The position numbers were made by a program, and so were the translations under genes. This document shows, piece after piece, positions 1-64,000 of a DNA stretch of 64,000 nt. The DNA comes from Rhodopseudomonas palustris (GTDB lineage: Bacteria; Pseudomonadota; Alphaproteobacteria; Rhizobiales; Xanthobacteraceae), in assembly GCF_003031265.1 (NCBI RefSeq), contig NZ_CP019966.1, positions 4,526,001 to 4,590,000 of the forward strand, given 5' to 3'. Within the stretch, counting starts at the first letter, position 1. Each line of letters opens with the position of its first letter. The notes under the pieces were generated by a model that made no database searches, was not told the DNA's origin, and saw nothing but the letters and a program-made list of their open reading frames with translations.

Positions 1-164
1 TGAAGCAGGCGCTCTCGATCAAACAGCTGGAGCTGCCGATGCTGCTGCCGGGGATCAAGGTCCAGACTGCGGCCGACGACCACCTTCCGATCGAACAGGT
101 CCAGTTCATGCGCTTCACCGGCAAGCAATGGGAACGGTTCGGAGAGGTGCGCTCAACCGAGTAA
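1..164 (+). CDS. Branched-chain amino acid ABC transporter substrate-binding protein, C-terminal end (partial)
   Basis: Only the last 53 codons are in the window; the reading frame enters at base 3 and stops with TAA at 162-164. The tail contains LPGIKVQTAADDHLPIEQVQ and then MRFTGKQWERFGEV, which is how type I periplasmic binding proteins of the Leu/Ile/Val (LivJ/LivK) family end in this bacterial group. Such proteins capture amino acids or aromatic acids in the periplasm and hand them to an ABC permease. The ligand cannot be told from this piece. No transporter genes follow, so this is probably the end of its operon or a stand-alone gene. Confidence 0.7.
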   Translation, partial: KQALSIKQLELPMLLPGIKVQTAADDHLPIEQVQFMRFTGKQWERFGEVRSTE

Positions 165-588
165 CGCGCTGTACGCGGCGGCGTCGCGCTTCTTGCGTCA
201 ATACTGGTGCAAGCATCGCGTCGGCCGCCATGCGCGGCGGGCCAGCGTGCTCAATCATCGGATCGGGAATCGGCACTGTCCGCGACACACGGATTCGCGT
301 CGAGCAATGAACACTCACGCGAACATCGCGCCGATTGATCAAAGTGGTTGGGATTGGTTGCCAGGATCTGCGGCGTTTATGGCGATTGCCGATCACCTCG
401 CCGCCTTGCGGCGCTGTGACCGGCGTCAATCACCTGGGGATTGGGACTTCAAATCCCCTCTGGCGCCGCCCGGAAGGCTCTTCGGCGTCAGAGGTGAATG
501 ATGTCCCGAAGCTGTCGCCATCACGTCGTCGGCATCATCGATGCGGACGTCAGCGAGGGGCAGCTTTGCTGCAGTGCAGTGAGGGAGG
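165..588. other. Intergenic stretch without a convincing gene
   Basis: About 420 bases between the binding-protein stop and the convergent DUF465 gene. Several open frames cross it, but none has a ribosome binding site, family resemblance or codon pattern like the neighbours. A short T-arm-like segment (about 436-467) was considered as a tRNA relic and not accepted. No strong terminator was seen after the binding-protein gene. Confidence 0.5.
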
Positions 589-771
589 TCAGTGTACGCT
601 GGTCTTGGTTTGCTTCAGTTTCGCGATTTGATCCCGGACCATGAGCTTGCGACGTTTCAGCTCGGCAATACGCACGTCGTCCGTAGAAGGATGGGCGAGA
701 GCGTTGTGCAATTCGGTCTCCAGAACTTTGTGCTTGCGTTCCAGTTCGACGAGATGCGCCTGAATTGCCAT
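589..771 (-). CDS. DUF465 (YdcH-like) small protein
   Basis: A 60-residue protein, predicted all alpha-helical, with the DUF465 pattern: a helix around VELERKHKVLETEL, a loop with a short polar stretch, then RIAELKRRKLMVRDQIAKL. Members are 55-75 residues long and of unknown function; many cluster as helical hairpins. The start at 771 is chosen because AGGAGG lies 7 bases upstream of the ATG; an upstream extension of the frame has no such site. A second DUF465 gene lies on the opposite strand at 1130, so this small locus carries two paralogues. Family call is confident, function unknown. Confidence 0.8.
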   Translation of the reverse strand: MAIQAHLVELERKHKVLETELHNALAHPSTDDVRIAELKRRKLMVRDQIAKLKQTKTSVH

Positions 772-880
772 ACGAAACCTCCTCTTTTGATGAGACTGAG
801 TTTCCATCCGGACGAGGAAGTGTACATCTCTGGTGGCGTCTGTCGATAGGTCTTGAAATATCCGCGTCATAATTTCGCGC

Positions 881-900
881 CTCACGAAACGATTCGTGAG
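881..900. promoter_or_regulatory. Inverted repeat CTCACGAA-ACGA-TTCGTGAG
   Basis: Perfect 8-base arms with a 4-base centre, about 110 bases upstream of the DUF465 gene at 589-771 (minus strand) and 230 bases upstream of the DUF465 gene at 1130 (plus strand). No T-run follows on either side, so an operator is a better reading than a terminator. The binding protein is unknown. Confidence 0.35.
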
Positions 901-1129
901 CACGATCAGTTCATCCCCGCAAACGCCCGAGGATGAGGGGTTTCCGCGAAAGCATCGAATGTCCGAACGCGGGTTTTGGAATTATTCACCTGACGAAGGT
1001 CGTACGCCGCACGATGCGCGGACGCACCGCTTGCTCGCAACGCCGCAAAGGCGATAATGACGGCGAACTGATCGACATTCCTCCGCAACCGGGCCGCGCT
1101 TCGCGAACCGGTTCAAGCCGACACTGATC

Positions 1130-1336
1130 ATGACCGACGAAGACGAGGGCGACCTCGGTGCCGAGCTGGCTAAGCTGCAACAAGAGCACCGCGATCTCGA
1201 CGCCGCGATCGATGCGCTGCACCATTCGCCTGCGCCCGATCTGTTGCGTCTGCAGCGGCTGAAGAAGCGCAAGCTGGCGCTGCGTGATCGCATCGCCTTC
1301 ATCGAAGATCAGATCACGCCCGACATCATCGCTTGA
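1130..1336 (+). CDS. DUF465 (YdcH-like) small protein, second copy
   Basis: A 68-residue acidic-then-basic helical protein with the same signature as the gene at 589-771: ELAKLQQEHRDLDAAIDAL followed by RLQRLKKRKLALRDRIAFIEDQI. The run LKKRKL.LRDRI is the most characteristic part of the family. The ATG at 1130 is the first in the frame after a stop, with weak ribosome-binding resemblance upstream. The last 11 bases overlap the end of the GGDEF gene on the other strand (tail to tail). Function unknown; the two copies differ enough to be old duplicates. Confidence 0.75.
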   Translation: MTDEDEGDLGAELAKLQQEHRDLDAAIDALHHSPAPDLLRLQRLKKRKLALRDRIAFIEDQITPDIIA

Positions 1337-2069
1337 TCTTGGCTGCCGACGTCTTGGCAGCCGACGCCGCGCGGCGCTCTGCCTTGCGGGCATACATCGC
1401 CTGATCGGCAACGGCGAACGCTTCGGCAGCGTCCATCTCCGGCGTCAGCATCGCAACGCCAGCGGAGATCCCGACCTCGATCGTTTGATCGCCATAGCGG
1501 ATCGCAAGCTCGTCGACCGCCGTCTCCAAGCCGAGCGCTTTGGCGCGCGCGTCGGTTTCGTCGAGATTCCACAACAGCAAGGCAAACTCGTCACCGCCGA
1601 GCCGGCCGATCAGATCGGACGCCCGGACGTGGCGCAGCAGCGCCTCGGTCACCGCCTTCAGCACGACGTCGCCGGCGGCATGGCCGAGGGTGTCATTGAC
1701 CGGTTTCAGCCGGTCGACATCCAGCATGATCAGCGCACCGCCGGCGCCGTAGCGCTTGATGTAGGCCAGCGCCCGGCCGAGCTCGCGCTCGAAGCCGCGG
1801 CGATTGGCGATGCCGAGCAGGAAGTCGGTTTCGGCGGACGCGCGCAGCACGTCGATCTCGGCCAGAGCGGCGGCCAATTGGGCCTTCAGCCGGCGGATCT
1901 TGAGCTGCGGATCGGCCGGCAGCCGCCCCCCGGCAACCTGCGCCCGCGGCGTCGCCGGGGCCGGGCGCGGCCCGGCAGTCGGCAGTTTTCGCTTCTTGGC
2001 GGCAGGTTTCGGGGTCCCACGGTCGACGGAGCGGCGGGCGGACGAGGGGCGGATGGGCTTCTTTTTCAT
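1326..2069 (-). CDS. GGDEF-domain protein, probable diguanylate cyclase
   Basis: A 247-residue soluble protein. The first 75 residues are Lys/Arg/Pro/Ala-rich and look disordered; a short helix (KIRRLKAQLAAALAEIDVLR) acts as linker; the rest is a GGDEF domain with the active-site motif RLGGDEFALL intact, plus FLLGIANRRGFEREL and LIMLDVDRLKPVNDTLGH. An intact GGDEF predicts conversion of two GTP into the second messenger cyclic di-GMP. No sensory domain and no EAL domain are present; no RxxD inhibitory site is obvious just before GGDEF. Start taken at MKKKPIRPSS; a GTG eight codons further upstream is possible. Monocistronic. Confidence 0.85.
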   Translation of the reverse strand: MKKKPIRPSSARRSVDRGTPKPAAKKRKLPTAGPRPAPATPRAQVAGGRLPADPQLKIRRLKAQLAAALAEIDVLRASAETDFLLGIANRRGFERELGRALAYIKRYGAGGALIMLDVDRLKPVNDTLGHAAGDVVLKAVTEALLRHVRASDLIGRLGGDEFALLLWNLDETDARAKALGLETAVDELAIRYGDQTIEVGISAGVAMLTPEMDAAEAFAVADQAMYARKAERRAASAAKTSAAKIKR

Positions 2070-2221
2070 CAGAATCAGCCGGAGAACCGCCACAACACTT
2101 GCCGCTCTTCACCAAGAAAGGATAGTGCATTCCGGACGCCTTGGCCGGAGCGGCTGGCGTTCCTATAATCCCCACCTATGTTTCTGGATTCACGACAGAA
2201 TCGCTCGAAAGAATCGTTTGA

Positions 2222-2710
2222 ATGACAGCTCCCGTCGCGATCATCATGGGCAGCCAGTCGGACTGGGAGACGATGCGGCATGCCGCCGACACCCTGACCG
2301 CCCTTGGCGTCGCCCATGACGCCCAGATCGTTTCCGCGCATCGCACCCCCGACCGTCTCTATACCTTCGCCAAGGGCGCAAAGGCAGCGGGTTACCGCAT
2401 TGTCATTGCCGGCGCCGGCGGGGCTGCGCATCTGCCGGGGATGACCGCGGCGCTGACGGAGCTGCCGGTGTTCGGCGTGCCGGTGGAATCCAAGACGATG
2501 TCGGGCCTGGATTCGCTGTATTCAATCGTGCAGATGCCGGCCGGCATCCCGGTCGGCACGCTGGCGATCGGCAAGGCCGGCGCGATCAACGCGGCGCTGC
2601 TCGCCGCGAGCGTGCTGGCGCTGACCGATTCCGATCTGGCGACGCGGCTGGCGGCATGGCGCAAGGCGCAGACCGATTCGGTCGCGGCCCGGCCGGAGGG
2701 CGCAGCGTGA
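2222..2710 (+). CDS. purE: N5-carboxyaminoimidazole ribonucleotide mutase PurE
   Basis: 162 residues, the normal size for class I PurE. It converts N5-CAIR into CAIR in de novo purine synthesis. Visible family motifs are [10 protein letters not shown] at the start, [10 protein letters not shown] (the His of the active site) and the Gly-rich [13 protein letters not shown] segment, followed by [19 protein letters not shown]. The stop overlaps the GTG start of purK (GTGA), so the two are translationally coupled. The enzyme uses the product of PurK directly. Confidence 0.96.
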
Positions 2711-3807
2711 GCACATCCCGCCGTGAACCGCTGAAGCCCGGTGATACCATCGGCATTCTCGGCGGCGGCCAGCTCGGCCGGATGCTGGTGCTCGCCGCGG
2801 CCCGGCTCGGGCTGAAGTGCCAGATATTCTCGCCCGACCCGGATTCGCCGGCGTTCGACGTGGTGCAGAACGGCACCTGCGCCGAATACGCCGATGTCGA
2901 AGCGCTGGAATCGTTTGCTTCCGACGTCGACGTCATCACCTACGAGTTCGAGAACGTGCCCGCTTCCGCCGCGCTGGTTCTGGCGGCGCGCAAACCGGTG
3001 CTGCCGAACCAAACCATCCTGGAGACCACCCAGGACCGCTTGGCCGAGAAGGACTTCGTGTCCAAGCTCGGCATTGGCACCGCCGGCTATGCGGACGTCA
3101 CCTCGCCGCAGACGCTGCGCGACGCGGTGACCCGGCTCGGTCTGCCCGCGGTGCTGAAGACCCGGCGGTTCGGCTATGACGGCAAGGGGCAGGTGATGCT
3201 GCGCCCGGGCGACGATCCGGAAGCGGCCTGGGCCAGCCTGGAGACGCGGGCTGCGATTCTGGAGGCCTTCGTGCCGTTCGAGCGCGAGATCTCGGTGATC
3301 GCTGCGCGCGGCGCCGATGGCCAGGTGGTGAGCTACGACGTCACCGAAAACGAGCACCGCGACCACATTCTCAAAGTTTCCAAGGCGCCGGCGGCGATCC
3401 CCGACGCGGTGGCGAGCGAGGCTCGCCGGATCGCCAAGACGATCGCCGATGCGCTCGGTTATGTCGGTGTGCTCGGGGTCGAGATGTTCGTGGTGCCCGG
3501 CGCGGACGGCCCGAAGGTGCTGGTCAACGAGATCGCTCCCCGGGTGCATAATTCCGGGCACTGGACGCTGGACGGCGCCTCGGTCTCGCAGTTCGAACAG
3601 CACATCCGAGCGATCGCCGGCTGGCCGCTCGCGGAGCCGGTGCGGCACGGCGCGGTGACCATGACCAACCTGATCGGCGCCGATGTTCACGACTATACCC
3701 GCTGGCTGACCGTTCCCGGGGCGACCGTGCACCTCTACGGCAAGCGCCATGCCCTGCCCGGCCGCAAGATGGGCCATGTCACGGTGGTCGAGCCGGGAAA
3801 ACGCTGA
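2707..3807 (+). CDS. purK: N5-carboxyaminoimidazole ribonucleotide synthase PurK
   Basis: 366 residues, ATP-grasp superfamily. It makes N5-CAIR from AIR, bicarbonate and ATP, feeding PurE. It opens with [19 protein letters not shown], the conserved glycine-rich loop of the family; later come [12 protein letters not shown] (ATP binding) and [14 protein letters not shown] (metal and active-site segment). The GTG start at 2707 is chosen because it overlaps the purE stop by four bases; starting earlier would run far into purE. No strong terminator was seen after it. Confidence 0.96.
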
Positions 3808-3963
3808 CGGAACCGACCAACGTCGCAAAACTTAATTGTCGCGTCAGGTGGACATTGCCGGCCCGATCTGGTACATGGGCGCCCTCTAGGTGGAGGGCCT
3901 GGCCGTTGTCGGCCCCGCCTAATCCAATAAATTCCGATCCGATCACTCTGAAGAGGATGCCGC

Positions 3964-4227
3964 GTGCAGGTTCTCGTTCGCGATAACAACGTCGATCAAG
4001 CCCTCAAGGCGCTGAAGAAGAAGATGCAGCGCGAGGGGATTTTCCGCGAGATGAAGCTGCGCGGACATTACGAGAAGCCGTCCGAGAAGAAGGCGCGCGA
4101 GAAGGCGGAAGCCGTACGCCGCGCCCGTAAGCTCGCCCGCAAGAAGCTGCAGCGCGAAGGCCTGCTGCCGAGCAAGCCGAAGCCGGCTTTCGGCGCGGAT
4201 CGCCGTCCGGCCGCGGCGGCGCGCTAA
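3964..4227 (+). CDS. rpsU: 30S ribosomal protein S21
   Basis: 87 residues, GTG start. The sequence begins [20 protein letters not shown], continues with [16 protein letters not shown] and has a highly basic helical end with an Ala/Arg tail, the usual form of bS21 in alphaproteobacteria. S21 sits near the anti-Shine-Dalgarno end of 16S rRNA and helps initiation. The 150-base leader holds a small hairpin (GCCCTC/GAGGGC at about 3883-3900). A strong intrinsic terminator follows directly, so the gene is a single-gene transcript. Confidence 0.97.
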
Positions 4228-4264
4228 TCGCGCCTTTCGGCGACGAAGCGAACTGAGTTTGAAG

Positions 4265-4290
4265 AACGCGGGCCCCGGGCCCGCGTTTTT
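4265..4290 (+). terminator. Intrinsic terminator after rpsU
   Basis: GC-rich inverted repeat (CGCGGGCCC/GGGCCCGCG) followed immediately by five T residues on the plus strand, 38 bases after the rpsU stop. Confidence 0.9.
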
Positions 4291-4350
4291 CGTTGTTGCT
4301 TCTTTCGGTGCTGCTTGGCGCTCGATCGGCGACCTGCCCCACAGAACAAA

Positions 4351-4373
4351 ATGCCCGGGCGACGCCCGGGCAT
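4351..4373 (-). terminator. Intrinsic terminator for the Pro/Ala-rich protein gene
   Basis: ATGCCCGGGCG/CGCCCGGGCAT inverted repeat; read on the minus strand it is followed by TTTTGTT. It lies about 28 bases beyond the stop of the gene at 4401-5279. Confidence 0.8.
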
Positions 4374-4400
4374 TGATGACTGTGGATATCGCGGTTGTTA

Positions 4401-5279
4401 CTACCGCGGCAGGACCGAGTGGATCACCGACTTGGCGGTGAACAACACATCCTCCGCGACCGACGGCTTGCGGGCGGCATTGCCGTCGCCGGACGCATCC
4501 GCGCGTGCGCCCGGAATATCGGCGGGCGGGGTCGGCGGGTGCTGATCGCTGTCGCGCAGGTCGATCGAATCGGCAGGGCGGCTACTGGCCGGCACGGAGG
4601 CAGTGGTTGCCGGCGGATTGGCGTAGGGCGCAATCGACACATTGGTCGGCGCGACGTTGACGGCCGGCGGCAACGCCGGGGCGATGACGCGCGCGGCTTC
4701 CTGCTGCCGCGGCGGCTCCTGGGCGCGCGGCGGCTCAGGCACCTTCAGCGGCTCGGGGGCACGTCCCGGCGTTTCGGTGGCCCGCGGCGCCTCTGCGGGC
4801 GCGGACGCACGGAGACGCTCGACGGCGGCCCTGACGAGCTCGTTGGGATCGCGCGCGGGCTCGCTGCGCTCCTCCGGCACCTTGACCGGCTCCGGCGTCG
4901 CAGACGCGGTGCTGACCGGCTTGGACGGGACCGCCGCCTTGTTGTCGTGCACGGTGATCTGGTGCCGTCCCACTGGGCGGTCGGCGGGCTTGTCGGCCGC
5001 GGCCTTCTCAGTGGAGATCTTGTCGGCGCTGAGCTTGACCTTGAGCGGCTCGCTCCGGGTCGGCTCGGGCCGAGCAGCCTCCGCCGGCAGCGCTACGGCG
5101 ACGGGCTCGGCCGGCTTGGCGGCCTTGGTGATATCGAGTTGCTGTGTCGCGGGGGCGGCCGGGGGCGGCGCGTCGGGCCTGGCGACGATGTACTGATTCA
5201 CGACGTAGGCGGCGATCACGGTCGCGACCACCGACGGCAGAATCTGCCCGAGCAGTTTTTCGGTGATGAATTTCAGCAT
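4401..5279 (-). CDS. Membrane-anchored proline/alanine-rich protein of unknown function
   Basis: 292 residues. The N-terminus (about residues 5-30, ITEKLLGQILPSVVATVIAA...) is an amphipathic start running into one hydrophobic segment, so the protein is probably anchored in the inner membrane. Everything after residue 35 is low complexity, rich in Pro, Ala, Glu and Lys (repeated PEPLKVPE-like units), and likely disordered; it could reach across the periplasm as a TonB-like linker, but no energy-transducing motif is visible. RBS context is weak. Single gene with its own terminator. I recognise it only as a lineage-type hypothetical protein. Confidence 0.6.
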   Translation of the reverse strand: MLKFITEKLLGQILPSVVATVIAAYVVNQYIVARPDAPPPAAPATQQLDITKAAKPAEPVAVALPAEAARPEPTRSEPLKVKLSADKISTEKAAADKPADRPVGRHQITVHDNKAAVPSKPVSTASATPEPVKVPEERSEPARDPNELVRAAVERLRASAPAEAPRATETPGRAPEPLKVPEPPRAQEPPRQQEAARVIAPALPPAVNVAPTNVSIAPYANPPATTASVPASSRPADSIDLRDSDQHPPTPPADIPGARADASGDGNAARKPSVAEDVLFTAKSVIHSVLPR

Positions 5280-5428
5280 GGCCGGCCTCTTCCCCGCACG
5301 TGTGATGCTGGAAGTTTGAGGCTGATTGAGGGATCAACTGCGACCGATCGGTGGCATCGGAACGAGGTGTTCGGAGCGCCACCGAGCGGGCCGCGAGGCG
5401 AAGCTGGGCCCTGCCGCTTAACGAGAGG

Positions 5429-5716
5429 TTAAGCTTTCAACTCAATCTCGAGAAACACGATTTCGGCTGTGGATTCGTTGCGGACATCGTGTTGGACACC
5501 GGCCTTGCGGGCGTAGGAGCGGCCGGTCTTGAGCTGGGCCAGCGAGCGCGTCCCGTCCGGCGCCACGATGGTCATCTCGCCGTCGGCCATCGGGACCACG
5601 ACGTAGTCCATGCCGTGGGTGTGGTGACCGGTCGCCGAGCCCGGCGGCAGCCGCCACTCGGTAACCCGCACCTCGTCGTTGTCGATCTGAATCTCGGATT
5701 TTGCCGCAACCGTCAT
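5429..5716 (-). CDS. Cupin-domain protein
   Basis: 95 residues forming one small cupin barrel. The metal-site pattern is present: GHHTHGMDYVVV (the HxH plus acidic residue of motif 1) and AGVQHDVRNES (the His of motif 2). Such proteins bind a metal and act as small dioxygenases, isomerases or sensors; the substrate is unknown. The start at 5716 has GGAGAAGGG upstream at good spacing; longer forms of the frame lack one. Divergent from the VOC gene at 5921, with a shared intergenic region of about 200 bases. Confidence 0.75.
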   Translation of the reverse strand: MTVAAKSEIQIDNDEVRVTEWRLPPGSATGHHTHGMDYVVVPMADGEMTIVAPDGTRSLAQLKTGRSYARKAGVQHDVRNESTAEIVFLEIELKA

Positions 5717-5920
5717 GACGTCCCTTCTCCGGGCAGAACGCTGCCAACTAAGACACGGATACCACCAATCACCCTGCCCGACATCCGGCGATCCAGGCCC
5801 AGCGCCATGCGTACAATCGGCGCAGCTGATGCTCGGGCGGTATCGCCAGGTGGCATCGGATCGGTATAGTCGGCGGGCACCCTCAGGGTGAAAAACACCA
5901 AGGAGCACACGGGAAACGCC

Positions 5921-6295
5921 ATGTTTTCACACGTCATGATCGGCACCAACAATCTCGAAGCGGCGAAAGACTTCTACGACAAACTGCTCGGCACCCTCGG
6001 CGTGCCGCCGGCGATGGTCGATCGTCATCGCATCTTCTACCGCACCAAGACCGGCACCTTCGCGGTCAGCAAGCCGATCAATGGCGAACCGGCGACTGCC
6101 GCCAATGGCGGCACGATCGGCTTCGTGGCGAAGTCCCCGGAAGAGGCCGACGCCTGGCACGCGGCCGGCGTCGCGGCCGGCGGCACGACGTGCGAAGACC
6201 CGCCCGGCATCCGCGCGATGGGCGACATGAAGCTGTACCTCGCCTACCTGCGCGACCCCGACGGCAACAAGCTCTGCGTCATGCACCGGATGTGA
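5921..6295 (+). CDS. VOC-family (glyoxalase/bleomycin-resistance fold) protein
   Basis: 124 residues. It starts MFSHVMIGTNNLEAAKDFYD, the usual first beta-alpha unit of vicinal oxygen chelate proteins, and ends YLAYLRDPDGNKLCVMHR, the second conserved metal-side strand (DPDGNK). Two VOC half-modules make one site; the family includes glyoxalase I, dioxygenases and drug-binding proteins. No substrate can be assigned. The ATG at 5921 matches the family start; a GTG 33 bases earlier is in frame. It stands alone, followed by a dispersed repeat. Confidence 0.8.
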   Translation: MFSHVMIGTNNLEAAKDFYDKLLGTLGVPPAMVDRHRIFYRTKTGTFAVSKPINGEPATAANGGTIGFVAKSPEEADAWHAAGVAAGGTTCEDPPGIRAMGDMKLYLAYLRDPDGNKLCVMHRM

Positions 6296-6311
6296 GGCTT
6301 ACACCAATCTC

Positions 6312-6401
6312 CGTCATGCCCGGCCCTGTGCCGGGCATCCACGTCTTTCGGCGTCGACGCGCAGCAAGACGTGGATGGCCGGGACGAGCCCGGCCATGAC
6401 G
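6312..6401. repeat. Dispersed palindromic repeat, type A (CGTCATGCCCGGC...)
   Basis: The two ends are inverted copies: CGTCATGCCCGGC and GCCGGGCATCCACGTCTT on the left, AAGACGTGGATGGCCGGG and GCCCGGCCATGACG on the right. This can fold as one long cruciform or as two hairpins. Elements of this kind are common between genes in Bradyrhizobium and Rhodopseudomonas. It lies between two convergent genes. Confidence 0.8.
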
Positions 6402-6428
6402 TGGATAGTGGGTCTGGCCCCAAACAAA

Positions 6429-6454
6429 AACGCCCGGCCTTGCGGCCGGGCGTT
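6429..6454. terminator. Intrinsic terminator between VOC gene and pntB
   Basis: AACGCCCGGCC/GGCCGGGCGTT with a 4-base loop. On the minus strand it is followed by TTTTTGTTTG and lies 25 bases past the pntB stop; on the plus strand TCGTTTT follows, so it may work both ways. Confidence 0.9.
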
Positions 6455-6478
6455 TCGTTTTGGGCAGGGCGTCGGCGG

Positions 6479-7882
6479 TTAGTGCGCCATCGCCTTGACG
6501 ATGTTCTCGGTCATCTTCTTGGCGTCGCCGAGCAGCATCATGGTGTTGTCGCGATAGAACAGCGGGTTGTCGATGCCGGCGTAACCGGAGGCGAGCGACC
6601 GCTTGATGAACATCACGGTGCCAGCCTTCCACACCTGCAGCACCGGCATGCCGTAGATCGGCGAGGACGGATCCTCTTCGGCCGCCGGGTTGGTGACGTC
6701 GTTGGCGCCGATCACGAACGCGACGTCGGCCTGCGCGAACTCCGAGTTGATGTCCTCAAGTTCGAACACTTCGTCGTACGGCACGTTGGCTTCAGCGAGC
6801 AGCACGTTCATGTGGCCCGGCATACGGCCGGCGACCGGATGAATCGCGTACTTCACCTCGACGCCTTCCTTCTTCAGCGAGTCGGCCATTTCACGCAGCG
6901 CGTGCTGAGCCTGAGCCACCGCCATGCCGTAGCCCGGCACGATGATGACCTTCGAGGCGTTCTTCATGATGAAGGCCGCGTCGTCGGCCGAGCCGAGCTT
7001 GGCCGGGCGCTGTTCACCGCCGCCACCGCCGGCCGCCGCGGTTTCACCGCCGAAGCCGCCGAGGATGACCGAGATGAACGAGCGGTTCATGCCCTTACAC
7101 ATGATGTAGGACAGAATCGCACCCGAGGAGCCGACCAGCGCGCCGGTGATGATCAGCGCCGAGTTGCCGAGCGTGAAGCCGATGCCGGCCGCGGCCCACC
7201 CCGAGTAGGAGTTGAGCATCGAGATCACCACCGGCATGTCGGCGCCGCCGATCGGGACGATGATCAGGATGCCGAGCAGCAGCGCGACGCCGGTGATCAC
7301 CCAGAAGGCGACCTCGCTCTGCGTGATCACCATGTAGATGATCGCCGCGAACATGATGACGCCGAGCGCGATGTTCACCACGTGCCGTGCCGGCAGCAGG
7401 ATCGGCGCGCCACTCATGCGGCCCGACAGCTTGAGGAACGCGATCACCGAACCGGTGAAGGTCAGCGCGCCGATGGCAACGCCGAGCGACATTTCAACGA
7501 GGCTCTGGCCGTGGATGTTGCCCGGCTCGCCGATGTCGAACGCACCCGGCGCATAGAACGCACCGGCAGCGACCAGCACCGCGGCCATACCGACCAGCGA
7601 GTGGAAGGCGGCGACCAGCTCGGGCATCGAGGTCATCGGCACCTTCTTGGCGATGACCGCGCCAATGGCGCCGCCGATCGCGATGCCGGCGATCACCAGC
7701 ACCCAGCCGAGCAGATCGGCCGGCGGATGGCCGGCGAGCGTGGTGGCAATGGCGATCGCCATGCCGCTCATGCCCATCAGGTTGCCCTGACGGCTGGTGG
7801 CCGGAGACGACAGACCGCGCAGCGCCAGAATGAATAGGACGCCTGCGATCAGATACAGAAATGCGGAAAGATTGGCGCTCAT
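6479..7882 (-). CDS. pntB: NAD(P) transhydrogenase subunit beta
   Basis: 467 residues. The N-terminal half carries the membrane domain dII helices; the C-terminal part is the NADP(H)-binding domain dIII, with VIIVPGYGMAVAQAQHAL (nucleotide loop), HPVAGRMPGHMNVLLAEA and VIGANDVTNPAA, all family hallmarks. Together with the alpha subunits it couples inward proton movement to hydride transfer from NADH to NADP+. The order pntAA-pntAB-pntB with short gaps (13 and 25 bases) is one operon read on the minus strand and ends at a strong terminator. In phototrophs this is a main NADPH source. Confidence 0.96.
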   Translation of the reverse strand: MSANLSAFLYLIAGVLFILALRGLSSPATSRQGNLMGMSGMAIAIATTLAGHPPADLLGWVLVIAGIAIGGAIGAVIAKKVPMTSMPELVAAFHSLVGMAAVLVAAGAFYAPGAFDIGEPGNIHGQSLVEMSLGVAIGALTFTGSVIAFLKLSGRMSGAPILLPARHVVNIALGVIMFAAIIYMVITQSEVAFWVITGVALLLGILIIVPIGGADMPVVISMLNSYSGWAAAGIGFTLGNSALIITGALVGSSGAILSYIMCKGMNRSFISVILGGFGGETAAAGGGGGEQRPAKLGSADDAAFIMKNASKVIIVPGYGMAVAQAQHALREMADSLKKEGVEVKYAIHPVAGRMPGHMNVLLAEANVPYDEVFELEDINSEFAQADVAFVIGANDVTNPAAEEDPSSPIYGMPVLQVWKAGTVMFIKRSLASGYAGIDNPLFYRDNTMMLLGDAKKMTENIVKAMAH

Positions 7883-7895
7883 CGACGGCCCCTAC

Positions 7896-8219
7896 TCACT
7901 TCTGCTTCTTCTTGTACATCGCCAGCATGCGCTGGGTGACAAGGAAGCCGCCGAAGATGTTGATACATGCGAAGATCAGCGCGACGAAGCCGAAGCCGCG
8001 CGCCCACAGCGGACCGTTGTCGCTGCCGACCAGCGACACGCCGACCGCGAGCAGCGCACCGACCACGATCACCGACGAGATCGCGTTGGTCACCGACATC
8101 AGCGGCGTGTGCAGCGCGGGGGTCACCGACCACACCACGAAGTAGCCGACGAACACGGCAAGGACGAAAATCGACAGCCGAAACACGAACGGATCGACCG
8201 CTTGAACCATATGCTCCAT
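7896..8219 (-). CDS. pntAB: NAD(P) transhydrogenase subunit alpha part 2 (membrane domain)
   Basis: 107 residues with three or four hydrophobic helices, including the conserved [20 protein letters not shown] stretch that forms part of the proton channel. In Rhodospirillum-type transhydrogenases the alpha subunit is split into a soluble NAD-binding part and this small membrane part, as here. Ends with a Lys-rich tail (YKKKQK). A ribosome binding site (AAGGAGAG) precedes the ATG at 8219. Middle gene of the pnt operon. Confidence 0.94.
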
Positions 8220-8244
8220 AGCAACTCTCCTTAAGCGGTCGCGC

Positions 8245-9372
8245 TCACGCCGACTTGGGCTGGAAGTTCGGATGAACGACGGCGCCGTCGCGCGTCAGCG
8301 CGGTGGCCTTCACCAGTTCGTCGTCCCAATTCACCGCCAGCGCCTTCTCCTTGTTGACCAGGGTCTCGAAGAAGCTCAGCAGATTGCGCGCATAAAGGGC
8401 CGAAGCCGACGCCGCGACGCGGCCGGCGACGTTGGTGTAGCCGACGATCTTGACGCCGTTGGTCTCGACGATCTGGCCGGGGACCGCGCCCTCGACGTTG
8501 CCGCCGCGTTCGACCGCGAGGTCGACCAGCACCGAGCCGGGCTTCATCGACTTCACCATCTCGGCGGTGACCAGGCGCGGCGCGGGCCGGCCCGGAATCA
8601 GCGCGGTGGTGATGACGATGTCCTGCTTCTTGATGTGTTCGGCAGTCAGAGCGGCCTGCTTGGCCTGATACTCTTTCGACATTTCCTTGGCGTAGCCGCC
8701 GGCGGTCTGGGCGTTCTTGAACTCCTCGTCTTCGACGGCGAGGAACTTGGCGCCCAGCGATTCGACCTGCTCCTTGGTGGCGGGACGCACGTCGGTCGCG
8801 GTGACGATGGCGCCGAGACGGCGCGCGGTGGCGATCGCCTGCAGACCGGCAACGCCGACACCCATGATGAACACCTTCGCCGCCGGCACGGTGCCGGCCG
8901 CGGTCATCATCATTGGCATGGCCCGGCCGAACGTTTCGGCGCCGTCGATCACGGCGCGATAGCCGGCGAGGTTGGCCTGGCTCGACAGCACGTCCATGAC
9001 CTGGGCGCGGGTGATGCGGGGCATCAGCTCCATCGCGAAGGCGGCGATGCCGGCATCCGCCATGCTCTTCAGCGCAGCGTCATTGCCGTACGGGTCCATG
9101 ATCGCCAGCACCAGCGCACCGCGCTTATAGCTGGCGAGTTCGGACGCCTCCGGACGCTTCACCTTGAAGACGACATCGGCGTCCTTCAGAGCGTCGGCGG
9201 ATACGGTGGCCCCGGCGGCAGTGAAATCGGAATCCGGCAGGCCGGACTTGAGGCCCGCGCCCGGCTCGACCGCGACTTCGGCGCCGAGAGCTTTCAGCTT
9301 CTTGACCGTGTCGGGCGTCGCCGCGACGCGCGGCTCGGCGGGATCTTGTTCTTTGGCAACAGCAATCTTCAT
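8245..9372 (-). CDS. pntAA: NAD(P) transhydrogenase subunit alpha part 1 (NAD-binding)
   Basis: 375 residues, related to alanine dehydrogenase. It starts [20 protein letters not shown], then shows [20 protein letters not shown] and the Rossmann loop [20 protein letters not shown], followed by [17 protein letters not shown]. It binds NAD(H) and works with PntAB and PntB. The start at 9372 is set by GGAGG just upstream; an in-frame extension to 9432 has no such site. First gene of the pnt operon, about 200 bases downstream of the small CoxIV gene. Confidence 0.96.
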
Positions 9373-9427
9373 GGAGCCTCCGGCGGCGCGAAGCACGCGC
9401 GTGAGCGAGCGAGATATGCGCGCACCC

Positions 9428-9529
9428 CGCAAAAGTGGGACCGGTTTTGGGACCGGGATGCGCGCTTACTTATTTGTTTGGAGAACGTCCAGGCGGCAAA
9501 CCGGACTCCACTTTGCCGGGGCGTTCTCC
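9428..9529. repeat. Imperfect inverted repeat between CoxIV gene and pntAA
   Basis: CGCAAAAGTGGGACCGGTTTT at 9428-9448 and the approximately inverted GGCAAACCGGACTCCACTTTGCC around 9495-9517 face each other. The second copy is itself enclosed by GGAGAACG (9480-9487) and CGTTCTCC (9522-9529). The unit resembles dispersed elements seen in related genomes. It could also form a hairpin in the coxIV-pnt transcript, but no T-run follows. Confidence 0.5.
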
Positions 9530-9567
9530 GAGAGAGCGCCGCGTGTAACGGCGCACTCCAGCACAGA

Positions 9568-9720
9568 TCAAGTCAGGAAAATGCCCATGAGGGCGACGAT
9601 CACGATGACGGCGGCGGTGCCGTACTTCACCAGCTTGATGAACCCTTCATAGGTTTGCTCATGCGCGGCGTAGTCGTTGCCATCGGCAGTCGTGTAGGCA
9701 AACTCGTGGTGCTCTGCCAT
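9568..9720 (-). CDS. aa3-type cytochrome c oxidase subunit IV
   Basis: A 50-residue protein: a polar N-terminus MAEHHEFAYTTADGNDYAAH, then EQTYEGFIKLVKYG and one transmembrane helix (TAAVIVIVALMGIFLT). This is the bacterial CoxIV family, a single-helix subunit of aa3-type cytochrome c oxidase first seen in the Paracoccus/Rhodobacter enzymes; it is dispensable for activity in those. GGAGAG lies upstream of the ATG. As in other Rhizobiales, the gene sits just upstream of pntAA rather than with the other cox genes. Confidence 0.88.
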   Translation of the reverse strand: MAEHHEFAYTTADGNDYAAHEQTYEGFIKLVKYGTAAVIVIVALMGIFLT

Positions 9721-10006
9721 TCGTCTCTCCGACATCTTCGAGAAGTGGGGGATGCAATTAGCGCAATCTTATTGCGAGGGCAACGGCACTGCAGCAATTG
9801 TTAGCCTAGCCAGTTTGGGTTCATTCCAAAGTCTAGGCCGCCGTCACCGATCGCTTGTGCAGTGTGATCGCAACAAACGATTAGAACAAGCTGTTACGAA
9901 GCGATTGCAACAAGCAGCGACTGATTATTCCGTGCTGCGGATCAGTCGTGACCTCATGACGAGATGATCGCACGCTCGAAGTGACGACGCGATCGTCGAC
10001 CGCACG

Positions 10007-10399
10007 TCAGGCCGGCCAGTTGTCCCGGATCCAACGCGTCAGGCTAGCCTCGCTGACTTCGCCGGCCGCGAGGGCAAGGATGATCATGGTCGCATGGGCG
10101 GGAGCAGGTTCGAAGACGATGCCGTTCTTGGCCAGAAAGACGACCATCGCCATGAAGGCGATCCGCTTGTTGCCATCAACGAAGGCGTGATTCTTGGCCA
10201 GCCCGAACGCATAGGCGGAGGCAAGCTCCGGCAGATCGCAGTGCTCATACTGCCATTTGTTGATGGGACGTTCGAGCGCCGACCGCAGCATGCCCTCGTC
10301 GCGCAGCCCCGGCGCGCCGCCAAATCGGCGCAGCTGTCTGGCATGCATCGCTATCGCCTGCTCGTAGGTGATCCAGCTCGGCTCGACAGGCTCGCCCAT
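10007..10399 (-). CDS. Doc-type (Fic fold) toxin
   Basis: 130 residues with the Doc/Fic catalytic loop NHAFVDGNKRIAF near residues 70-82 (HxFxDGNKR form, the Doc variant that phosphorylates EF-Tu rather than adding AMP). Helices AIAMHARQLRRFGG and LRDEGMLRSALERP are also typical of death-on-curing toxins. GAGGAG precedes the ATG at 10399. It follows the AbrB-like antitoxin gene by 10 bases, so they form one transcript. The partner is AbrB-type, not Phd. Catalytic residues look intact, so it is probably an active toxin. Confidence 0.88.
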   Translation of the reverse strand: MGEPVEPSWITYEQAIAMHARQLRRFGGAPGLRDEGMLRSALERPINKWQYEHCDLPELASAYAFGLAKNHAFVDGNKRIAFMAMVVFLAKNGIVFEPAPAHATMIILALAAGEVSEASLTRWIRDNWPA

Positions 10400-10409
10400 C
10401 GAAAGCTCC

Positions 10410-10634
10410 TCATTTGGCGAGGGCAGCCAGCGTGTCCTTGTACTTCTCCATGACCTCGTCGGCGATTGCCATCGTTCGCTCGAAGTCGGGGTCGTACGGC
10501 AACGCCTGGAATCCGCCGCCGGGCAATTCGGTGATGTGCAGTTCCTGCCCACGCTTGAGATCGAGGCGCTGCATCAGTTCCTTCGGCAGCAACAAGCCGT
10601 CGGAATTCCCAATCTTCTTGATTTCGATCTTCAT
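10410..10634 (-). CDS. AbrB/MazE-type antitoxin
   Basis: 74 residues. The first 45 form a swapped-hairpin AbrB/MazE DNA-binding fold: MKIEIKKIGNSDGLLLPKEL, then LDLKRGQELHITEL. The C-terminal 30 residues (FERTMAIADEVMEKYKDTLA) are the likely helix that wraps the toxin and blocks its active site. It is first in the operon, 10 bases before the Doc gene, the usual antitoxin-first order. It probably represses its own promoter by binding the inverted repeat at 10693-10724. An in-frame extension upstream to 10694 lacks family similarity. Confidence 0.85.
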   Translation of the reverse strand: MKIEIKKIGNSDGLLLPKELMQRLDLKRGQELHITELPGGGFQALPYDPDFERTMAIADEVMEKYKDTLAALAK

Positions 10635-10692
10635 CGCGATCCAATCTTTCCCAGAATGCGCCGGCCTAAGCCTCGCACGCCCGGCAACGAAC

Positions 10693-10724
10693 AAGGCGCG
10701 TTATACAAACGTATAACGCGCCTT
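10693..10724. promoter_or_regulatory. Perfect 14-base-arm inverted repeat, putative operator of the AbrB-Doc module
   Basis: Arms AAGGCGCGTTATAC and GTATAACGCGCCTT are perfect inverted copies around AAAC. It is 59 bases upstream of the antitoxin ATG and 41 bases past the pepF stop, both on the minus strand. It could terminate pepF transcription (only a weak T-rich stretch follows) or be the antitoxin operator. The second reading is supported by the promoter match that overlaps it. Confidence 0.6.
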
Positions 10725-10732
10725 GCCGTTCC
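10708..10732 (-). promoter_or_regulatory. EcfG-type (general stress) promoter match before the AbrB-Doc pair
   Basis: On the minus strand GGAAC (10732-10728), 16 bases, CGTT (10711-10708): a perfect match to the alphaproteobacterial EcfG consensus. The -10 element lies in the centre of the inverted repeat, so a repressor bound there would block it. A transcript would begin near 10702, about 70 bases before the antitoxin ATG. Confidence 0.55.
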
Positions 10733-10764
10733 GTTCAACAAATGTTTTACGACAGCCAGTCGCC

Positions 10765-12681
10765 CTACCCCATGGCCTCCAGCTCGTCGATCATGCCGGC
10801 GATCACCGACAAGCCGCCGTCCCAGAAGCTGGGGTTCTTGGCGTCGAGGCCGAACGGGGCGAGCAGTTCGGAATAATGCTTGGTTCCGCCCGCCGACAGC
10901 ATCGCCAGATAGCGCTCGGCGAAGCCTTCCTGGGCGTGCTCGTAGACCGCATACAGCGAGTTCACCAGACAGTCGCCGAACGCATAGGCGTAAACGTAGA
11001 ACGGCGAATGGATGAAGTGCGGGATGTACATCCAGAAGCTTTCGTAGCCCGGCTTGATCTCGATCGCCGGGCCGAGGCTCTCGCCCTGCACCGACAGCCA
11101 GATCTCGCCGATCCGCTGCGCGGTCAACTCGCCGCTGCGGCGCTCGGTGTGGACCGCCCGCTCGAACGAATAGAACGCGATCTGCCGGACCACGGTGTTG
11201 ATCATGTCCTCGACCTTGCCGGCGAGCAGCGCCTGACGCTGCTTGCGGTCCTTGGTCTGAGTCAGCAGACGGCGGAAGGTCAGCATTTCGCCGAACACGC
11301 TGGCGGTCTCGGCCAGTGTCAGCGGCGTCGGCGCCATCAGCGCGCCGTTCTTGGCGGCCAGCACCTGGTGCACGCCGTGGCCGAGTTCGTGGGCGAGCGT
11401 CATCACGTCCCGCGGCTTGCCCTGATAGTTCATCAGCACATAGGGATGCGCCGACGGCGTGGTCGGATGCGAGAATGCGCCAGGCGCCTTGCCGGGCCGC
11501 ACCGGAGCGTCGATCCAGCGATCGGTGAAGAACCGCTCGGCGATCTGCGCCATCTCCGGCGAGAACGCCTTGTAGGCGGTCAGCACCATGTTGCGGGCTT
11601 CCGGCCAGGCGATCGTGCCGGTCGCGGCGAACGGCAGCGGCGCGTTGCGGTCCCAATAGGGCAGCTTCTTCTTTTTGAACCAACCGGCCTTGAGCTTGTA
11701 GTAGCGGTGCGACAGCTTCGGATACGCCGCGCGCACCGAGGCGACCAGCGCATCGACCACTTCGCGTTCGACCCGGTTGGCGAGGTGGCGGCTGTCGGCC
11801 ACATCTTCGAAGCCGCGCCAGCGGTCGGAGATTTCCTTGTCCTTGGCGAGCGTGTTGGTGATCAGCGCAAAGGTGCGCTCATTCGCCTTGAAGGTCTTGG
11901 CCAAGGCCTCGGCGGCCGCCTTGCGCTTTTCGGGCGCACGATCCTGCATCAGGTTCAGTGTCGGCTCGATTGCCAGTTCCTTGCCGCCAACCTTGAAGCG
12001 CAGCGACGAGATGGTCTGGTCGAACAAACGGTTGAACGCGCCGTAGCCGGTCTGCGACTTTTCATGGAACAGCTGCTCGATGCGGTCTTCGAGCTGATAC
12101 GGCTTGTCCTTGCGCAGATCCTCGATCCACGGCCGGTAGTGGCCGAGCTCCAGCGTATGCATTGCGGTCTCGAGCACCGCGTCGTCGACGCGATTGAGCT
12201 CGAGGGTGAAGAACAGCAGATGCACCGAAGCGGCAGTCAGGCGCTCGGAGACGTCGCCATAGAATTTCGACTTCACCGGATCGACGCTGTCGCCGGCGTG
12301 GACCAAGCCCGCATAGGAACCTAGCCGGCCGGCCAAATCCTCGATCGCCTCGTAGCGCTTGACCGCGCCGGCGAGCCACAGCGCGCCGCCGTCCTTCGCG
12401 GTCTCTTCCGCCAGCCGGCCCTTGAAGTCGGCTTCGAACGAAGCGCATTCGGCATCGAGACGATCGAGATCGCCGGCGACCTCCGGCGAGTCGATCGCCG
12501 GATACAGATCCGTCAGATTCCACTCGGGCAGTTTCGCCGGCTTGCTTGCGGTCTTCCGTCCCGCGGCCGCGGTCTTGGCCGCTTTCGCCTTGCTGGGCGC
12601 GGCCTTGCGCGGTGCTGGCTTGGCGGGGGTGGACTTGCGGGAAGAGGACTTTGCGGTACGGGAGGTCGCAGATTTCGCCAT
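10765..12681 (-). CDS. pepF: Oligoendopeptidase F (M3B metallopeptidase)
   Basis: 638 residues. After an unusual N-terminal extension of about 50 residues, rich in Lys, Ala, Ser and Pro, the peptidase begins at LPEWNLTDLYPAIDSPEVAG. The zinc site is LAHELGHGVHQ (HExxH) with the downstream E in LTLAETASVFGEML. M3B enzymes cut short peptides in the cytosol. The basic extension is not part of the peptidase fold and resembles histone-like tails; it might bind nucleic acid or membranes. Start at 12681 because the upstream frame has no conserved sequence. Single gene. Confidence 0.93.
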   Translation of the reverse strand: MAKSATSRTAKSSSRKSTPAKPAPRKAAPSKAKAAKTAAAGRKTASKPAKLPEWNLTDLYPAIDSPEVAGDLDRLDAECASFEADFKGRLAEETAKDGGALWLAGAVKRYEAIEDLAGRLGSYAGLVHAGDSVDPVKSKFYGDVSERLTAASVHLLFFTLELNRVDDAVLETAMHTLELGHYRPWIEDLRKDKPYQLEDRIEQLFHEKSQTGYGAFNRLFDQTISSLRFKVGGKELAIEPTLNLMQDRAPEKRKAAAEALAKTFKANERTFALITNTLAKDKEISDRWRGFEDVADSRHLANRVEREVVDALVASVRAAYPKLSHRYYKLKAGWFKKKKLPYWDRNAPLPFAATGTIAWPEARNMVLTAYKAFSPEMAQIAERFFTDRWIDAPVRPGKAPGAFSHPTTPSAHPYVLMNYQGKPRDVMTLAHELGHGVHQVLAAKNGALMAPTPLTLAETASVFGEMLTFRRLLTQTKDRKQRQALLAGKVEDMINTVVRQIAFYSFERAVHTERRSGELTAQRIGEIWLSVQGESLGPAIEIKPGYESFWMYIPHFIHSPFYVYAYAFGDCLVNSLYAVYEHAQEGFAERYLAMLSAGGTKHYSELLAPFGLDAKNPSFWDGGLSVIAGMIDELEAMG

Positions 12682-13047
12682 GGTGCTTTCAGATCGCGTG
12701 CGATTTGCCTTGCGAAACGCTACTAGCTCCGTCACCGGCTTCGCAAGTCACAGTTTCCTTCAAGGGGAGCCGCCCTGCGACAAGGCAGCGCGGCTCGAAC
12801 AGCCCCTCGCCGCCTTGATCGAGCTTGGCGGCAGGATTACGACACCGCTGCAAAGCGTTCGTTCCCGAACAGTTCGGCTCTGACCGTGCGGCGATTGACC
12901 ATCGTGCGGTCTGGTGCTGGTATCGGCGCTGACGCAAGCGATCTGACGCAGCCTTTCGACTGCGCCGCATGCACCACGTCCTGGACCGGGCCCCTCTGGC
13001 AGTTCGTCTGAACTGTGATGTCGGACTGGACGCTCACGGAGCGCCCG
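12682..13047. other. Divergent intergenic region pepF / TerC-family gene
   Basis: About 365 bases with promoters for both neighbours expected but not identified with confidence. I looked for a yybP-ykoY-like manganese riboswitch because TerC-family genes sometimes carry one, and did not see its conserved core. No gene is supported. Confidence 0.4.
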
Positions 13048-13683
13048 ATGACCGACTTTCTCGCAATCTTCACGCCCGAAGGCCTCACCGCGTTCGCCCA
13101 GGTCGTGATGATCGACCTGGTGCTCGCCGGCGACAACGCCGTCGTCATCGGCCTCGCCGCTGCCGGGCTGCCAAAAGAGCAGCGCGGTAAGGCGATCCTG
13201 ATCGGCATCGTGGTCGCCACCGCGCTCCGCATCGCCTTCGCCAGTGTCACCGTGCAGCTTCTGCAAATCATCGGGCTGCTGCTCGCCGGCGGCGTGCTGC
13301 TGCTGTGGGTGTGCTGGAAGATGTGGCGCGAGCTGCGCAACCCGCCCGAAGACGTCGATGCGCTCGAAGGCGACGGCGGTGCGGCAACCGGCGCTCCGAC
13401 CAAGACCATGGCGCAGGCGGTGTGGCAGATCACGCTGGCCGACGTCTCGATGTCGCTCGACAACGTCCTGGCGGTGGCCGGCGCGGCACGCGAGCATCCG
13501 GTGATTCTGGTGTTCGGCCTCGCCCTGTCGATCGCGCTGATGGGTCTCGCCGCAAGCTTCATCGCACGGCTGCTGCATAAGCACCGTTGGATCGCCTATA
13601 TCGGCCTCGCCATCATTCTCTATGTGGCAGGCGACATGATCTATCGCGGCGCGCTCGAGATCTGGCCGCACGCCTTCGGATAA
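13048..13683 (+). CDS. TerC/YjbE-family integral membrane protein
   Basis: 211 residues with about six or seven transmembrane segments. The two characteristic acidic motifs are present: MIDLVLAGDNAVVIGLAA (helix 1) and LADVSMSLDNVLAVAGAA (helix 4), the paired GDN/DN signature of the TerC family, linked to Mn2+ or other metal export. A cytosolic loop (PPEDVDALEGDGGAATG) is acidic. The start at 13048 has CGGAG upstream; an earlier ATG at 13015 is in frame. Probably monocistronic; the actual metal is not shown by the sequence. Confidence 0.85.
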   Translation: MTDFLAIFTPEGLTAFAQVVMIDLVLAGDNAVVIGLAAAGLPKEQRGKAILIGIVVATALRIAFASVTVQLLQIIGLLLAGGVLLLWVCWKMWRELRNPPEDVDALEGDGGAATGAPTKTMAQAVWQITLADVSMSLDNVLAVAGAAREHPVILVFGLALSIALMGLAASFIARLLHKHRWIAYIGLAIILYVAGDMIYRGALEIWPHAFG

Positions 13684-13778
13684 CAGCGGATAACCATCTG
13701 CATTTTCACCAAGCGTTAACGCATTCGTCGCAATCCTGCACCAATTCGGGACAGTTCGGGTTGAGGCAGTAGCGAGTA

Positions 13779-15266
13779 ATGGTTGAGCGTATTCTGATCG
13801 CCGACGACGATGCAGTACAGCGTCGGCTGGTCGAGAACATGGTGCAGAAGTGCGGCTATGAGGCGATTTCGGTCGATAGCGGCGACGCTGCGGTAGAAGC
13901 CCTGACCGCGCCCGATGCACCGGCAATCGACGCCGTGGTGCTCGATCTGGTGATGCCCGGACTCGATGGACTCGGCGTGCTGTCGAAGATTCGCGCCAGC
14001 GGACTCGACGTGCCGGTGATCGTGCAGACCGCACACGGCGGCATCGACAATGTGGTGTCGGCGATGCGTGCCGGCGCGCACGACTTCGTCGTCAAGCCGG
14101 TCGGCATCGAGCGTCTGCAGGTGTCTCTGCGCAATGCGCTGAATGCCAGCGCGATGAAGGGTGAGCTGCAGCGCATCCGCCATGCCCGCGAAGGCCGGCT
14201 GACGTTCTCAGATATCATCACGCGCAGCGAGGCGATGGCGCCGGTGCTGCGCGCCGCCGAAAAGGCTGCAGGCTCTGCGATCCCGGTGCTGATCGAAGGC
14301 GAATCCGGCGTCGGCAAGGAGCTGTTCGCGCGCGCCATCCACGGTTCCAGCGACCGCCGCGCCAAGCCGTTCGTCGCGGTGAACTGCGGCGCGATCCCCG
14401 ACAATCTCGTCGAGTCGATTCTGTTCGGCCACGAGAAAGGTGCATTCACCGGCGCGACCGAGCGCCACGACGGCAAGTTCGTCGAGGCCTCTGGCGGCAC
14501 GCTGTTTCTCGACGAGGTCAGCGAGCTGCCGCTGACGGCGCAGGTCAAGCTGCTGCGCGCGCTGCAGGAAGGCGCGGTCGAAGCGGTCGGCGGGCGCCGG
14601 CCGGTCAAAGTCGATGTCCGCATCATCTCGGCCACCAACCGCCGGTTGCTCGACCGGGTGAAGGCGGGCCAGTTCCGGGAGGATCTGTTCTATCGGCTGC
14701 ACGTGCTGCCGCTGACGATCCCGCCACTGCGCACCCGCCGCGAAGACATTCCACCGCTGCTGCGGCATTTCCTGATGCGGTTCTGCGCCGAAGAGAAGCG
14801 CAGCATCGGTGGCATCACCGGCGAAGCGATGGCGCGGCTGGCGCAGCTCGACTGGCCCGGCAACATCCGCCAGCTCGAAAACGCGGTGTACCGCGCCGTG
14901 GTGATGAGCGACGGCGATCAGCTTGGCCTCGCCGACTTCCCGCTGGCGATCGCCCCATCGGTCGTGCCGGCAGAAGATACAACCGGCGAGCCGCTGGTGA
15001 TCGAACGCAGCGAGCCGCAATTTGTCGCCGCAAGCGAAGTGCCGATCGCGCCGCTGCCGAGCGTCGGCAATCTGTCGATGCTGACCGCGGACGACGAAGT
15101 GCGTCCGCTCGACGAAATGGAACGCGAGATCATCCGGTTCGCGATCTCGCATTATCGCGGCCAGATGTCCGAAGTGGCGCGGCGGCTGAAGATCGGCCGC
15201 TCGACGCTGTATCGCAAACTCGACGAGATCGAAGCCGAGCGCGCCGCGCAGGCCGAGGCGCGATAA
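13779..15266 (+). CDS. NtrC-family sigma-54-dependent response regulator
   Basis: 495 residues. Receiver domain 1-120 with IADDD at the acidic pocket and Asp56 in [12 protein letters not shown] as phospho-acceptor; AAA+ domain about 140-380 with Walker A GESGVGKE, the sigma-54 contact loop GAFTGA and Walker [10 protein letters not shown]; a Fis-type helix-turn-helix at the end ([21 protein letters not shown]). All elements for activating sigma-54 RNA polymerase are intact. No histidine kinase gene is adjacent, so partner and targets are unknown. The 130-residue receiver is followed by a longer-than-usual acidic linker before the HTH. Confidence 0.92.
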
Positions 15267-15618
15267 CGAGGACTACCCGCGCCCTGTAAGTTTTCGGGGC
15301 CTCAGGACCGAATGTGGCTGTCGCATGGCGGCCTGCGGATCGCTGATTCGCGGAACCTTTTGAACCGTGGCGCGATAGTGACAGACAACCAGGGCGGCCC
15401 GTGGCACAAGCCACTGACCGCCCTAGCCAACTGCAACTGGGGTCAGTTTGTCGTGAGTCTGCCCGGCCGATGCTGGCCGCTCGAACCGGGCCTGTGTATC
15501 CTCCGACTGAGACGTGAGATCGGCCGCGTGCCGATCCACGAGCGGGTGCCCTGACACTCGAGAACCAAACTGCAAGTCACGAACTGCCGGCCGGGCAGCT
15601 TTCCCAAGGGGTAGACGA
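15267..15618. other. Intergenic region before the large LD-transpeptidase
   Basis: About 350 bases. An 80-codon frame here has no ribosome binding site or recognisable family. A GTGGC/GCCAC small inverted repeat is visible near 15401. A GGAAC near 15354 lacks the matching CGTT, and a TGGCAC near 15402 lacks a GC at the -12 position, so neither is called a promoter. Confidence 0.4.
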
Positions 15619-17814
15619 ATGCGAGATCACTCGACTGGACGCCGCGGTTTCGAAGGCGTGCTGATGGCCGTCGCGGCGACCTTCCTCACCGTGTCGGCGA
15701 CCTCCGTCCTGGCGCAATCGCCGACGCGGTCGCCCGCGGATCTCGCGATCGATGCCGCCGTGCCGGTGCCAAGCCCGGTCGATCTGCCGCCGCCCTCGGT
15801 CGGTGACTTCAAGCCCGAAACCCCTGCCGCCAAACCCGACGCCACCGCCAAGCCCGACATTGCTGCCGCTCCGGCACCTGTCGAACCCGCCAAGGACATT
15901 GCCGCCACCCCGGCGCCGGCTGCGCCCGAGCCGAGCAAAGACACCGCGGCAACTGCGCCCGCAGCCGAGCCCAAGACGGAAGCTCCGGCGGCAACCGCCA
16001 CCGCTCCTGCCGCCGTTCCCGCCGCGCCGGCGACCGATCAGGCAACGACCACCAAGCCGGCCGAACCGCAGAAGCCCGCCAGCACGGTTGCGTCGGCCGA
16101 CCAGCCGGTGGCCGACCAGCTTCGCGATCTGATCGCCAAGAGCGCGTCGCGCTACTTCGATCGCAAGGCCGAGCGCAGCGCGGTCGAGAAGTTCTACGAG
16201 ACCCGCGACTACGCGCCGGTGTGGACCAAGGCCGGCGCGCTGACCGCACAGGCCAAGGGGGTGATCGCGCGTCTGAAGGACGCCGCCGCCGACGGCCTCG
16301 ATCCGGAGGACTATCCGGTGCCGAGCTTTAGCGCCGCGACCTCGCCCGAGGCGCTCGCCGAAGCCGAGCTGCGGCTCACCGAGAGCATGATGGACTATGC
16401 GCGTCAGGCGCAAAGCGGCCGGATGCACTGGTCGCAGGTGTCGGCCGACATCCAGTATCCGGAACACCCGATCGATCCGGCCCAGGTGCTGGCGAAGGTC
16501 ACCACCGCGGCCGATGCGTCCACGGCGCTCGACAGTTACAACCCGCCGCACAAGCTGTATCGCGAGCTGAAGAAGAAGCTCGCCGAGCTGCGCGGCGAAG
16601 GCGACAAGCCGGTGATCAAGATCGCCGACGGCGAGACGCTGCGCTATCAGCCGGCCCGCAAGAAGCGCGCCGAAGTGAAGATGGACGATCCGCGCGTGCC
16701 GCAGCTGCGCGCCCGCCTCGGCGTCAGCGAAAACCCAGAGAGCACCACCTACGACGCGACGGTTGCGGCGGCGGTGCGGAAATTCCAGGACCACGCCGAC
16801 CTCAAGGCGACCGGCGTGCTCGACGAGCGCACCGTGAAGGCGCTGAACACGCCGAAGCGCGACCGCACCATCGACACCATCATCGTCAACATGGAGCGCT
16901 GGCGCTGGCTGCCGCGCGATCTCGGCGCGCCGTCGCTCGGCGATGCCTATGTGATCCTCAACATTCCGGACTACACGCTGAAGGTGATGCAGCACGGCGC
17001 CGAAGTGTGGACGACTCGCGTCGTCACCGGCAAGCCGGGCAAGCACGCCACCCCGCTGCTGACGGAGACGATGAAGTACATCACCGTCAACCCGACCTGG
17101 AACGTGCCGCCGTCGATCATCTACAACGAGTATCTGCCGGCGTTGCAGCAGGATCCGACCGTGCTCGACCGCATGGGTCTGAAGCTCGAGCGTAATCGCG
17201 ACGGCTCGATCCATATTTCGCAGCCGCCGGGCGAAGCCAACGCCCTCGGCCGCATCCGCTTCAACTTCCCGAACAAGTTCCTGGTGTATCAGCACGACAC
17301 CCCTGACAAGAACCTGTTCGCCCGCGAAGAGCGCGCGTTCAGCCACGGCTGCATGCGGGTGCAGAACCCGGACGTGTATGCGTCGACGCTGCTGAACATC
17401 GCGATGCCGGAGAAGGACTACACCCCGGCCAAGGTCCGGGCGATGTACGGCCGCAGCGAGGTCGATCTGAAGTTCCCGACCCCGATCCCGGTCAACATCA
17501 CCTATCAAACCGCGTTCGTTGACGACGCCGGCAAGCTGCAGCTCCGCAAGGACGTCTACGGCCGCGACGCGACGATGCTGGCGCTGCTCAAGAACGACAA
17601 GGGCAAGAACCTCGAAGCCGTGGTGGCCCACGCCCAGCCGAACTACACCCGCCCGACCCGGCTGCCCGACGGCGTCAGTGTCGCCGGCGACTACACCGGC
17701 TCGTCGGGAGCCTCGTCGAGCCCGTTCTCGTTCCTGGAGAACCTGTTCGGCGGCCCGCAGCCGCGTCAGCAGCAGCCGGCTCAGCGCAATCAGCGCCGGG
17801 TTTACGCCCGCTGA
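15619..17814 (+). CDS. LD-transpeptidase, YcbB/LdtD-like
   Basis: 731 residues. A signal peptide ends near residue 33 (SVLAQS), then about 130 residues of Ala/Pro/Thr-rich linker with short PAAP repeats. Next come a YcbB-type scaffold, a peptidoglycan-binding domain (VAAAVRKFQDHADLKATGVL) and a YkuD catalytic domain with AFSHGCMRVQN, where Cys is the nucleophile. LdtD-type enzymes make 3-3 cross-links in peptidoglycan. The C-terminus adds a Ser/Gln/Arg-rich tail. AGGGG precedes the ATG at 15619. The long linker suggests a protein reaching through the periplasm. A terminator follows. Confidence 0.9.
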   Translation: MRDHSTGRRGFEGVLMAVAATFLTVSATSVLAQSPTRSPADLAIDAAVPVPSPVDLPPPSVGDFKPETPAAKPDATAKPDIAAAPAPVEPAKDIAATPAPAAPEPSKDTAATAPAAEPKTEAPAATATAPAAVPAAPATDQATTTKPAEPQKPASTVASADQPVADQLRDLIAKSASRYFDRKAERSAVEKFYETRDYAPVWTKAGALTAQAKGVIARLKDAAADGLDPEDYPVPSFSAATSPEALAEAELRLTESMMDYARQAQSGRMHWSQVSADIQYPEHPIDPAQVLAKVTTAADASTALDSYNPPHKLYRELKKKLAELRGEGDKPVIKIADGETLRYQPARKKRAEVKMDDPRVPQLRARLGVSENPESTTYDATVAAAVRKFQDHADLKATGVLDERTVKALNTPKRDRTIDTIIVNMERWRWLPRDLGAPSLGDAYVILNIPDYTLKVMQHGAEVWTTRVVTGKPGKHATPLLTETMKYITVNPTWNVPPSIIYNEYLPALQQDPTVLDRMGLKLERNRDGSIHISQPPGEANALGRIRFNFPNKFLVYQHDTPDKNLFAREERAFSHGCMRVQNPDVYASTLLNIAMPEKDYTPAKVRAMYGRSEVDLKFPTPIPVNITYQTAFVDDAGKLQLRKDVYGRDATMLALLKNDKGKNLEAVVAHAQPNYTRPTRLPDGVSVAGDYTGSSGASSSPFSFLENLFGGPQPRQQQPAQRNQRRVYAR

Positions 17815-17862
17815 TCAGTAACCGCGTCCCCCTTCGGACGCGAAAAGTAGTTGAATGTTATC

Positions 17863-17888
17863 AAGGGCTCGCCGCGAGGCGGGCCCTT
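17863..17888 (+). terminator. Intrinsic terminator after the LD-transpeptidase gene
   Basis: AAGGGCTCGCC, loop GCGA, GGCGGGCCCTT (one G-T wobble), then GTTTGTT on the plus strand, about 50 bases past the stop. Confidence 0.8.
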
Positions 17889-18096
17889 GTTTGTTAACTC
17901 ACATTAACCATCCTCCATCTAGATTGCGGCACCGGGCTCGATTTCGCCATAGTCAGAGGGTTAAGGTTGATGATCGACTTGGGGTCACGGACGCCGTTTC
18001 CGGATCGCTAACTTCGGTAACGGCACGTCGCCCTGCCACGCTGACTTGGGGTTCGCGGGCAGGGTTTGTTGGTCGACCATTGGTGGGGCTGTTTTC

Positions 18097-19758
18097 GTGC
18101 TGGCTGCACTTTCGCGCCGTCTCAAATCACTGTCGATGCCCAGGGCCGGTTACGGCGCCGTACTGACGACGGCATTGCTGCTGGCGGGCGCCGGCTCGGT
18201 CCACGACGCATCAGCGGTCGGCGACAGCCGGACCCTGTCGTTCCACCACACCCATTCGGGCGAAAGCCTCACGGTCACCTTCAAGCGCAGCGGCCGTTAC
18301 GACGAAGACGCGCTGAAGCAGCTCAATCATTTCCTGCGCGACTGGCGGTCCCAGGAACAGACCGTGATGGACCGCCAACTGTTCGACATTCTGTGGGAAG
18401 TGTACCGGGACGTCGACGCCAAACAGCCGATCCAGATCATCTCCGCGTACCGCTCCCCTGCCACCAACGCCATGCTGCGCCGCCGCTCCTCGGGTGTGGC
18501 GCGCCACAGCCAGCACATGCAGGGCCACGCGATGGACTTCTTCATCCCGGGCGTGGCGCTGGAGCAGATCCGGTTCGCCGGCCTGCGGCTGCAGCGCGGC
18601 GGCGTCGGGTTCTATCCGACTTCCGGCTCGCCTTTCGTTCATCTCGATACCGGCGGTATCCGGCACTGGCCGCGGATGACCCCCGACCAGCTTGCCCGCG
18701 TGTTCCCGGACGGCCGCACCGTCCACATCCCGTCCAACGGCAAGCCGCTGCGTGGCTACGAGCTGGCGCTGGCGGACATCGAGAAGCGCCGCGACGGGAG
18801 CACCGTGGCCCCGGCCAAGAGCAACTTCCTCGCCGCGCTGTTCGGCGGCAAGTCGCGTGACGACGAGGACGAAGCCGCCGCGACAGCGGCACCGTCCGGT
18901 GCCAAGCCGATGGCCGACATCAAGGTTGCGGCTGCCGATGCGGTTGCGGCTGCGGCCGGCGTCAAGCCGGCCGACGTCGGCTCCAGCGATCCGGTGCCGA
19001 TGCCGCGCGCCAAGCCCGCCGGCGCCATCCAGCTCGCCTCCGCCGGCAACGTCGTATTGCCGGCGCCGCGCCCGGCCCAAGCTGCGAAGGCAGAGGCCAA
19101 GACTGCGGAGCCGAAGACGGCAGAATCGAAGACCGCCGACGCCAAGCCGCAGAGCCCGGCCGACATCATCAACGCCCGCGGGTTCTGGGACGACATTCCG
19201 GTGGCGCCGAAGCAGGCGAGCCCGGCCCAGGTCGCCGCCATCAGCGCCCGCCAGGCACTGGCCGCCGCCGACAAATCAGAACAGGCCGCCGCGATGAATG
19301 CGCTAGCCTACGCGCCGATGGCCCAGGACAATTCCTCCCAGCACGCCCAGACCCGCCATCCGCATGTCGTCACCGCAAGCGCCCCGCTGCCGCCGACGCG
19401 CGCATCGCTGCAGCGGCACGCCGCGGTATCGGGCAAGGTCGACAGTGTGATCGGCAAGTCGTCTGGTCAGGGCAAGACGGTGATCGCAACCTCGGCACGG
19501 CTCGCCGCCGCCGGCAGCCGCGACAACGACGTCTGGATTCGCGCCATGATCCTGATGCCGCGGGCGATGCACACCGCTGCCACCGTGATCGGCGATCCCG
19601 ACATGACGTTGCTGAGCGGCTATCTGGCCAAGCCCGAGGCGACACTGGCCACCAGCTTCGCCGACGATCCGCAGCCCGGCCTCTACGCCGACGCTTTCAG
19701 CGGCTCGGCGGTGGCGACGCTGACCACCACGGCATTTCCGGGCGACGCGTCCCGCTGA
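18097..19758 (+). CDS. DUF882 (M15A-like) cell-wall protein with long C-terminal extension
   Basis: About 553 residues. A hydrophobic segment (GAVLTTALLLAGAG) is a signal or anchor. Residues of roughly 45-230 are DUF882, with ISAYRSPATNAMLRRRSSG, SQHMQGHAMDFFIPGV and SPFVHLDTGGIRHWPRM, which hold the His/Asp zinc ligands of M15A peptidases such as VanX and L-alanyl-D-Glu endopeptidases. The second half is low-complexity Ala/Lys/Pro with repeated AKxAEPKTAE-type units and then a less repetitive end. GTG at 18097 with GGTGGGG upstream is my start; ATG at 18136 is an alternative. Together with its upstream neighbour it points to wall remodelling. Confidence 0.82.
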   Translation: MLAALSRRLKSLSMPRAGYGAVLTTALLLAGAGSVHDASAVGDSRTLSFHHTHSGESLTVTFKRSGRYDEDALKQLNHFLRDWRSQEQTVMDRQLFDILWEVYRDVDAKQPIQIISAYRSPATNAMLRRRSSGVARHSQHMQGHAMDFFIPGVALEQIRFAGLRLQRGGVGFYPTSGSPFVHLDTGGIRHWPRMTPDQLARVFPDGRTVHIPSNGKPLRGYELALADIEKRRDGSTVAPAKSNFLAALFGGKSRDDEDEAAATAAPSGAKPMADIKVAAADAVAAAAGVKPADVGSSDPVPMPRAKPAGAIQLASAGNVVLPAPRPAQAAKAEAKTAEPKTAESKTADAKPQSPADIINARGFWDDIPVAPKQASPAQVAAISARQALAAADKSEQAAAMNALAYAPMAQDNSSQHAQTRHPHVVTASAPLPPTRASLQRHAAVSGKVDSVIGKSSGQGKTVIATSARLAAAGSRDNDVWIRAMILMPRAMHTAATVIGDPDMTLLSGYLAKPEATLATSFADDPQPGLYADAFSGSAVATLTTTAFPGDASR

Positions 19759-19785
19759 CCTCTGCGGCAGCATCTGATTTGAAAA

Positions 19786-19816
19786 AAAAGTGCCCGGGCT
19801 GGTCCCGGGCACTTTT
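19786..19816. terminator. Bidirectional intrinsic terminator
   Basis: AAAAGTGCCCGGG/CCCGGGCACTTTT with a 5-base loop, A-run on the left and T-run on the right. It separates the convergent DUF882 and DUF2312 genes. Confidence 0.9.
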
Positions 19817-19886
19817 GTTTTCGGCGCCTCACCAGATCGGCAGCCATTGCGGGCCGATCCGGCAGCGGCAACAGACCCAAACGGTC

Positions 19887-20159
19887 TCAGAGCATCCCGA
19901 GCGCCTGCATGTAGGTTTCCAGGATCGTCTCCTGCTCGGCGCGTTCGTTGGCGTCCTGCTTGCGCATGCGGACGATGGTGCGCAGCGCCTTGACGTCGAA
20001 GCCGTTGCCCTTGGCCTCCGCATAGACGTCGCGGATGTCGTCGGAGATCGTCTTCTTCTCTTCCTCGAGACGTTCGATCCGCTCGATGATCGCCCGAAGC
20101 TGGTCCTTGGCGAAATTGGTCGCGGGATCCTCTTGGACGGCGGCAGCGGAGGTGGCCAT
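19887..20159 (-). CDS. DUF2312 (UPF0335) protein
   Basis: 90 residues, short and helical: [20 protein letters not shown] then [20 protein letters not shown] and [20 protein letters not shown]. This set of three segments is the DUF2312 domain, found almost only in alphaproteobacteria and their phages; it resembles GapR, a nucleoid-associated protein of Caulobacter that tracks overtwisted DNA. AGGAG precedes the ATG at 20159. A role in DNA topology is inferred from family, not proven here. Confidence 0.88.
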
Positions 20160-20345
20160 CGTGCACTCCTGGCAGATAATGATTGGAAAAAGCGGCGGGG
20201 CGGTCGCCTCGCGCGCCGCATCTGCGCCGGACACTCTTCGCCGCGGCGCCTCCCGTCAAGGGGCATCACGCCCATCCACAGCGACCCACAGCGGAAATCG
20301 CCGGCGCCGAAATTGCGCCTTGATGCGCGGCGTGACGGCGCCGCG

Positions 20346-20645
20346 TCAGTGACTGTGCGGGTGAGATTTCTTGAACGCTTCGACCTGGTCCGGCGTGGCA
20401 ACGCTCTGATACTTCGCCTTCCAGGCTTCGTACGGCATACCGTAGACCGCCTCGCGGCTCTCCTCCCGGCTCAGTGCCACGCCCTGCGCATCTGCGGCGT
20501 CCTTCAGCCAGTTCGACAGACAGTTGCGACAGAACCCGGCGAGATTCATCAGGTCGATGTTCTGGACGTCGGTGCGTTCGCGCAGATGCGCCACCAGACG
20601 GCGAAACGCCGCCGCTTCCAATTCGGTCCGGGTGCTGTCGTCCAT
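20346..20645 (-). CDS. DUF1244 protein
   Basis: 99 residues with the conserved block DLMNLAGFCRNCLSNWLKDA, two cysteines in CRNC, then YGMPYEAWKAKYQ, ending with a His-rich tail (SHPHSH). The family is conserved across proteobacteria with no settled function; the CxxC pair could bind a metal. GGTGA precedes the ATG at 20645. It lies divergent from the DUF1036-pyk pair and upstream of DUF2312, an arrangement I recognise as recurrent in Rhizobiales. Confidence 0.85.
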   Translation of the reverse strand: MDDSTRTELEAAAFRRLVAHLRERTDVQNIDLMNLAGFCRNCLSNWLKDAADAQGVALSREESREAVYGMPYEAWKAKYQSVATPDQVEAFKKSHPHSH

Positions 20646-20835
20646 GCGGTCACCTTTGCTCGGGCTTGCGGTCTTCCCCAGATGGGGACGGGCTGAGATT
20701 TTGCCACATCTAGGGGGTACAGCCGACTCCGCCGCGCGGCGAGCGCGCTGCCGGCAGACCGCCCGCGGCGGCGCCGCCGTTGACAGGCCGCCCCTGTCAC
20801 GCGAAATCATCAGCAAATTGGTATAGCTTGGCTGC

Positions 20836-21420
20836 ATGATCATCACAGATTCCCTCCCCTTCCGGCATATCTGGGCCCGGCCCGCGGCCGCCGTGACGGC
20901 GGCGCTGGCCTTCGGCGCGCTGCTGTGCGGCAGCGCTCCGGCCGCCGCCGACTTCCGGCTGTGCAACAACACCTCGAGCCGGGTGGGAATCGCGCTGGGC
21001 TACAAGGACGTCGACGGCTGGACCACCGAGGGCTGGTGGAACGTGTCGTCGCGAAGCTGCGAGACGCTGCTCCGCGGCGCTCTGGTGGCGCGCTACTACT
21101 ACATCTACGCGCTCGATTACGACCGCGGCGGCGAGTGGTCGGGCCAGGCCTTCATGTGCTCGCGCGACAAGGAATTCACCATCAAGGGGACCGAGAACTG
21201 CCTGGCGCGCGGCTTCGACCGCACCGGCTTCTTCGAGGTCGACACCGGCGAGCAACGGGCCTGGACCGTGCAATTGACTGAAAGTAACGAACAGAACATG
21301 CAGAAGCTGCCGGGAATGCCCGGGGCGCCGGGGACCGGCTTGCCGGGCATTCCTCCGTCGCCGGGCCGCACCGCCCCCGCCACGCCTGGCAATCCAGGCG
21401 AGGCCGGGACCAAGCCATGA
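20836..21420 (+). CDS. DUF1036 secreted protein with collagen-like tail
   Basis: 194 residues. A signal peptide ends near residue 38 (APAAADF). The mature part is DUF1036: FRLCNNTSSRVGIALGYKD, WTTEGWWNVSSRSCETLL and YYYIYALDYDRGGEW, Cys-containing and aromatic. The last 40 residues are unusual: repeats of the form PGxPG and PGN (MPGAPGTGLPGIPPSPG), a short collagen-like stretch. The family is periplasmic, of unknown function. The stop codon overlaps the pyk start (ATGA), so the two are translationally coupled. Confidence 0.82.
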   Translation: MIITDSLPFRHIWARPAAAVTAALAFGALLCGSAPAAADFRLCNNTSSRVGIALGYKDVDGWTTEGWWNVSSRSCETLLRGALVARYYYIYALDYDRGGEWSGQAFMCSRDKEFTIKGTENCLARGFDRTGFFEVDTGEQRAWTVQLTESNEQNMQKLPGMPGAPGTGLPGIPPSPGRTAPATPGNPGEAGTKP

Positions 21421-22850
21421 GACGCCTGCGCCGGATCAAGATCCTCGCCACGCTCGGCCCCGCCTCTTCCGACAGCACGATGATCCGCAAGCTGTTCGAG
21501 GCCGGCGCCGACGTGTTCCGGATCAACATGAGCCACACCCCGCACGACAAGATGCGGGAGCTGGTGAAGACCATCCGTAACGTCGAGAGCAGCTATGGCC
21601 GCCCGATCGGCATCCTGGTCGATCTGCAGGGGCCGAAGCTGCGCCTCGGCTCGTTCGCCAACGGGCCGATCCAGCTCAACAACGGCTCGAACTTCGTCCT
21701 CGACTCGATCAAGGAGCCGGGCGACGAAACGCGGGTGTATCTGCCGCATCCGGAGATCCTGGCGGCCCTCAAGGTCGGTGACGCACTGCTGCTCGACGAC
21801 GGCAAGGTGCGCTTGATCTGCGAAGAGACGGTTGGCGATCGCGCGGTGACCCGCGTGGTGATCGGCGGCAAGATGAGCGACCGCAAGGGCGTCAGCCTGC
21901 CCGACACCGATCTGCCGATGTCGGCGATGACCAACAAGGACCGCGCCGACCTCGAGGCGGCGTGCGAGACAGGCATCGACTGGGTGGCGCTGAGCTTCGT
22001 GCAGCGCGCCGAAGACGTCGTCGAAGCCAAGCGGATGATCCGCGGCCGCGCCGCCGTGATGGCCAAGATCGAGAAGCCGCAGGCGATCGACCGGCTGCAG
22101 GACATTCTCGACGTCTCCGACGCGCTGATGGTGGCGCGCGGCGACCTCGGCGTCGAGATGCCGCTCGAGCGGGTGCCGAGCCTGCAAAAGCAAATGACCC
22201 GCATGGCACGGCGCGCCGGCAAGCCGGTGGTGGTCGCGACCCAGATGCTGGAATCGATGATCTCCAGCCCGGTGCCGACCCGAGCGGAAGTCTCCGACGT
22301 CGCCACCGCGGTGTATGAAGGCGCCGACGCGATCATGCTGTCGGCCGAATCCGCCGCCGGCAAATATCCGGTCGAAGCGGTGTCGACGATGAACCGCATC
22401 GGCGAAGAAGTTGAGCGCGACGTCACCTATCGCACGGTGGTGACGGCGCAGCGCCCCGATCCGGAAGCGACCGCCGGCGATGCCATCGCCGGCGCAGCAC
22501 GGCAGATCGCCGAAACTCTCGACCTGTCGGCGATCATCTGTTGGACTTCGTCGGGCTCAACCGCGCTACGGGTCGCACGCGAGCGGCCGAAGGTGCCGGT
22601 GGTGGCGATCACCCCGAGCATCAGCACCGGGCGCAAGCTGTCGGCGGTGTGGGGCGTGCATTGCGTCGTCGCCGAAGACGCCAAGGATCAGGACGACATG
22701 GTCGAGCGCGCCGGCCGCATCGCGTTCCGCGACGGCTTCGCCAAGTCCGGCCAGCGCGTCATCATCGTCGCCGGCGTCCCGCTCGGCACTCCGGGCGCCA
22801 CCAACATGGTCCGCATTGCCTATGTCGGACCGAGCGACGCGGAGATGTGA
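21417..22850 (+). CDS. pyk: Pyruvate kinase
   Basis: 477 residues, the full length for bacterial pyruvate kinase. It starts RRIKILATLGPASSDSTMI and FRINMSHTPHDK (substrate-binding), has IGILVDLQGPKLRLG, the catalytic Lys region MAKIEKPQAIDRLQDIL, and ARGDLGVEMPLERVPSLQK and ATQMLESMISSPVPTRAEVS (family signature). It transfers phosphate from phosphoenolpyruvate to ADP, the last step of glycolysis. ATGA overlap with the DUF1036 gene indicates one mRNA; this pairing with a secreted protein is conserved in the group but unexplained. Confidence 0.97.
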   Translation: MRRLRRIKILATLGPASSDSTMIRKLFEAGADVFRINMSHTPHDKMRELVKTIRNVESSYGRPIGILVDLQGPKLRLGSFANGPIQLNNGSNFVLDSIKEPGDETRVYLPHPEILAALKVGDALLLDDGKVRLICEETVGDRAVTRVVIGGKMSDRKGVSLPDTDLPMSAMTNKDRADLEAACETGIDWVALSFVQRAEDVVEAKRMIRGRAAVMAKIEKPQAIDRLQDILDVSDALMVARGDLGVEMPLERVPSLQKQMTRMARRAGKPVVVATQMLESMISSPVPTRAEVSDVATAVYEGADAIMLSAESAAGKYPVEAVSTMNRIGEEVERDVTYRTVVTAQRPDPEATAGDAIAGAARQIAETLDLSAIICWTSSGSTALRVARERPKVPVVAITPSISTGRKLSAVWGVHCVVAEDAKDQDDMVERAGRIAFRDGFAKSGQRVIIVAGVPLGTPGATNMVRIAYVGPSDAEM

Positions 22851-22880
22851 CTGAGGCTCTGCGATTAGAATCGAACCGAT

Positions 22881-22994
22881 CGTCATTCCGGGGCGCCGCG
22901 CAGCGGCGAACCCGGAATCCCGAGATGTCCTGACCTCAAGCCTAACAACCTCTGGATTCCGGGTTCGCAGGCTTCGCCTGCGCCCCGGAATGAC
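22881..22994. repeat. Dispersed palindromic repeat, type B (CATTCCGGGGC...)
   Basis: Left end CGTCATTCCGGGGCGCCGC with GGCGAACCCGGAATCC; right end GGATTCCGGGTTCGCAGGC with GCGCCCCGGAATGAC. The ends are inverted copies around a spacer of about 30 bases. It lies between convergent pyk and OsmC genes. Confidence 0.8.
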
Positions 22995-23005
22995 TGAAGA
23001 AGAGC

Positions 23006-23434
23006 TCAGCTCACCAGCTTTGCATCCAGCGTGATCTTGGTGTTGAGCAGCTTCGAGACCGGACACCCGGCTTTGGCCTTGGCGGCGCAGTCCTGGAAGG
23101 TGGCGTCGTCGGCGCCGGGGATCTTGGCGGTGAGCGTCAGATGGATCGCGGTGATGGCAAAGCCGTCGCCCTGCTTCTCCAACGTGACGTCCGCCTTGGT
23201 TTCCATCTGCTCGGCGGTGAGCTTGGCTTCGCCGAGGATCAGCGACAGCGCCATGGTGAAGCAGGCGGCGTGGGCGGCGCCGATCAGTTCCTCAGGGTTG
23301 GAGCCGGGCTTGCCTTCGAACCGGCTGGCGAAGCCGTAGGGATATTCGGACAGCGCGCCGCTCTTGGTCGAGATCGCGCCCTTGCCGTCCTTGATACCGC
23401 CCTGCCATTTCGCCGAACCGGATGTCGTGCTCAT
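23006..23434 (-). CDS. OsmC-family peroxiredoxin
   Basis: 142 residues. The OsmC fold is recognised by GSNPEELIGAAHAACFTMAL (first catalytic Cys) and CAAKAKAGCPVSKLLN (second Cys), the pair that reduces organic hydroperoxides using thiols. The middle part (TLEKQGDGFAITAIHLTLTA) gives the beta-sheet. GGGAGAT lies upstream of the ATG at 23434. In E. coli OsmC is osmotically and stationary-phase induced; no stress promoter motif is seen here. Single gene. Confidence 0.92.
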   Translation of the reverse strand: MSTTSGSAKWQGGIKDGKGAISTKSGALSEYPYGFASRFEGKPGSNPEELIGAAHAACFTMALSLILGEAKLTAEQMETKADVTLEKQGDGFAITAIHLTLTAKIPGADDATFQDCAAKAKAGCPVSKLLNTKITLDAKLVS

Positions 23435-23556
23435 TGGGATCTCCCGTGCTGATGTCGAATCGACCGCGCGGCACATCGTCCGTGCAGCGACGGTTGAGTG
23501 GACCTTGGATGTGGGGTGGTTCGGCCGGATTCAAAGCACGACGACGCAGAAGCGCG

Positions 23557-24219
23557 TCAGATGTCGCGGCCCTCGACCTTCTCCGACAGCGTCTTGACGA
23601 GGTCGGGCACCTTGTCGAGATGCGGATTGAGCGCGAGCGCCCTGCGGAACGCATCGAGCGCCCGTTTGTCGTCGCCGAGTTCCTGCATGATCATGCCGAG
23701 GCCGGCGAGCGCACCGAAATGCCGCGGCTCACGTGCCAGCACCTGCTCGATGTCTTCGAGCGAGTGCATGTAGTCGTTCTGCAAATAGTAAATCGTCGCG
23801 CGCCGGTTCCAGCCTTCGACGTAATCCGGCCTCAGCTTGACCACGGCGTCGAGCAGCTTCAACGCGACGTCGAACTGCTTGGCATCCATCGCCACCTTCG
23901 AGCGCGCCATCAGCAGCGCAGTGGTGTCGCTGGTGGTCTGGCTCCACAGCGCCCAGATTCGCCCTTCGACGTGTTTGGCGCTGGCCTCATCGGGCGCAGC
24001 CTTCAGGGCACCGAACAGGAAGTCGAGGCCCTTGGTGCGGTCGGTCGGCACCCGCGGCAGCTTCTCCGGCGGTGCCGGCGGCTGCGCGAGCGGCTTCTCC
24101 AGCGGATGCTTGGGTCCGTCGGGGGCCTGGGCTCGCGCGCCCTCAGGCATACCCAGCGCCAAAGTCGCAAGCGCCAAGGCGCAGAGGCCGAACCGAAAAT
24201 GTCGAGGGGCGAACGCCAT
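23557..24219 (-). CDS. Secreted TPR-repeat protein
   Basis: 220 residues. A signal peptide covers about residues 1-31 (LALATLALGMPEGARAQA). After a Pro-rich linker there are tetratricopeptide repeats: KQFDVALKLLDAVVKLRPDY, then EGWNRRATIYYLQNDYMHSL and GALAGLGMIMQELGDDKRAL, ending with FRRALALNPHLDKVPDLV. TPR arrays bind partner proteins; this one would act in the periplasm. No Shine-Dalgarno is obvious before the ATG at 24219. It lies 96 bases downstream of rpmJ, with a hairpin between. Confidence 0.8.
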   Translation of the reverse strand: MAFAPRHFRFGLCALALATLALGMPEGARAQAPDGPKHPLEKPLAQPPAPPEKLPRVPTDRTKGLDFLFGALKAAPDEASAKHVEGRIWALWSQTTSDTTALLMARSKVAMDAKQFDVALKLLDAVVKLRPDYVEGWNRRATIYYLQNDYMHSLEDIEQVLAREPRHFGALAGLGMIMQELGDDKRALDAFRRALALNPHLDKVPDLVKTLSEKVEGRDI

Positions 24220-24242
24220 TGCGACAGTCTAGACACGACAAA

Positions 24243-24263
24243 GCGCGCTGCAAAGCAGCGCGC
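24243..24263 (-). terminator. Intrinsic terminator after rpmJ
   Basis: GCGCGCTGC/GCAGCGCGC with a 3-base loop; on the minus strand TTTGTCGTG follows. It lies 52 bases past the rpmJ stop and just upstream of the TPR gene start. Confidence 0.65.
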
Positions 24264-24314
24264 GCGTCACAGCGGCGTGAGATCGAGGCGCGGGCCGCGA
24301 GCGGCCCAGCGCAA

Positions 24315-24440
24315 TCAGCCCTGGCGGGCCTTGAACCGACGCTGGGTCTTGTTGATGACGTAGAGCCGGCCCTTACGGCGCACCAGGCGGTTTTCGCGGT
24401 GGCGGGTGAGCAGCGACTTCAGCGAGTTACGGACCTTCAT
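24315..24440 (-). CDS. rpmJ: 50S ribosomal protein L36
   Basis: 41 residues starting [20 protein letters not shown], then [21 protein letters not shown]. This is bL36 of the type lacking the four zinc-binding cysteines (in zinc-bearing L36 they form a CxxC...CxxxxH pattern), so it is the zinc-independent form. The gene is too short for normal ORF thresholds but has the full-length family sequence. Alphaproteobacteria commonly encode only this form. It is monocistronic. Confidence 0.95.
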
Positions 24441-24749
24441 GGGTCTATCCTGACTGTTTGAAAGGCCGTGACAATTGGCCGAATACAAAACGATAACAGC
24501 CCGCCGGCGGAAGCCCGCCCGGGTCGGTGCTGTATCTATCCAGCGACTCCCGACCTGTCAATCGATCCACCGCCGGAACCGGCAGGCCATTGCGGAAAAC
24601 CAGCGCTGGGCCGGCGGCCACACCAAGGTAAGGCGCAAAATTCGCCGGACGCCGACGGTTTGGGCCGCTTCACAGCTCCGCAAAATAATTATACACCATA
24701 ATCAATTCTTCGCCGCAAGAAGGCGAGAAATGCCCGAAGGAAACGCCCG
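24441..24749. other. Intergenic region between rpmJ and the amidohydrolase gene
   Basis: About 310 bases. The part near rpmJ carries its promoter. The right third is markedly AT-rich (around 24681-24710) compared with its surroundings and includes the small inverted repeat listed separately. No gene is supported. Confidence 0.4.
24688..24702. promoter_or_regulatory. ATTAT-ACACC-ATAAT inverted repeat, possible operator
   Basis: Five-base arms in an AT-rich patch 48 bases before the amidohydrolase ATG at 24750. The arrangement resembles a MarR- or TetR-type operator, but the match is short and the regulator unknown. Confidence 0.3.
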
Positions 24750-25619
24750 ATGCTGAATCCCGACGATCTCGTCGCCATCGACATCCACACCCACGCCGAG
24801 GAGCCGTGCGGCTGCCACGGCGACGACGGCTACGACGACTTCCAGGCGCGGATGGCCGAATATTTCGGCTCGCCGAACAAGCACCCGCCGACGGTCCCGC
24901 AGACCGCCGCGTATTATCGCGCCAAGAAGATCGCCGCGGTGATCTTCCCGGTCGACGCCGAACGTGAGACCGGCTTCCGCCGCTACAACAACGACGAGAT
25001 GATCGAGATTACGCGGCAAAATTCCGACGTGCTGATTCCATTCGCCTCGATCGATCCGCACAAGGGCAAGCTCGGCGTGCGCGAAGCCCGGCGGCTGATC
25101 GCCGACTACGGCATCAAGGGCTTCAAATTCCACCCAACCATGCAGGGCTTCTACCCGAACGACCGGCTGGCCTATCCGCTGTACGAAGCGATCCAGGAAG
25201 GCGGCGCCATCGCGCTGTTCCACACCGGCCAGACCGGTGTCGGCTCCGGCATGCCGGGCGGCATGGGAATGCGGCTGAAGTACTCCAACCCGATGTATAT
25301 GGACGACGTCGCCGCCGACTTTCCGGACATGAAGATCATCCTGGCGCACCCCTCCTTCCCCTGGCAGGAGGAGGCACTGTCGGTCGCGACCCACAAGCCC
25401 AACGTCTATATCGACCTGTCGGGCTGGTCGCCGAAGTACTTCCCGCCGATCCTGGTGCGCTACATCAACTCGATTCTGCAGGACAAGATGCTGTTCGGCT
25501 CGGACTGGCCGGTGATCACCCCGGACCGCTGGCTGTCGGACTTCGCCAAGCTCGAGATCCGCGACGAGATCCGCCCGAAGGTGCTGAAGCAGAACGCCCG
25601 TAAGCTGCTGGGGATCTAG
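24750..25619 (+). CDS. Amidohydrolase-2 family metal hydrolase
   Basis: 289 residues, TIM-barrel metal hydrolase. IDIHTHAEEPCGCHG provides the HxH ligands, GIKGFKFHPTMQGFYPND the next strand, ALFHTGQTG a His, IILAHPSFPW another His, and LFGSDWPVI the catalytic Asp. The closest relatives I know are ACMSD-like decarboxylases/hydrolases, including the 4-hydroxyphenyl-beta-ketoacyl-CoA hydrolase of R. palustris phenylpropanoid degradation; this one could act on aromatic CoA side chains but the substrate is not certain. GAAGGAAACG lies before the ATG. Confidence 0.8.
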   Translation: MLNPDDLVAIDIHTHAEEPCGCHGDDGYDDFQARMAEYFGSPNKHPPTVPQTAAYYRAKKIAAVIFPVDAERETGFRRYNNDEMIEITRQNSDVLIPFASIDPHKGKLGVREARRLIADYGIKGFKFHPTMQGFYPNDRLAYPLYEAIQEGGAIALFHTGQTGVGSGMPGGMGMRLKYSNPMYMDDVAADFPDMKIILAHPSFPWQEEALSVATHKPNVYIDLSGWSPKYFPPILVRYINSILQDKMLFGSDWPVITPDRWLSDFAKLEIRDEIRPKVLKQNARKLLGI

Positions 25620-25631
25620 ACCCAACGATAT

Positions 25632-25716
25632 CGTCCTTGCACGCGAAGCGAAGCAATCCGGCAGCGCCAGCTGTCGGCCTCTGGATTGCTTCGTCGCTTT
25701 GCTCCTCGCAAGGACG
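25632..25716. repeat. Dispersed palindromic repeat, type C (CGTCCTTGC...GAAGCAATCC)
   Basis: Left CGTCCTTGCACGCGAAGCG with AAGCAATCC, right GGATTGCTTCGTCGC with CTCCTCGCAAGGACG. The same core (GCGACGAAGCAATCC / GGATTGCTTCG) recurs at 38004-38084. Located between the amidohydrolase and haloacid dehalogenase genes. Confidence 0.8.
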
Positions 25717-25767
25717 AAAGCGGAAAGGCCAGATCGCCGTGACGAGCTCAACTGAAAGCTGCCGCAC

Positions 25768-26508
25768 ATGACCATCAAGGCCGTCGTGTTCGATGCCTAT
25801 GGCACGCTGTACGACATCCAGTCGGTTGCGGCCATCACCGAGCGGGAGTTTCCCGGCTATGGCGAGGTGATCACGCAGATCTGGCGGATCAAACAGCTCG
25901 AATACACCTGGCTGCGCTCGCAGATGGGGACCTACGAGGACTTCGCCGTCGTCACCCGCGATTCGCTCGCCTACACGCTCGACTGTCTCGGCATCGAGGC
26001 CGGCGGCGGCGCATTCGAGCGCATCTTCGCGAAATATCTCGATCTCGCGCTCTACCCCGAAGCCCTGTCGGCGCTGGAGGCGCTTGCACCCTGCAAGCGT
26101 GCGATCCTGTCCAACGGCAGCCCCGATATGCTTGGCGCCCTCACCCGCAATACCGGCCTCCACAGCGTGCTCGACGACGTGATCAGCGTCGACGCAGCCA
26201 AGACGTTCAAGCCGCATCCGCGCGCTTATGCGCTGGCCGAAGCGCGGCTCGGCATGACGCCGCGCGAGATGTTGTTCGTGTCTTCCAATCCCTGGGACGT
26301 GGCGGGGGCGAAGGCATTCGGCTTTAACGTCGCCTGGATCGAGCGCGTCAGCCGCGAGGCGATGGCGCGCGAACTACGGAGGCCTGGGCCGCTCTCGCCG
26401 CAGACGCTGTTCAAGGCGCTGCGCACCCAGATGGACGTGCTCGGCTTCGAGCCCGACCACCGCATCGGATCGCTGACCGCGTTGGTGGAGATCGTGGCCG
26501 CGCGCTGA
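25768..26508 (+). CDS. Haloacid dehalogenase, type II
   Basis: 246 residues of the L-2-haloacid dehalogenase group. Nucleophile Asp in VVFDAYGTLYDIQS, substrate loop RIKQLEYTWLRSQMG, ILSNGSPDMLGAL, KTFKPHPRAY (Lys) and FVSSNPWDVAGAKAFGF are all in the order of the family. Such enzymes hydrolyse 2-haloalkanoic acids to 2-hydroxy acids with inversion; R. palustris can grow on some chlorinated acids and benzoates. The key Asp, Ser and Lys are present, so it is probably active. Stand-alone gene. Confidence 0.88.
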   Translation: MTIKAVVFDAYGTLYDIQSVAAITEREFPGYGEVITQIWRIKQLEYTWLRSQMGTYEDFAVVTRDSLAYTLDCLGIEAGGGAFERIFAKYLDLALYPEALSALEALAPCKRAILSNGSPDMLGALTRNTGLHSVLDDVISVDAAKTFKPHPRAYALAEARLGMTPREMLFVSSNPWDVAGAKAFGFNVAWIERVSREAMARELRRPGPLSPQTLFKALRTQMDVLGFEPDHRIGSLTALVEIVAAR

Positions 26509-26584
26509 GATTTGCGCCACGTGCTGCTTTGCGGCATATCGGCCGCTCGATTGCCGGCCCGGAATGCCGGCCATGAGGAGCCGC

Positions 26585-27067
26585 ATGAGCCTCGAATCCG
26601 TTCGCGCATGGTTTGCCCAACATGCCCCCGACATCGCGGTCGAAGAATCGACGATGAGTTCCGCGACCGTGCCGCTCGCCGCCGAAGCCTACGGCGTGCC
26701 GCCGGCGCAGATCGCCAAGACACTGTCGTTGCGCGTCGGCGAGCGTGTGGTGCTGATCGTCACCAGCGGGACGATGCGGCTCGACAATAAGAAGGCGAAG
26801 GCGCTGCTCGGCGGCAAGCCGAAGATGCTCGGCGTTCACGAGGTCGCCGATCTCACCGGCCATGAGGTCGGCGGCGTTTGTCCGTTCGGCCTCAAGGCGC
26901 CGCTGCCGATCTATTGCGACGTCTCACTGAAGACGTTCGATGTGGTCGTGCCGGCAGCGGGTTCGACTCACAGCGCAGTGCGAATTGCCCCGCAGCGCAT
27001 GGCCGAGCTGGTCGGCGCCGAATGGGTCGATGTCTGCGAGGACCGCAGCGAGCCGACCCAGCCGTGA
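26585..27067 (+). CDS. YbaK/ProX-type aminoacyl-tRNA editing protein
   Basis: 160 residues. The YbaK core is seen as ESTMSSATVPLAAEAYGV, QIAKTLSLRV (catalytic Lys), VLIVTSGTMRLDNKKAKALL, VADLTGHEVGGVCPFGL and YCDVSLKTFDVVVPAAGS. Members free tRNA of wrongly attached amino acids (Cys or Ala on tRNA-Pro). Which tRNA this one edits cannot be told. GAGGAG precedes the ATG at 26585, 76 bases after the dehalogenase; the two may be one transcript. Confidence 0.85.
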   Translation: MSLESVRAWFAQHAPDIAVEESTMSSATVPLAAEAYGVPPAQIAKTLSLRVGERVVLIVTSGTMRLDNKKAKALLGGKPKMLGVHEVADLTGHEVGGVCPFGLKAPLPIYCDVSLKTFDVVVPAAGSTHSAVRIAPQRMAELVGAEWVDVCEDRSEPTQP

Positions 27068-27074
27068 ACACGAC

Positions 27075-27094
27075 AACGGGGCCCGCGGGCCCCG
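27075..27094. terminator. Hairpin between the YbaK gene and the Tyr-rich protein gene
   Basis: Perfect palindrome ACGGGGCCCG/CGGGCCCCGT right after the YbaK stop, followed by CATTGCTTG on the plus strand and TGTCGTGTTC on the minus strand. T-runs are weak on both sides, so termination is likely but not certain. Confidence 0.55.
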
Positions 27095-27139
27095 TCATTG
27101 CTTGCATCAGTTGAGAGATTTTGCGCCTGAGCGCGGCGA

Positions 27140-27430
27140 TCACCAACGGCGCCAGCCGTAGTGCCGCCCGTACGGACGCGGCGGGCCATAATAGCGCGGG
27201 CCATAGAACCGCGGACCGTAGTAGCCGTAAGCGCCGTAGTAGTTCGGGCGCCACCAGCAGCGGCCCCAGGCGTTACAGACGTAACGCACCTGATCGACCT
27301 GGGCGGATGGACTGCCGGCAGCCTGCGCGGCGCCGGGAAGACCGTTCGGCATCGCCGCAGACGCGATGCCCGGCGAGAGCGCGACCGCGCTCAGAGCGGC
27401 TGCGGCAGCAACGGCGAGTTTCAGATTCAT
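27140..27430 (-). CDS. Secreted tyrosine/arginine-rich small protein
   Basis: 96 residues. A signal peptide ends near residue 26 (SPGIASAA). The mature part carries DQVRYVCNAWGRCWWRPNYY and then repeats of the form YYGPRxYGP, ending in Arg/Trp (GWRRW). Proteins of this design, with a VCN..GRCWW motif and Tyr/Gly/Pro repeats, are common exported hypotheticals in Bradyrhizobium and Rhodopseudomonas. One Cys pair may form a disulfide. AGGAGG precedes the ATG. A perfect 18-base palindrome lies about 80 bases upstream. Confidence 0.72.
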   Translation of the reverse strand: MNLKLAVAAAAALSAVALSPGIASAAMPNGLPGAAQAAGSPSAQVDQVRYVCNAWGRCWWRPNYYGAYGYYGPRFYGPRYYGPPRPYGRHYGWRRW

Positions 27431-27510
27431 CGGACAACCTCCTTACGATCGAGAACCATCAGAACTGTCTCGAGCTTAGGAAGTTGCAGCTGAACGGGCG
27501 CTGACGAGCG

Positions 27511-27528
27511 AGTTCATCTAGATGAACT
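27511..27528. promoter_or_regulatory. Perfect 18-base palindrome AGTTCATCTAGATGAACT
   Basis: Fully symmetric with no spacer, 81 bases upstream of the Tyr-rich protein ATG (minus strand) and 75 bases after the MCP stop. No T-run follows. Symmetry and position suggest a dimeric regulator's operator for the secreted protein gene; it could also be part of a terminator for the MCP gene. Confidence 0.45.
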
Positions 27529-27603
27529 TGCGTTAACCTGTGCGGCGCAATTGGTTCGACGCAGCGCTTGATGGCGCTGCGCGCTCCTTGAGGCAACCTT
27601 CGC

Positions 27604-28929
27604 TCAAGCAGCCTTGAGCGGCTCCGTACCATCGCGATGAAGCGTCCGCAGGAAGTCACGCACCGCGTCGCCGAGCGAGCGGGCCTGCTGCGCGAGCGTG
27701 CCGGACGCCGACAGCGTCACCTCGGCATGCTGCTCGGTCTCGGTGATGTTGCTACCGACGCCCTGGATGTTGCCCGAGATGTCGCGAATGCCGGCAAACG
27801 CTTCTTCGATGTTGCGCGCGACCTCCCCGGTCGCGGCGGTCTGCGCCTCGACCGCGAGCGCCACCTGGTGCGTGATATCATCGACCTCGCCGATCGAACG
27901 GCCGATGCCGGAGATCGCATCGACGGCGGCGCGGGTGGTCTCCTGCACTTCGGCGATGCTGCGCGAGATGTCGCGCGTGGCATTGGCGGTCTGCTCGGCC
28001 AGCGACTTCACCTCCTGCGCCACCACCGAGAAGCCGCGGCCGGCGTCACCGGCGCGCGCCGCCTCGATCGTGGCGTTGAGCGCCAACAGATTGGTCTGGG
28101 ACGCGATCTCTTCGATCAGTTGCACGATCGCGCCGATCCGTTCGGTGGCGGTCGATAGGCTGCCGACGGTGTCGCGGGCGTGATCGGAGGCCGCCACCGC
28201 GGCCTGAGCGATCGAGGCCGAGCGATTGACGCTGCTGAGAATCTCGTTGGCCGAGGCGGTCAATTCGGCGGTCGCCGCCGCCACCGTCTCCATGTTGGTC
28301 GAGGCCTGCTCGCTGGCAGCCGACACCGCCAGGGTGCGATCGCGCGTCGCGATCACGCCGCGGTTGAGGCTGGTGGCGGTCTCGCCCATGTTGCTGGAGG
28401 CGGCGCCGACCGCGTCGATCACCGTGCCGATTGCGGTCTCGAACTCGGCGGTGTTGGCGTTAAATGCCGCGACCCGCGTCTCGATCGCCTGCATCGCCTC
28501 GTTGATGGTGCGGCTGGCGATCAGCAGCGAACCGCGCAGGCCCTGCGGCAGGATGTGCCGATAGTATTTGTCGTCGCGGATCGCCGCCATCGCGGCGCTG
28601 GACTCGCGCACGAACGCGTCGCAGCGGTCGATCATGTCGTTGAAGCGGTTCTGCATCTCGAGCAGGCGTCCACCGTCGCGATGCCCGATCAGCCGAGCCT
28701 CGAAGTCGCCGTCGGCAATCCGGCCGCAGACCTCATCGATCTGCGTCAGCATCCGGTTCAGCCGCAGCAGCATCGCGGCAACGCCGGCGGCACCCAGCAG
28801 CGAGGCGCCGAGTCCGACCTGCAGCAGCAGCGGCGCGCCGAGCGTCAGCCCCGCCACAGCAACAAGGGAGCCGACGACGGTGACGGCGAGGCAGAGACCG
28901 GCCTTAAAGAGAGAAGACGAGTTGATCAT
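27604..28929 (-). CDS. Methyl-accepting chemotaxis protein, signalling partner of a PAS sensor
   Basis: 441 residues. Two hydrophobic segments fill residues about 8-55 with almost no periplasmic loop, then HAMP-type segments ([18 protein letters not shown] and a second copy near [15 protein letters not shown]). The methyl-accepting cytoplasmic tip is canonical: [59 protein letters not shown]. Without an external domain it cannot sense periplasmic ligands; the PAS protein encoded just upstream (26-base overlap) is the likely input. Together they form a split Aer. Confidence 0.9.
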
Positions 28930-29425
28930 AGGAAATGTTCTTCGACTTGACGAAATCGATCATGTGCTGATAGCCGGCCGCGAGCGCGTCCTTGCCGTTG
29001 CGGTGCCGGGACTCCTGCGCCAGCAGCTCGGCATAGACCGGCTCCAGCGCGGCAACGACCCGGCGCTCAGGCACACGGCGATTGGAGTGATAGCCGATCA
29101 CCGTGCCGGCGGCGTCGAATGACGGCGTGACGTGTGCGAACACCCAATAATGATCGCCGTACTTCGTCATGTTCTTGACGTAGGCGAAGATCTCGCGCCC
29201 CTCGGCGAGGGTGTCCCACAGCAGCTTGAACACGCAGCGCGGCATGTCGGGATGCCGCACAATCGAATGCGGCTGGCCCAGCAGTTCGGCTTCGCTGTAG
29301 CCGCAGATGTCGGTGAACACTCGATTGGCGTAGGTGATCCGGCCTTTCAGGTCGGTTTTGGACACGATGATGTCGTCGGCGTCGAAGAATACTTCAACGC
29401 CCGTGGGCTTGACGGAAGAGGTCAC
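28904..29425 (-). CDS. Aer-like PAS domain protein
   Basis: 173 residues, soluble. The PAS domain covers about 10-125: [71 protein letters not shown]. The H-RHPDMP and WV motifs match the FAD-binding PAS of the E. coli aerotaxis receptor Aer. The remaining 45 residues are helical with no membrane or signalling region. It overlaps the start of the MCP gene by 26 bases, so both are made from one mRNA, dividing Aer into sensor and transducer. It would report redox or energy state to the flagellar motor. Confidence 0.87.
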
Positions 29426-29967
29426 GGCGAATTCCGGTTCAGCGGCTGAGAACGACTTGCACGGACTCTGATTGCGGCCCCGGTCCGGCTCCGCAAAGCT
29501 ACGAGGCAGGTCTTAATAGTTAGTTCGCTCAACCACCGACTACATCGCTATAAATCGGCATTCGACGTCACTGTGTTGTTACTTAGCTGCTCACGAATTG
29601 GGCTGCGACAACTTGCGTTGTAGTGGTTTTCCTGACGCGACTGCTGAGCACACAGTCTCAGCCTGCATCACGCGTCTCGCTGCCTGCCAGCAAAGTGATC
29701 AGCAACGATTAGAAGCTTTCCAACGCGTATGAACAACTCGCCTTCATCGCACATCCGCGCGAGCACCCACTCAGATCATTTGAGATGCCGAGGCAGGCTT
29801 ACAACCTCATGCGCGCGCTAGCGCAAGGCCGCAATTGACTGCACAAGTCGCGTACGACGGCGCGGGGTGACGGCGTCCCTGCCACACCGAACCGAATCTT
29901 AACATCTGGTTGCTAGACGAGATCGACGCCGCGTCGCGCCCGATGCGGCCGGTTCGGGGAAACGCTT
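29426..29967. other. Intergenic region without a recognised gene
   Basis: About 540 bases between the divergent PAS and flippase genes, with lower GC around 29480-29620. Short open frames were examined and have no support. No tRNA, terminator or clear promoter was found. The region may contain promoters for both genes or a remnant too degraded to name. Confidence 0.4.
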
Positions 29968-29976
29968 TTGGCTGTC

Positions 29977-31338
29977 ATGGATTCTCCACCAGCAACGCCC
30001 CTGGCGACGCTGAAAGCGCGCCTCACCGCTCTGTTCGGCGGTTCCAACGAAACTTCGCTCACCAACCGGCTCGCGGGCACCATTTTCCTGATCCGTGTCG
30101 TCAGTGCCGGCCTCGCCTATGGGGCTCAGATCCTGCTGGCGCGCTGGATGGGCGGCTCGGATTACGGCATCTACGTCTATGTCTGGACCTGGGTGCTGTT
30201 GCTCGGATCGATGCTGGATTTCGGCATCTCCGCCTCGGCCCAGAAGATCATTCCGGAATATCGCGCGCGCGGCGAGCTCGACCGGCTGCGCGGCTTTCTG
30301 ACCGGCAGCCGTTGGGGCACGCTGGCGGCCTCCAGCGCGGTGTCGCTGCTGCTCGCGCTCCTGGTCTGGGCATTGGCGCCGCTGATCGGCGACGCCACCG
30401 TCGTGCCGCTGTATCTCGGCTGCCTGACGCTGCCGGCCTTCGTGGTCGCCAACACCCAGGACGGCATCGCCCGCTCGCACGACTGGATGCGGCTCGGATT
30501 GATGCCGCAGTTCATCATCCGGCAGGCGCTGATCATCGGCTTCACCGCCGGGCTGTTTGTCCTAGGCTTCGAGCTCGGCGCGGTGGCCGCAATGGCGGCT
30601 AGCTGTGCGGCGGTGTGGATCGCGATGCTCGGGCAGATGATCGCGCTCAACCGCAGGCTGGCCGGCCATGTCCCGCCCGGCCCGCGCGCTTACGACGTCC
30701 GCGGCTGGCTCGCCACCTCGCTGCCGATCCTGCTGGTCGAGAGCTTCTACCTGCTGCTGTCCTACACAGACGTGCTGGTGCTGCAGCAGTTCAGTACGCC
30801 CGAGGAAGTCGGCATCTACTATGCGGTGGTGAAGACGCTGGCGCTGGTGTCGTTCATTCACTACGCGATGTCGGCCACCACCGCGCATCGCTTCACCGAG
30901 TACAACGCAGCCGGCGATAAGGTCCGGCTGGCGGCCTATGTCCGCCACGCGATCGTGTGGACGTTCTGGCCGTCGCTGGTCGCAACGCTGGCGCTGCTGG
31001 CGCTCGGCGAACCGCTGCTGTGGCTGTTCGGGCCGCAATTCACGTCCGGCTACGGCATCATGTTCGTTGCGGCGATCGGCCTGATGGTCCGCGCCGCGAT
31101 CGGGCCGGTGGAACGGCTGCTCAACATGCTCGGCCACCAGCATGTCTGCGCGCTAGCCTACGCGCTGGCGTTCGCGGTCAATCTCGCGCTGTGCCTGATC
31201 CTGGTGCCCCGCTTCGGCGGCTACGGCGCCGCCGCCGCCACCTCCGCGGCCCTCACCTTCGAAACCGTGATGCTGTTCTGGATCGTCCGCAAACGCCTCG
31301 GCCTGCACGTGCTGGCGTTCGGCGCGAAGGCGCACTGA
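29977..31338 (+). CDS. Oligosaccharide/polysaccharide flippase (MOP superfamily, Wzx-like)
   Basis: 453 residues, about 12-14 transmembrane segments. It has the pattern of lipid-linked sugar exporters: LTNRLAGTIFLIRVVSAGLA then GASQ-like GAQILLARWMGGSDYGIYV, LVLQQFSTPEEVGIYYAVVK in the centre and GHQHVCALAYALAFAVNLAL near the end. Such proteins move undecaprenyl-linked repeat units across the inner membrane for LPS or exopolysaccharide; the substrate is unknown as no glycosyltransferases adjoin. GGGGA lies 7 bases before a TTG at 29968, so translation may start there, nine bases earlier. The gene's last 84 bases are duplicated downstream. Confidence 0.83.
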   Translation: MDSPPATPLATLKARLTALFGGSNETSLTNRLAGTIFLIRVVSAGLAYGAQILLARWMGGSDYGIYVYVWTWVLLLGSMLDFGISASAQKIIPEYRARGELDRLRGFLTGSRWGTLAASSAVSLLLALLVWALAPLIGDATVVPLYLGCLTLPAFVVANTQDGIARSHDWMRLGLMPQFIIRQALIIGFTAGLFVLGFELGAVAAMAASCAAVWIAMLGQMIALNRRLAGHVPPGPRAYDVRGWLATSLPILLVESFYLLLSYTDVLVLQQFSTPEEVGIYYAVVKTLALVSFIHYAMSATTAHRFTEYNAAGDKVRLAAYVRHAIVWTFWPSLVATLALLALGEPLLWLFGPQFTSGYGIMFVAAIGLMVRAAIGPVERLLNMLGHQHVCALAYALAFAVNLALCLILVPRFGGYGAAAATSAALTFETVMLFWIVRKRLGLHVLAFGAKAH

Positions 31339-31384
31339 GACGACTTAAGGCTCTGTTCGAGGCGCTACGGATATTGGCTTTGCA

Positions 31385-31414
31385 TTGACATTTGTCTATA
31401 CAAATGCCTATTTT
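31385..31414 (+). promoter_or_regulatory. Sigma-70-type promoter of brnTA
   Basis: TTGACA (31385-31390), 18 bases, TATTTT (31409-31414), 15 bases before the brnT ATG. Good -35, fair -10. A putative operator (31389-31406) overlaps the -35 and the spacer. Confidence 0.7.
31389..31406. promoter_or_regulatory. Inverted repeat CATTTGT-CTAT-ACAAATG, putative BrnA operator
   Basis: Seven-base perfect arms with a 4-base centre, lying between the -35 and -10 of the brnTA promoter. BrnA proteins are known to repress their own operon; this position would block RNA polymerase. Confidence 0.6.
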
Positions 31415-31428
31415 GCTAGAGGCGGCCT

Positions 31429-31734
31429 ATGAAAGTTGCCGGCTTTGATTGGGATCTCGGAAATCGAGCCAAATGCGCCAAACATGGCGTCACGGTCGCC
31501 GAAATCGAAGGCCTGTTTCGCGGCCCGGTAAGCGTGTTTCCTGATCCGGCTCACTCCACGACCGAGGAGCGCTTCAAGGCAATCGGCCGCACCGAAGCGG
31601 GACGAATGGTGTTCGTGGTGTTCACCCTCAGAACGCTGCGCGAGCGGACGCTCATCCGGCCTATTAGCGCCCGCTACATGCACCGCAAGGAGATCGCCGC
31701 CTATGAAGAAGAAGCTGCCAAAGCTGGAAAGTGA
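31429..31734 (+). CDS. brnT: BrnT-family toxin (ribonuclease)
   Basis: 101 residues. It begins with the family pattern FDWDLGNRAKCAKHGVTVAE, then EIEGLFRGPVSVFPDPAHST, and ends RPISARYMHRKEIAAYEEEA. BrnT is a type II toxin with a RelE-like fold that cleaves RNA and blocks translation. The toxin gene comes first, the usual BrnT-BrnA order. GGCGG precedes the ATG. The last 32 bases overlap brnA, so production is coupled. Catalytic residues (E in the EIEGLF segment, R in ISARYM) appear intact. Confidence 0.9.
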   Translation: MKVAGFDWDLGNRAKCAKHGVTVAEIEGLFRGPVSVFPDPAHSTTEERFKAIGRTEAGRMVFVVFTLRTLRERTLIRPISARYMHRKEIAAYEEEAAKAGK

Positions 31735-31963
31735 CGCAGAGGCGGAAGCCTTCGTCGCCGACGCGGACCTCTCCGATTACGACCTGTCGGGCATGGTCAC
31801 CATGCAATTCGAAATGAAACCGAAAGACAAGTCGGTCAACCTGCGACTGCCGGAGCAACTGCTGTCTGCCGTCCGCCAGCAGGCGAAGGCTGCAGGTGTC
31901 CCCTACCAACGCTACATCCGGATGGCTCTGGAGCAAGCGGTGCAAAAGCGGGCGAAGAGATAG
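31703..31963 (+). CDS. brnA: BrnA-family antitoxin
   Basis: 86 residues. The acidic N-terminus (DAEAEAFVADADLSDYDLSG) binds the toxin; the C-terminal half is a ribbon-helix-helix DNA-binding domain: VNLRLPEQLLSAVRQQAKAA then GVPYQRYIRMALEQAVQK. It overlaps brnT by 32 bases and probably represses the shared promoter through the repeat at 31389-31406. Sequence downstream is a duplicated flippase end, so the module seems inserted. Confidence 0.9.
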   Translation: MKKKLPKLESDAEAEAFVADADLSDYDLSGMVTMQFEMKPKDKSVNLRLPEQLLSAVRQQAKAAGVPYQRYIRMALEQAVQKRAKR

Positions 31964-31985
31964 CCGCAAGCATCAAGCGGCGCGG

Positions 31986-32066
31986 ACCTTCGAAACCGTG
32001 ATGCTGTTCTGGATCGTCTGCGAACGTCTCGGCGGGCATGTGCTGGCGTTCGGCAAGACGGGGTGA
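31986..32066 (+). pseudogene. Second copy of the flippase 3' end (fragment)
   Basis: 81 bases aligning with the last 84 bases of the flippase gene (31255-31338). The first part, starting ACCTTCGAAACCGTGATG, is identical for over 30 bases, then synonymous and amino acid changes appear (RKRLGLHVLAFGAKAH versus CERLGGHVLAFGKTG), and both copies end at an in-frame TGA. It has no start codon or ribosome binding site. It marks the right side of the brnTA segment. Confidence 0.8.
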
Positions 32067-32213
32067 GTCGAATCCCGGCATCTTCTCGATCACCACCGCC
32101 GAGGCCTCGCTGCCGTCACGCAGGTGGTCGATCGCGTATGGCACCACCTCACGGCTGATGCCCTTCATGGTGATCGAAGGCAGCGCCCGGGCAGCGAGAC
32201 TTACTTCATCACA
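32067..32213 (-). pseudogene. Remnant of an adenylate/guanylate cyclase C-terminus
   Basis: On the minus strand an open stretch reads SLAARALPSITMKGISREVV, then PYAIDHLRDG and VIEKMPGFD. The ITMKGISREVVPY pattern resembles the tail that follows the catalytic domain of class III cyclases in this bacterial group. There is no start codon and no catalytic domain; the piece runs into the flippase fragment at one end and a repeat at the other. Probably a gene cut off by rearrangement. Family call is tentative. Confidence 0.5.
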
Positions 32214-32215
32214 CT

Positions 32216-32306
32216 CACGTCGTCGCCCGGCTTGACCGGGCGATCGAGTATTCCAGGGCCATGGCGCTCTGGAATACTCGATCCTCCGCTTGCGCGGAGG
32301 ATCACG
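32216..32306. repeat. Dispersed palindromic repeat, type D (CGCCCGGCTTGACCGGGCG...)
   Basis: Hairpin CGCCCGG/CCGGGCG, then GATCGAGTATTCCAG facing CTGGAATACTCGATC, then hairpin GATCCTCCGC/GCGGAGGATC and CACG. The ends (CACGT, CACG) and the central inverted repeat match elements common in Bradyrhizobium. It borders the rearranged brnTA region. Confidence 0.8.
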
Positions 32307-32361
32307 TTCGTTCGCGAGCGAAGGCGGAGCCCGACCGAATGTGGGCGGCCCCAAACCCGCC

Positions 32362-33150
<789 letters not shown>

Positions 33151-33198
33151 CATCCGCTCCTGTTCGCGAGGTTGAGAAAGCGGCGCAGATCGGGCCGC

Positions 33199-34338
33199 TT
33201 ATTCGAATGCATCCCGGGTGAGGTCCCAGGTCACCATGGTCTCGCCGTCCTGCGGCGCCTGTTGCCAGCTCTGGTCGCGCATCGAGACGTAGACGTCCTG
33301 CTCGCCGGCCTTCCAATGCTCGATCATGTTCAGCCGGGAGAAATCGTAGTCCTTCGACGACGCCTCATAGTCCCGCTTACGATAGATCAGATGCACCACG
33401 GTGACGGTGTTCTCTTTGGCCGCCTCATGCAGGATGGCGTAGGCCGGATCGTCACGCAATTCCGCCGGCAGCCGATCGATCAGATCGCGCAGCGCCTTGC
33501 GGGTGTTGTGGATCATCTTGTTCTTGTCGGTATTCAGCCGGGTGCGGCTGGAATAGCGGATGTCCTTCTCGCGCTCGGCGGCCTCCAGCAGTGTTTCCGG
33601 CAGGCGGCCGCGGGAGCTGAACAGATCGACCTGGAAGATCAAGAGATCGTCGCGCTGCTCGCAGTCCAGTACATAGTCGAGCGGCGTGTTGGAGGCGACG
33701 CCGCCGTCCCAATAATACTCGCCGTCGATCTCGATCGCCGGAAATCCGGGCGGCAGCGCGGCCGAAGCCATGATGTGCTCAGGGCCGACGGTCTGCTTGG
33801 TGGTATCGAAATACACGAAGTTGCCGGTGACGATGTTGACCGCACCGACACTCAGGCGGATGCCGTTGTGGTTGAGGCGGTCGAAATCGACCAGCCGCTC
33901 CAGCGTCGAACGCAGCGGCGCGGTGTCGTAATAGCTGAGGTGGGAAGGCTTACCAGACGGCAGCAGATGCGTCGGCGGAAACCGCGGGGTGAAGAAGCCC
34001 GGCACCCCGAAGGTGGCGATCATCGCCGCCGAGGTCTCATTGAACAGCGAATGCACGTGGTCGTCGCGCAGCAGCGGCTGCCACGGCACCGGCGACGACG
34101 CCATCTCCCAGAACTGCTTCAGCTTCTCGACGCGCTGCTCGCGCGGATTGCCCGCGATGATCGCGGCATTGATGGCGCCGATCGAGATGCCGGCGAGCCA
34201 TTGCGGCTCGAAATCGTGATGGCACAGCGCCTGGTAGGCGCCGGCCTGATACGCGCCGAGCGCACCGCCGCCTTGCAGCACCAGCACGCGGCGCGCGTCG
34301 CAGGGCCTTGCGGCCTTCCTGTGCGGTGTCGAGTCCAT
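33199..34338 (-). CDS. Patatin-like phospholipase with DUF3734 C-terminus
   Basis: 379 residues. Patatin domain about 15-230: oxyanion loop RVLVLQGGGALGAYQAG, nucleophile Ser in LAGISIGAINAAI, and the Asp of YWDGGVASNTPLDYV complete the Ser-Asp dyad. The last third (DIRYSSRTRLNTDKNKM..., then LSRLNMIEHWKAGEQD-like) is the DUF3734 extension. It may release fatty acids or hydrolyse 3-hydroxyalkanoate oligomers; its neighbour, hydroxybutyrate dehydrogenase, suggests a link to polyhydroxybutyrate turnover, an inference only. Both catalytic residues are present. Confidence 0.88.
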   Translation of the reverse strand: MDSTPHRKAARPCDARRVLVLQGGGALGAYQAGAYQALCHHDFEPQWLAGISIGAINAAIIAGNPREQRVEKLKQFWEMASSPVPWQPLLRDDHVHSLFNETSAAMIATFGVPGFFTPRFPPTHLLPSGKPSHLSYYDTAPLRSTLERLVDFDRLNHNGIRLSVGAVNIVTGNFVYFDTTKQTVGPEHIMASAALPPGFPAIEIDGEYYWDGGVASNTPLDYVLDCEQRDDLLIFQVDLFSSRGRLPETLLEAAEREKDIRYSSRTRLNTDKNKMIHNTRKALRDLIDRLPAELRDDPAYAILHEAAKENTVTVVHLIYRKRDYEASSKDYDFSRLNMIEHWKAGEQDVYVSMRDQSWQQAPQDGETMVTWDLTRDAFE

Positions 34339-34433
34339 CTGGTCGGTCGCACCTTAAGCAACAACGCCGGCAACTTGGCGATGCGCGGCGCCAGCGTCAA
34401 TTGCGCCAACGGAGGGAGCCGATCACGCCCGCT

Positions 34434-34949
34434 TTATCGGGGCGTGTCGGTGGAGGCGAGGATCATGGTCCAGAACACCTTGTATTTGGTGCCCGGCGCG
34501 TAGCTGGCGGCGATGCCGATCCGGTCGACGCCATTCTTCAGCATGTTGGCCCGATGCGGCGGCGAATCCCGCCAGCCCGAAAACGCTTCCGCCAGCGTGT
34601 GATAGCCCGCAGAGACGTTCTCGACCGCAACCGCTGCCGGATACCCGGAGGCGTTCAGCCGCTGCGCCAGCGGCGCCTTGACGTCATGGTCGAGCTTGTT
34701 GCGCCTTGCCATGGTCGAGGACTGGTCCTCGGCGAGCTTGGTCAGCGCCGGATCGACCGTCACCGGGCCAAGCCCGTTGTTCTGGCGATATTGTGAGATC
34801 ATGACGGCCGCTGCGGCGACATCGACCTTGGCACCCTCACGCGCCATGCTCTGATACATCGACGGCGTATCGACCGACGGTGCGACATCGCCGCCGGCAC
34901 AACCGGCCAGCACCAACAGGCCGAGAACGGCCATCACCCCGCGAAACAT
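34434..34949 (-). CDS. CAP/SCP-domain lipoprotein
   Basis: 171 residues. The start MFRGVMAVLGLLVLAGCAGG has a lipobox (LAGC), so the mature protein is a lipid-anchored lipoprotein. The CAP domain holds ISQYRQNNGLGPVTVDPALT, a His in KLDHDVKAPLAQRL and AFSGWRDSPPHRANMLKNGV, the conserved HRxNML-type block. Bacterial CAP proteins sit on the cell surface or periplasm; their function is unclear. Start at 34949 fits the signal peptide; an ATG at 34982 would add 11 residues. Confidence 0.83.
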   Translation of the reverse strand: MFRGVMAVLGLLVLAGCAGGDVAPSVDTPSMYQSMAREGAKVDVAAAAVMISQYRQNNGLGPVTVDPALTKLAEDQSSTMARRNKLDHDVKAPLAQRLNASGYPAAVAVENVSAGYHTLAEAFSGWRDSPPHRANMLKNGVDRIGIAASYAPGTKYKVFWTMILASTDTPR

Positions 34950-35150
34950 TGTCCAGATTCCCCATTCGCGCGCGATCGGCACTGCCGGCCCGTCACCGGC
35001 TCACGACGCGCCGAGCAGTTGTTGCACGTCAACAGTGGCTGAAAGGTGAAGATGGGCGCCCGAGCGCTGCGACTGAGAGCACCAGCAATTCGTACGAAAA
35101 AACGCGCCAAAACAAACGAGAGCAATCGGGTGAGGACATCAAAACGGCAA

Positions 35151-35174
35151 CGGCCCGGACTTGCGTCCGGGCCG
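35151..35174 (-). terminator. Intrinsic terminator after glnII
   Basis: CGGCCCGGAC/GTCCGGGCCG with a 4-base loop; on the minus strand TTGCCGTTTTG follows. It lies about 20 bases past the glutamine synthetase stop. Confidence 0.8.
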
Positions 35175-35194
35175 CGAGCAGTCGCCTTGGAGGT

Positions 35195-36232
35195 TCAGGC
35201 GGCGGCCGCCGACTTCGAGGTGGGGACCGACGAAATCGTCTTCAGAACCTGGGACGCGATCTGGTAGGGGTCGCCCTGCGAGTTCGGGCGGCGATCTTCC
35301 AGATAGCCCTTGTAGCCGTTGTTGACGAAGGAGTGCGGCACGCGGATCGAGGCGCCGCGATCGGCGATGCCGTAGGAGAATTTGTTCCACGGTGCGGTCT
35401 CGTGCTTGCCGGTGAGCCGCATGTGGTTGTCCGGACCGTACACCGCGATGTGGTCGTCGAGATTGTCTTCGAACGCCTTCATCAGCGATTCGAAATACTC
35501 CTTGCCGCCGACTTCCCGCATGTAGCTGGTCGAGAAGTTGCAGTGCATGCCCGAGCCGTTCCAGTCGGTGTCGCCGAGCGGCTTGCAGTGGAACTCGATA
35601 TCGATGCCGTACTTCTCGGTAAGACGCAGCATCAGGTAGCGCGCCATCCACATCTGGTCGGCGGCAGTCTTCGACCCCTTGCCGAACACCTGGAATTCCC
35701 ACTGGCCCTTCGCCACCTCGGCATTGATGCCTTCGTGGTTGATGCCGGCGGCGAGGCAGAGGTCGAGATGCTCTTCGACGATCTGGCGGGCGATATCACC
35801 GACGTGCTTGTAGCCAACGCCGGTGTAATACGGGCCCTGCGGAGCCGGATAGCCGGCCTCTGGGAAGCCGAGCGGGCGACCGTTCTTGTAAAAGAAGTAT
35901 TCCTGTTCGAAGCCGAACCAGGCGCCTTCGTCATCCAGAATGGTGGCGCGGGTGTTGGTCGGATGCGGGGTGACGCCGTCCGGCATCATCACTTCGCACA
36001 GAACCAGAATGCCGTTGTTCCGCGCAGCGTCCGGGTACATCGCGACCGGCTTCAGCACGCAGTCCGAGCTATGGCCTTCGGCCTGCATCGTGGACGAGCC
36101 GTCGAACCCCCACAGCGGAAGCTGCTCAAGCGTCGGATAGATCTCGAATTCCTTGATGGTGGTCTTGCCGCGCAGGTTCGGCGTCGGCTTGTAGCCGTCG
36201 AGCCAAATGTACTCGAGCTTGTACTTGGTCAT
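35195..36232 (-). CDS. glnII: Glutamine synthetase type II (GSII)
   Basis: 345 residues, the size of eukaryote-like GSII, much shorter than GlnA. Visible blocks: KLEYIWLDGYKPTPNLRGKT, LWGFDGSSTMQAEGHSSD, WFGFEQEYFFYKNGRPLGF (metal-binding Glu), INAEVAKGQWEFQVFG and NHMRLTGKHETAPWNKFSYG. It makes glutamine from glutamate, ammonia and ATP. Rhizobia carry both GSI and GSII; GSII is not adenylylated and is controlled by NtrC. A sigma-54 promoter lies 89 bases upstream, fitting that control, and the divergent gstI-like gene is a known regulator of glnII translation. Confidence 0.96.
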   Translation of the reverse strand: MTKYKLEYIWLDGYKPTPNLRGKTTIKEFEIYPTLEQLPLWGFDGSSTMQAEGHSSDCVLKPVAMYPDAARNNGILVLCEVMMPDGVTPHPTNTRATILDDEGAWFGFEQEYFFYKNGRPLGFPEAGYPAPQGPYYTGVGYKHVGDIARQIVEEHLDLCLAAGINHEGINAEVAKGQWEFQVFGKGSKTAADQMWMARYLMLRLTEKYGIDIEFHCKPLGDTDWNGSGMHCNFSTSYMREVGGKEYFESLMKAFEDNLDDHIAVYGPDNHMRLTGKHETAPWNKFSYGIADRGASIRVPHSFVNNGYKGYLEDRRPNSQGDPYQIASQVLKTISSVPTSKSAAAA

Positions 36233-36320
36233 GCGGTCCTCTCGTTGGAGATGCCACCGGTATTCGGCCGATGACGGACACGGAACCGCACCCGGCGGCC
36301 TTCGGTCCTGCGAACATGAA

Positions 36321-36335
36321 GCATTTAATATGCCA
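36321..36335 (-). promoter_or_regulatory. Sigma-54 promoter of glnII
   Basis: On the minus strand TGGCATATTAAATGC: GG at -24 and GC at -12 with correct spacing, close to the TGGCAC-N5-TTGC consensus. It lies 89 bases before the glnII ATG. I did not find a clear NtrC-binding palindrome further upstream. Confidence 0.75.
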
Positions 36336-36727
36336 AAATGAGCCAAATCGCCGCAGGCAGGTCCGCAGCGGTCGCGCGGCAAGTTCGATGCGCAAGACAG
36401 TGTGGGCCTTGCGCGGTCGCGGAGCGCGGAACGCCAGATTCCTCCGTATTTCCCCGCACCCACCGCGGTGAACAAAATTAACCCCTCGGGCGCACGATTT
36501 TCTCGGAAGGGGGGAGTGCGCAACCAAGCCATCCCGGCCGCGTTGCATCAATCCAATGCCGAGTTCGTCAGCAAACGGGCGAATGCGCAAAGAATCGCCA
36601 GCGGCTGGTTCTTTGTTGATCATTCTGCCTGCACGCGAAGCAATCGCGTTATCATCCGTTGCGGCGCGCGGCCAGACCGCTCGTCGAGCCAGCTTCATCG
36701 ACCCGAAGGAGAGAAAGGAGAGATCGC

Positions 36728-36910
36728 GTGAGTAGCCTGAATCAGACCTCCGCCAAGATCTACCAGTTCCCGGTCGGCGGCCGGGATGGAGCCAACCGCA
36801 CCGCGCTTCCGAGCAGCGAGGCGGCGTCGAATCCGGCCAATATCCTGACCTGCTCGAGCTGGTATCACGAGATCGCGATGCTTGAAGAGCAGTCCACCAA
36901 GCGGCCATGA
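36728..36910 (+). CDS. gstI: GstI-type small protein (DUF2735), putative glnII translation inhibitor
   Basis: 60 residues. Key motifs are SAKIYQFPVGGRDG near the start and SWYHEIAMLEEQ near the end, the DUF2735 signature. In Rhizobium leguminosarum the divergent small gene beside glnII, gstI, makes a 63-residue protein that lowers glnII expression after transcription; this gene matches in size, motif and divergent position. GTG start at 36728 with GGAGAG upstream. The glnII-gstI spacer is 495 bases and may hold more control sites. A strong terminator follows. Function assigned by analogy. Confidence 0.72.
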   Translation: MSSLNQTSAKIYQFPVGGRDGANRTALPSSEAASNPANILTCSSWYHEIAMLEEQSTKRP

Positions 36911-36959
36911 CACCGCAGCTTGCGCGGCGCCGCTGCCGTGATCAACAGAGCGACTGACG

Positions 36960-36990
36960 AAGGGCCGGCGCACGCGTTCGGCCCTTTTTG
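36960..36990 (+). terminator. Intrinsic terminator after the gstI-like gene
   Basis: AAGGGCCG and CGGCCCTT around an 11-base loop, then TTTTG on the plus strand; about 50 bases past the stop. Confidence 0.85.
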
Positions 36991-37015
36991 TTGCGCCGGA
37001 TCGCCCGCCTGATCA

Positions 37016-37951
37016 TCAGACGCCGAAGATCGACCAGCCCATGCGCTTTGTCAGCGCCTCCAGCGCGACGCGGCCGAGATGGGAGTTGCCCGCGGCATCG
37101 AGCCCCGGCGCCCACACCGCGATCGAGGCTTTGCCCGGCGCCACCGCGAGAATGCCGCCGCCGACGCCGCTCTTGCCCGGCAGGCCGACCCGATAGGCGA
37201 ATTCGCCCGAACCGTCATAGTGGCCGCAGGTCAGCATCAGCGCGTTGATGCGGCGCGCGCGTTCGCTCGACACCACGTTGAGTCCGGTCGACGGGTTCTG
37301 GCCGTTATGCGCCAGGAAGCGGCCGGCCATCGCCAGCTGTCGGCAGCTCATCGCGATCGCGCAGTGATGGAAATAGACGCCGAGCGTGTACTCGACCGGA
37401 TTGTCCAGCACCCCGAACGATTTCATGTAATTGGCGAGCGCAGCGTTGCGGAATCCGGTGCGCTGCTCGGACTTCGCCACCGCTTCATCGATCGCGACGG
37501 TGGAATCACCGGCCAGAAACTGCATGAAGCGCAGGATTTCGCCGAGCGCTTCGCGCGGCTGATGCCCGGACAGGATCAGATCGGTGACGGCGATCGCGCC
37601 GGCATTGATGAACGGATTGCGCGGGATGCCGCGCTCGTGCTCGAGCTGCACGATCGAGTTGAAGGCGGAGCCCGACGGCTCACGGCCGACGCGCCGCCAC
37701 AGCCGATCGCCGGCCTTGCCCAGCGCCAGCGTCAGCGTGAACACCTTCGAGATGCTCTGGATCGAGAACGGCACGTCGGCATCACCGGCGGCGGCGACAT
37801 GGCCGTCGGCACCGATCACCGCGAGGCCGAACGCTTTCGGATCGACCCGCGCCAGTTCCGGAATGTAGCTCGCCACCTCGCCGCGGTCCGTCCGCTGCGC
37901 CATCTCATCGGCGATTTCGGCAACGACACGGTCGAGAAGCTGATTGCTCAT
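37016..37951 (-). CDS. glsA: Glutaminase
   Basis: 311 residues, the size of bacterial beta-lactamase-fold glutaminases. Motifs: [20 protein letters not shown] (nucleophile Ser in SIS-K), [49 protein letters not shown] and [19 protein letters not shown]. It hydrolyses glutamine to glutamate and ammonia, the reverse direction to glutamine synthetase nearby. Start at 37951 because the shorter form keeps the family N-terminus. Convergent with the gstI-like gene. Confidence 0.93.
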
Positions 37952-38003
37952 GGCGGCGCATTTGATGCAAAGCGCGCACCAGGTCAATCGACAAAGACAG
38001 CCG

Positions 38004-38084
38004 CGTCATTGCGAGGAGCGGAGCGACGAAGCAATCCATGCCGCACGCGGGGCGCTGGATTGCTTCGCTGCGCTCGCAATGACG
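38004..38084. repeat. Dispersed palindromic repeat, type C (second copy)
   Basis: CGTCATTGCGAGGAGCGG and GCGACGAAGCAATCC on the left, GGATTGCTTCGCTGCG and CTCGCAATGACG on the right. Same family as 25632-25716, better preserved. It lies between glsA and the end of the sulfite reductase operon. Confidence 0.85.
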
Positions 38085-38096
38085 AATGCGTTCGGG

Positions 38097-38606
38097 CTAC
38101 GTCGCCGACGTCAGATGCCGCTGGCGGCGGAGCTGCAGCGCGCTGCGGTGACCGTCGCCTGTGGGCTGATAGAACTCGGTGTAGCGATGCGTCGCTTCGC
38201 CGAAGGCGTGCGCGTCGGCTTCCTTCTTGACGTCGAGCGTGTCGAAGCCATTGCGGACCAGGAAGGTGAACTGGTCACGCAGCACCTGCCCGGTGGCGCG
38301 CAGTTCGCCGCGATAACCATAGACCTCTCGCAGCCGCCGCGCTTGGCTGTGGGCGCGGCCATCCTTGTAGGTGGGAAACACCAGCGCGATCAGCGCCAGA
38401 CGGTCGAGCCAGGGCTTCAGCTCGGCGACATCCCGGTTGTTCGGCCAGATCACGCCGAGCGGGCTGTTGCGCGCCACCAGGCGCTCGGGATCGGCCAGGA
38501 AGCGCGCAGCCGAAATCAGCACCGAACCCGCGGCCGGCAACTCTGCGTCGTCGGCGACGGCAACGAACTCATCGACCGAAATCTGTCCGTTCTTAACGAG
38601 TGGCAT
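38097..38606 (-). CDS. DUF934 protein of the sulfite reduction operon
   Basis: 169 residues. The family core is visible: AELKPWLDRLALIALVFPTY, KDGRAHSQARRLREVYGYRG, ELRATGQVLRDQFTFLVRNG and ALQLRRQR close to the end. DUF934 genes nearly always accompany cysI/cysH and are thought to assist sulfite reduction, but no activity is proven. The start overlaps the cysI stop by 14 bases, so it is the last gene of cysG-DUF2849-cysI-DUF934. RBS lies within cysI. Confidence 0.87.
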   Translation of the reverse strand: MPLVKNGQISVDEFVAVADDAELPAAGSVLISAARFLADPERLVARNSPLGVIWPNNRDVAELKPWLDRLALIALVFPTYKDGRAHSQARRLREVYGYRGELRATGQVLRDQFTFLVRNGFDTLDVKKEADAHAFGEATHRYTEFYQPTGDGHRSALQLRRQRHLTSAT

Positions 38607-40248
38607 AGACCCGCTCCTTGAAGGGCTCGACGCCGAGGCGCTTCACGGCGTCGACGAACAATTCGTCCGGCCGCTGCCGCAGGCTGAGATAGGCCTCGAC
38701 GATATCTTCGATCACGTCGGCGACTTCGCCGTACGGCACCGCGGGGCCAATCAGAACGCCGAGTTCGGCGCCTTCGTCGGCACGACCGCCGATGGTGATC
38801 TGATAGAACTCCTCGCCGTTCTTCTCGACACCGAGAATGCCGATATGGCCGACGTGGTGATGGCCGCAGGCATTGATGCAGCCGGAAATGTTGATGTGCA
38901 GCCGCCCGATCAGCGCGGCGGTCTCGGGGCTGGCGAACCGGCGCGACAATTCCTGGGCGATCGGGATCGACCGCGCATTCGCCAGCGAGCAGTAATCGAG
39001 CCCCGGGCAAGCAATGATGTCACTGACCAGACCGACGTTCGGTGTGGCAAGACCGAGCTTGTCGAGCGCGGCCCACAGCGCCGGCAGGTCACGCTTGGCG
39101 ACATGTGGGAGCACCAGATTCTGCTCATGGCCGACGCGGATCTCGCCGAACGAGTATTTGTCGGCCAGGTCTGCGACCGCATCCATCTGCTCGGCGGTGG
39201 CATCACCGGGCGGGCCGCCTGCCGGTTTCAGCGACAACGTCACGATGGCATAGCCATCCTGGCGGTGCGGCGCGACCGAGTTGTTGCGCCACGCTTCGAA
39301 CCGCGCATCGCCGGCCGCGGCGCGCAGCTCGTCAGGTTCGGCCGGCAGCTTCTCATAGGCCGGATAGATGAAGCGCGAGCGGATATCCTCGATCATCTCG
39401 TCATCGAGCGTCAGCGGGCCGTCGGCGATCTCGCGCCACGCCTGTTCGACCTCGGCGGCAAACTTCTCGATGCCGAGCTCGTGCACCAGGATCTTGATGC
39501 GCGCCTTGTAGATGTTGTCACGGCGTCCGTACTGGTTGTAGACGCGCAGGATCGCCTCGATGTAGCTGAGGATGTCGCGGCCCGCGACGAATGACTTGAT
39601 GGTCCGGCCGATGAACGGGCTGCGACCGAGCCCGCCGCCGACCAGAACTTCGAAGCCGGTCTCGCCGGCGTCATTCCTGACCAGCTTGAGGCCAATGTCG
39701 TGGATCTTGATCGCGGCGCGATCGTGATCCGACGCAGTGATGGCGAACTTGAACTTACGCGGCAGGAACGAGAATTCCGGATGCAGCGCGGTGTGCTGGC
39801 GCAGGATTTCGGCCCAGACCCGCGGGTCCTCGACCTCGCCCGGCGCAACGCCAGCCCACTGATCGGCGGTGACGTTGCGGGTGCAATTGCCCGAGGTTTG
39901 CATCGCGTGGATGCCGACTTCGGCAAGATCCGCAAGCGCGTCGGGCAGATCCTTCAGCGCGATCCAATTGAACTGGATGTTCTGCCGGGTGGTGAAATGG
40001 CCATAGCCGCGGTCGTAGGTCCGCGCCACATGCGCCAGCTTCCGGAGCTGCGCCGACGACAGCGTGCCGTACGGAATCGCCACGCGAAACATGTAGGCGT
40101 GGAGCTGCAGGTAGACGCCGTTCATCAGCCGCAGCGGCTTGAACTCGTCCTCGGTGAGGTCGCCTGAGAGACGGCGGCTCACCTGGTCGCGGAATTCTTC
40201 GACGCGCTCGTGAACGATGGCGCGGTCGATGTCGTCGTAAGCATACAT
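38593..40248 (-). CDS. cysI: Sulfite (or nitrite/sulfite) reductase hemoprotein
   Basis: 551 residues, ferredoxin-nitrite/sulfite reductase type. The repeat halves each start with a parachute domain; the siroheme-Fe4S4 cysteines are in IIACPGLDYCSLANARS and HINISGCINACGHHHVGHIG (C-x5-C and C-x3-C). Upstream MQTSGNCTRNVTADQWAGVA marks the substrate side (Arg/Lys for sulfite). It reduces sulfite to sulfide with six electrons for cysteine synthesis. It could reduce nitrite, but siroheme synthase and DUF934 neighbours favour sulfite. Start at 40248 at the family N-terminus MYAYDDIDRAIVHER. Confidence 0.9.
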   Translation of the reverse strand: MYAYDDIDRAIVHERVEEFRDQVSRRLSGDLTEDEFKPLRLMNGVYLQLHAYMFRVAIPYGTLSSAQLRKLAHVARTYDRGYGHFTTRQNIQFNWIALKDLPDALADLAEVGIHAMQTSGNCTRNVTADQWAGVAPGEVEDPRVWAEILRQHTALHPEFSFLPRKFKFAITASDHDRAAIKIHDIGLKLVRNDAGETGFEVLVGGGLGRSPFIGRTIKSFVAGRDILSYIEAILRVYNQYGRRDNIYKARIKILVHELGIEKFAAEVEQAWREIADGPLTLDDEMIEDIRSRFIYPAYEKLPAEPDELRAAAGDARFEAWRNNSVAPHRQDGYAIVTLSLKPAGGPPGDATAEQMDAVADLADKYSFGEIRVGHEQNLVLPHVAKRDLPALWAALDKLGLATPNVGLVSDIIACPGLDYCSLANARSIPIAQELSRRFASPETAALIGRLHINISGCINACGHHHVGHIGILGVEKNGEEFYQITIGGRADEGAELGVLIGPAVPYGEVADVIEDIVEAYLSLRQRPDELFVDAVKRLGVEPFKERVYATR

Positions 40249-40258
40249 GAAACAGCCC

Positions 40259-40573
40259 TCAAACCTGGACGGGCAGCGCGATGGTGACGCCATTGCGGCG
40301 GATTTTCTCGCGCAGATTGCCGGGACTGATCGCCCCGTCGGCGCCGATTTCCACCGGCGCGATGTAGGCACCAACCGCGCCGACATCATCGGCGGTCGCA
40401 GCGGCGAGCAGCGCGCGCGCCGGCTCGGCCTCGCGCACGATGGCGGCGTCGGCCAGATCGGTCGACCAGCCGCTCTGCGCGGTTCGATAAATCACCACGC
40501 CATCGGTGGTTCGGTTTGCGGTCACCACCGAGGGACCGGTGATCTTGATCTTCTGTTGCAGCGGGGACGTCAT
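40259..40573 (-). CDS. DUF2849 protein of the sulfite reduction operon
   Basis: 104 residues: KITGPSVVTANRTTDGVVIY, RTAQSGWSTDLADAAIVREA and GNLREKIRRNGVTIALPVQ. The DUF2849 family is found between cysG and cysI in alphaproteobacteria. Function unknown; its place in the operon suggests help with siroheme or electron delivery. The ATG at 40573 overlaps the cysG stop by four bases (ATGA); the cysI ATG follows 10 bases after its own stop. Confidence 0.85.
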   Translation of the reverse strand: MTSPLQQKIKITGPSVVTANRTTDGVVIYRTAQSGWSTDLADAAIVREAEPARALLAAATADDVGAVGAYIAPVEIGADGAISPGNLREKIRRNGVTIALPVQV

Positions 40574-42006
40574 TCGGCGGCCATCTGATAGGTCGAAACG
40601 AGTTGCAGGAGTTGTTGCTGGCGCCACGGCGCCGAGTGCGCGACGACGTCGCCGATCACCAGCAGTGCCGGGCCGCCGTCGACCTGCTCGACCAGCGCCG
40701 GCAGATCTTCGAGCGTGCCGACGGCCGAGCCAGCGTCCGGACGCGTCACCCGCGCGAACACGCCGACCGGGGTATCGGCCGCGCGGCCGGCGGCGAGCAG
40801 CCCTTCGCGGATCGTCGGCGCCGCGCTCATGCCCATGTAGACCACGACCGTCATTTTCTGATCAGTCAGCGCCGACCAGTCGACGGCCTCGGCATCCTTG
40901 GCCTTGTGGGCTGTGAGAAAGGTGATGCGCAGCGCCTCGTGGCGATAGGTCAGCGGCACCTCGAACTGCGACGCCGCACCAAGCGCCGCGCTGATACCCG
41001 GCACCACCGCGTAAGACACGCCGGCCTCGCGCAGCGCTTCGACCTCTTCACCGCCGCGGCCGAACACGAATGGATCGCCGCCCTTCAGCCGCACGGCGCG
41101 CTGGCCGGACCGAGCCGCTTCGACCAGCAGCTTGTTGATCGCGTCCTGACCGATGCCCGGCTGGCCGACACGGCGGCCCACCGGCACGCGTTTGGCGTCG
41201 CGCCGGATGCGGTCGAGAATTTCGGGCGAAACCAGCTCGTCGTAGAACACCACGTCGGCGTCCGACAGCGCCCGGAGAGCTTTGAGCGTCAACAAATCAG
41301 GATCACCGGGACCGGCGCCGACGATGCTGACGTGACCGTCAGCGCGGCGGCCGAGCGAATGCCGCGCGTAGTCTGTAGCGTCGTCGATCTTCTTCAGTTC
41401 GGTCTCGGCATCCGCCAGCCGCCCGTCGAGCACCGCGCGGCCGATCGGGCCGTCGACGACGCGCTCCCAGAACCGGCGGCGCAGCGGGAATTCAGGAATC
41501 CGTGTCTTGATCGGCGTGCGCCAGCGGCCGATCAGCGCGGCCAGCTCGCCGATCCGCGCCGGCACCACGGTCTCGATCAGTTCGCGGAGACGACGCGCTA
41601 CCACCGGCGAAGACCCGCCGGTACCGATCGCCACCACCACGTCGCCGCGATCGACGATCGCGGGAAAGATGAAGGTCGAGTGCGACAGCTCGTCCATGAC
41701 GTTGACCGGCACGCCGAGTGCCCGCGCCTTCGCGGCCAGCGGGGCAGCGATCTCGCCAGCACCCGCACACAGCAGCGCGATCGCGCCGGTGAGGTCAGCG
41801 GCGGCCGGATCGCCGTCCGGGAAACTCACCCGCGCCCGCTCGGCCTCGGTCAGGCCGGCCAGATCGCGGTCGCCATCGGTGACGTACCAGCGGACCGAAG
41901 CACCGGCGCCGAGCAACAGCCGCAGCTTGGCGCGCGCCATCTCGCCGGCGCCCACCAGCACCACGGGTCCCGTCGCCAGATCCAGAAACACTGGAAGAAA
42001 TCGCAT
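40570..42006 (-). CDS. cysG: Siroheme synthase CysG
   Basis: 478 residues, a fusion of two parts. N-terminal (about 1-210) precorrin-2 dehydrogenase/sirohydrochlorin ferrochelatase: GPVVLVGAGEMARAKLRLL, VNVMDELSHSTFIFPAIVDR. C-terminal (about 220-470) uroporphyrinogen III methyltransferase: VSIVGAGPGDPDLLTLKALR, VGRRVGQPGIGQDAINKLLV, RLKGGDPFVFGRGGEEVEAL, VPGISAALGAASQFEVPLTY. It makes siroheme for the reductase in the same operon. First gene of the operon; 400 bases of leader separate it from glcB. Confidence 0.94.
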   Translation of the reverse strand: MRFLPVFLDLATGPVVLVGAGEMARAKLRLLLGAGASVRWYVTDGDRDLAGLTEAERARVSFPDGDPAAADLTGAIALLCAGAGEIAAPLAAKARALGVPVNVMDELSHSTFIFPAIVDRGDVVVAIGTGGSSPVVARRLRELIETVVPARIGELAALIGRWRTPIKTRIPEFPLRRRFWERVVDGPIGRAVLDGRLADAETELKKIDDATDYARHSLGRRADGHVSIVGAGPGDPDLLTLKALRALSDADVVFYDELVSPEILDRIRRDAKRVPVGRRVGQPGIGQDAINKLLVEAARSGQRAVRLKGGDPFVFGRGGEEVEALREAGVSYAVVPGISAALGAASQFEVPLTYRHEALRITFLTAHKAKDAEAVDWSALTDQKMTVVVYMGMSAAPTIREGLLAAGRAADTPVGVFARVTRPDAGSAVGTLEDLPALVEQVDGGPALLVIGDVVAHSAPWRQQQLLQLVSTYQMAAE

Positions 42007-44581
<2,575 letters not shown>

Positions 44582-44612
44582 ATCAGCAGACCTGTTACTT
44601 CCGCAGTCACGA

Positions 44613-44640
44613 GACCTCCCCCGCCAGGGGGAGGTCTTTT
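44613..44640 (+). terminator. Intrinsic terminator after glcB
   Basis: GACCTCCCCC/GGGGGAGGTC with a 4-base loop, then TTTTGCTTT; 32 bases past the glcB stop. Confidence 0.9.
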
Positions 44641-44721
44641 GCTTTGGTAGCTCGTTACTTGCTGCTGATTTCGAGGCCGCAAAGCGCAAGCCTTGGGTGA
44701 CGGCTTGCCGCAGCGGAAGCC

Positions 44722-44746
44722 GGAACCATCCTCAGCACCGCCCGTT
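44722..44746 (+). promoter_or_regulatory. EcfG-type promoter of csbD
   Basis: GGAAC (44722-44726), 16 bases, CGTT (44743-44746): a perfect match to the alphaproteobacterial general-stress sigma consensus. The csbD ATG is 29 bases beyond the -10, leaving a leader of about 22 bases. Confidence 0.8.
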
Positions 44747-44774
44747 GACCGGCATCCAAACATTGGAGGACAGG

Positions 44775-44975
44775 ATGGATTGGAACCGCGTTGAAGGTAA
44801 CTGGAAGCAGTTCAAGGGCAACGTCAAAGAGAAGTGGGGCAAGCTCACCGACGACGATCTCAACGTGATCGAAGGTCGCCGCGACCAGCTCGAAGGCAAG
44901 CTGCAGGAGCGCTACGGCTACGCCAAGGACCAAGTCCGCAAAGACGTCGACGACTGGTTCTCGACCCTGAAGTGA
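44775..44975 (+). CDS. CsbD-family stress protein
   Basis: 66 residues: MDWNRVEGNWKQFKGNVKEK, WGKLTDDDLNVIEGRRDQLE, GKLQERYGYAKDQVRKDVDD W. This is the CsbD/YjbJ pattern, small abundant helical proteins induced by stress (CsbD is a sigma-B gene in Bacillus). GGAGGACAGG precedes the ATG. A perfect EcfG promoter lies directly upstream, so it is a likely target of the PhyR-NepR-EcfG system encoded 5 kb away. A terminator follows, single-gene unit. Confidence 0.92.
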   Translation: MDWNRVEGNWKQFKGNVKEKWGKLTDDDLNVIEGRRDQLEGKLQERYGYAKDQVRKDVDDWFSTLK

Positions 44976-45000
44976 TCGACATCACAGCTCGACATGCAGA

Positions 45001-45024
45001 GCCCCGGCGAGAGCCGGGGCTTTT
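45001..45024 (+). terminator. Intrinsic terminator after csbD
   Basis: GCCCCGGC/GCCGGGGC with a 4-base loop, then TTTT, 25 bases past the csbD stop. Confidence 0.9.
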
Positions 45025-45084
45025 CGCTTGTCGGCACTATCGGAATGACTGACGACGGGTCTGCTTTGCGGCGACCAAAGAAAA

Positions 45085-45104
45085 GGCCGGGCGATGGCCC
45101 GGCC
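45085..45104 (-). terminator. Intrinsic terminator after the small two-helix membrane protein gene
   Basis: GGCCGGGC/GCCCGGCC with a 4-base loop; on the minus strand TTTTCTTT follows. It lies 11 bases past the stop of the gene at 45116-45277. Confidence 0.85.
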
Positions 45105-45115
45105 GGATTGCTGGC

Positions 45116-45277
45116 TTAGAACACCGCCAGATATTTCAACAGCGATACGACGCCGATGATGATGACGATGATCCGTGCGATCTGTTTGGCGCGGCCGTCC
45201 ATCGGCAGCATGTTGATCAGATACAGCACCAAAATGACGACGAGAAATGTAATCAGAATTCCGATCAGAATGCTCAT
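45116..45277 (-). CDS. Small two-helix inner-membrane protein (Thivi_2564-like)
   Basis: 53 residues: MSILIGILITFLVVILVLYL (first helix), a short cytosolic or periplasmic loop NMLPMDGRAKQIAR, then IIVIIIGVVSLLKYLAVF (second helix). Pairs of helices around an N-M-x-PMD motif match a family of short membrane proteins of unknown function. A good ribosome binding site (GGAGCTAGGAAG) and a terminator support it as a real gene, although it is below usual length limits. Confidence 0.72.
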   Translation of the reverse strand: MSILIGILITFLVVILVLYLINMLPMDGRAKQIARIIVIIIGVVSLLKYLAVF

Positions 45278-45420
45278 CTTCCTAGCTCCAACCCGCGGTC
45301 GCGCCGCACCGGATCAATCGCCAAGACGCTGATCAGTTCCAAGTTCGGAACTATCGTAACTTCCCATGAGAAATAGCGCGTGACAGACGCGCGGCTTCCC
45401 AACTGTTCGCAGCCGAGGGA

Positions 45421-46086
45421 TTAGTCCTGGGCCAGCACCGGGACCTTGGAATAGCCGGCGCGGACGTGATCGGCGCCAGAGGCCGGGGCGAGCGCCACCT
45501 TGCCGTCGTTGCCGGAGGCGTTACGGGCCGCGACCATTAGGCCGTCCTTGCCGGCGATGATGTCGCCCTTGCGCACCGTCGGATCGTCCTCGATCGGGAT
45601 CTTAGCGAGGCCGAACTGGTCCTTGCCGTTGCAGGTGCAACCGGCGACGATCTCGGTGCGGAATTTAAACGCGTTCGGCAACTCGGAATACGGCTTGCCG
45701 CTGGACGTGCGGGCGTTCTCGATCGACGAGCCGTACACCACCTTGGTGTCGCTCGACGGACAGAAGCTGTTGCATGTTTCGGCCTTGGTATCGCCCCCGC
45801 TGGACGAGATGGGGAAATAACGCCCGTCGCAGCTTCGGACGCAATACGCCTGCCCGCCGGTCGAATAGGTGCGCGCGCTCGGACGCGAGACGCGCTCCCG
45901 CGTATCGCGGCCATACCCGTCATCCGCAAACGGCAGCGCCGGCATCCGCGGTTGATAGCGCGGTGCCTGGAAACCGCCGAACAGCGCCTGAAAGAAATCC
46001 TGCGCATGCGCCGGGGGCGTCGCCACGGTCACAGCCGCAAGTGCCGCGGCACCGATTCCGATGTGGCGTGAGGTGAGCTTGCGCAT
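45421..46086 (-). CDS. DUF2865 exported protein
   Basis: 221 residues. A signal peptide ends near residue 29 (PPAHAQD). The DUF2865 core carries four conserved cysteines: GGQAYCVRSCDGRYFPISSS and AETCNSFCPSSDTKVVYGSS, followed by a fifth and sixth in EIVAGCTCNGKDQFGLAK. It is almost only found in Bradyrhizobium-like bacteria and presumably forms disulfides in the periplasm. Function unknown. It lies 22 bases downstream of the LD-transpeptidase gene stop, on the same strand, and may be co-transcribed. Confidence 0.85.
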   Translation of the reverse strand: MRKLTSRHIGIGAAALAAVTVATPPAHAQDFFQALFGGFQAPRYQPRMPALPFADDGYGRDTRERVSRPSARTYSTGGQAYCVRSCDGRYFPISSSGGDTKAETCNSFCPSSDTKVVYGSSIENARTSSGKPYSELPNAFKFRTEIVAGCTCNGKDQFGLAKIPIEDDPTVRKGDIIAGKDGLMVAARNASGNDGKVALAPASGADHVRAGYSKVPVLAQD

Positions 46087-46108
46087 GACGGTCTCCGGCT
46101 GTCTGGCG

Positions 46109-46885
46109 TTAGTCGATCGACGAGGCTGAGATGTTCATGGCCTGCCGGCCCGGCCGCGGGGTCGCGCGCGCTTCGATCGGATGCGAGCCCGACTTCGGCA
46201 GCACCACGACGCGGGTCCCGATCCCGGTCCGGCTGAACAGATCCTCAACGTCCTCATTTGTGAGCCGGATGCAGCCCGAGGAGACGAACTTGCCGATCGT
46301 CGACGGATCATTGGTGCCGTGGATGCGGTACGCGGTGGAGCCAAGATACATCGCCCGCGCACCGAGCGGGTTGCCCGGGCCGCCGGCCATAAAGCGCGGC
46401 AGATAGGGCTGGCGCGCAATCATCTCCGCCGGCGGCCGCCAGTCCGGCCACTCGGCCTTGCGGGTGATGGTCTGGACGCCGGCCCAGGTGAAGCCTTCGC
46501 GGCCGACGCCGACGCCATAGCGGATCGCCCGACCGCCGCCGAGCACGTAATACAAATAGGTGTTCGAGGTATCGATCACGATGGTACCGGCAGGCTCTTT
46601 GCTCGGATAGCTCACCACCGTCCGGCGCAACCGGTCGGGAAGCTGCGCGTCCTCGTTCGCGTCGACCGCAACATCGTTATCGGCGGGTTCGGACGGCGCA
46701 ATCACCGCCTCGTCGGACTCGAACGGCGCAAACTGCGGCGGCTGCGCCGCATAGCCGAGCGCCTGGGCGGCGGCCGGAGTTGCCGGCAGTGCAAGCGCGA
46801 GCAAAAGCGCAGCACCGGTCGCCGCCACCGAATTGAACGCGCGTCCCCGCTGCGGGACGCATGCAGACAGCATCGTGGTGATCAT
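46109..46885 (-). CDS. LD-transpeptidase (YkuD/ErfK type)
   Basis: 258 residues. A long N-terminus with a signal peptide (LLLALALPATPAAAQA near residue 40), an acidic Pro-rich linker, then the YkuD domain: TIVIDTSNTYLYYVLGGGRA, VGVGREGFTWAGVQTITRKA, and the active site HGTNDPSTIGKFVSSGCIRL with the nucleophile Cys. It would cross-link peptidoglycan or attach proteins to it. Start M1 at 46885 or M5 at 46873. An EcfG-type promoter lies 49-74 bases upstream, so the enzyme may belong to the general stress regulon. The DUF2865 gene follows. Confidence 0.88.
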   Translation of the reverse strand: MITTMLSACVPQRGRAFNSVAATGAALLLALALPATPAAAQALGYAAQPPQFAPFESDEAVIAPSEPADNDVAVDANEDAQLPDRLRRTVVSYPSKEPAGTIVIDTSNTYLYYVLGGGRAIRYGVGVGREGFTWAGVQTITRKAEWPDWRPPAEMIARQPYLPRFMAGGPGNPLGARAMYLGSTAYRIHGTNDPSTIGKFVSSGCIRLTNEDVEDLFSRTGIGTRVVVLPKSGSHPIEARATPRPGRQAMNISASSID

Positions 46886-46933
46886 GGAAAGTCCCCGCTG
46901 TTAGTTGCGACGTCCGTTCGGCGTCGGCGAGAG

Positions 46934-46959
46934 AACGCGGTCGCGCTCCAGTCCGTTCC
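46934..46959 (-). promoter_or_regulatory. EcfG-type promoter of the LD-transpeptidase gene
   Basis: On the minus strand GGAAC (46959-46955), 17 bases, CGTT (46937-46934). Both halves match the consensus perfectly and the spacing is one of the two accepted. The -10 is 49 bases before the ATG at 46885. Confidence 0.7.
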
Positions 46960-46980
46960 CGCACCTGGCTCAAGCGATGC

Positions 46981-48219
46981 GTGAAGGCGTCCGCAGCGAG
47001 CCCGGAACCTTCTTGGTCGATCGTCGTTGCACGCAGCGGCAGTCTTCGATGGTTGCGCCGTCATCCGGCCCGCTCGCCGTCGACTTCCACGTCTCCACAC
47101 ATAACTCAGACGCTGGGTGGTCCATTGCGCGTACTTCCCGCCGAGCCTGCCGGCACGCCGCTTCCCGACAGCAAGGACGAGCGGCCGCCGCTGATCCGGC
47201 GCACCGAAGTCGTTGCGCTCGCTTTAGTCGCCCTGCTGGTGATCCTGTTGGTAGGCCTGCTCTACGTCGGAAAGCCATTCTTTTTGCCGATGGTCACCGC
47301 CTTCGTGGTCGGCACCATGGTGTCGCCGGCGGCGAGCTTCCTGGAGCGCTTCCGGATTCCCCGCGCGGTCAGCGCGGTGCTGATCGTGGCGCTGGGGCTC
47401 GGCACAGTCACGTTCATGATCGGGCTGATCTCGGCTCCGCTGATCGAGTGGAGCAGCCGGATTCCCGAGGTCGGCTCCCTGCTGCGCGAAAAGCTGCACG
47501 TGCTCGATCGCCCGCTGCAGATGTGGCGGCAGATCCAAAGCTCGTTGAGTGGCTCCGAGAGCCTGCCGCAGAGCTCGGTGCAAATGCCGAAGATCGACTG
47601 GGTGTTCGAATTCCTGTCCCCGACCCTGACCGAACTCCTGCTGTTTCTGGTGATGCTGGTGCTGTTTGTGGCGAGTTGGAAGGATCTTCGCCGATCGCTG
47701 GTGATGGTGTTCGCCGGCCGCGATGCCCGGCTGCGGACGCTGCGTATCCTCAACGAGATCGAAGGCAGCCTCGGCGCCTATCTGCTGACCGTCACCGTCA
47801 TCAACCTATGCTACGGCGCCGCCACCGGCCTGATCTGTGCCGCCGCCGGCATGCCGAACCCGGCCGGCCTTGGGGCGCTGGCGGCGGTGCTGAATTTCAT
47901 CCCGATCATTGGGCCGTTCGTGATGTTCGTGGTGCTCACGGTGGTCGGCATCATCAGCATGCCGACCCTGGGAGCCGGGCTGCTGGCCCCGTTGGGCTTT
48001 ACGCTCCTGACCTTCTTCGAAGGCCACTTCATCACCCCCACCATCATCGGGCGGCGGCTGTCGCTGAACGCGCTGGCGGTGTTCATCACCCTGGCGTTCT
48101 GGACTTGGCTATGGGGGCCGATGGGAAGCTTCCTGGCCTCCCCGCTGTTGATCGTCGGGCTGGTGCTCAAGGAGCATCTGATGCCCGAGGACGTCCCGCA
48201 GCTTCCCGGCGGTGACTGA
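46981..48219 (+). CDS. AI-2E (PerM)-family membrane transporter
   Basis: Up to 412 residues; the first 65 look unlike the family, so translation may begin later, for example at a TTG (47125). After RRTEVVALALVALLVILLVG there are about eight transmembrane segments in the AI-2E order: FLPMVTAFVVGTMVSPAASF, ILNEIEGSLGAYLLTVTVIN, PNPAGLGALAAVLNFIPIIG, and FFEGHFITPTIIGRRLSLNA at the end. Members export small molecules, quorum signals or ions; the substrate is unknown. Divergent from the LD-transpeptidase gene. Confidence 0.83.
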   Translation: MKASAASPEPSWSIVVARSGSLRWLRRHPARSPSTSTSPHITQTLGGPLRVLPAEPAGTPLPDSKDERPPLIRRTEVVALALVALLVILLVGLLYVGKPFFLPMVTAFVVGTMVSPAASFLERFRIPRAVSAVLIVALGLGTVTFMIGLISAPLIEWSSRIPEVGSLLREKLHVLDRPLQMWRQIQSSLSGSESLPQSSVQMPKIDWVFEFLSPTLTELLLFLVMLVLFVASWKDLRRSLVMVFAGRDARLRTLRILNEIEGSLGAYLLTVTVINLCYGAATGLICAAAGMPNPAGLGALAAVLNFIPIIGPFVMFVVLTVVGIISMPTLGAGLLAPLGFTLLTFFEGHFITPTIIGRRLSLNALAVFITLAFWTWLWGPMGSFLASPLLIVGLVLKEHLMPEDVPQLPGGD

Positions 48220-48269
48220 CGTCGGCACGCCGGCCTAACGCCCACTCACCACGCCCCTTCAAACGGAAA

Positions 48270-48290
48270 CATCCGCCCCAGGGGCGGATG
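48270..48290 (-). terminator. Hairpin between AI-2E gene and small exported protein gene
   Basis: CATCCGCCCC/GGGGCGGATG around one base; on the minus strand TTTCCGTTTG follows, 30 bases past the stop of the gene at 48320-48718. Confidence 0.7.
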
Positions 48291-48319
48291 TCGGATGCTC
48301 TGTTGTCTGATGGAAAGCG

Positions 48320-48718
48320 TTACGCGACGCAACGTCCGGGCTGGAGCTGCTTGGCAACCTCGGTAAGTACACTGACCACCGGCTCGCAGGCCACGATCCG
48401 CTTCGGCGCCATCGCCGGCTTGGTGGTGGCCGCGGGCGCTCCGCTCGCCGCTCCGTCGGCCTGCTCCTTGGGGATTCGGACGAGAACCGATTGGCCGATC
48501 AGCGTCACGGCAAAGGTCTGGCCGGGCTGCACATCGCCGCTGATACCAGCACGATCGGCTTTGCCCGAACGGTTGACGTCTTGGGCTGCCGGTGCGGCAA
48601 CGGACGCCTGCTGCATCAGTCCGGCGTGACCGAGGTCTTCGCCGACAGCCAGTTGAGCCGCGCCAAGCGTTCCGGTGATAGCAATGGCGCCCAAAATTCC
48701 CCGCACGATCTGTGACAT
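48320..48718 (-). CDS. Small exported protein of unknown function
   Basis: 132 residues. The N-terminus MSQIVRGILGAIAITGTLGA is a signal peptide (a longer in-frame start at 48799 would destroy this). The rest contains SGDVQPGQTFAVTLIGQSVL VRIPKEQ, a possible small beta unit, and a Cys pair at the end (RIVACEPVVSVLTEV... RCV) that may form a disulfide. An AT/Ala-Pro linker separates them. I do not recognise the family. ATG at 48718 lies after a weak purine stretch (GGCAAGATACC). Confidence 0.6.
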   Translation of the reverse strand: MSQIVRGILGAIAITGTLGAAQLAVGEDLGHAGLMQQASVAAPAAQDVNRSGKADRAGISGDVQPGQTFAVTLIGQSVLVRIPKEQADGAASGAPAATTKPAMAPKRIVACEPVVSVLTEVAKQLQPGRCVA

Positions 48719-48881
48719 GGTATCTTGCCGCTTTGTTGTAGCTGGCGTTATGCCGCTTTTCCCTGTTGCGGCACCGCCAACTATGCGTTCGCGATGCACA
48801 CAATGATTAATCGCGGGAGCGGCAAAGCGGTTCGATAACCATCGATCAACAGAGCGTGTTAACGTTTTTAGCAGTTGACGC

Positions 48882-48906
48882 GGAACGGTTTTTACCTACC
48901 GGCGTT
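48882..48906 (+). promoter_or_regulatory. EcfG-type promoter of the GsrN-like RNA
   Basis: GGAAC (48882-48886), 16 bases, CGTT (48903-48906): a perfect general-stress promoter. No coding gene starts downstream before a strong terminator. Expected transcription start near 48912. Confidence 0.8.
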
Positions 48907-48911
48907 CATCC

Positions 48912-48990
48912 GGCGCCGGTTAAGTCCCCCTGCCCCGAAGCCGGCGATACAGGGCGCGGCTGTGTGATGCCAGCCGCGCCCTGTTTGATT
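48912..48990 (+). ncRNA. Candidate general-stress small RNA, GsrN-like architecture
   Basis: A transcript of about 78 nt is bounded by the perfect EcfG promoter and an intrinsic terminator. Hairpin 1 (48914-48946): CGCCGGTT pairs with AGCCGGCG through 8 pairs including one G-U, and presents a 17-base loop (48922-48938) containing CCCCC and CCCC. Hairpin 2 (48950-48984): 12 perfect pairs CAGGGCGCGGCT/AGCCGCGCCCTG plus one more, 8-base loop, then TTTGATT. The Caulobacter stress sRNA GsrN has an EcfG-type promoter, a 5' C-rich loop that pairs with target mRNAs, and homologues near core GSR genes; the same features are here, beside phyR. There is no plausible ORF inside. Confidence 0.72.
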
Positions 48991-49024
48991 CCCAGCCTCC
49001 GGCACCTCACTCGCAGCAAAGCAA

Positions 49025-49053
49025 AACGCCGCCCGGCAGAGCCGGACGGCGTT
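49025..49053 (-). terminator. Intrinsic terminator after phyR
   Basis: AACGCCGCCCGGC/GCCGGACGGCGTT (one mismatch) with a 3-base loop; on the minus strand TTTTGC follows. About 28 bases past the phyR stop, separating it from the convergent small RNA unit. Confidence 0.8.
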
Positions 49054-49080
49054 GGTCGTTTTCGGCCTATGGCGGAGTGA

Positions 49081-49887
49081 TCAGGAAGCAACCGCGTTGG
49101 GCTTACGGTTGCGCGAGTTGCGCTGAAAGAACAGCGCCTGGCTGGCAACCGCTGAGACCATCGCAGGCTGAAACGGCTTGGATATCAGGAAAGCCGGCTC
49201 CGGACGTTCGCCGGTCAGGAAGCGCTCGGGATAGGCGGTGATGAACACCACCGGCACTTCGAAGGTCCTTAGCAGTTCGTTAACCGCGTCGAGGCCGGAG
49301 CTGCCGTCGGCAAGCTGGATGTCAGCCAGGATCAGGCCCGGTTTCTTCGTCCGTGCCAGCGCGATCGCGTCGGCGTGGGTGCGGGCGACACCGATCACGT
49401 TATGGCCCAAGCCCTTGACCAGGCTCTCGAGATCCATCGCGATGAAGGTCTCGTCCTCGATGATGAGAACGTCGGTGGCGATCTCCTCGGCCATCTCCTT
49501 GCCGGCGGTTTCGACCAACTGACGGACTTCGGTGACCTCGGCCTGCAGTACGAAGGCGACCTCCTCTTCCGAAAAGCCTTCGAGGGACAACAGCAGAAAG
49601 GCTTGGCGGGGGAGCGGAGTGATCGCCGACAGGCGGCGTTCCGACGGCATCGGCAGCGTGCGAACGTCGGATTCGTCGTTCAGGGCGACCGAGTTCCAAA
49701 TTTGGGTAAACAAACGGAAAAGACCGGCCCGAGGACCGTGCCGCTCGTCGAGCAGGGCCGGATCCTGGAGCAGCGCCTCCAGCATGGCGCCTACGTAAGC
49801 GTCGCCGGAGGTCTGGCTACCGGTCAGCGCGCGCGCATAGCGGCGCAGCAAGGGCAAATGCTCTGCAACAACCTGTGATCTCGACAT
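49081..49887 (-). CDS. phyR: Anti-anti-sigma response regulator PhyR
   Basis: 268 residues. N-terminal sigma-like domain (about 1-130): MSRSQVVAEHLPLLRRYARA, SQTSGDAYVGAMLEALLQDP, and region-4-like TPLPRQAFLLLSLEGFSEEE VAFVLQ. C-terminal receiver (about 140-255): VLIIEDETFIAMDLESLVKG, phospho-Asp in LILADIQLADGSSGLDAV, VVFITAYPE and LISKPFQPAM. On phosphorylation the sigma-like part binds NepR, freeing EcfG. ATG at 49887 with GGAGTGGGG upstream. Divergent from nepR-ecfG, with a near-consensus EcfG promoter between, so the module probably feeds back on itself. Confidence 0.96.
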   Translation of the reverse strand: MSRSQVVAEHLPLLRRYARALTGSQTSGDAYVGAMLEALLQDPALLDERHGPRAGLFRLFTQIWNSVALNDESDVRTLPMPSERRLSAITPLPRQAFLLLSLEGFSEEEVAFVLQAEVTEVRQLVETAGKEMAEEIATDVLIIEDETFIAMDLESLVKGLGHNVIGVARTHADAIALARTKKPGLILADIQLADGSSGLDAVNELLRTFEVPVVFITAYPERFLTGERPEPAFLISKPFQPAMVSAVASQALFFQRNSRNRKPNAVAS

Positions 49888-49948
49888 CCCCACTCCATCA
49901 GTCATTCGGCCATCGCCAGCGGCGGGCCGGCACCTCTGCGAGGGCAAC

Positions 49949-49973
49949 TACGCCCGAGCGGGGCAAAAGTTCC
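49949..49973 (-). promoter_or_regulatory. Near-consensus EcfG promoter of phyR
   Basis: Minus strand GGAAC (49973-49969), 16 bases, CGTA (49952-49949); one mismatch in the -10. Its -35 faces that of the nepR promoter across a short symmetric GTTCC-N10-GGAAC arrangement. Confidence 0.65.
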
Positions 49974-49983
49974 ATTCCCGTGT

Positions 49984-50008
49984 GGAACTTTCATGCCGGG
50001 ATCGCATT
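49984..50008 (+). promoter_or_regulatory. Near-consensus EcfG promoter of nepR-ecfG
   Basis: GGAAC (49984-49988), 16 bases, CATT (50005-50008); one mismatch in the -10. It would start the nepR-ecfG mRNA near 50014. Confidence 0.6.
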
Positions 50009-50088
50009 AGGGTCCCGTGAACGGCGACAGATCAAGAAAACCCTCGAAGTTCAGGGGACTTGACCATGGGGAAAACATTGGATCAGTC

Positions 50089-50322
50089 ATGCAAGAATTC
50101 AAGGCTCAAACCATGAAGAAGTCGGCTCCAGGCACTAAGGGAGGTCTCAACGCCGAAATCCAGGCCCGGATCGGACATCAATTGCGCGCGATGTACGACG
50201 ACGTGGTCCGGCAAGGCGTTCCTGATCGGTTCGCGGAGCTGATCAAGAAGCTCGACGATCCGCAGCAGGCGGCCGAAGCGGCCAATGCCTCGGACTCGAC
50301 CGCGACCGAAGGGAGGGACTAA
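50089..50322 (+). CDS. nepR: Anti-sigma factor NepR
   Basis: 77 residues from ATG 50089, or 69 from ATG 50113. The NepR core is GLNAEIQARIGHQLRAMYDD then VVRQGVPDRFAELIKKLDD, two helices that clamp sigma regions 2 and 4 of EcfG. The C-terminal tail is acidic Ala/Ser/Thr. Without stress NepR holds EcfG; phosphorylated PhyR removes it. A 16-codon open frame starts upstream at ATG 50066 after AGGGGA and ends overlapping ATG 50113 (ATGA), which may affect translation. The stop overlaps the ecfG ATG by one base (TAATG). Confidence 0.93.
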   Translation: MQEFKAQTMKKSAPGTKGGLNAEIQARIGHQLRAMYDDVVRQGVPDRFAELIKKLDDPQQAAEAANASDSTATEGRD

Positions 50323-50867
50323 TGCCTCTCACCGATTCCCTTCGTGACGACATTCTCGCCGCCGTGCCGAGCCTGCGCGCGTTCGCTATCTCGCTGAGCG
50401 GCAACGCCGATCGTGCTGACGACTTGGTCCAGGAAACCCTGCTGCGAGCGCTCGCCAACATCGACTCGTTTCAGCCGGGCTCGAACCTGCCCGCGTGGTT
50501 GTTCACGATCCTTCGCAACCTGTTCCGCTCCGACTATCGCAAGCGGCGCCGGGAGGTCGAAGACGCCGATGGCAGCTATGCCAAGACCCTGAAGTCGCAA
50601 CCGGGACAGACCGCGCATCTCGAGTTCGAGGAATTCCGCGCCGCCCTCGACAAGCTGCCGCAGGACCAACGTGAAGCGCTCATCCTGGTTGGAGCCTCCG
50701 GGTTTTCCTACGAGGACGCCGCGGCGATCTGCGGTTGTGCGGTCGGCACCATCAAGAGCCGCGTCAACCGAGCCCGGTCGAAGCTTAGTGCGCTGCTCTA
50801 TGTCGACGGTGCTGAAGACTTCGGACCCGACGACACCGTCCGTGCCGTGATTGGCGGCAACGGCTGA
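50322..50867 (+). CDS. ecfG: General stress response sigma factor EcfG
   Basis: 181 residues, ECF sigma factor of the EcfG group (ECF15). Region 2 includes ISLSGNADRADDLVQETLLR, ALANIDSFQPGSNLPAWLFT and NLFRSDYRKRRRE; region 4 includes ALDKLPQDQREALILVGASG, FSYEDAAAICGCAVGTIKSR and VNRARSKLS. It directs RNA polymerase to GGAAC-N16/17-CGTT promoters, several of which occur in this window. Translationally coupled to nepR. AGGGAGGG lies upstream of the ATG. A perfect 11-base hairpin follows before the convergent kinase gene. Confidence 0.97.
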   Translation: MPLTDSLRDDILAAVPSLRAFAISLSGNADRADDLVQETLLRALANIDSFQPGSNLPAWLFTILRNLFRSDYRKRRREVEDADGSYAKTLKSQPGQTAHLEFEEFRAALDKLPQDQREALILVGASGFSYEDAAAICGCAVGTIKSRVNRARSKLSALLYVDGAEDFGPDDTVRAVIGGNG

Positions 50868-50982
50868 TCCACCGCCGACCCGGCGGGGATCGCTCGATCC
50901 AATGACGCATCGAGCGATCTCTGGCGCCGGTATCACTCCCCAAACACGATCCATGCGGGGCGCCCCCTCGCGAACAGACCGA

Positions 50983-51011
50983 GATCTGGCCGAGCATGCT
51001 TCGGCCAGATC
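50983..51011. terminator. Hairpin between ecfG and the HWE kinase gene
   Basis: GATCTGGCCGA/TCGGCCAGATC, 11 perfect pairs with a 7-base loop, between convergent genes. T-rich on the plus strand only weakly (CGGCTGTTTGCG); may act in both directions. Confidence 0.6.
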
Positions 51012-51029
51012 CGGCTGTTTGCGTGCGAA

Positions 51030-52703
51030 CTAGCGGGGCTGCTTCGGGGATTTTCGGATCGGGCGCACCGGCGCGGTGATCTGCCCGGTGCGATCACGCT
51101 CGTTGACGTCCACGACTGTATCGAGCGGCGCGGTCAGCTCATAGACGTAGCTGACGTCGGTGAAGTAGCGCTTCGATGTGCCGCCGAGCGCTTCGGGCGC
51201 CACGCGGTCAAGCAGGATAATGCCGAACTCGCTATCCGGACGCCGGGTCGACGCGCTGGTGTTGAACTCTTCCCAGCGGAAATGAAATGTTGCGTCCTTG
51301 GCTTCGCCTGTGACGGTCCAGCTCGCAACCACCCGCGGGTGCTTGCCGACCACGGCCAAGCCTTCATCGGAATGCGACGCCAGCTCGAAGAACAGCAGAG
51401 ACAGGCTCTGTGCCGCCCGCGCGCTGACCGCGATATCAGGACCGTCAACCTCGATGCGGTCGGCATGCGGGATTGCCCGTCCTTCGAACAGGCCCTTGAG
51501 CATCACGCCCTGCCACTGGCTGTCGCTGAGCAGCGACACGACGTTGGACATCGCATGAATCCGCCCGATCAGCAGCTCGCGCGCGACGTCGAGATCGGAG
51601 CCGTGGCGCAGCGTCCTGGTCACGATCGACTGGATCACCGCCAGAATATTCTTCACCCGGTGGTTGAGCTCGTCGATCACCGCAGTCAAGCGGCGCTCGA
51701 AACCAATCCGCATCTGGATTTCGCGTCGCAGCCGGATGTTGCTGTAGCTGACATAGCCGAACAGCCCACAGACGATCAGCGTCAGCGCCAGGCCGGCGAG
51801 CCCGATGATCAGCGCCATTTTCTGAGCGCGGTCATAGGGATCGATCTTCGGGTAATAGGCCAGCGACCAGTCCCGATTACCGAACGTCACGGTGCGAACG
51901 ATGATCGGATTAGCCCCTTCCGGGTGCGCCACCCGCGAGGTGATCTCGCCGCTTTCGTCGGCGAGCAGCTCATAACCCTCGCGGCTCGGATCCTTCAGCA
52001 CCACCGAGAACAACGACAGATCGTCGTTGGTGAGCATCAGCGTGGCGAGCTTATAGGAGAAGGTGACGAAGCCGACGATGTCCGAGCTGTCGGTGTTCAT
52101 CACCGGCGCCGCCAGAACGACACCGACCGGACCACTGCCCGTTAGCGGCACCGGATCGGAGACGTGCGGCTGGCCCTCGGCCAGGGCCTGCGCAAAGGTC
52201 CGGCCGAGCACCGGATCATGATCCAGCATCCGGCCGGTCAGCGCCATGGTCTCGGCGTTTCGCGGCTCGACATCCATCACGACGTCGAGCGGCACCGGGC
52301 TGCTCAGATCGAGCGGCTTGCCGTCATAGTCGCGCACGGTCGGATCGGGAAAACCCGCCTTGGTCAGCTCGGCCTCGGCGGCCGGCACTTCCTCGGGCTT
52401 CAGCCGTGCCACCCAGGTCGCCAGCACGAAATCGGTCTTGAAGGTGTAGATCGACGACCGCAGCGGCTGCAGCATGTCGGCCTTGATCACCGAGGGCTTG
52501 CGAAACAGGCCTGAAGCGACCCGGCCGAGCAGTTCGCGCTCGGTGAGGCGGTCCTGAACCTGGCTGGCATGAACGTCGATGGCCCGTCCGAGCGCGATGC
52601 GCTGGATCGCCGCTTCCTGCTCATAGACGCGGGATGCGGAAAAGCCTGACAGCACCACCCCTATGATAGCGATCAAGCCGATGATGAAGCCAAGCCGAAC
52701 CAC
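51030..52703 (-). CDS. HWE-family sensor histidine kinase, probable PhyR kinase
   Basis: 557 residues. A membrane helix at the start (LGFIIGLIAIIGVVLSGFSA), an extracellular sensor of about 240 residues with CHASE-domain features (TFKTDFVLATWVARLKPEEV, EPRNAETMALTGRMLDHDPV), a second helix (ALIIGLAGLALTLIVCGLF), then the dimerisation/phosphorylation region DELNHRVKNILAVIQSIVTR with phospho-His and an ATPase part with RWEEF (the WxE of HWE kinases) and SEFGIILLDRVAPEALGGTS. It faces ecfG, so it is the likely stress sensor that phosphorylates PhyR. The stimulus is unknown. GTG start at 52703. Confidence 0.9.
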   Translation of the reverse strand: MVRLGFIIGLIAIIGVVLSGFSASRVYEQEAAIQRIALGRAIDVHASQVQDRLTERELLGRVASGLFRKPSVIKADMLQPLRSSIYTFKTDFVLATWVARLKPEEVPAAEAELTKAGFPDPTVRDYDGKPLDLSSPVPLDVVMDVEPRNAETMALTGRMLDHDPVLGRTFAQALAEGQPHVSDPVPLTGSGPVGVVLAAPVMNTDSSDIVGFVTFSYKLATLMLTNDDLSLFSVVLKDPSREGYELLADESGEITSRVAHPEGANPIIVRTVTFGNRDWSLAYYPKIDPYDRAQKMALIIGLAGLALTLIVCGLFGYVSYSNIRLRREIQMRIGFERRLTAVIDELNHRVKNILAVIQSIVTRTLRHGSDLDVARELLIGRIHAMSNVVSLLSDSQWQGVMLKGLFEGRAIPHADRIEVDGPDIAVSARAAQSLSLLFFELASHSDEGLAVVGKHPRVVASWTVTGEAKDATFHFRWEEFNTSASTRRPDSEFGIILLDRVAPEALGGTSKRYFTDVSYVYELTAPLDTVVDVNERDRTGQITAPVRPIRKSPKQPR

Positions 52704-52944
52704 GCTCTTACTCGTTGTCCGAGGCGGAGCGTCCGCCTCACCTATTCAACGTATCGAAACCGGCCCCACCATGAAGAAGCGTCGACCTGAGCGCAACTGA
52801 ACGATCCTGGAGGACGGTCGGTGGGGCACGAATTCCAAGAGCGGTTCAACCACGCCCGGCCTGATTTCGTTCCCGCCCCAACAATCACGAAGTTGGTACT
52901 GCAGCGCACGCGGAGATACCGCAGGTAGCTGCGCCGGCGGAGGC

Positions 52945-53574
52945 TCAGGCCGACTGCCGCGGCGTCAGGCCACCCTTCTCTTCAATAAAGCCGATAATGC
53001 GATCGAGTCCGTCGCTCTTCTTCAGATTGGTCATGACGAACGGCCGCGCGCCGCGCATTCGCTTGGCATCGGTATCCATCTTCTCCAACGACGCACCGAC
53101 ATAGGGCGCCAGATCGATCTTATTGATCACCAGGAGGTCGGACCGGGTGATACCTGGGCCGCCTTTGGAGGGGATTTTGTCTCCTGCGGCGACGTCGATC
53201 ACATAAATGGTGATGTCGGCGAGTTCGGGCGAGAATGTCGCGGCCAGGTTGTCGCCGCCGGACTCGATCAGCACCAGATCGAGCCCCGGAAACTTGCTGC
53301 GCATCTCGGCCACGGCGGCGAGGTTCATCGACGCATCCTCGCGGATGGCGGTATGCGGGCAGCCACCAGTCTCCACCCCGGCGATCCGATCCGGCGTCAG
53401 CGAGCCGGAGCGCACCAGGAATTCGGCGTCCCACTTGGTGTAAATGTCGTTGGTGATCGCCGCGATGTCGTAGCGCTCGCGCATCGACTTGCAGAGCAGG
53501 TCCATCAGCGCAGTCTTGCCCGAGCCCACGGGGCCACCGATGCCGACGCGGAGAGGGCCGTGATGATCCGACAT
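52945..53574 (-). CDS. ureG: Urease accessory GTPase UreG
   Basis: 209 residues: [20 protein letters not shown] (P-loop), [40 protein letters not shown] (the CPH nickel site), [20 protein letters not shown] and [15 protein letters not shown]. It hydrolyses GTP to deliver nickel to urease with UreD/E/F. The other urease genes are not within the window, so this gene is displaced or ends an operon beyond it. No other ure gene is next to it on either side. Full-length and intact. Start at 53574 follows the family N-terminus. Confidence 0.95.
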
Positions 53575-53769
53575 ATTGGATTTCCGGTAGGAGATCTGAG
53601 GAAAGCAGCCACGCGGCGCAAAACCGATCAATCGTCACCGCGAGCCGGAAATAAGAACGATGCGGCAAGAGATTGCAAGCCGTGAGCAGCGCCGCGGCGT
53701 CATCGCGCCGGACTCAAACAACCGCCTACATCCTTAGTCGGCGCCCTATAGGTCGCAGCAGCGGGCTGC

Positions 53770-54045
53770 TTACGCCGCTGCGGACTGATCTTTCGAGGAA
53801 TACCCAGCGTCCTTGGCTTCTTTCCGCGGCTTGGCCTCGGCCGCAGCGGGCCCATTCTTGGTGACCTTGCCGTAGCGCGACAGCATCGCGAGCTCGGCTT
53901 GGCACGCGGCAACCTTCTCGGCGAGCTTATCGGTCGCTTCGTCCCGGAAGGCGGCGAGTTCTTCGATGCTCAGGGAGTCGAGATCGATCTTGGCTATTGG
54001 CGCCCGCTCCAACTTTCGCGCTGGGCTACCGAGTACCGCTTTCAC
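53770..54045 (-). CDS. H-NS-like N-terminal domain protein without a DNA-binding tail
   Basis: About 91 residues, GTG at 54045 (a TTG at 54054 is also in frame). The middle part IDLDSLSIEELAAFRDEATD then KLAEKVAACQAELAMLSRYG is the coiled-coil oligomerisation pattern of alphaproteobacterial H-NS/MvaT-like proteins. The usual C-terminal DNA-binding core (a Y-R-N-P..W-x-G-R-G-type block) is absent; instead the tail is Lys/Ala/Ser-rich. It might block full-length H-NS proteins by mixed oligomers, an inference. Family call moderate. Confidence 0.6.
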   Translation of the reverse strand: MKAVLGSPARKLERAPIAKIDLDSLSIEELAAFRDEATDKLAEKVAACQAELAMLSRYGKVTKNGPAAAEAKPRKEAKDAGYSSKDQSAAA

Positions 54046-54146
54046 CGCAACCAACCGTACGATTTATCCACCACCGCAGCCTGTTGGCAGCGATTTCGAT
54101 TGACGCCCCTGATCAGCGCTCCCAATGATGACTTTTAGGAAGAGCA

Positions 54147-54497
54147 ATGACGACGTCGCAACTGCCAAACTCCGAGTCCGCTGATTTCAGCGAAAGCAGC
54201 AGCCTGGATAGTGGCTCTGAGGACGCGGCTGCGGCGGGCATTCAGACCGGTGCTCGCGGAATTACCGAGTTCCAAACCGACTCACGAGCGCAAATACCTC
54301 CGGCGACCCAACACTCCGAGGCTGAAGTGTCTCGTCCTGAAACGATTGCATCGCGAGAACGCGAAGAGATCGCGAAACGCATTGCAGCCTTCCGAAATCT
54401 GCAGATCAGCCTGAAGCAAGAGCGCGAGGACTATTACGAGCGCACGCTCGCCCGCACTCGCGCCGCACTCGCGCCAAACGCGAAACAGCCGCGCTGA
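54147..54497 (+). CDS. Conserved hypothetical protein with C-terminal coiled coil
   Basis: 116 residues. The first 70 are polar, Ser/Glu/Ala-rich and likely disordered; the rest, from EREEIAKRIAAFRNLQISLK then QEREDYYERTLARTRAALA, is a charged helix. I have seen this helical tail on small hypothetical proteins of Bradyrhizobium-type genomes. AGGAAG precedes the ATG at 54147, supporting expression. Codon use is less GC-biased in the first half than its neighbours. Function unknown. Confidence 0.65.
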   Translation: MTTSQLPNSESADFSESSSLDSGSEDAAAAGIQTGARGITEFQTDSRAQIPPATQHSEAEVSRPETIASREREEIAKRIAAFRNLQISLKQEREDYYERTLARTRAALAPNAKQPR

Positions 54498-54961
54498 TCA
54501 ATCGCATTCCACTGTTCTCGTCGCGCTGATATCTCGCGGCGCCCCCCCGATACGCCTTTGGTTGGATGGATTGCGTAGCCCGCGCACACTAAGCGCGACC
54601 ACGTCCCACCGCGTTATTCGCGACAAATCGTCTCCATCAGCAGCACCGATCCTCGGAAATACACGGCTGACGGGCACCGATTTGCACTCTTGGGTGGCAA
54701 GTTTCCACTTTGCGAGAAAACCCGGCACGCGCCGGGCCGGTGTAGTGATTTGCAGCAGTTTGACCGGTGTCAACGAGCCAAGACATCGACAAAACGGCGA
54801 TAGTCACTACGCGCGAGTACCTAATTTCGCCAAATTGCCAACTACACACACTTAAACTAATGCTAACCGAAGCCGCCTCGATCAGTTCGAAATTCTCAAT
54901 TTCCGAATTGTCGGCACGGAATGGGTGTAGTAGAAGGGCGCTTCACTAAAGGAGCCTACGC
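54498..54961. other. AT-richer intergenic region without a convincing gene
   Basis: About 460 bases with clearly lower GC than the average, especially 54780-54910. A 60-codon frame (54767-54949) has no ribosome binding site or family features. A short GC hairpin (CCCGGC/GCCGGG near 54721) is present. AAAGGAG before 54962 belongs to the next gene. Confidence 0.4.
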
Positions 54962-55246
54962 GTGGCAAAGAAAGCGAAAGCAAAGACTGCGAAGACCGCA
55001 GCGAAGTCGAAGAAGGCCAAGAAGGTCGTGACCAAGGCTGCGGCGAAGACCGCTACCAAGGCCAAGGCCGCCAAGAAGGGCAAGATCACTCGCCGCGAGT
55101 ACACCAAGGAAGACATCAAGGAGTTGAAGGCGCATTCGAAGGCGCGCACTCCGGTGGCGGAAATCGCCCGTCTGACCAATCGGACCGTCGGCTCGCTGCG
55201 CCAGAAGGCGCTGAAGCTCGGTATCGGCCTCGGCCACCAGCGCTGA
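54962..55246 (+). CDS. Histone H1-like tail fused to a helix-turn-helix module
   Basis: 94 residues, GTG start after AAAGGAG. Residues 1-42 are a run of Lys/Ala with KKxKxKTAKTAAKSKKAKK-type repeats, as in histone H1 C-tails and bacterial AlgP/Hc proteins. Residues 43-94, ITRREYTKEDIKELKAHSKA, RTPVAEIARLTNRTVGSLRQ, KALKLGIGLGHQR, form a compact helical module resembling a helix-turn-helix. It would bind DNA with little sequence specificity plus a module for recognition. Nucleoid role inferred. Single gene in an AT-rich setting. Confidence 0.75.
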   Translation: MAKKAKAKTAKTAAKSKKAKKVVTKAAAKTATKAKAAKKGKITRREYTKEDIKELKAHSKARTPVAEIARLTNRTVGSLRQKALKLGIGLGHQR

Positions 55247-55314
55247 GCCTGAACGCGCAACTCGCGAAGCGATAACGACTGCCGACCTCCGGTTACGACC
55301 GGATTAATCGGGCC

Positions 55315-57426
55315 TCAGTCGCGCTTCGCGAGTGGCGCATCAGCCTTCTTTATCCAGACTTTATTATCGTGAAACGCCGCACCGCCGTGCGGCGCGATTG
55401 ATTCTGCGCTGGTCAGGACATTGATTCCACGTCCGCCGCGATGAGCCCGGTTCGGAAACACTGATTCGGCGATCAAGACGCCGCGCCGCAGTCCGCTGCT
55501 GAGCCGGACCGTCAGCATCGTTTCTCCCCGGGCATTCCCCAGCATCACCAGATCGCCCTCACCGACGCCGACCTCGGCGGCATCGGCCGGGTGCATCATC
55601 ACGTTGGGCTCGCCCTCGCGTGCCTGCGACGACGGCGTCTCGTTGAAGGTGGTGTTGAGGAAGCTGCGGGCCGGGCTCGTAGCAAGCCGGAACGGATGCT
55701 GCGCATCGGCCTGTTCGGTCACCGCCCAGTGATCCGGCAGGCTGGGCATCTCCTGCCACGGTCCTAGCCGCAGTTTGCGCGCGAGGTTGACGTTGCCCCA
55801 GTCGACCCGGAAGTGAAACTTGCCGTCCGGATGCGCGAAGCCGTCAAGGAAGTGAGACTCGCGGAAATCCGGCTGTAGATCGCGCCAAAGATCAGCCTCG
55901 AGCTGCTCGATGCCGCCATGGCCGCTGGCTTTCAGCGTCGTATCGATGACCTGACGCGGCGTCATCGCGAACGCCGGATGATCGACGCCGAGCCGCTGCG
56001 CCAGCCCCTGGAGCACCTGGTGATTGGAGCGGCATTCGCCGGGCGGTTCGACCAGCCGGGCGCCGACCGAGATGTGCTGATGGCCGCCGCCGTAATACAG
56101 GTCGTCGTGCTCCAAGAACATCGTCGCCGGCAATACGATATCGGCCACCAGCGCGGTCTCGGTCATGAACTGCTCATGCACCGCAACGAACAGGTCTTCG
56201 CGGGCGAAGCCGACGCGGACCAACTCCTGCTCCGGCGCGACGGTCATCGGATTGGTGTTCTGGATCAGCATCGCCTTGACCGGCGCGCCGCCATCCAGCG
56301 CCTCGGCATCACCGGTGAGGATGCGACCGATCTTGGACTGATCCAGTATCCGCGTCGCCGGATCGAGCTGATCCAGCCCCTCGATCAGAGTCTTGTCGAA
56401 GCCGAAGATCGCGCCATTGTTGAAGAAAGCGCCGCCGCCTTCGTGCTGCCACGCCCCCGTCACTGCCGGGATACACAGCGCAGCGTGCATCTGCGCGGCG
56501 CCGTTGCGGCTGCGGGTAAACCCATAGCCGAGCCGGAAGAAGCTGCGCTTGGTGTGGCCCACCGCATGCGCAAACGCTTCGATCTCCGCCTCCGGCACAC
56601 CGCAGATCGCGGAGGCCCATGCGGGCGTCCGCGTCTTAAGATGCGCTTCGAGGTCGTCCGGACAGTCGGTGTAGCGGGCCAGATAGCCGCGATCCGCAAG
56701 ACCATCGCGAAACAGCACGTGCATCACACCGCAGGCGAAGGCCCCGTCGGTCCCCGGACGCAGGATGATCCGGATATCGGCCTGCTGCATCGTCTCGTTA
56801 TCGTAGATATCGATGGCCGCGATCTTGGCGCCACGCTCTTTGCGGGCCCGGGCGGCGTGGGTCATGACGTTGACCTGGGTCGAGACCGGATTAGTCCCCC
56901 AGATCACGATCAGATCCGACTTCGCCATTTCCCGCGGATCGACGCCGGCGACCTTGCCGACACCGGCCGCAAAGCCCGCCCAGGCGACATTCGCGCAGAT
57001 TGTCGAGTAAAACCGCGAGTACTTTTTGACATTGGCGAGCCGGTTGATGCCGTCCCGCATCACCAGCCCCATGGTGCCCGCATAGTAATAGGGCCACACC
57101 GACTCCGCGCCGAACTCCGCCTCGGCGGCATCGAACCGTGCCGCGATCTCGTCCAGCGCCTCGTCCCAGGAGATGCGCGCAAATTGTCCGGAGCCCTTCG
57201 ATCCGGTGCGGCGCATCGGATAGGTCAGCCGGTCGGGATGATGGATGCGCTCGGCGTAGCGGGCGACTTTGGCGCAGACGACGCCGGCCGTGTAGGTCTG
57301 CCGCTTCGAGCCGCGGAGCCGGCCGATGGTCGAGCCGTCGATCACTTCGACGTCGAGTGCGCAGGCCGAGGGGCAGTCGTGCGGACAAGTGGAATGGCGG
57401 ATGTCGATCGCGGCACGCTGGTTCAT
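55315..57426 (-). CDS. Molybdopterin-dependent oxidoreductase (DMSO reductase family)
   Basis: 703 residues. An N-terminal Fe4S4 site: STCPHDCPSACALDVEVIDG, with a further Cys in TAGVVCAKVARY. Molybdopterin-binding domains follow: WPYYYAGTMGLVMRDGINRL, DLIVIWGTNPVSTQVNVMTH, LGYGFTRSRNGAAQMHAALC, and the C-terminal dinucleotide-binding part (NVMMHPADAAEVGVGEGDLV). The family includes formate dehydrogenases and polysulfide/thiosulfate reductases; no partner subunits adjoin and no Tat signal is visible, so it is a lone cytosolic enzyme of unknown substrate. Start at 57426 begins at the Fe-S region. Confidence 0.87.
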   Translation of the reverse strand: MNQRAAIDIRHSTCPHDCPSACALDVEVIDGSTIGRLRGSKRQTYTAGVVCAKVARYAERIHHPDRLTYPMRRTGSKGSGQFARISWDEALDEIAARFDAAEAEFGAESVWPYYYAGTMGLVMRDGINRLANVKKYSRFYSTICANVAWAGFAAGVGKVAGVDPREMAKSDLIVIWGTNPVSTQVNVMTHAARARKERGAKIAAIDIYDNETMQQADIRIILRPGTDGAFACGVMHVLFRDGLADRGYLARYTDCPDDLEAHLKTRTPAWASAICGVPEAEIEAFAHAVGHTKRSFFRLGYGFTRSRNGAAQMHAALCIPAVTGAWQHEGGGAFFNNGAIFGFDKTLIEGLDQLDPATRILDQSKIGRILTGDAEALDGGAPVKAMLIQNTNPMTVAPEQELVRVGFAREDLFVAVHEQFMTETALVADIVLPATMFLEHDDLYYGGGHQHISVGARLVEPPGECRSNHQVLQGLAQRLGVDHPAFAMTPRQVIDTTLKASGHGGIEQLEADLWRDLQPDFRESHFLDGFAHPDGKFHFRVDWGNVNLARKLRLGPWQEMPSLPDHWAVTEQADAQHPFRLATSPARSFLNTTFNETPSSQAREGEPNVMMHPADAAEVGVGEGDLVMLGNARGETMLTVRLSSGLRRGVLIAESVFPNRAHRGGRGINVLTSAESIAPHGGAAFHDNKVWIKKADAPLAKRD

Positions 57427-57557
57427 ATGCGAATGGTTAGCACGAGTTTTCCCGACTGAGAACGGTACCGGACTATTGCTCGTACGGCGACGGACGCCAG
57501 CGACCTGCAACCTTTTGGGCTTTCGGACGTTATGCCGGCACAACAGGGACGTACGAC

Positions 57558-57884
57558 ATGCATCCGGCACAGCACATCGAATTTAACCGTTTGGCTCAGG
57601 AAATGGCGGCTTGGCGCGCCGTTCCGGCGGACGACCGGTCTCCGGCTCCGGGCTGGTGGTGGGGACCTGCGATGGCGCTCCGCCATGCCAAACAACCGCT
57701 GTCGCCGGAAGACTGCCGCAAGTTCGGCCTGCCGCTCGGCGCCTCGTTCGCTGACGCCGGAAATAAGGTGATGGCGTTTTTGGCTGCCCAGCGCTCGCTG
57801 ACGCGCGCCAGCGAGTTTCCGAAGCGCCGCAGCAAGCACCGCCCGATCAAGATCGCGAGCTTGTACGCGATGGCGGCGGAATAA
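57558..57884 (+). CDS. Conserved hypothetical protein
   Basis: 108 residues. It begins MHPAQHIEFNRLAQEMAAWR, has a Trp/Gly-rich stretch (SPAPGWWWGPAMALRH), then CRKFGLPLGASFADAGNKVM and a basic end with KRRSKHRPIKIA. One Cys only, no membrane segment, no recognised domain. CAGGGACG is near the ATG as a possible ribosome binding site. Divergent from the molybdoenzyme, tail to tail with the channel gene 14 bases further. I do not recognise the family. Confidence 0.6.
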   Translation: MHPAQHIEFNRLAQEMAAWRAVPADDRSPAPGWWWGPAMALRHAKQPLSPEDCRKFGLPLGASFADAGNKVMAFLAAQRSLTRASEFPKRRSKHRPIKIASLYAMAAE

Positions 57885-57898
57885 GCGCCGTTAGCGCC

Positions 57899-59137
57899 TT
57901 ACGCGTTCTCTTCCACCGAGACGTCGGCCTGCCCCTCGAGATCAGCGATCTCGAGGTTGAGGTTACGGCCGGTACGGCCTTCGACAATCTGGTTGATCTT
58001 GCGCGCGATGCTCGGCTCGCGGGCAATCAACGCACGTAGATCGGCGCCATCCAGGACCAACAGCCGCGTCCGCGACACCGCCCTCACGGTTGCCGAGCGT
58101 TCGACCCGCTTTAGTACTGCAATCTCGCCGAAGAAGTGCCCGGTGCCGAGTCGGATGCGGCGGCCCTTGTCCTCGGGCCCAAGCTCGATTTCCACGTCAC
58201 CTTCGGCAATGAAATACATCGCGGTCGCCGGCTCACCCCGGCGGAACACCACTTCGCCGCGCTCGATCTGCCGCGCCTGCAGCAGCTGCATAATGTGCGC
58301 GATGTCTCCGGCGGTGAGATGCGAGAACAAAGGCACCCGCGCCACCATGCTCCAATTGACGATGAAGTCGCGGCGGTGGATCACCTCGGAGAACGCGTTG
58401 GCGACGATGCCGACCGGCAACGCGATCATGATCAGGCCGCAGATGATGGTGGCGGCGGCGATCATCCGGCCGACTCCGGTGGCCGGCACGACGTCGCCAT
58501 AACCGATCGTGCTGAGCGTTACGATCGCCCACCACATCGCGTCAGGAATGGTGCCGAACTTCTCGGGCTGCACGTGGCCCTCGGCAATGTGCATCGCGGT
58601 CGCCGAGACCAGAGTCGCGCACGCCAGGATCACGAGGCAGGCCATCAGCGCCCGGCGCTCACTCTCCAGAACTTCCAGCAGCGACCGCATGCCCGACGAA
58701 TAACGGGCGAATTTCAGCAGCCGCAGCATCCGCAGGATGATCAAGACCCGGAGGTCGTCCGGACCGAACAGCGCGATCCAGAGCGGCATCACCGAGATGC
58801 AATCGACGATACCCTGCGGGCTGATCATGTAGGCCCACGCAGCGCGCAGCGGGCTCATGTGGTGGTACGGCAGATGCTCGGGCGCGATCCAGATCCGGAT
58901 GTAGTATTCGATCGAGAACACCACCAGGCACAGCAGCTCCAGCGCCTGAAACAGCCGGCTGTAGTCGTCGCGCATCGCCGGCACCGACTCCATCACCGTG
59001 ATCCCGACGCTGAGCACGATGAAGAAGACGATGAAGCGATTGACGACGACGCCCATGCGCGAGGTCTGCGCCTGGGATTCGAGGATTTCGTAGAAATAAT
59101 GCCGGGCTCGAAGATAGGCCGGCGTTTCGTCGCGCAT
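57899..59137 (-). CDS. Cyclic-nucleotide-gated potassium channel
   Basis: 412 residues. Six transmembrane segments with a voltage-sensor-like S4 (VLIILRMLRLLKFARYSSG), pore helix and selectivity filter TLSTIGYGDVVPATGVG (TIGYGD = K+). The C-terminal CNB domain holds IERGEVVFRRGEPATAMYFI, AEGDVEIELGPEDKGRRIRL, and FGEIAVLKRVERSATVRAVS; the GE and the RS-A site needed for cAMP/cGMP binding are present. Similar in plan to MloK1 of Mesorhizobium. It probably changes K+ flow in response to cyclic nucleotides. It lies 52 bases downstream of the aadR gene, same strand. Confidence 0.9.
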   Translation of the reverse strand: MRDETPAYLRARHYFYEILESQAQTSRMGVVVNRFIVFFIVLSVGITVMESVPAMRDDYSRLFQALELLCLVVFSIEYYIRIWIAPEHLPYHHMSPLRAAWAYMISPQGIVDCISVMPLWIALFGPDDLRVLIILRMLRLLKFARYSSGMRSLLEVLESERRALMACLVILACATLVSATAMHIAEGHVQPEKFGTIPDAMWWAIVTLSTIGYGDVVPATGVGRMIAAATIICGLIMIALPVGIVANAFSEVIHRRDFIVNWSMVARVPLFSHLTAGDIAHIMQLLQARQIERGEVVFRRGEPATAMYFIAEGDVEIELGPEDKGRRIRLGTGHFFGEIAVLKRVERSATVRAVSRTRLLVLDGADLRALIAREPSIARKINQIVEGRTGRNLNLEIADLEGQADVSVEENA

Positions 59138-59189
59138 CGGTAGCCTCGGGTGGGATTCCGGGCGGATGCGCGGCCGAAAGTGAAGCGTT

Positions 59190-59909
59190 TCAGGCCGCGG
59201 CGAGCGCGTCGAAGCGTTTCGGGTCCAGCACGCGTACCCCGTCCGGAACGATCACGATCAGTTTTTCCCGCTCCAACTTGGTGAAGGTGCGGCTTACGGT
59301 TTCGATCGTCAGGCCGAGGAAGTCGGCGATGTCCTGACGGCCCATCGGCAGGCTGACGGTTTTGGTGACGCCTTCCAGCCGGGCCAGACGATCGCGCCAA
59401 CCGACCAGGAAGGCAGCGACCTTCTCCTCGGCGGAGCGGCGGCCGAGCAGCAGCATCTGATCCTGGGCGAGGCTGAGTTCGCGGGTGGCGAAGTCGTTCA
59501 TGCGGAGCAACATCTGCGGGCGATTTTCGATGAAGCGCAGGAACGGACCGCGGAAGAACTTGCAGACGGTCACGCCGCCGATCGAGTCGGCCGAGAAGGA
59601 GTAGCGGTTACCTGGTGCCATTCCGAGGAAATCGCCGGGAAGCGCAAAGCCGATGATCTGGCGACGGCCATCGGGCAGCAGCTTGTACAGGCGGGCGATC
59701 CCCTCGATCAGGCTGTAGACCGAGTCAGCGACTTCGTCCTCGGAGAACAGCGCTTCCTTCGGCCCGTAACGGACATGCTGGGCAAGACGTTCGAACTCTT
59801 CGTGGTCGGCAGGGCCGAGTTCGCCACAGATCGCCAGCCCACGCACCGCGCAGTGCGTCTCACAGCGAAATCCCTCGCAAGTCGTCGTCGGATAAGCGAG
59901 ATGCGGCAT
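59190..59909 (-). CDS. aadR: AadR, FNR/CRP-type oxygen-responsive regulator
   Basis: 239 residues. The N-terminus has CEGFRCETHCAVRGLAICGE, the cysteine cluster used by FNR to hold an oxygen-labile Fe4S4; then a cNMP-like beta barrel (SLIEGIARLYKLLPDGRRQI) and a helix-turn-helix (MGRQDIADFLGLTIETVSRT) with E and R positions typical for TTGAT-N4-ATCAA recognition. I recognise it as AadR of R. palustris, required for anaerobic 4-hydroxybenzoate and benzoate degradation. Both the Cys set and the helix are intact. A clean FNR box lies 111 bases upstream, closer to the divergent cytochrome gene. Confidence 0.88.
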   Translation of the reverse strand: MPHLAYPTTTCEGFRCETHCAVRGLAICGELGPADHEEFERLAQHVRYGPKEALFSEDEVADSVYSLIEGIARLYKLLPDGRRQIIGFALPGDFLGMAPGNRYSFSADSIGGVTVCKFFRGPFLRFIENRPQMLLRMNDFATRELSLAQDQMLLLGRRSAEEKVAAFLVGWRDRLARLEGVTKTVSLPMGRQDIADFLGLTIETVSRTFTKLEREKLIVIVPDGVRVLDPKRFDALAAA

Positions 59910-60019
59910 CCATCACTCCATGCGGTCGCCAGACTGAACTCTCCTGGCGCGCATCGCCGTCAACTGACCGCCCATTCTGCGCCAGAAGAGTTAATATGTC
60001 GGCAATTCGTCAAGGCAGC

Positions 60020-60033
60020 TTGACACAGATCAA
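60020..60033. promoter_or_regulatory. FNR/AadR/FixK box TTGACACAGATCAA
   Basis: A TTGAC-N4-ATCAA site, near-perfect dyad. Its centre is about 78 bases before the cytochrome c ATG (60105), compatible with activation at -41 of a start near 60068, and about 117 bases before the aadR ATG on the other strand. Confidence 0.75.
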
Positions 60034-60104
60034 GGTCATGACACGACCGTCATGCATCGTGCAAGTCGTTGTTTGGCGACCTGTTTTTACCGACCGGGCG
60101 GCTC

Positions 60105-60425
60105 ATGGGACGACTACTCGCCTGCACGGCGATCCTGCTAATTGTGGCCAGCCAAGCGGCGGCCGCCGCGACTCCGTCGGAGCGCCGCGGCCTCGGCTTC
60201 GCCAAATCACACTGTGCGCGCTGCCATGCTATCGGCCGTAGCGGTAAAAGTCGGCTCGAACAGGCCCCGCCGTTCCGCACGCTTCACACGCGCTATCCCG
60301 TCGAGACGCTGGCAGAGGCGTTTGCTGAAGGTATTTATACCGGCCACCCGCGGATGCCGGCGTTCGAACTCGATCCAGACCAGATCAACGACCTTTTGTC
60401 GTACCTGAAGACCTTGGAGCGGTAG
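60105..60425 (+). CDS. Small class I c-type cytochrome
   Basis: 106 residues. A signal peptide covers about 1-22 (LLIVASQAAAAA), then the heme site KSHCARCHAIGRSGKS (CxxCH) and a Met axial ligand in GHPRMPAFELDPDQINDLLS. It would carry electrons in the periplasm between membrane complexes. An FNR box upstream points to low-oxygen expression. ATG at 60105 is preferred (signal peptide); an upstream ATG at 60069 is in frame. Its 3' end overlaps the mlaD-like gene on the other strand by 41 bases. Confidence 0.88.
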   Translation: MGRLLACTAILLIVASQAAAAATPSERRGLGFAKSHCARCHAIGRSGKSRLEQAPPFRTLHTRYPVETLAEAFAEGIYTGHPRMPAFELDPDQINDLLSYLKTLER

Positions 60426-61584
60426 TCGACCTGCCTGGGGGTGTCGAGGCCGGCTCGGCGTCGGCGTGACCGGCTGCGAGCGCCTGCGCTGCCCACGGCA
60501 CCAGCTCCTTGGCGATGGTATCGAACGACTTGTCGAACGCGGTGACGGCCGCAGCTGGCTCAGGCTTGTCGAGCGGCGTCGCCTGCTGAAACAGCCTGGC
60601 CGCAACCAGCTTGCCTTCCTTGTCGATGATCTTGGCGCTGAACGCGATCTCGGCGCGAAGCGCATCCGCTTCACCGATCACCTGAAAACTCCTGATATCG
60701 GTCAGCAGTTGGTAGTCCGGCTGCACGGCATCGTTCGGGCGCATCGGCGCGTGGGCGATGTCGTAGTTTTCGAAGCTTTGGATCAGCTTCTCCTGCAGCA
60801 TCTTCGGGAGGCTGTCGCTCCACTGCGCGCCGGCAAAGGCCGGAACTTCCAGACCGGGCGCCAGCAGCATCTTCTGGCTGTCGAACAGAACCACCGTATT
60901 GGATTCCGGAATGGTGAGCTGCGCCTTGAGCGGCGGCGATGGCGGCGGGAAGCCGGTCGCGGCCGACAGGTCGTACACCACCTTCTTCACCACCGGTTCG
61001 TTCGCGCCGGTCATCCGCTCGACACCGCCAAGGATCCCGTCCAGCTTCTCTGTCTTCCCCGCCAGCCACTCCGAGAACGTCTTGAAGTTGGCGATGGTGT
61101 CTTTCAGCGGGCCGGAGTTTTCGCCGAGCACGGTATCGACCTTGCGCAGCGCCTCGCGGGCAGCCTGGGTCATGCTCATGCCCGCTCCCGGCTCGGCCAC
61201 CAGCGTGGTGGCGATCGCCGAGCCGCTGAGCTGCTTGCCGCCTTCGAGCGCCACCACCGGCACGCCGGTCAGGCCCTGGAAATCCAAGCCAACCTTGGTG
61301 TCCGGACGGACCGGCGTTGACGGCGCCACCGCGATGGTCGCATCGACCCGCCGCGGATCATCCGAGGCCAGCGACAGCGCCGTGACCTCGCCAACCCGGA
61401 TGCCGTTGAACAGCACGGCGGCGCCAACCAGCAGCCCCGGCACCGGATCTCGGAATTGGATGTGATAGCTGGTGCGCGCACCGACGCCCGAAGTGTTGTG
61501 CAGCCAGAACACGAAGCCGAACACCGCAAAGATCGCCGCGAGTACGAACGCACCGACGATCACGAAAGGAGCACGAGTTTCCAT
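60385..61584 (-). CDS. MlaD-like MCE protein fused to an ABC-transport auxiliary domain
   Basis: 399 residues. N-terminal membrane helix (PFVIVGAFVLAAIFAVFGFV), MCE domain about 40-115 (SYHIQFRDPVPGLLVGAAVL, DFQGLTGVPVVALEGG), a helical linker (RKVDTVLGENSGPLKDTIAN), then from about residue 200 a second globular part (QLTIPESNTVVLFDSQKMLL, PDYQLLTDIRSFQVIGEADA) that matches the auxiliary lipoprotein (PqiC/DUF330-type) family, here fused. MCE proteins form rings that pass phospholipids between membranes. Third gene of the operon. The tail overlaps the cytochrome gene by 41 bases on the other strand. Confidence 0.87.
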   Translation of the reverse strand: METRAPFVIVGAFVLAAIFAVFGFVFWLHNTSGVGARTSYHIQFRDPVPGLLVGAAVLFNGIRVGEVTALSLASDDPRRVDATIAVAPSTPVRPDTKVGLDFQGLTGVPVVALEGGKQLSGSAIATTLVAEPGAGMSMTQAAREALRKVDTVLGENSGPLKDTIANFKTFSEWLAGKTEKLDGILGGVERMTGANEPVVKKVVYDLSAATGFPPPSPPLKAQLTIPESNTVVLFDSQKMLLAPGLEVPAFAGAQWSDSLPKMLQEKLIQSFENYDIAHAPMRPNDAVQPDYQLLTDIRSFQVIGEADALRAEIAFSAKIIDKEGKLVAARLFQQATPLDKPEPAAAVTAFDKSFDTIAKELVPWAAQALAAGHADAEPASTPPGRSTTAPRSSGTTKGR

Positions 61585-61595
61585 GGCGTGGCGTC

Positions 61596-62375
61596 CTAGT
61601 CCTGTCTGGGCTGGAGCATCGCCGAGCGCTTGCCGTGGAAATAGGCCCGCACCCAGGGATGTTCGGATTGCAGCAATTCGCGCATCGGCCCCACCGCCAC
61701 GATCTTGCCGTCAGCCAGCGCCGCAACGCGGTCGCAGACGACGTTGAGGCTGGCGAGATCGTGAGTCACCATGAACACGGTGAGCCCGAGCGTGGTTTGC
61801 AGGGTCTTGATCAGTTGATCGAAGTCACCGGCCGCGATCGGGTCGAGGCCGCTGGTGGGTTCGTCGAGAAACACGATCGAGGGATCGAGCGCCAGCGCAC
61901 GGGCCAGCGCCACACGCTTGGTCATGCCACCGGACAGCTGCGACGGGTACTTGTCCCAATCGTCTGGGGCGATACCGACCATCTCGAGCTTGGCGGTGGC
62001 GATCTCGTCCTGCAGCTTCTCCGACATGTCGAGCATCTCGCGCAGCGGGAACTGCACGTTCTGCCGCGCGGTGAGCGAAGAGAACAGCGCGCCCTGCTGA
62101 AACAGGATGCCCCAAGTCGCCGCCACTGCCCCGCGCGCCCGGCCGAAGCCGCGCTCGGTATCGTGGCCCATCACTTCGATATGCCCGCTTTGCTTGGGGA
62201 TCAGCCCGATGATGGTGCGCATCAGTACCGACTTGCCGCCACCCGACGCGCCGACCAGTCCGAGGATTTCACCACGGCGGACATCGAGCGACAGATGATT
62301 GAGGACGGTCTGCCGGCCGAATCCGACCACGAGGTCGGCGACGCGGATGGCATAGAGTTGAGCGAGCGCGTCCAT
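61596..62375 (-). CDS. MlaF-like ABC transporter ATPase
   Basis: 259 residues. Walker A in LVGASGGGKSVLMRTIIGL, ABC signature YPSQLSGGMTKRVALARALA, Walker B SIVFLDEPTSGLDPIAAGDF and H-loop FMVTHDLASLNVV. The Q-loop region and a long C-terminus fit MlaF, the ATPase of the phospholipid transporter (MlaFEDB). ATG at 62375 begins two bases after the stop of the permease gene; an ORF start far upstream would lie inside the permease. Second gene of the operon, 11 bases before mlaD. Confidence 0.92.
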   Translation of the reverse strand: MDALAQLYAIRVADLVVGFGRQTVLNHLSLDVRRGEILGLVGASGGGKSVLMRTIIGLIPKQSGHIEVMGHDTERGFGRARGAVAATWGILFQQGALFSSLTARQNVQFPLREMLDMSEKLQDEIATAKLEMVGIAPDDWDKYPSQLSGGMTKRVALARALALDPSIVFLDEPTSGLDPIAAGDFDQLIKTLQTTLGLTVFMVTHDLASLNVVCDRVAALADGKIVAVGPMRELLQSEHPWVRAYFHGKRSAMLQPRQD

Positions 62376-62377
62376 CG

Positions 62378-63526
62378 CTACATCCCGATCGACGCGAAGA
62401 AAACAGCAAACAATCCATCCAGCACGATCACCAGAAAGATCGACTTCACCACCGAGGTGGTGGTCTGCAGGCCGAGCGACTCGGCGCTGCCCTTGACCCG
62501 CAGGCCCTCGCTGCAGGCGACGATGCCGATCACCAGCGCCATGAACGGCGCCTTCCACATCCCGACCTGGAAGGAGTTCAGCGACACGGCCTCGTGCAGC
62601 CGGGCGATGAATACCGAGGGCTGCATCCCTCCATAGAACCACGCCGTCAGCAGGCCGCCATACAGCGCCGCCATCGAGCCGATGAAGGCCAGGATCGGCA
62701 GCGCGATCACCAGCGCGATGATCCGCGGCAGGATCAGCACCTCAACGGGATCAAGGCCCATGGTCGAGAGCGCGTCGATCTCTTCCCGCATCTTCATCGA
62801 GCCGAGCTCGGCCGTGTAGGCGCTCCCCGACCGGCCGGCGACCATGATCGCGACGATCAGCACGCCGATCTCGCGCAGCACCAGGATGCCGACCATGTCG
62901 ACGACATAGGAATCAGCACCGAACTTACGGAAGTGGAAGATCCCCTGCTGGGCGATGATCGCGCCGATCAGGAAGGTGATCAGCACCATGATCGGGATTG
63001 CCTGCCAGCCGACCCTGTAGACCTGGTAAGTCAACGAGGTCAGTCGCAGCGAGCGCGGCCGCCGCAGCACACCCAGCAGCACGGCACCGAGGGCACCGAG
63101 CATTGCCAGAAACACCGCGATATCAGTGGTGGCGCTCCAGGCTGACCGACCAATTTCGTCGAGCTTCGCGATGATCGGGTTGGGCTTCGGGTGCGGGGTT
63201 GGCCCACGACGATTGAGCTGCCGCACCTCGTCGATCAGCTCTGCGTAGCTCGCGGAAATGCCTTTGAACTGCGCGGTGCGGCCAGCCTGTGCGGCGCTGC
63301 GCGATAGCTTTTCGAGCACCCAGGCGCCGATCGTGTCGATCTCGCCGATCTCCGCCATATCGATGGTGAGCGACTTCGCCGCCGCGATCTGAGGAGCAAC
63401 GTCCTCAGACAGTTGCTCCATGAATTTGCTGTTGGTCGCGGTCCAAGCCCCTTTCGGCTTGAGCTCCAGCGTATCGCCATCGGTCTTGGCATTCAGCACA
63501 GGCGCGAGGCTCACGGCTGGTCCCAT
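62378..63526 (-). CDS. MlaE-like permease with N-terminal STAS (MlaB-type) domain
   Basis: 382 residues. Residues about 1-120 form a STAS domain (LELKPKGAWTATNSKFMEQL, IDMAEIGEIDTIGAWVLEKL), the role of separate MlaB in E. coli; a proline linker (GPTPHPKPNP) follows; then the MlaE permease with about six membrane segments, PIMVLITFLIGAIIAQQGIF, AYTAELGSMKMREEIDALST, MGLDPVEVLILPRIIALVI and VACSEGLRVKGSAESLGLQT. It is the first gene of the operon mlaE-mlaF-mlaD. The start at 63526 lacks a strong ribosome binding site. The fusion gives a fixed 1:1 STAS to permease ratio. Confidence 0.92.
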   Translation of the reverse strand: MGPAVSLAPVLNAKTDGDTLELKPKGAWTATNSKFMEQLSEDVAPQIAAAKSLTIDMAEIGEIDTIGAWVLEKLSRSAAQAGRTAQFKGISASYAELIDEVRQLNRRGPTPHPKPNPIIAKLDEIGRSAWSATTDIAVFLAMLGALGAVLLGVLRRPRSLRLTSLTYQVYRVGWQAIPIMVLITFLIGAIIAQQGIFHFRKFGADSYVVDMVGILVLREIGVLIVAIMVAGRSGSAYTAELGSMKMREEIDALSTMGLDPVEVLILPRIIALVIALPILAFIGSMAALYGGLLTAWFYGGMQPSVFIARLHEAVSLNSFQVGMWKAPFMALVIGIVACSEGLRVKGSAESLGLQTTTSVVKSIFLVIVLDGLFAVFFASIGM

Positions 63527-63676
63527 CCGGTCTCGAAGGCCAGCATGCGCTGCTCCGTTTCGATTCGCCCCGACGCGTTGCAGCGCACAGTTTGCGTCGT
63601 GTACCGCGATTGATGCAAATCAATTATGCCGCTTCTGCTCTGCGTCAGCATCGTTCGCGATGCCAGGAGCGAAACA

Positions 63677-64000
63677 ATGACCAAAGCTACGCCCTCCGCA
63701 ATCCTCAACACCTCGTTGCCGGCGTGCTTCCGCCAGATCAGGCTCGAACTCGCACGAGAACCTGGACATCCTGAAGGCGAAGCGAACATCGCCTATGTGA
63801 TCATCGCTCCGCTCGACGGCAATGACCGGATCGACGCCGAAATCTGGAAGAAGCACCGCGAAGCCTGCCGTGTGGCACGGCAACGGCCGCATCAGCCGGA
63901 CAACCTCGGTCACCTGGTGCACCGTCCGGGTGGATCATGGGCATTTCAATATGACAGTGCTGCGAAACTGCCCGACGAAGCCGGCTATCACTTCGCCGAC
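63677..64000 (+). CDS. Hypothetical protein, N-terminal part (runs off the window)
   Basis: 108 codons from ATG 63677 to the window end without a stop. AGGAG lies 8 bases upstream. The start MTKATPSAILNTSLPACFRQ leads into IRLELAREPGHPEGEANIAY, VIIAPLDGNDRIDAEIWKKH and GHLVHRPGGSWAFQYDSAAK. No recognised domain; the pattern resembles small proteins of unknown function in rhizobia. Divergent from the mla operon. Complete length unknown. Confidence 0.6.
   Translation, partial: MTKATPSAILNTSLPACFRQIRLELAREPGHPEGEANIAYVIIAPLDGNDRIDAEIWKKHREACRVARQRPHQPDNLGHLVHRPGGSWAFQYDSAAKLPDEAGYHFAD

Follow-up and report, generated by a model that had tools for sequence, protein, structure and literature searches.

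We report a small RNA (sRNA) gene of Rhodopseudomonas palustris which is real and conserved, which judging from the sequence is very probably functional, and which lies tail to tail with phyR, with nepR-ecfG beside it (window sequence and Pfam), as an earlier note on this DNA had described. It is probably a stand-alone trans-acting sRNA of the general stress response (GSR), about 75-80 nt in length, that would be driven by EcfG and pair with mRNAs through its C-tract, a model that draws on the sequence and its predicted fold, on conservation and covariation, and on the geometry of the promoter and the gene neighbourhood. We class the RNA as GsrN-like, i.e. as a new sequence family of GsrN's kind, distinct from GsrN itself. 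The window, meaning the whole stretch of DNA analysed, comprises 64,000 nt of the forward strand of R. palustris GCF_003031265.1 (NZ_CP019966.1, 4,526,001-4,590,000), and all coordinates are window-based (Table 1).

Table 1 Features of the sRNA locus in the R. palustris window.
Feature	Position	Strand	Basis
EcfG-type promoter of the sRNA, GGAAC-N16-CGTT	48882..48906	+	sequence; GGAAC kept in relatives
sRNA gene	48911..48990	+	fold z -5.4; covariance model R1
5' hairpin, 8 pairs, 17-nt loop	48914..48946	+	predicted fold, covariation
Double C-tract CCCCCUGCCCC in 5' hairpin loop, proposed seed	48926..48936	+	unpaired probability; conservation
Terminator hairpin, GC-rich; weak U tail to 48990	48949..48984	+	predicted fold, covariation
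Terminator-loop motif GTGATGCC	48964..48971	+	19/19 relatives, 57/58 named loci
Terminator-like hairpin of phyR	49025..49053	-	terminator scan
phyR (anti-anti-sigma response regulator)	49081..49908	-	Pfam PF22029, PF22233, PF00072; start approximate
EcfG-type promoter of nepR-ecfG, GGAAC-N16-CATT	49984..50008	+	sequence
Candidate target site GGGGACUUGACC in the nepR leader (complement of sRNA GGUUAAGUCCCC)	50054..50065	+	complementarity
nepR (anti-sigma factor)	50089..50322	+	PF18557
ecfG (general stress sigma factor)	50322..50867	+	PF04542, PF08281
CHASE-HWE histidine kinase, beyond ecfG	51030..52703	-	PF03924, PF07536

Genomic context and promoter

The PhyR protein encoded next to the sRNA gene has its best matches among the named genomes in R. 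pentothenatexigens (96%), Rhodopseudomonas sp. BR0M22 (95%) and R. palustris XCP (94%). Ahead of nepR, EcfG-type sites similar to that of the window were recognized by eye in many relatives, and the CHASE-HWE histidine kinase beyond ecfG is a possible GSR sensor. Elsewhere in the window, at 12978-13033 (+), an Rfam terC RNA (RF03067) was found with 55.5 bits, exceeding the gathering score.

The promoter of the sRNA, which the earlier note had called, is present in the window with GGAAC at 48882-48886, a 16-nt spacer and CGTT at 48903-48906; judging from the promoter spacing, transcription would start at 48911-48914. Taken by itself this match is at chance level, as the genome (5.27 Mb) holds 100 GGAAC-N15-17-CGTT sites compared to 114 for the reversed pattern, and the promoter count was consequently rejected as sole evidence. 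It is the conservation that shows the element to be real: GGAAC stands in register in all 19 relatives (own genome counted) and upstream of the sRNA in 58 out of 58 named loci carrying a full-length homologue, where it precedes stem 1 by 33-36 nt (34 nt in 46 loci). When the columns of these 58 loci are anchored on GGAAC, the flanking positions are mostly variable, an AT-rich block 11-19 nt upstream is also conserved and the -10 element is degenerate. Just 5' of the promoter, around 48829-48865, we additionally noticed a block resembling GGTTCGATAACCATCGATCAAC...GAGCGTGTTAAC which is kept in most loci of the same genus and may be part of a divergent ORF (48320-48721, -) or an upstream control site.

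Predicted structure of the RNA

For the RNA spanning 48912-48990, two hairpins are predicted with a folding energy of -44.2 kcal/mol, and none of 200 shuffled sequences was equally stable. The C-tracts CCCCC (48926-48930) and CCCC (48933-48936), separated by UG, show mean predicted unpaired probabilities of 0.95 and 0.87, in agreement with the C-rich hairpin loop described in the earlier note, and the predicted linker between the two hairpins has only two unpaired nucleotides. Caulobacter GsrN, for comparison, is cleaved to give a stable 5' isoform, and the level of its full-length form depends on Hfq. The terminator hairpin and its tail TTTGATT had likewise been recognized, there with 12 pairs; the predicted fold gives 14 contiguous pairs, the outermost of which, an A-U pair, uses the first tail U. 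The tail is a poor one, and only part of the hairpin was picked up by the consensus terminator scan; several relatives have better tails, e.g., TTCTTTTTT. No Rfam family scored above its gathering score for the sRNA, and the eight sub-threshold matches listed were taken as chance because all fall below their own gathering scores.

Conservation and covariation

By BLASTN, the sRNA element was detected in 19 out of 101 genomes (own genome counted). Over these 19 relatives compensatory changes occur in 11 out of 21 pairs, and 98.5% of pair cells are standard, compared to 27-53% paired after sliding the strands against each other, when one to three compensatory pairs are seen. Four of five covariation measures exceeded all 500 shuffles, whereas the fifth, further pair types, did not (64 out of 500 reach the same value). 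Within the terminator, nine of the 14 consensus pairs carry compensatory changes. The C-loop and both hairpins are thus kept in close relatives, as the earlier note had demanded of a genuine RNA.

Of the 80 named phyR loci, 58 furthermore hold a full-length homologue (E < 1e-11), including all ten named Rhodopseudomonas, in every case downstream of phyR on the opposite strand, about 60 to 3,800 nt past the phyR end. The other 22 loci gave no full-length match within up to 4 kb on either side, and 21 further matches in the named loci are weak (E 0.016-0.76), mostly the terminator hairpin read backwards. The 58 homologues comprise 36 distinct RNA cores, and this set overlaps with the 19-relative set, several genomes apparently belonging to both. 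CCCCC(C)TGCCCC is present in 53 of the 58 loci, with near variants in the remaining five. An exact 13-mer of the C-loop, found in 44 of 198 family genomes and at two to three sites in several of them, was dropped as an sRNA marker because it is too unspecific.

The covariance model R1 matched 94 of 244 family genomes; 150 had no match at E 0.001 in this search, which, like that at order level, used stricter filters that miss weak matches. With a single match in 93 of the 94 genomes, the sRNA is no repeat element. One family genome carries two copies about 1.6 kb apart (G188:C1:6468585-6468675 and 6470159-6470239; L063, L066), of which the second has diverged (50.8 compared to 85.3 bits). At order level R1 matched 11 of 249 genomes, ten from the same family, among them the own genome, and one outside it with a weak match (E 9.6e-4), i.e. 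under these stricter filters the sRNA was nearly unseen outside its family.

These data also bear on the notion that no regulatory RNA exists here and that the element is a palindrome or terminator of phyR, or a small coding gene. It lies 3' of phyR, and two mechanically called ORFs of 74 aa (+) and 80 aa (-) overlap it, neither of them with a Pfam match. However, phyR possesses its own terminator-like hairpin, so that the sRNA hairpins are not needed for ending phyR, and the C-tracts of the relatives differ by 1 nt in length in the 19-relative alignment, which should break the overlapping frames. Considering in addition the invariant GGAAC and the single copy per genome, we regard such an explanation as very improbable.

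The terminator loop is a further point of constraint, since its motif is kept almost without exception (Table 1) while the pairs of the terminator stem covary, which suggests GUGAUGCC as a putative second functional site. This degree of constraint would be more than a terminator needs and might indicate that the sRNA acts on a protein, a chaperone or another RNA-binding protein, via this loop, the C-tracts then serving as a protein site or an RNA sponge. We know of no protein motif for the loop GUGAUGCC, and the C-tracts resemble a pairing seed; action through a protein is accordingly a quite unlikely alternative to the trans-acting, mRNA-pairing sRNA favoured here.

Candidate targets

In Caulobacter crescentus, the C-rich loop of GsrN pairs with the katG leader (available text of PMC5869019), and the earlier note had proposed a search for G-rich sites near the start codons of catalase and RNA-binding genes. 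We examined katG leaders from 170 nt upstream to 30 nt inside the gene in 16 Rhodopseudomonas genomes, three of which were dropped as the start motif was not found. In contrast to the G-tract target of Caulobacter, 12 of the 13 leaders contain no G4+ run, and katG was rejected as a shared target. In most of these 13 leaders (L228 and 12 others), hairpins similar to one another, with a loop of the UCCCCC type, lie roughly 75-135 nt ahead of the start codon; by eye, their stem seems to contain compensatory changes. The perfect loop complement GGGGCAGGGGG occurs at 63 sites in the 16 genomes, and among the 30 sites fetched recurrence was limited to the sRNA gene itself (seven loci) and one pair of loci. 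A conserved GGGGCAGGGGG site as shared target was rejected, since only the sRNA gene recurs broadly.

Another candidate is the nepR-ecfG leader, where arm and loop of the sRNA could form 12 contiguous pairs just before nepR. This site was spotted by eye before testing and ranks as the second-best non-self site among approximately 128,000 positions (both strands of the 64-kb window). Among 22 named loci run, the pairing reaches 12 (L068), 14 (L069) and nine (L074) contiguous pairs, the nepR leader ranking first of about 17,400 positions in each, yet only five to seven pairs in the other 19. Taken across 58 loci (57 named ones and the window), the pairing shows no excess, with a mean z of +0.16 and no value below -1.5, which leaves the nepR leader unsupported as a family-wide target. 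Inspection of the leaders of L068-L147 revealed a block (GGGGACUURAC followed by GGGGAA, with variants; 50052-50074 in the window) that is kept in much of the family. As this block is conserved more widely than the complementarity to the sRNA, something other than sRNA pairing conserves it.

We therefore treat the nepR-leader complementarity as a clade-limited lead, which is of interest because in Caulobacter the mRNAs of nepR and sigT co-purify with GsrN (PMC5869019, Table 1, as far as that text was available). Going further, one could propose that the main action of the sRNA is feedback on the GSR through a shift in the NepR:EcfG ratio. The extended pairing in the window and in L068, L069 and L074, together with the co-purification, speaks for feedback; the missing excess over all loci, the short pairing elsewhere, the wider conservation of the leader element and the site having been noticed ahead of the test speak against it, and as the main role of the sRNA we consider feedback unlikely.

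Relation to GsrN and to C-loop RNAs at other phyR loci

According to the available text of PMC5869019, Caulobacter GsrN has a sigma-T promoter, a 5' hairpin with an exposed C-tract and an intrinsic terminator, and its predicted homologues in other Caulobacteraceae sit in the GSR neighbourhood, C. crescentus itself being an exception. The Rhodopseudomonas sRNA shares the promoter class (EcfG/sigma-T), the 5' hairpin with an exposed C-rich loop (here in the predicted fold), the 3' intrinsic terminator hairpin (with a weak U tail in the R. palustris window) and, with the homologues of other Caulobacteraceae, the closeness to phyR-nepR-ecfG. It differs from GsrN in length (about 79 nt compared to 106), in having two C-tracts split by UG instead of one six-C run, in the katG leader and in lying tail to tail with phyR. 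By analogy, a GsrN-like working of the sRNA appears well supported.

For the class-level survey, 41 phyR loci of other Alphaproteobacteria were chosen non-randomly, 34 from strong PhyR hits (125 of 289 genomes matched) and seven from NepR hits, leaving out L155 and L156 (no full PhyR) and L191 (filler), and were scanned with a loose -10. Of the 41 loci, 12 have a GGAAC site and behind it an RNA that combines a terminator with an unpaired C4+ run, compared to zero to three loci for each of 29 permuted pentamers in the same scan. Counted by site and considering only sites with a terminator behind them, an unpaired C4+ run was found in 12 of 42 for the EcfG type versus 20 of 540 for the permuted pentamers, and a G4+ run in none of the 42 versus eight of the 540. 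By eye, eight of the 12 loci sort into three groups of look-alikes (L152/L159/L171, L169/L174/L180 and L165/L168), so that the 12 are not independent, and the candidates at L173 and L157 may be chance matches. L148, a class-level relative, lies outside the 12 since the scan missed it; at L148:6016 (+) a C7-loop and then a C11-loop hairpin stand behind an EcfG-type promoter close to phyR, by eye a further GsrN-like candidate.

The PhyR of L168 has as its best PDB match by far 3n0r, which we take to be the C. crescentus PhyR protein. The loop GACGCCCCCCCGACTTGA at this locus fits the published GsrN target sites (PMC5869019) save one extra C, and based on both points the L168 RNA was taken as a putative Caulobacteraceae gsrN. 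L178, an order-level relative from another family, likewise has its C-loop RNA arranged tail to tail with phyR, whereas across lineages the orientation relative to phyR varies. Overall, these sequences indicate that C-loop RNAs recur at alphaproteobacterial phyR loci in differing orientation. A search for Caulobacter GsrN with a pattern derived from the published target table was discarded, giving one match in 289 genomes, in a genome of 1.8 Mb.

R1 found no significant match on 13 alphaproteobacterial loci, namely the Caulobacteraceae-like L165 and L168, which stood in for C. crescentus gsrN itself, and 11 others; the best match anywhere in them has 16.0 bits (E 0.17) and the best on a candidate RNA 11.3 bits (E 1.8). 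Descent from Caulobacter GsrN thus cannot be shown at the sequence level. The RNA could still be a true orthologue of GsrN, diverged beyond sequence recognition with the GSR neighbourhood kept, as the common promoter class, the two-hairpin layout with 5' C-rich loop, the neighbourhood and the C-loop RNAs at several other phyR loci, including L168 and the tail-to-tail L178, would suggest. Weighed against the R1 result, the varying orientation and the katG leaders, orthology by descent is a serious possibility towards which we do not quite lean. Because of the missing R1 match and the missing katG G-tract, the sRNA was filed as GsrN-like and not as GsrN; of the earlier designation as the local GsrN, the anatomy, the EcfG promoter and the conserved, covarying structure hold, and a sequence match to the Caulobacteraceae GsrN-type RNAs does not.

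Discussion

The release of EcfG from NepR by activated PhyR is established in other Alphaproteobacteria. Applied to R. palustris, activated PhyR would free EcfG, which we infer to transcribe the sRNA from 48911-48914; transcription would stop at the hairpin near 48985, and the exposed double C-tract may then pair with G-rich mRNA stretches, altering their translation or stability.

The kind of RNA and the predicted existence of the gene are already known. In 2018, a gsrN homologue was predicted in R. palustris and B. diazoefficiens, according to the available text of PMC5869019 solely from position and promoter, the Fig. 9A legend describing structures for Caulobacteraceae and Rhizobiaceae only. 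Considering the same organisms, the GSR proximity and the EcfG site, the predicted gene is very probably the one described here, so that 'unannotated', as the earlier note put it, is true of Rfam and not of the literature. Further sRNAs that come close to it, likened here by description only, share the EcfG site with the R. palustris sRNA, those of the Rhizobiaceae also the exposed C-rich loop, and GSR-dependent expression is cited for them. BjsR1-BjsR10 are likewise small RNAs from a close relative, Bradyrhizobium, but have RpoD, RpoN or no predicted promoters instead of an EcfG-type one (PMC5082802, available text), and in the main text of PMC5082802 'ecfG' is absent and 'phyr' occurs only as Phyre2. 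The main-text passages available from the Bradyrhizobium sRNA and TSS literature mention no EcfG-dependent sRNA at phyR, and besides PMC5869019 we noticed no other description of this sRNA in a partial literature search mostly outside subscription journals.

New in this study are the covariation, a detailed anatomy of the RNA, the motif GUGAUGCC that is nearly invariant in the terminator loop, the negative katG test, the C-loop RNAs found at phyR in other Alphaproteobacteria and, limited to a clade, a complementarity of 12-14 bp to the leader of nepR-ecfG. One may speculate, with a rather low chance of being right, that in the R. palustris clade this pairing closes a post-transcriptional loop on nepR-ecfG, that EcfG-controlled C-loop sRNAs with no discernible sequence kinship exist at phyR loci across Alphaproteobacteria, their layout having been kept or regained as the sequences changed, and that GUGAUGCC is a second, hitherto undescribed functional site.

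In the literature searched, GsrN was the only RNA of the alphaproteobacterial GSR with functional studies. The well-conserved counterpart in Rhodopseudomonas and Bradyrhizobium, for which a covariance model is now available along with predicted ends and a candidate target, allows one to test whether the alphaproteobacterial GSR generally includes post-transcriptional control. Its relevance extends to nitrogen-fixing symbionts and to the long-lived growth arrest of R. palustris, in which ecfG is up about sevenfold (PMC13343836, available text).
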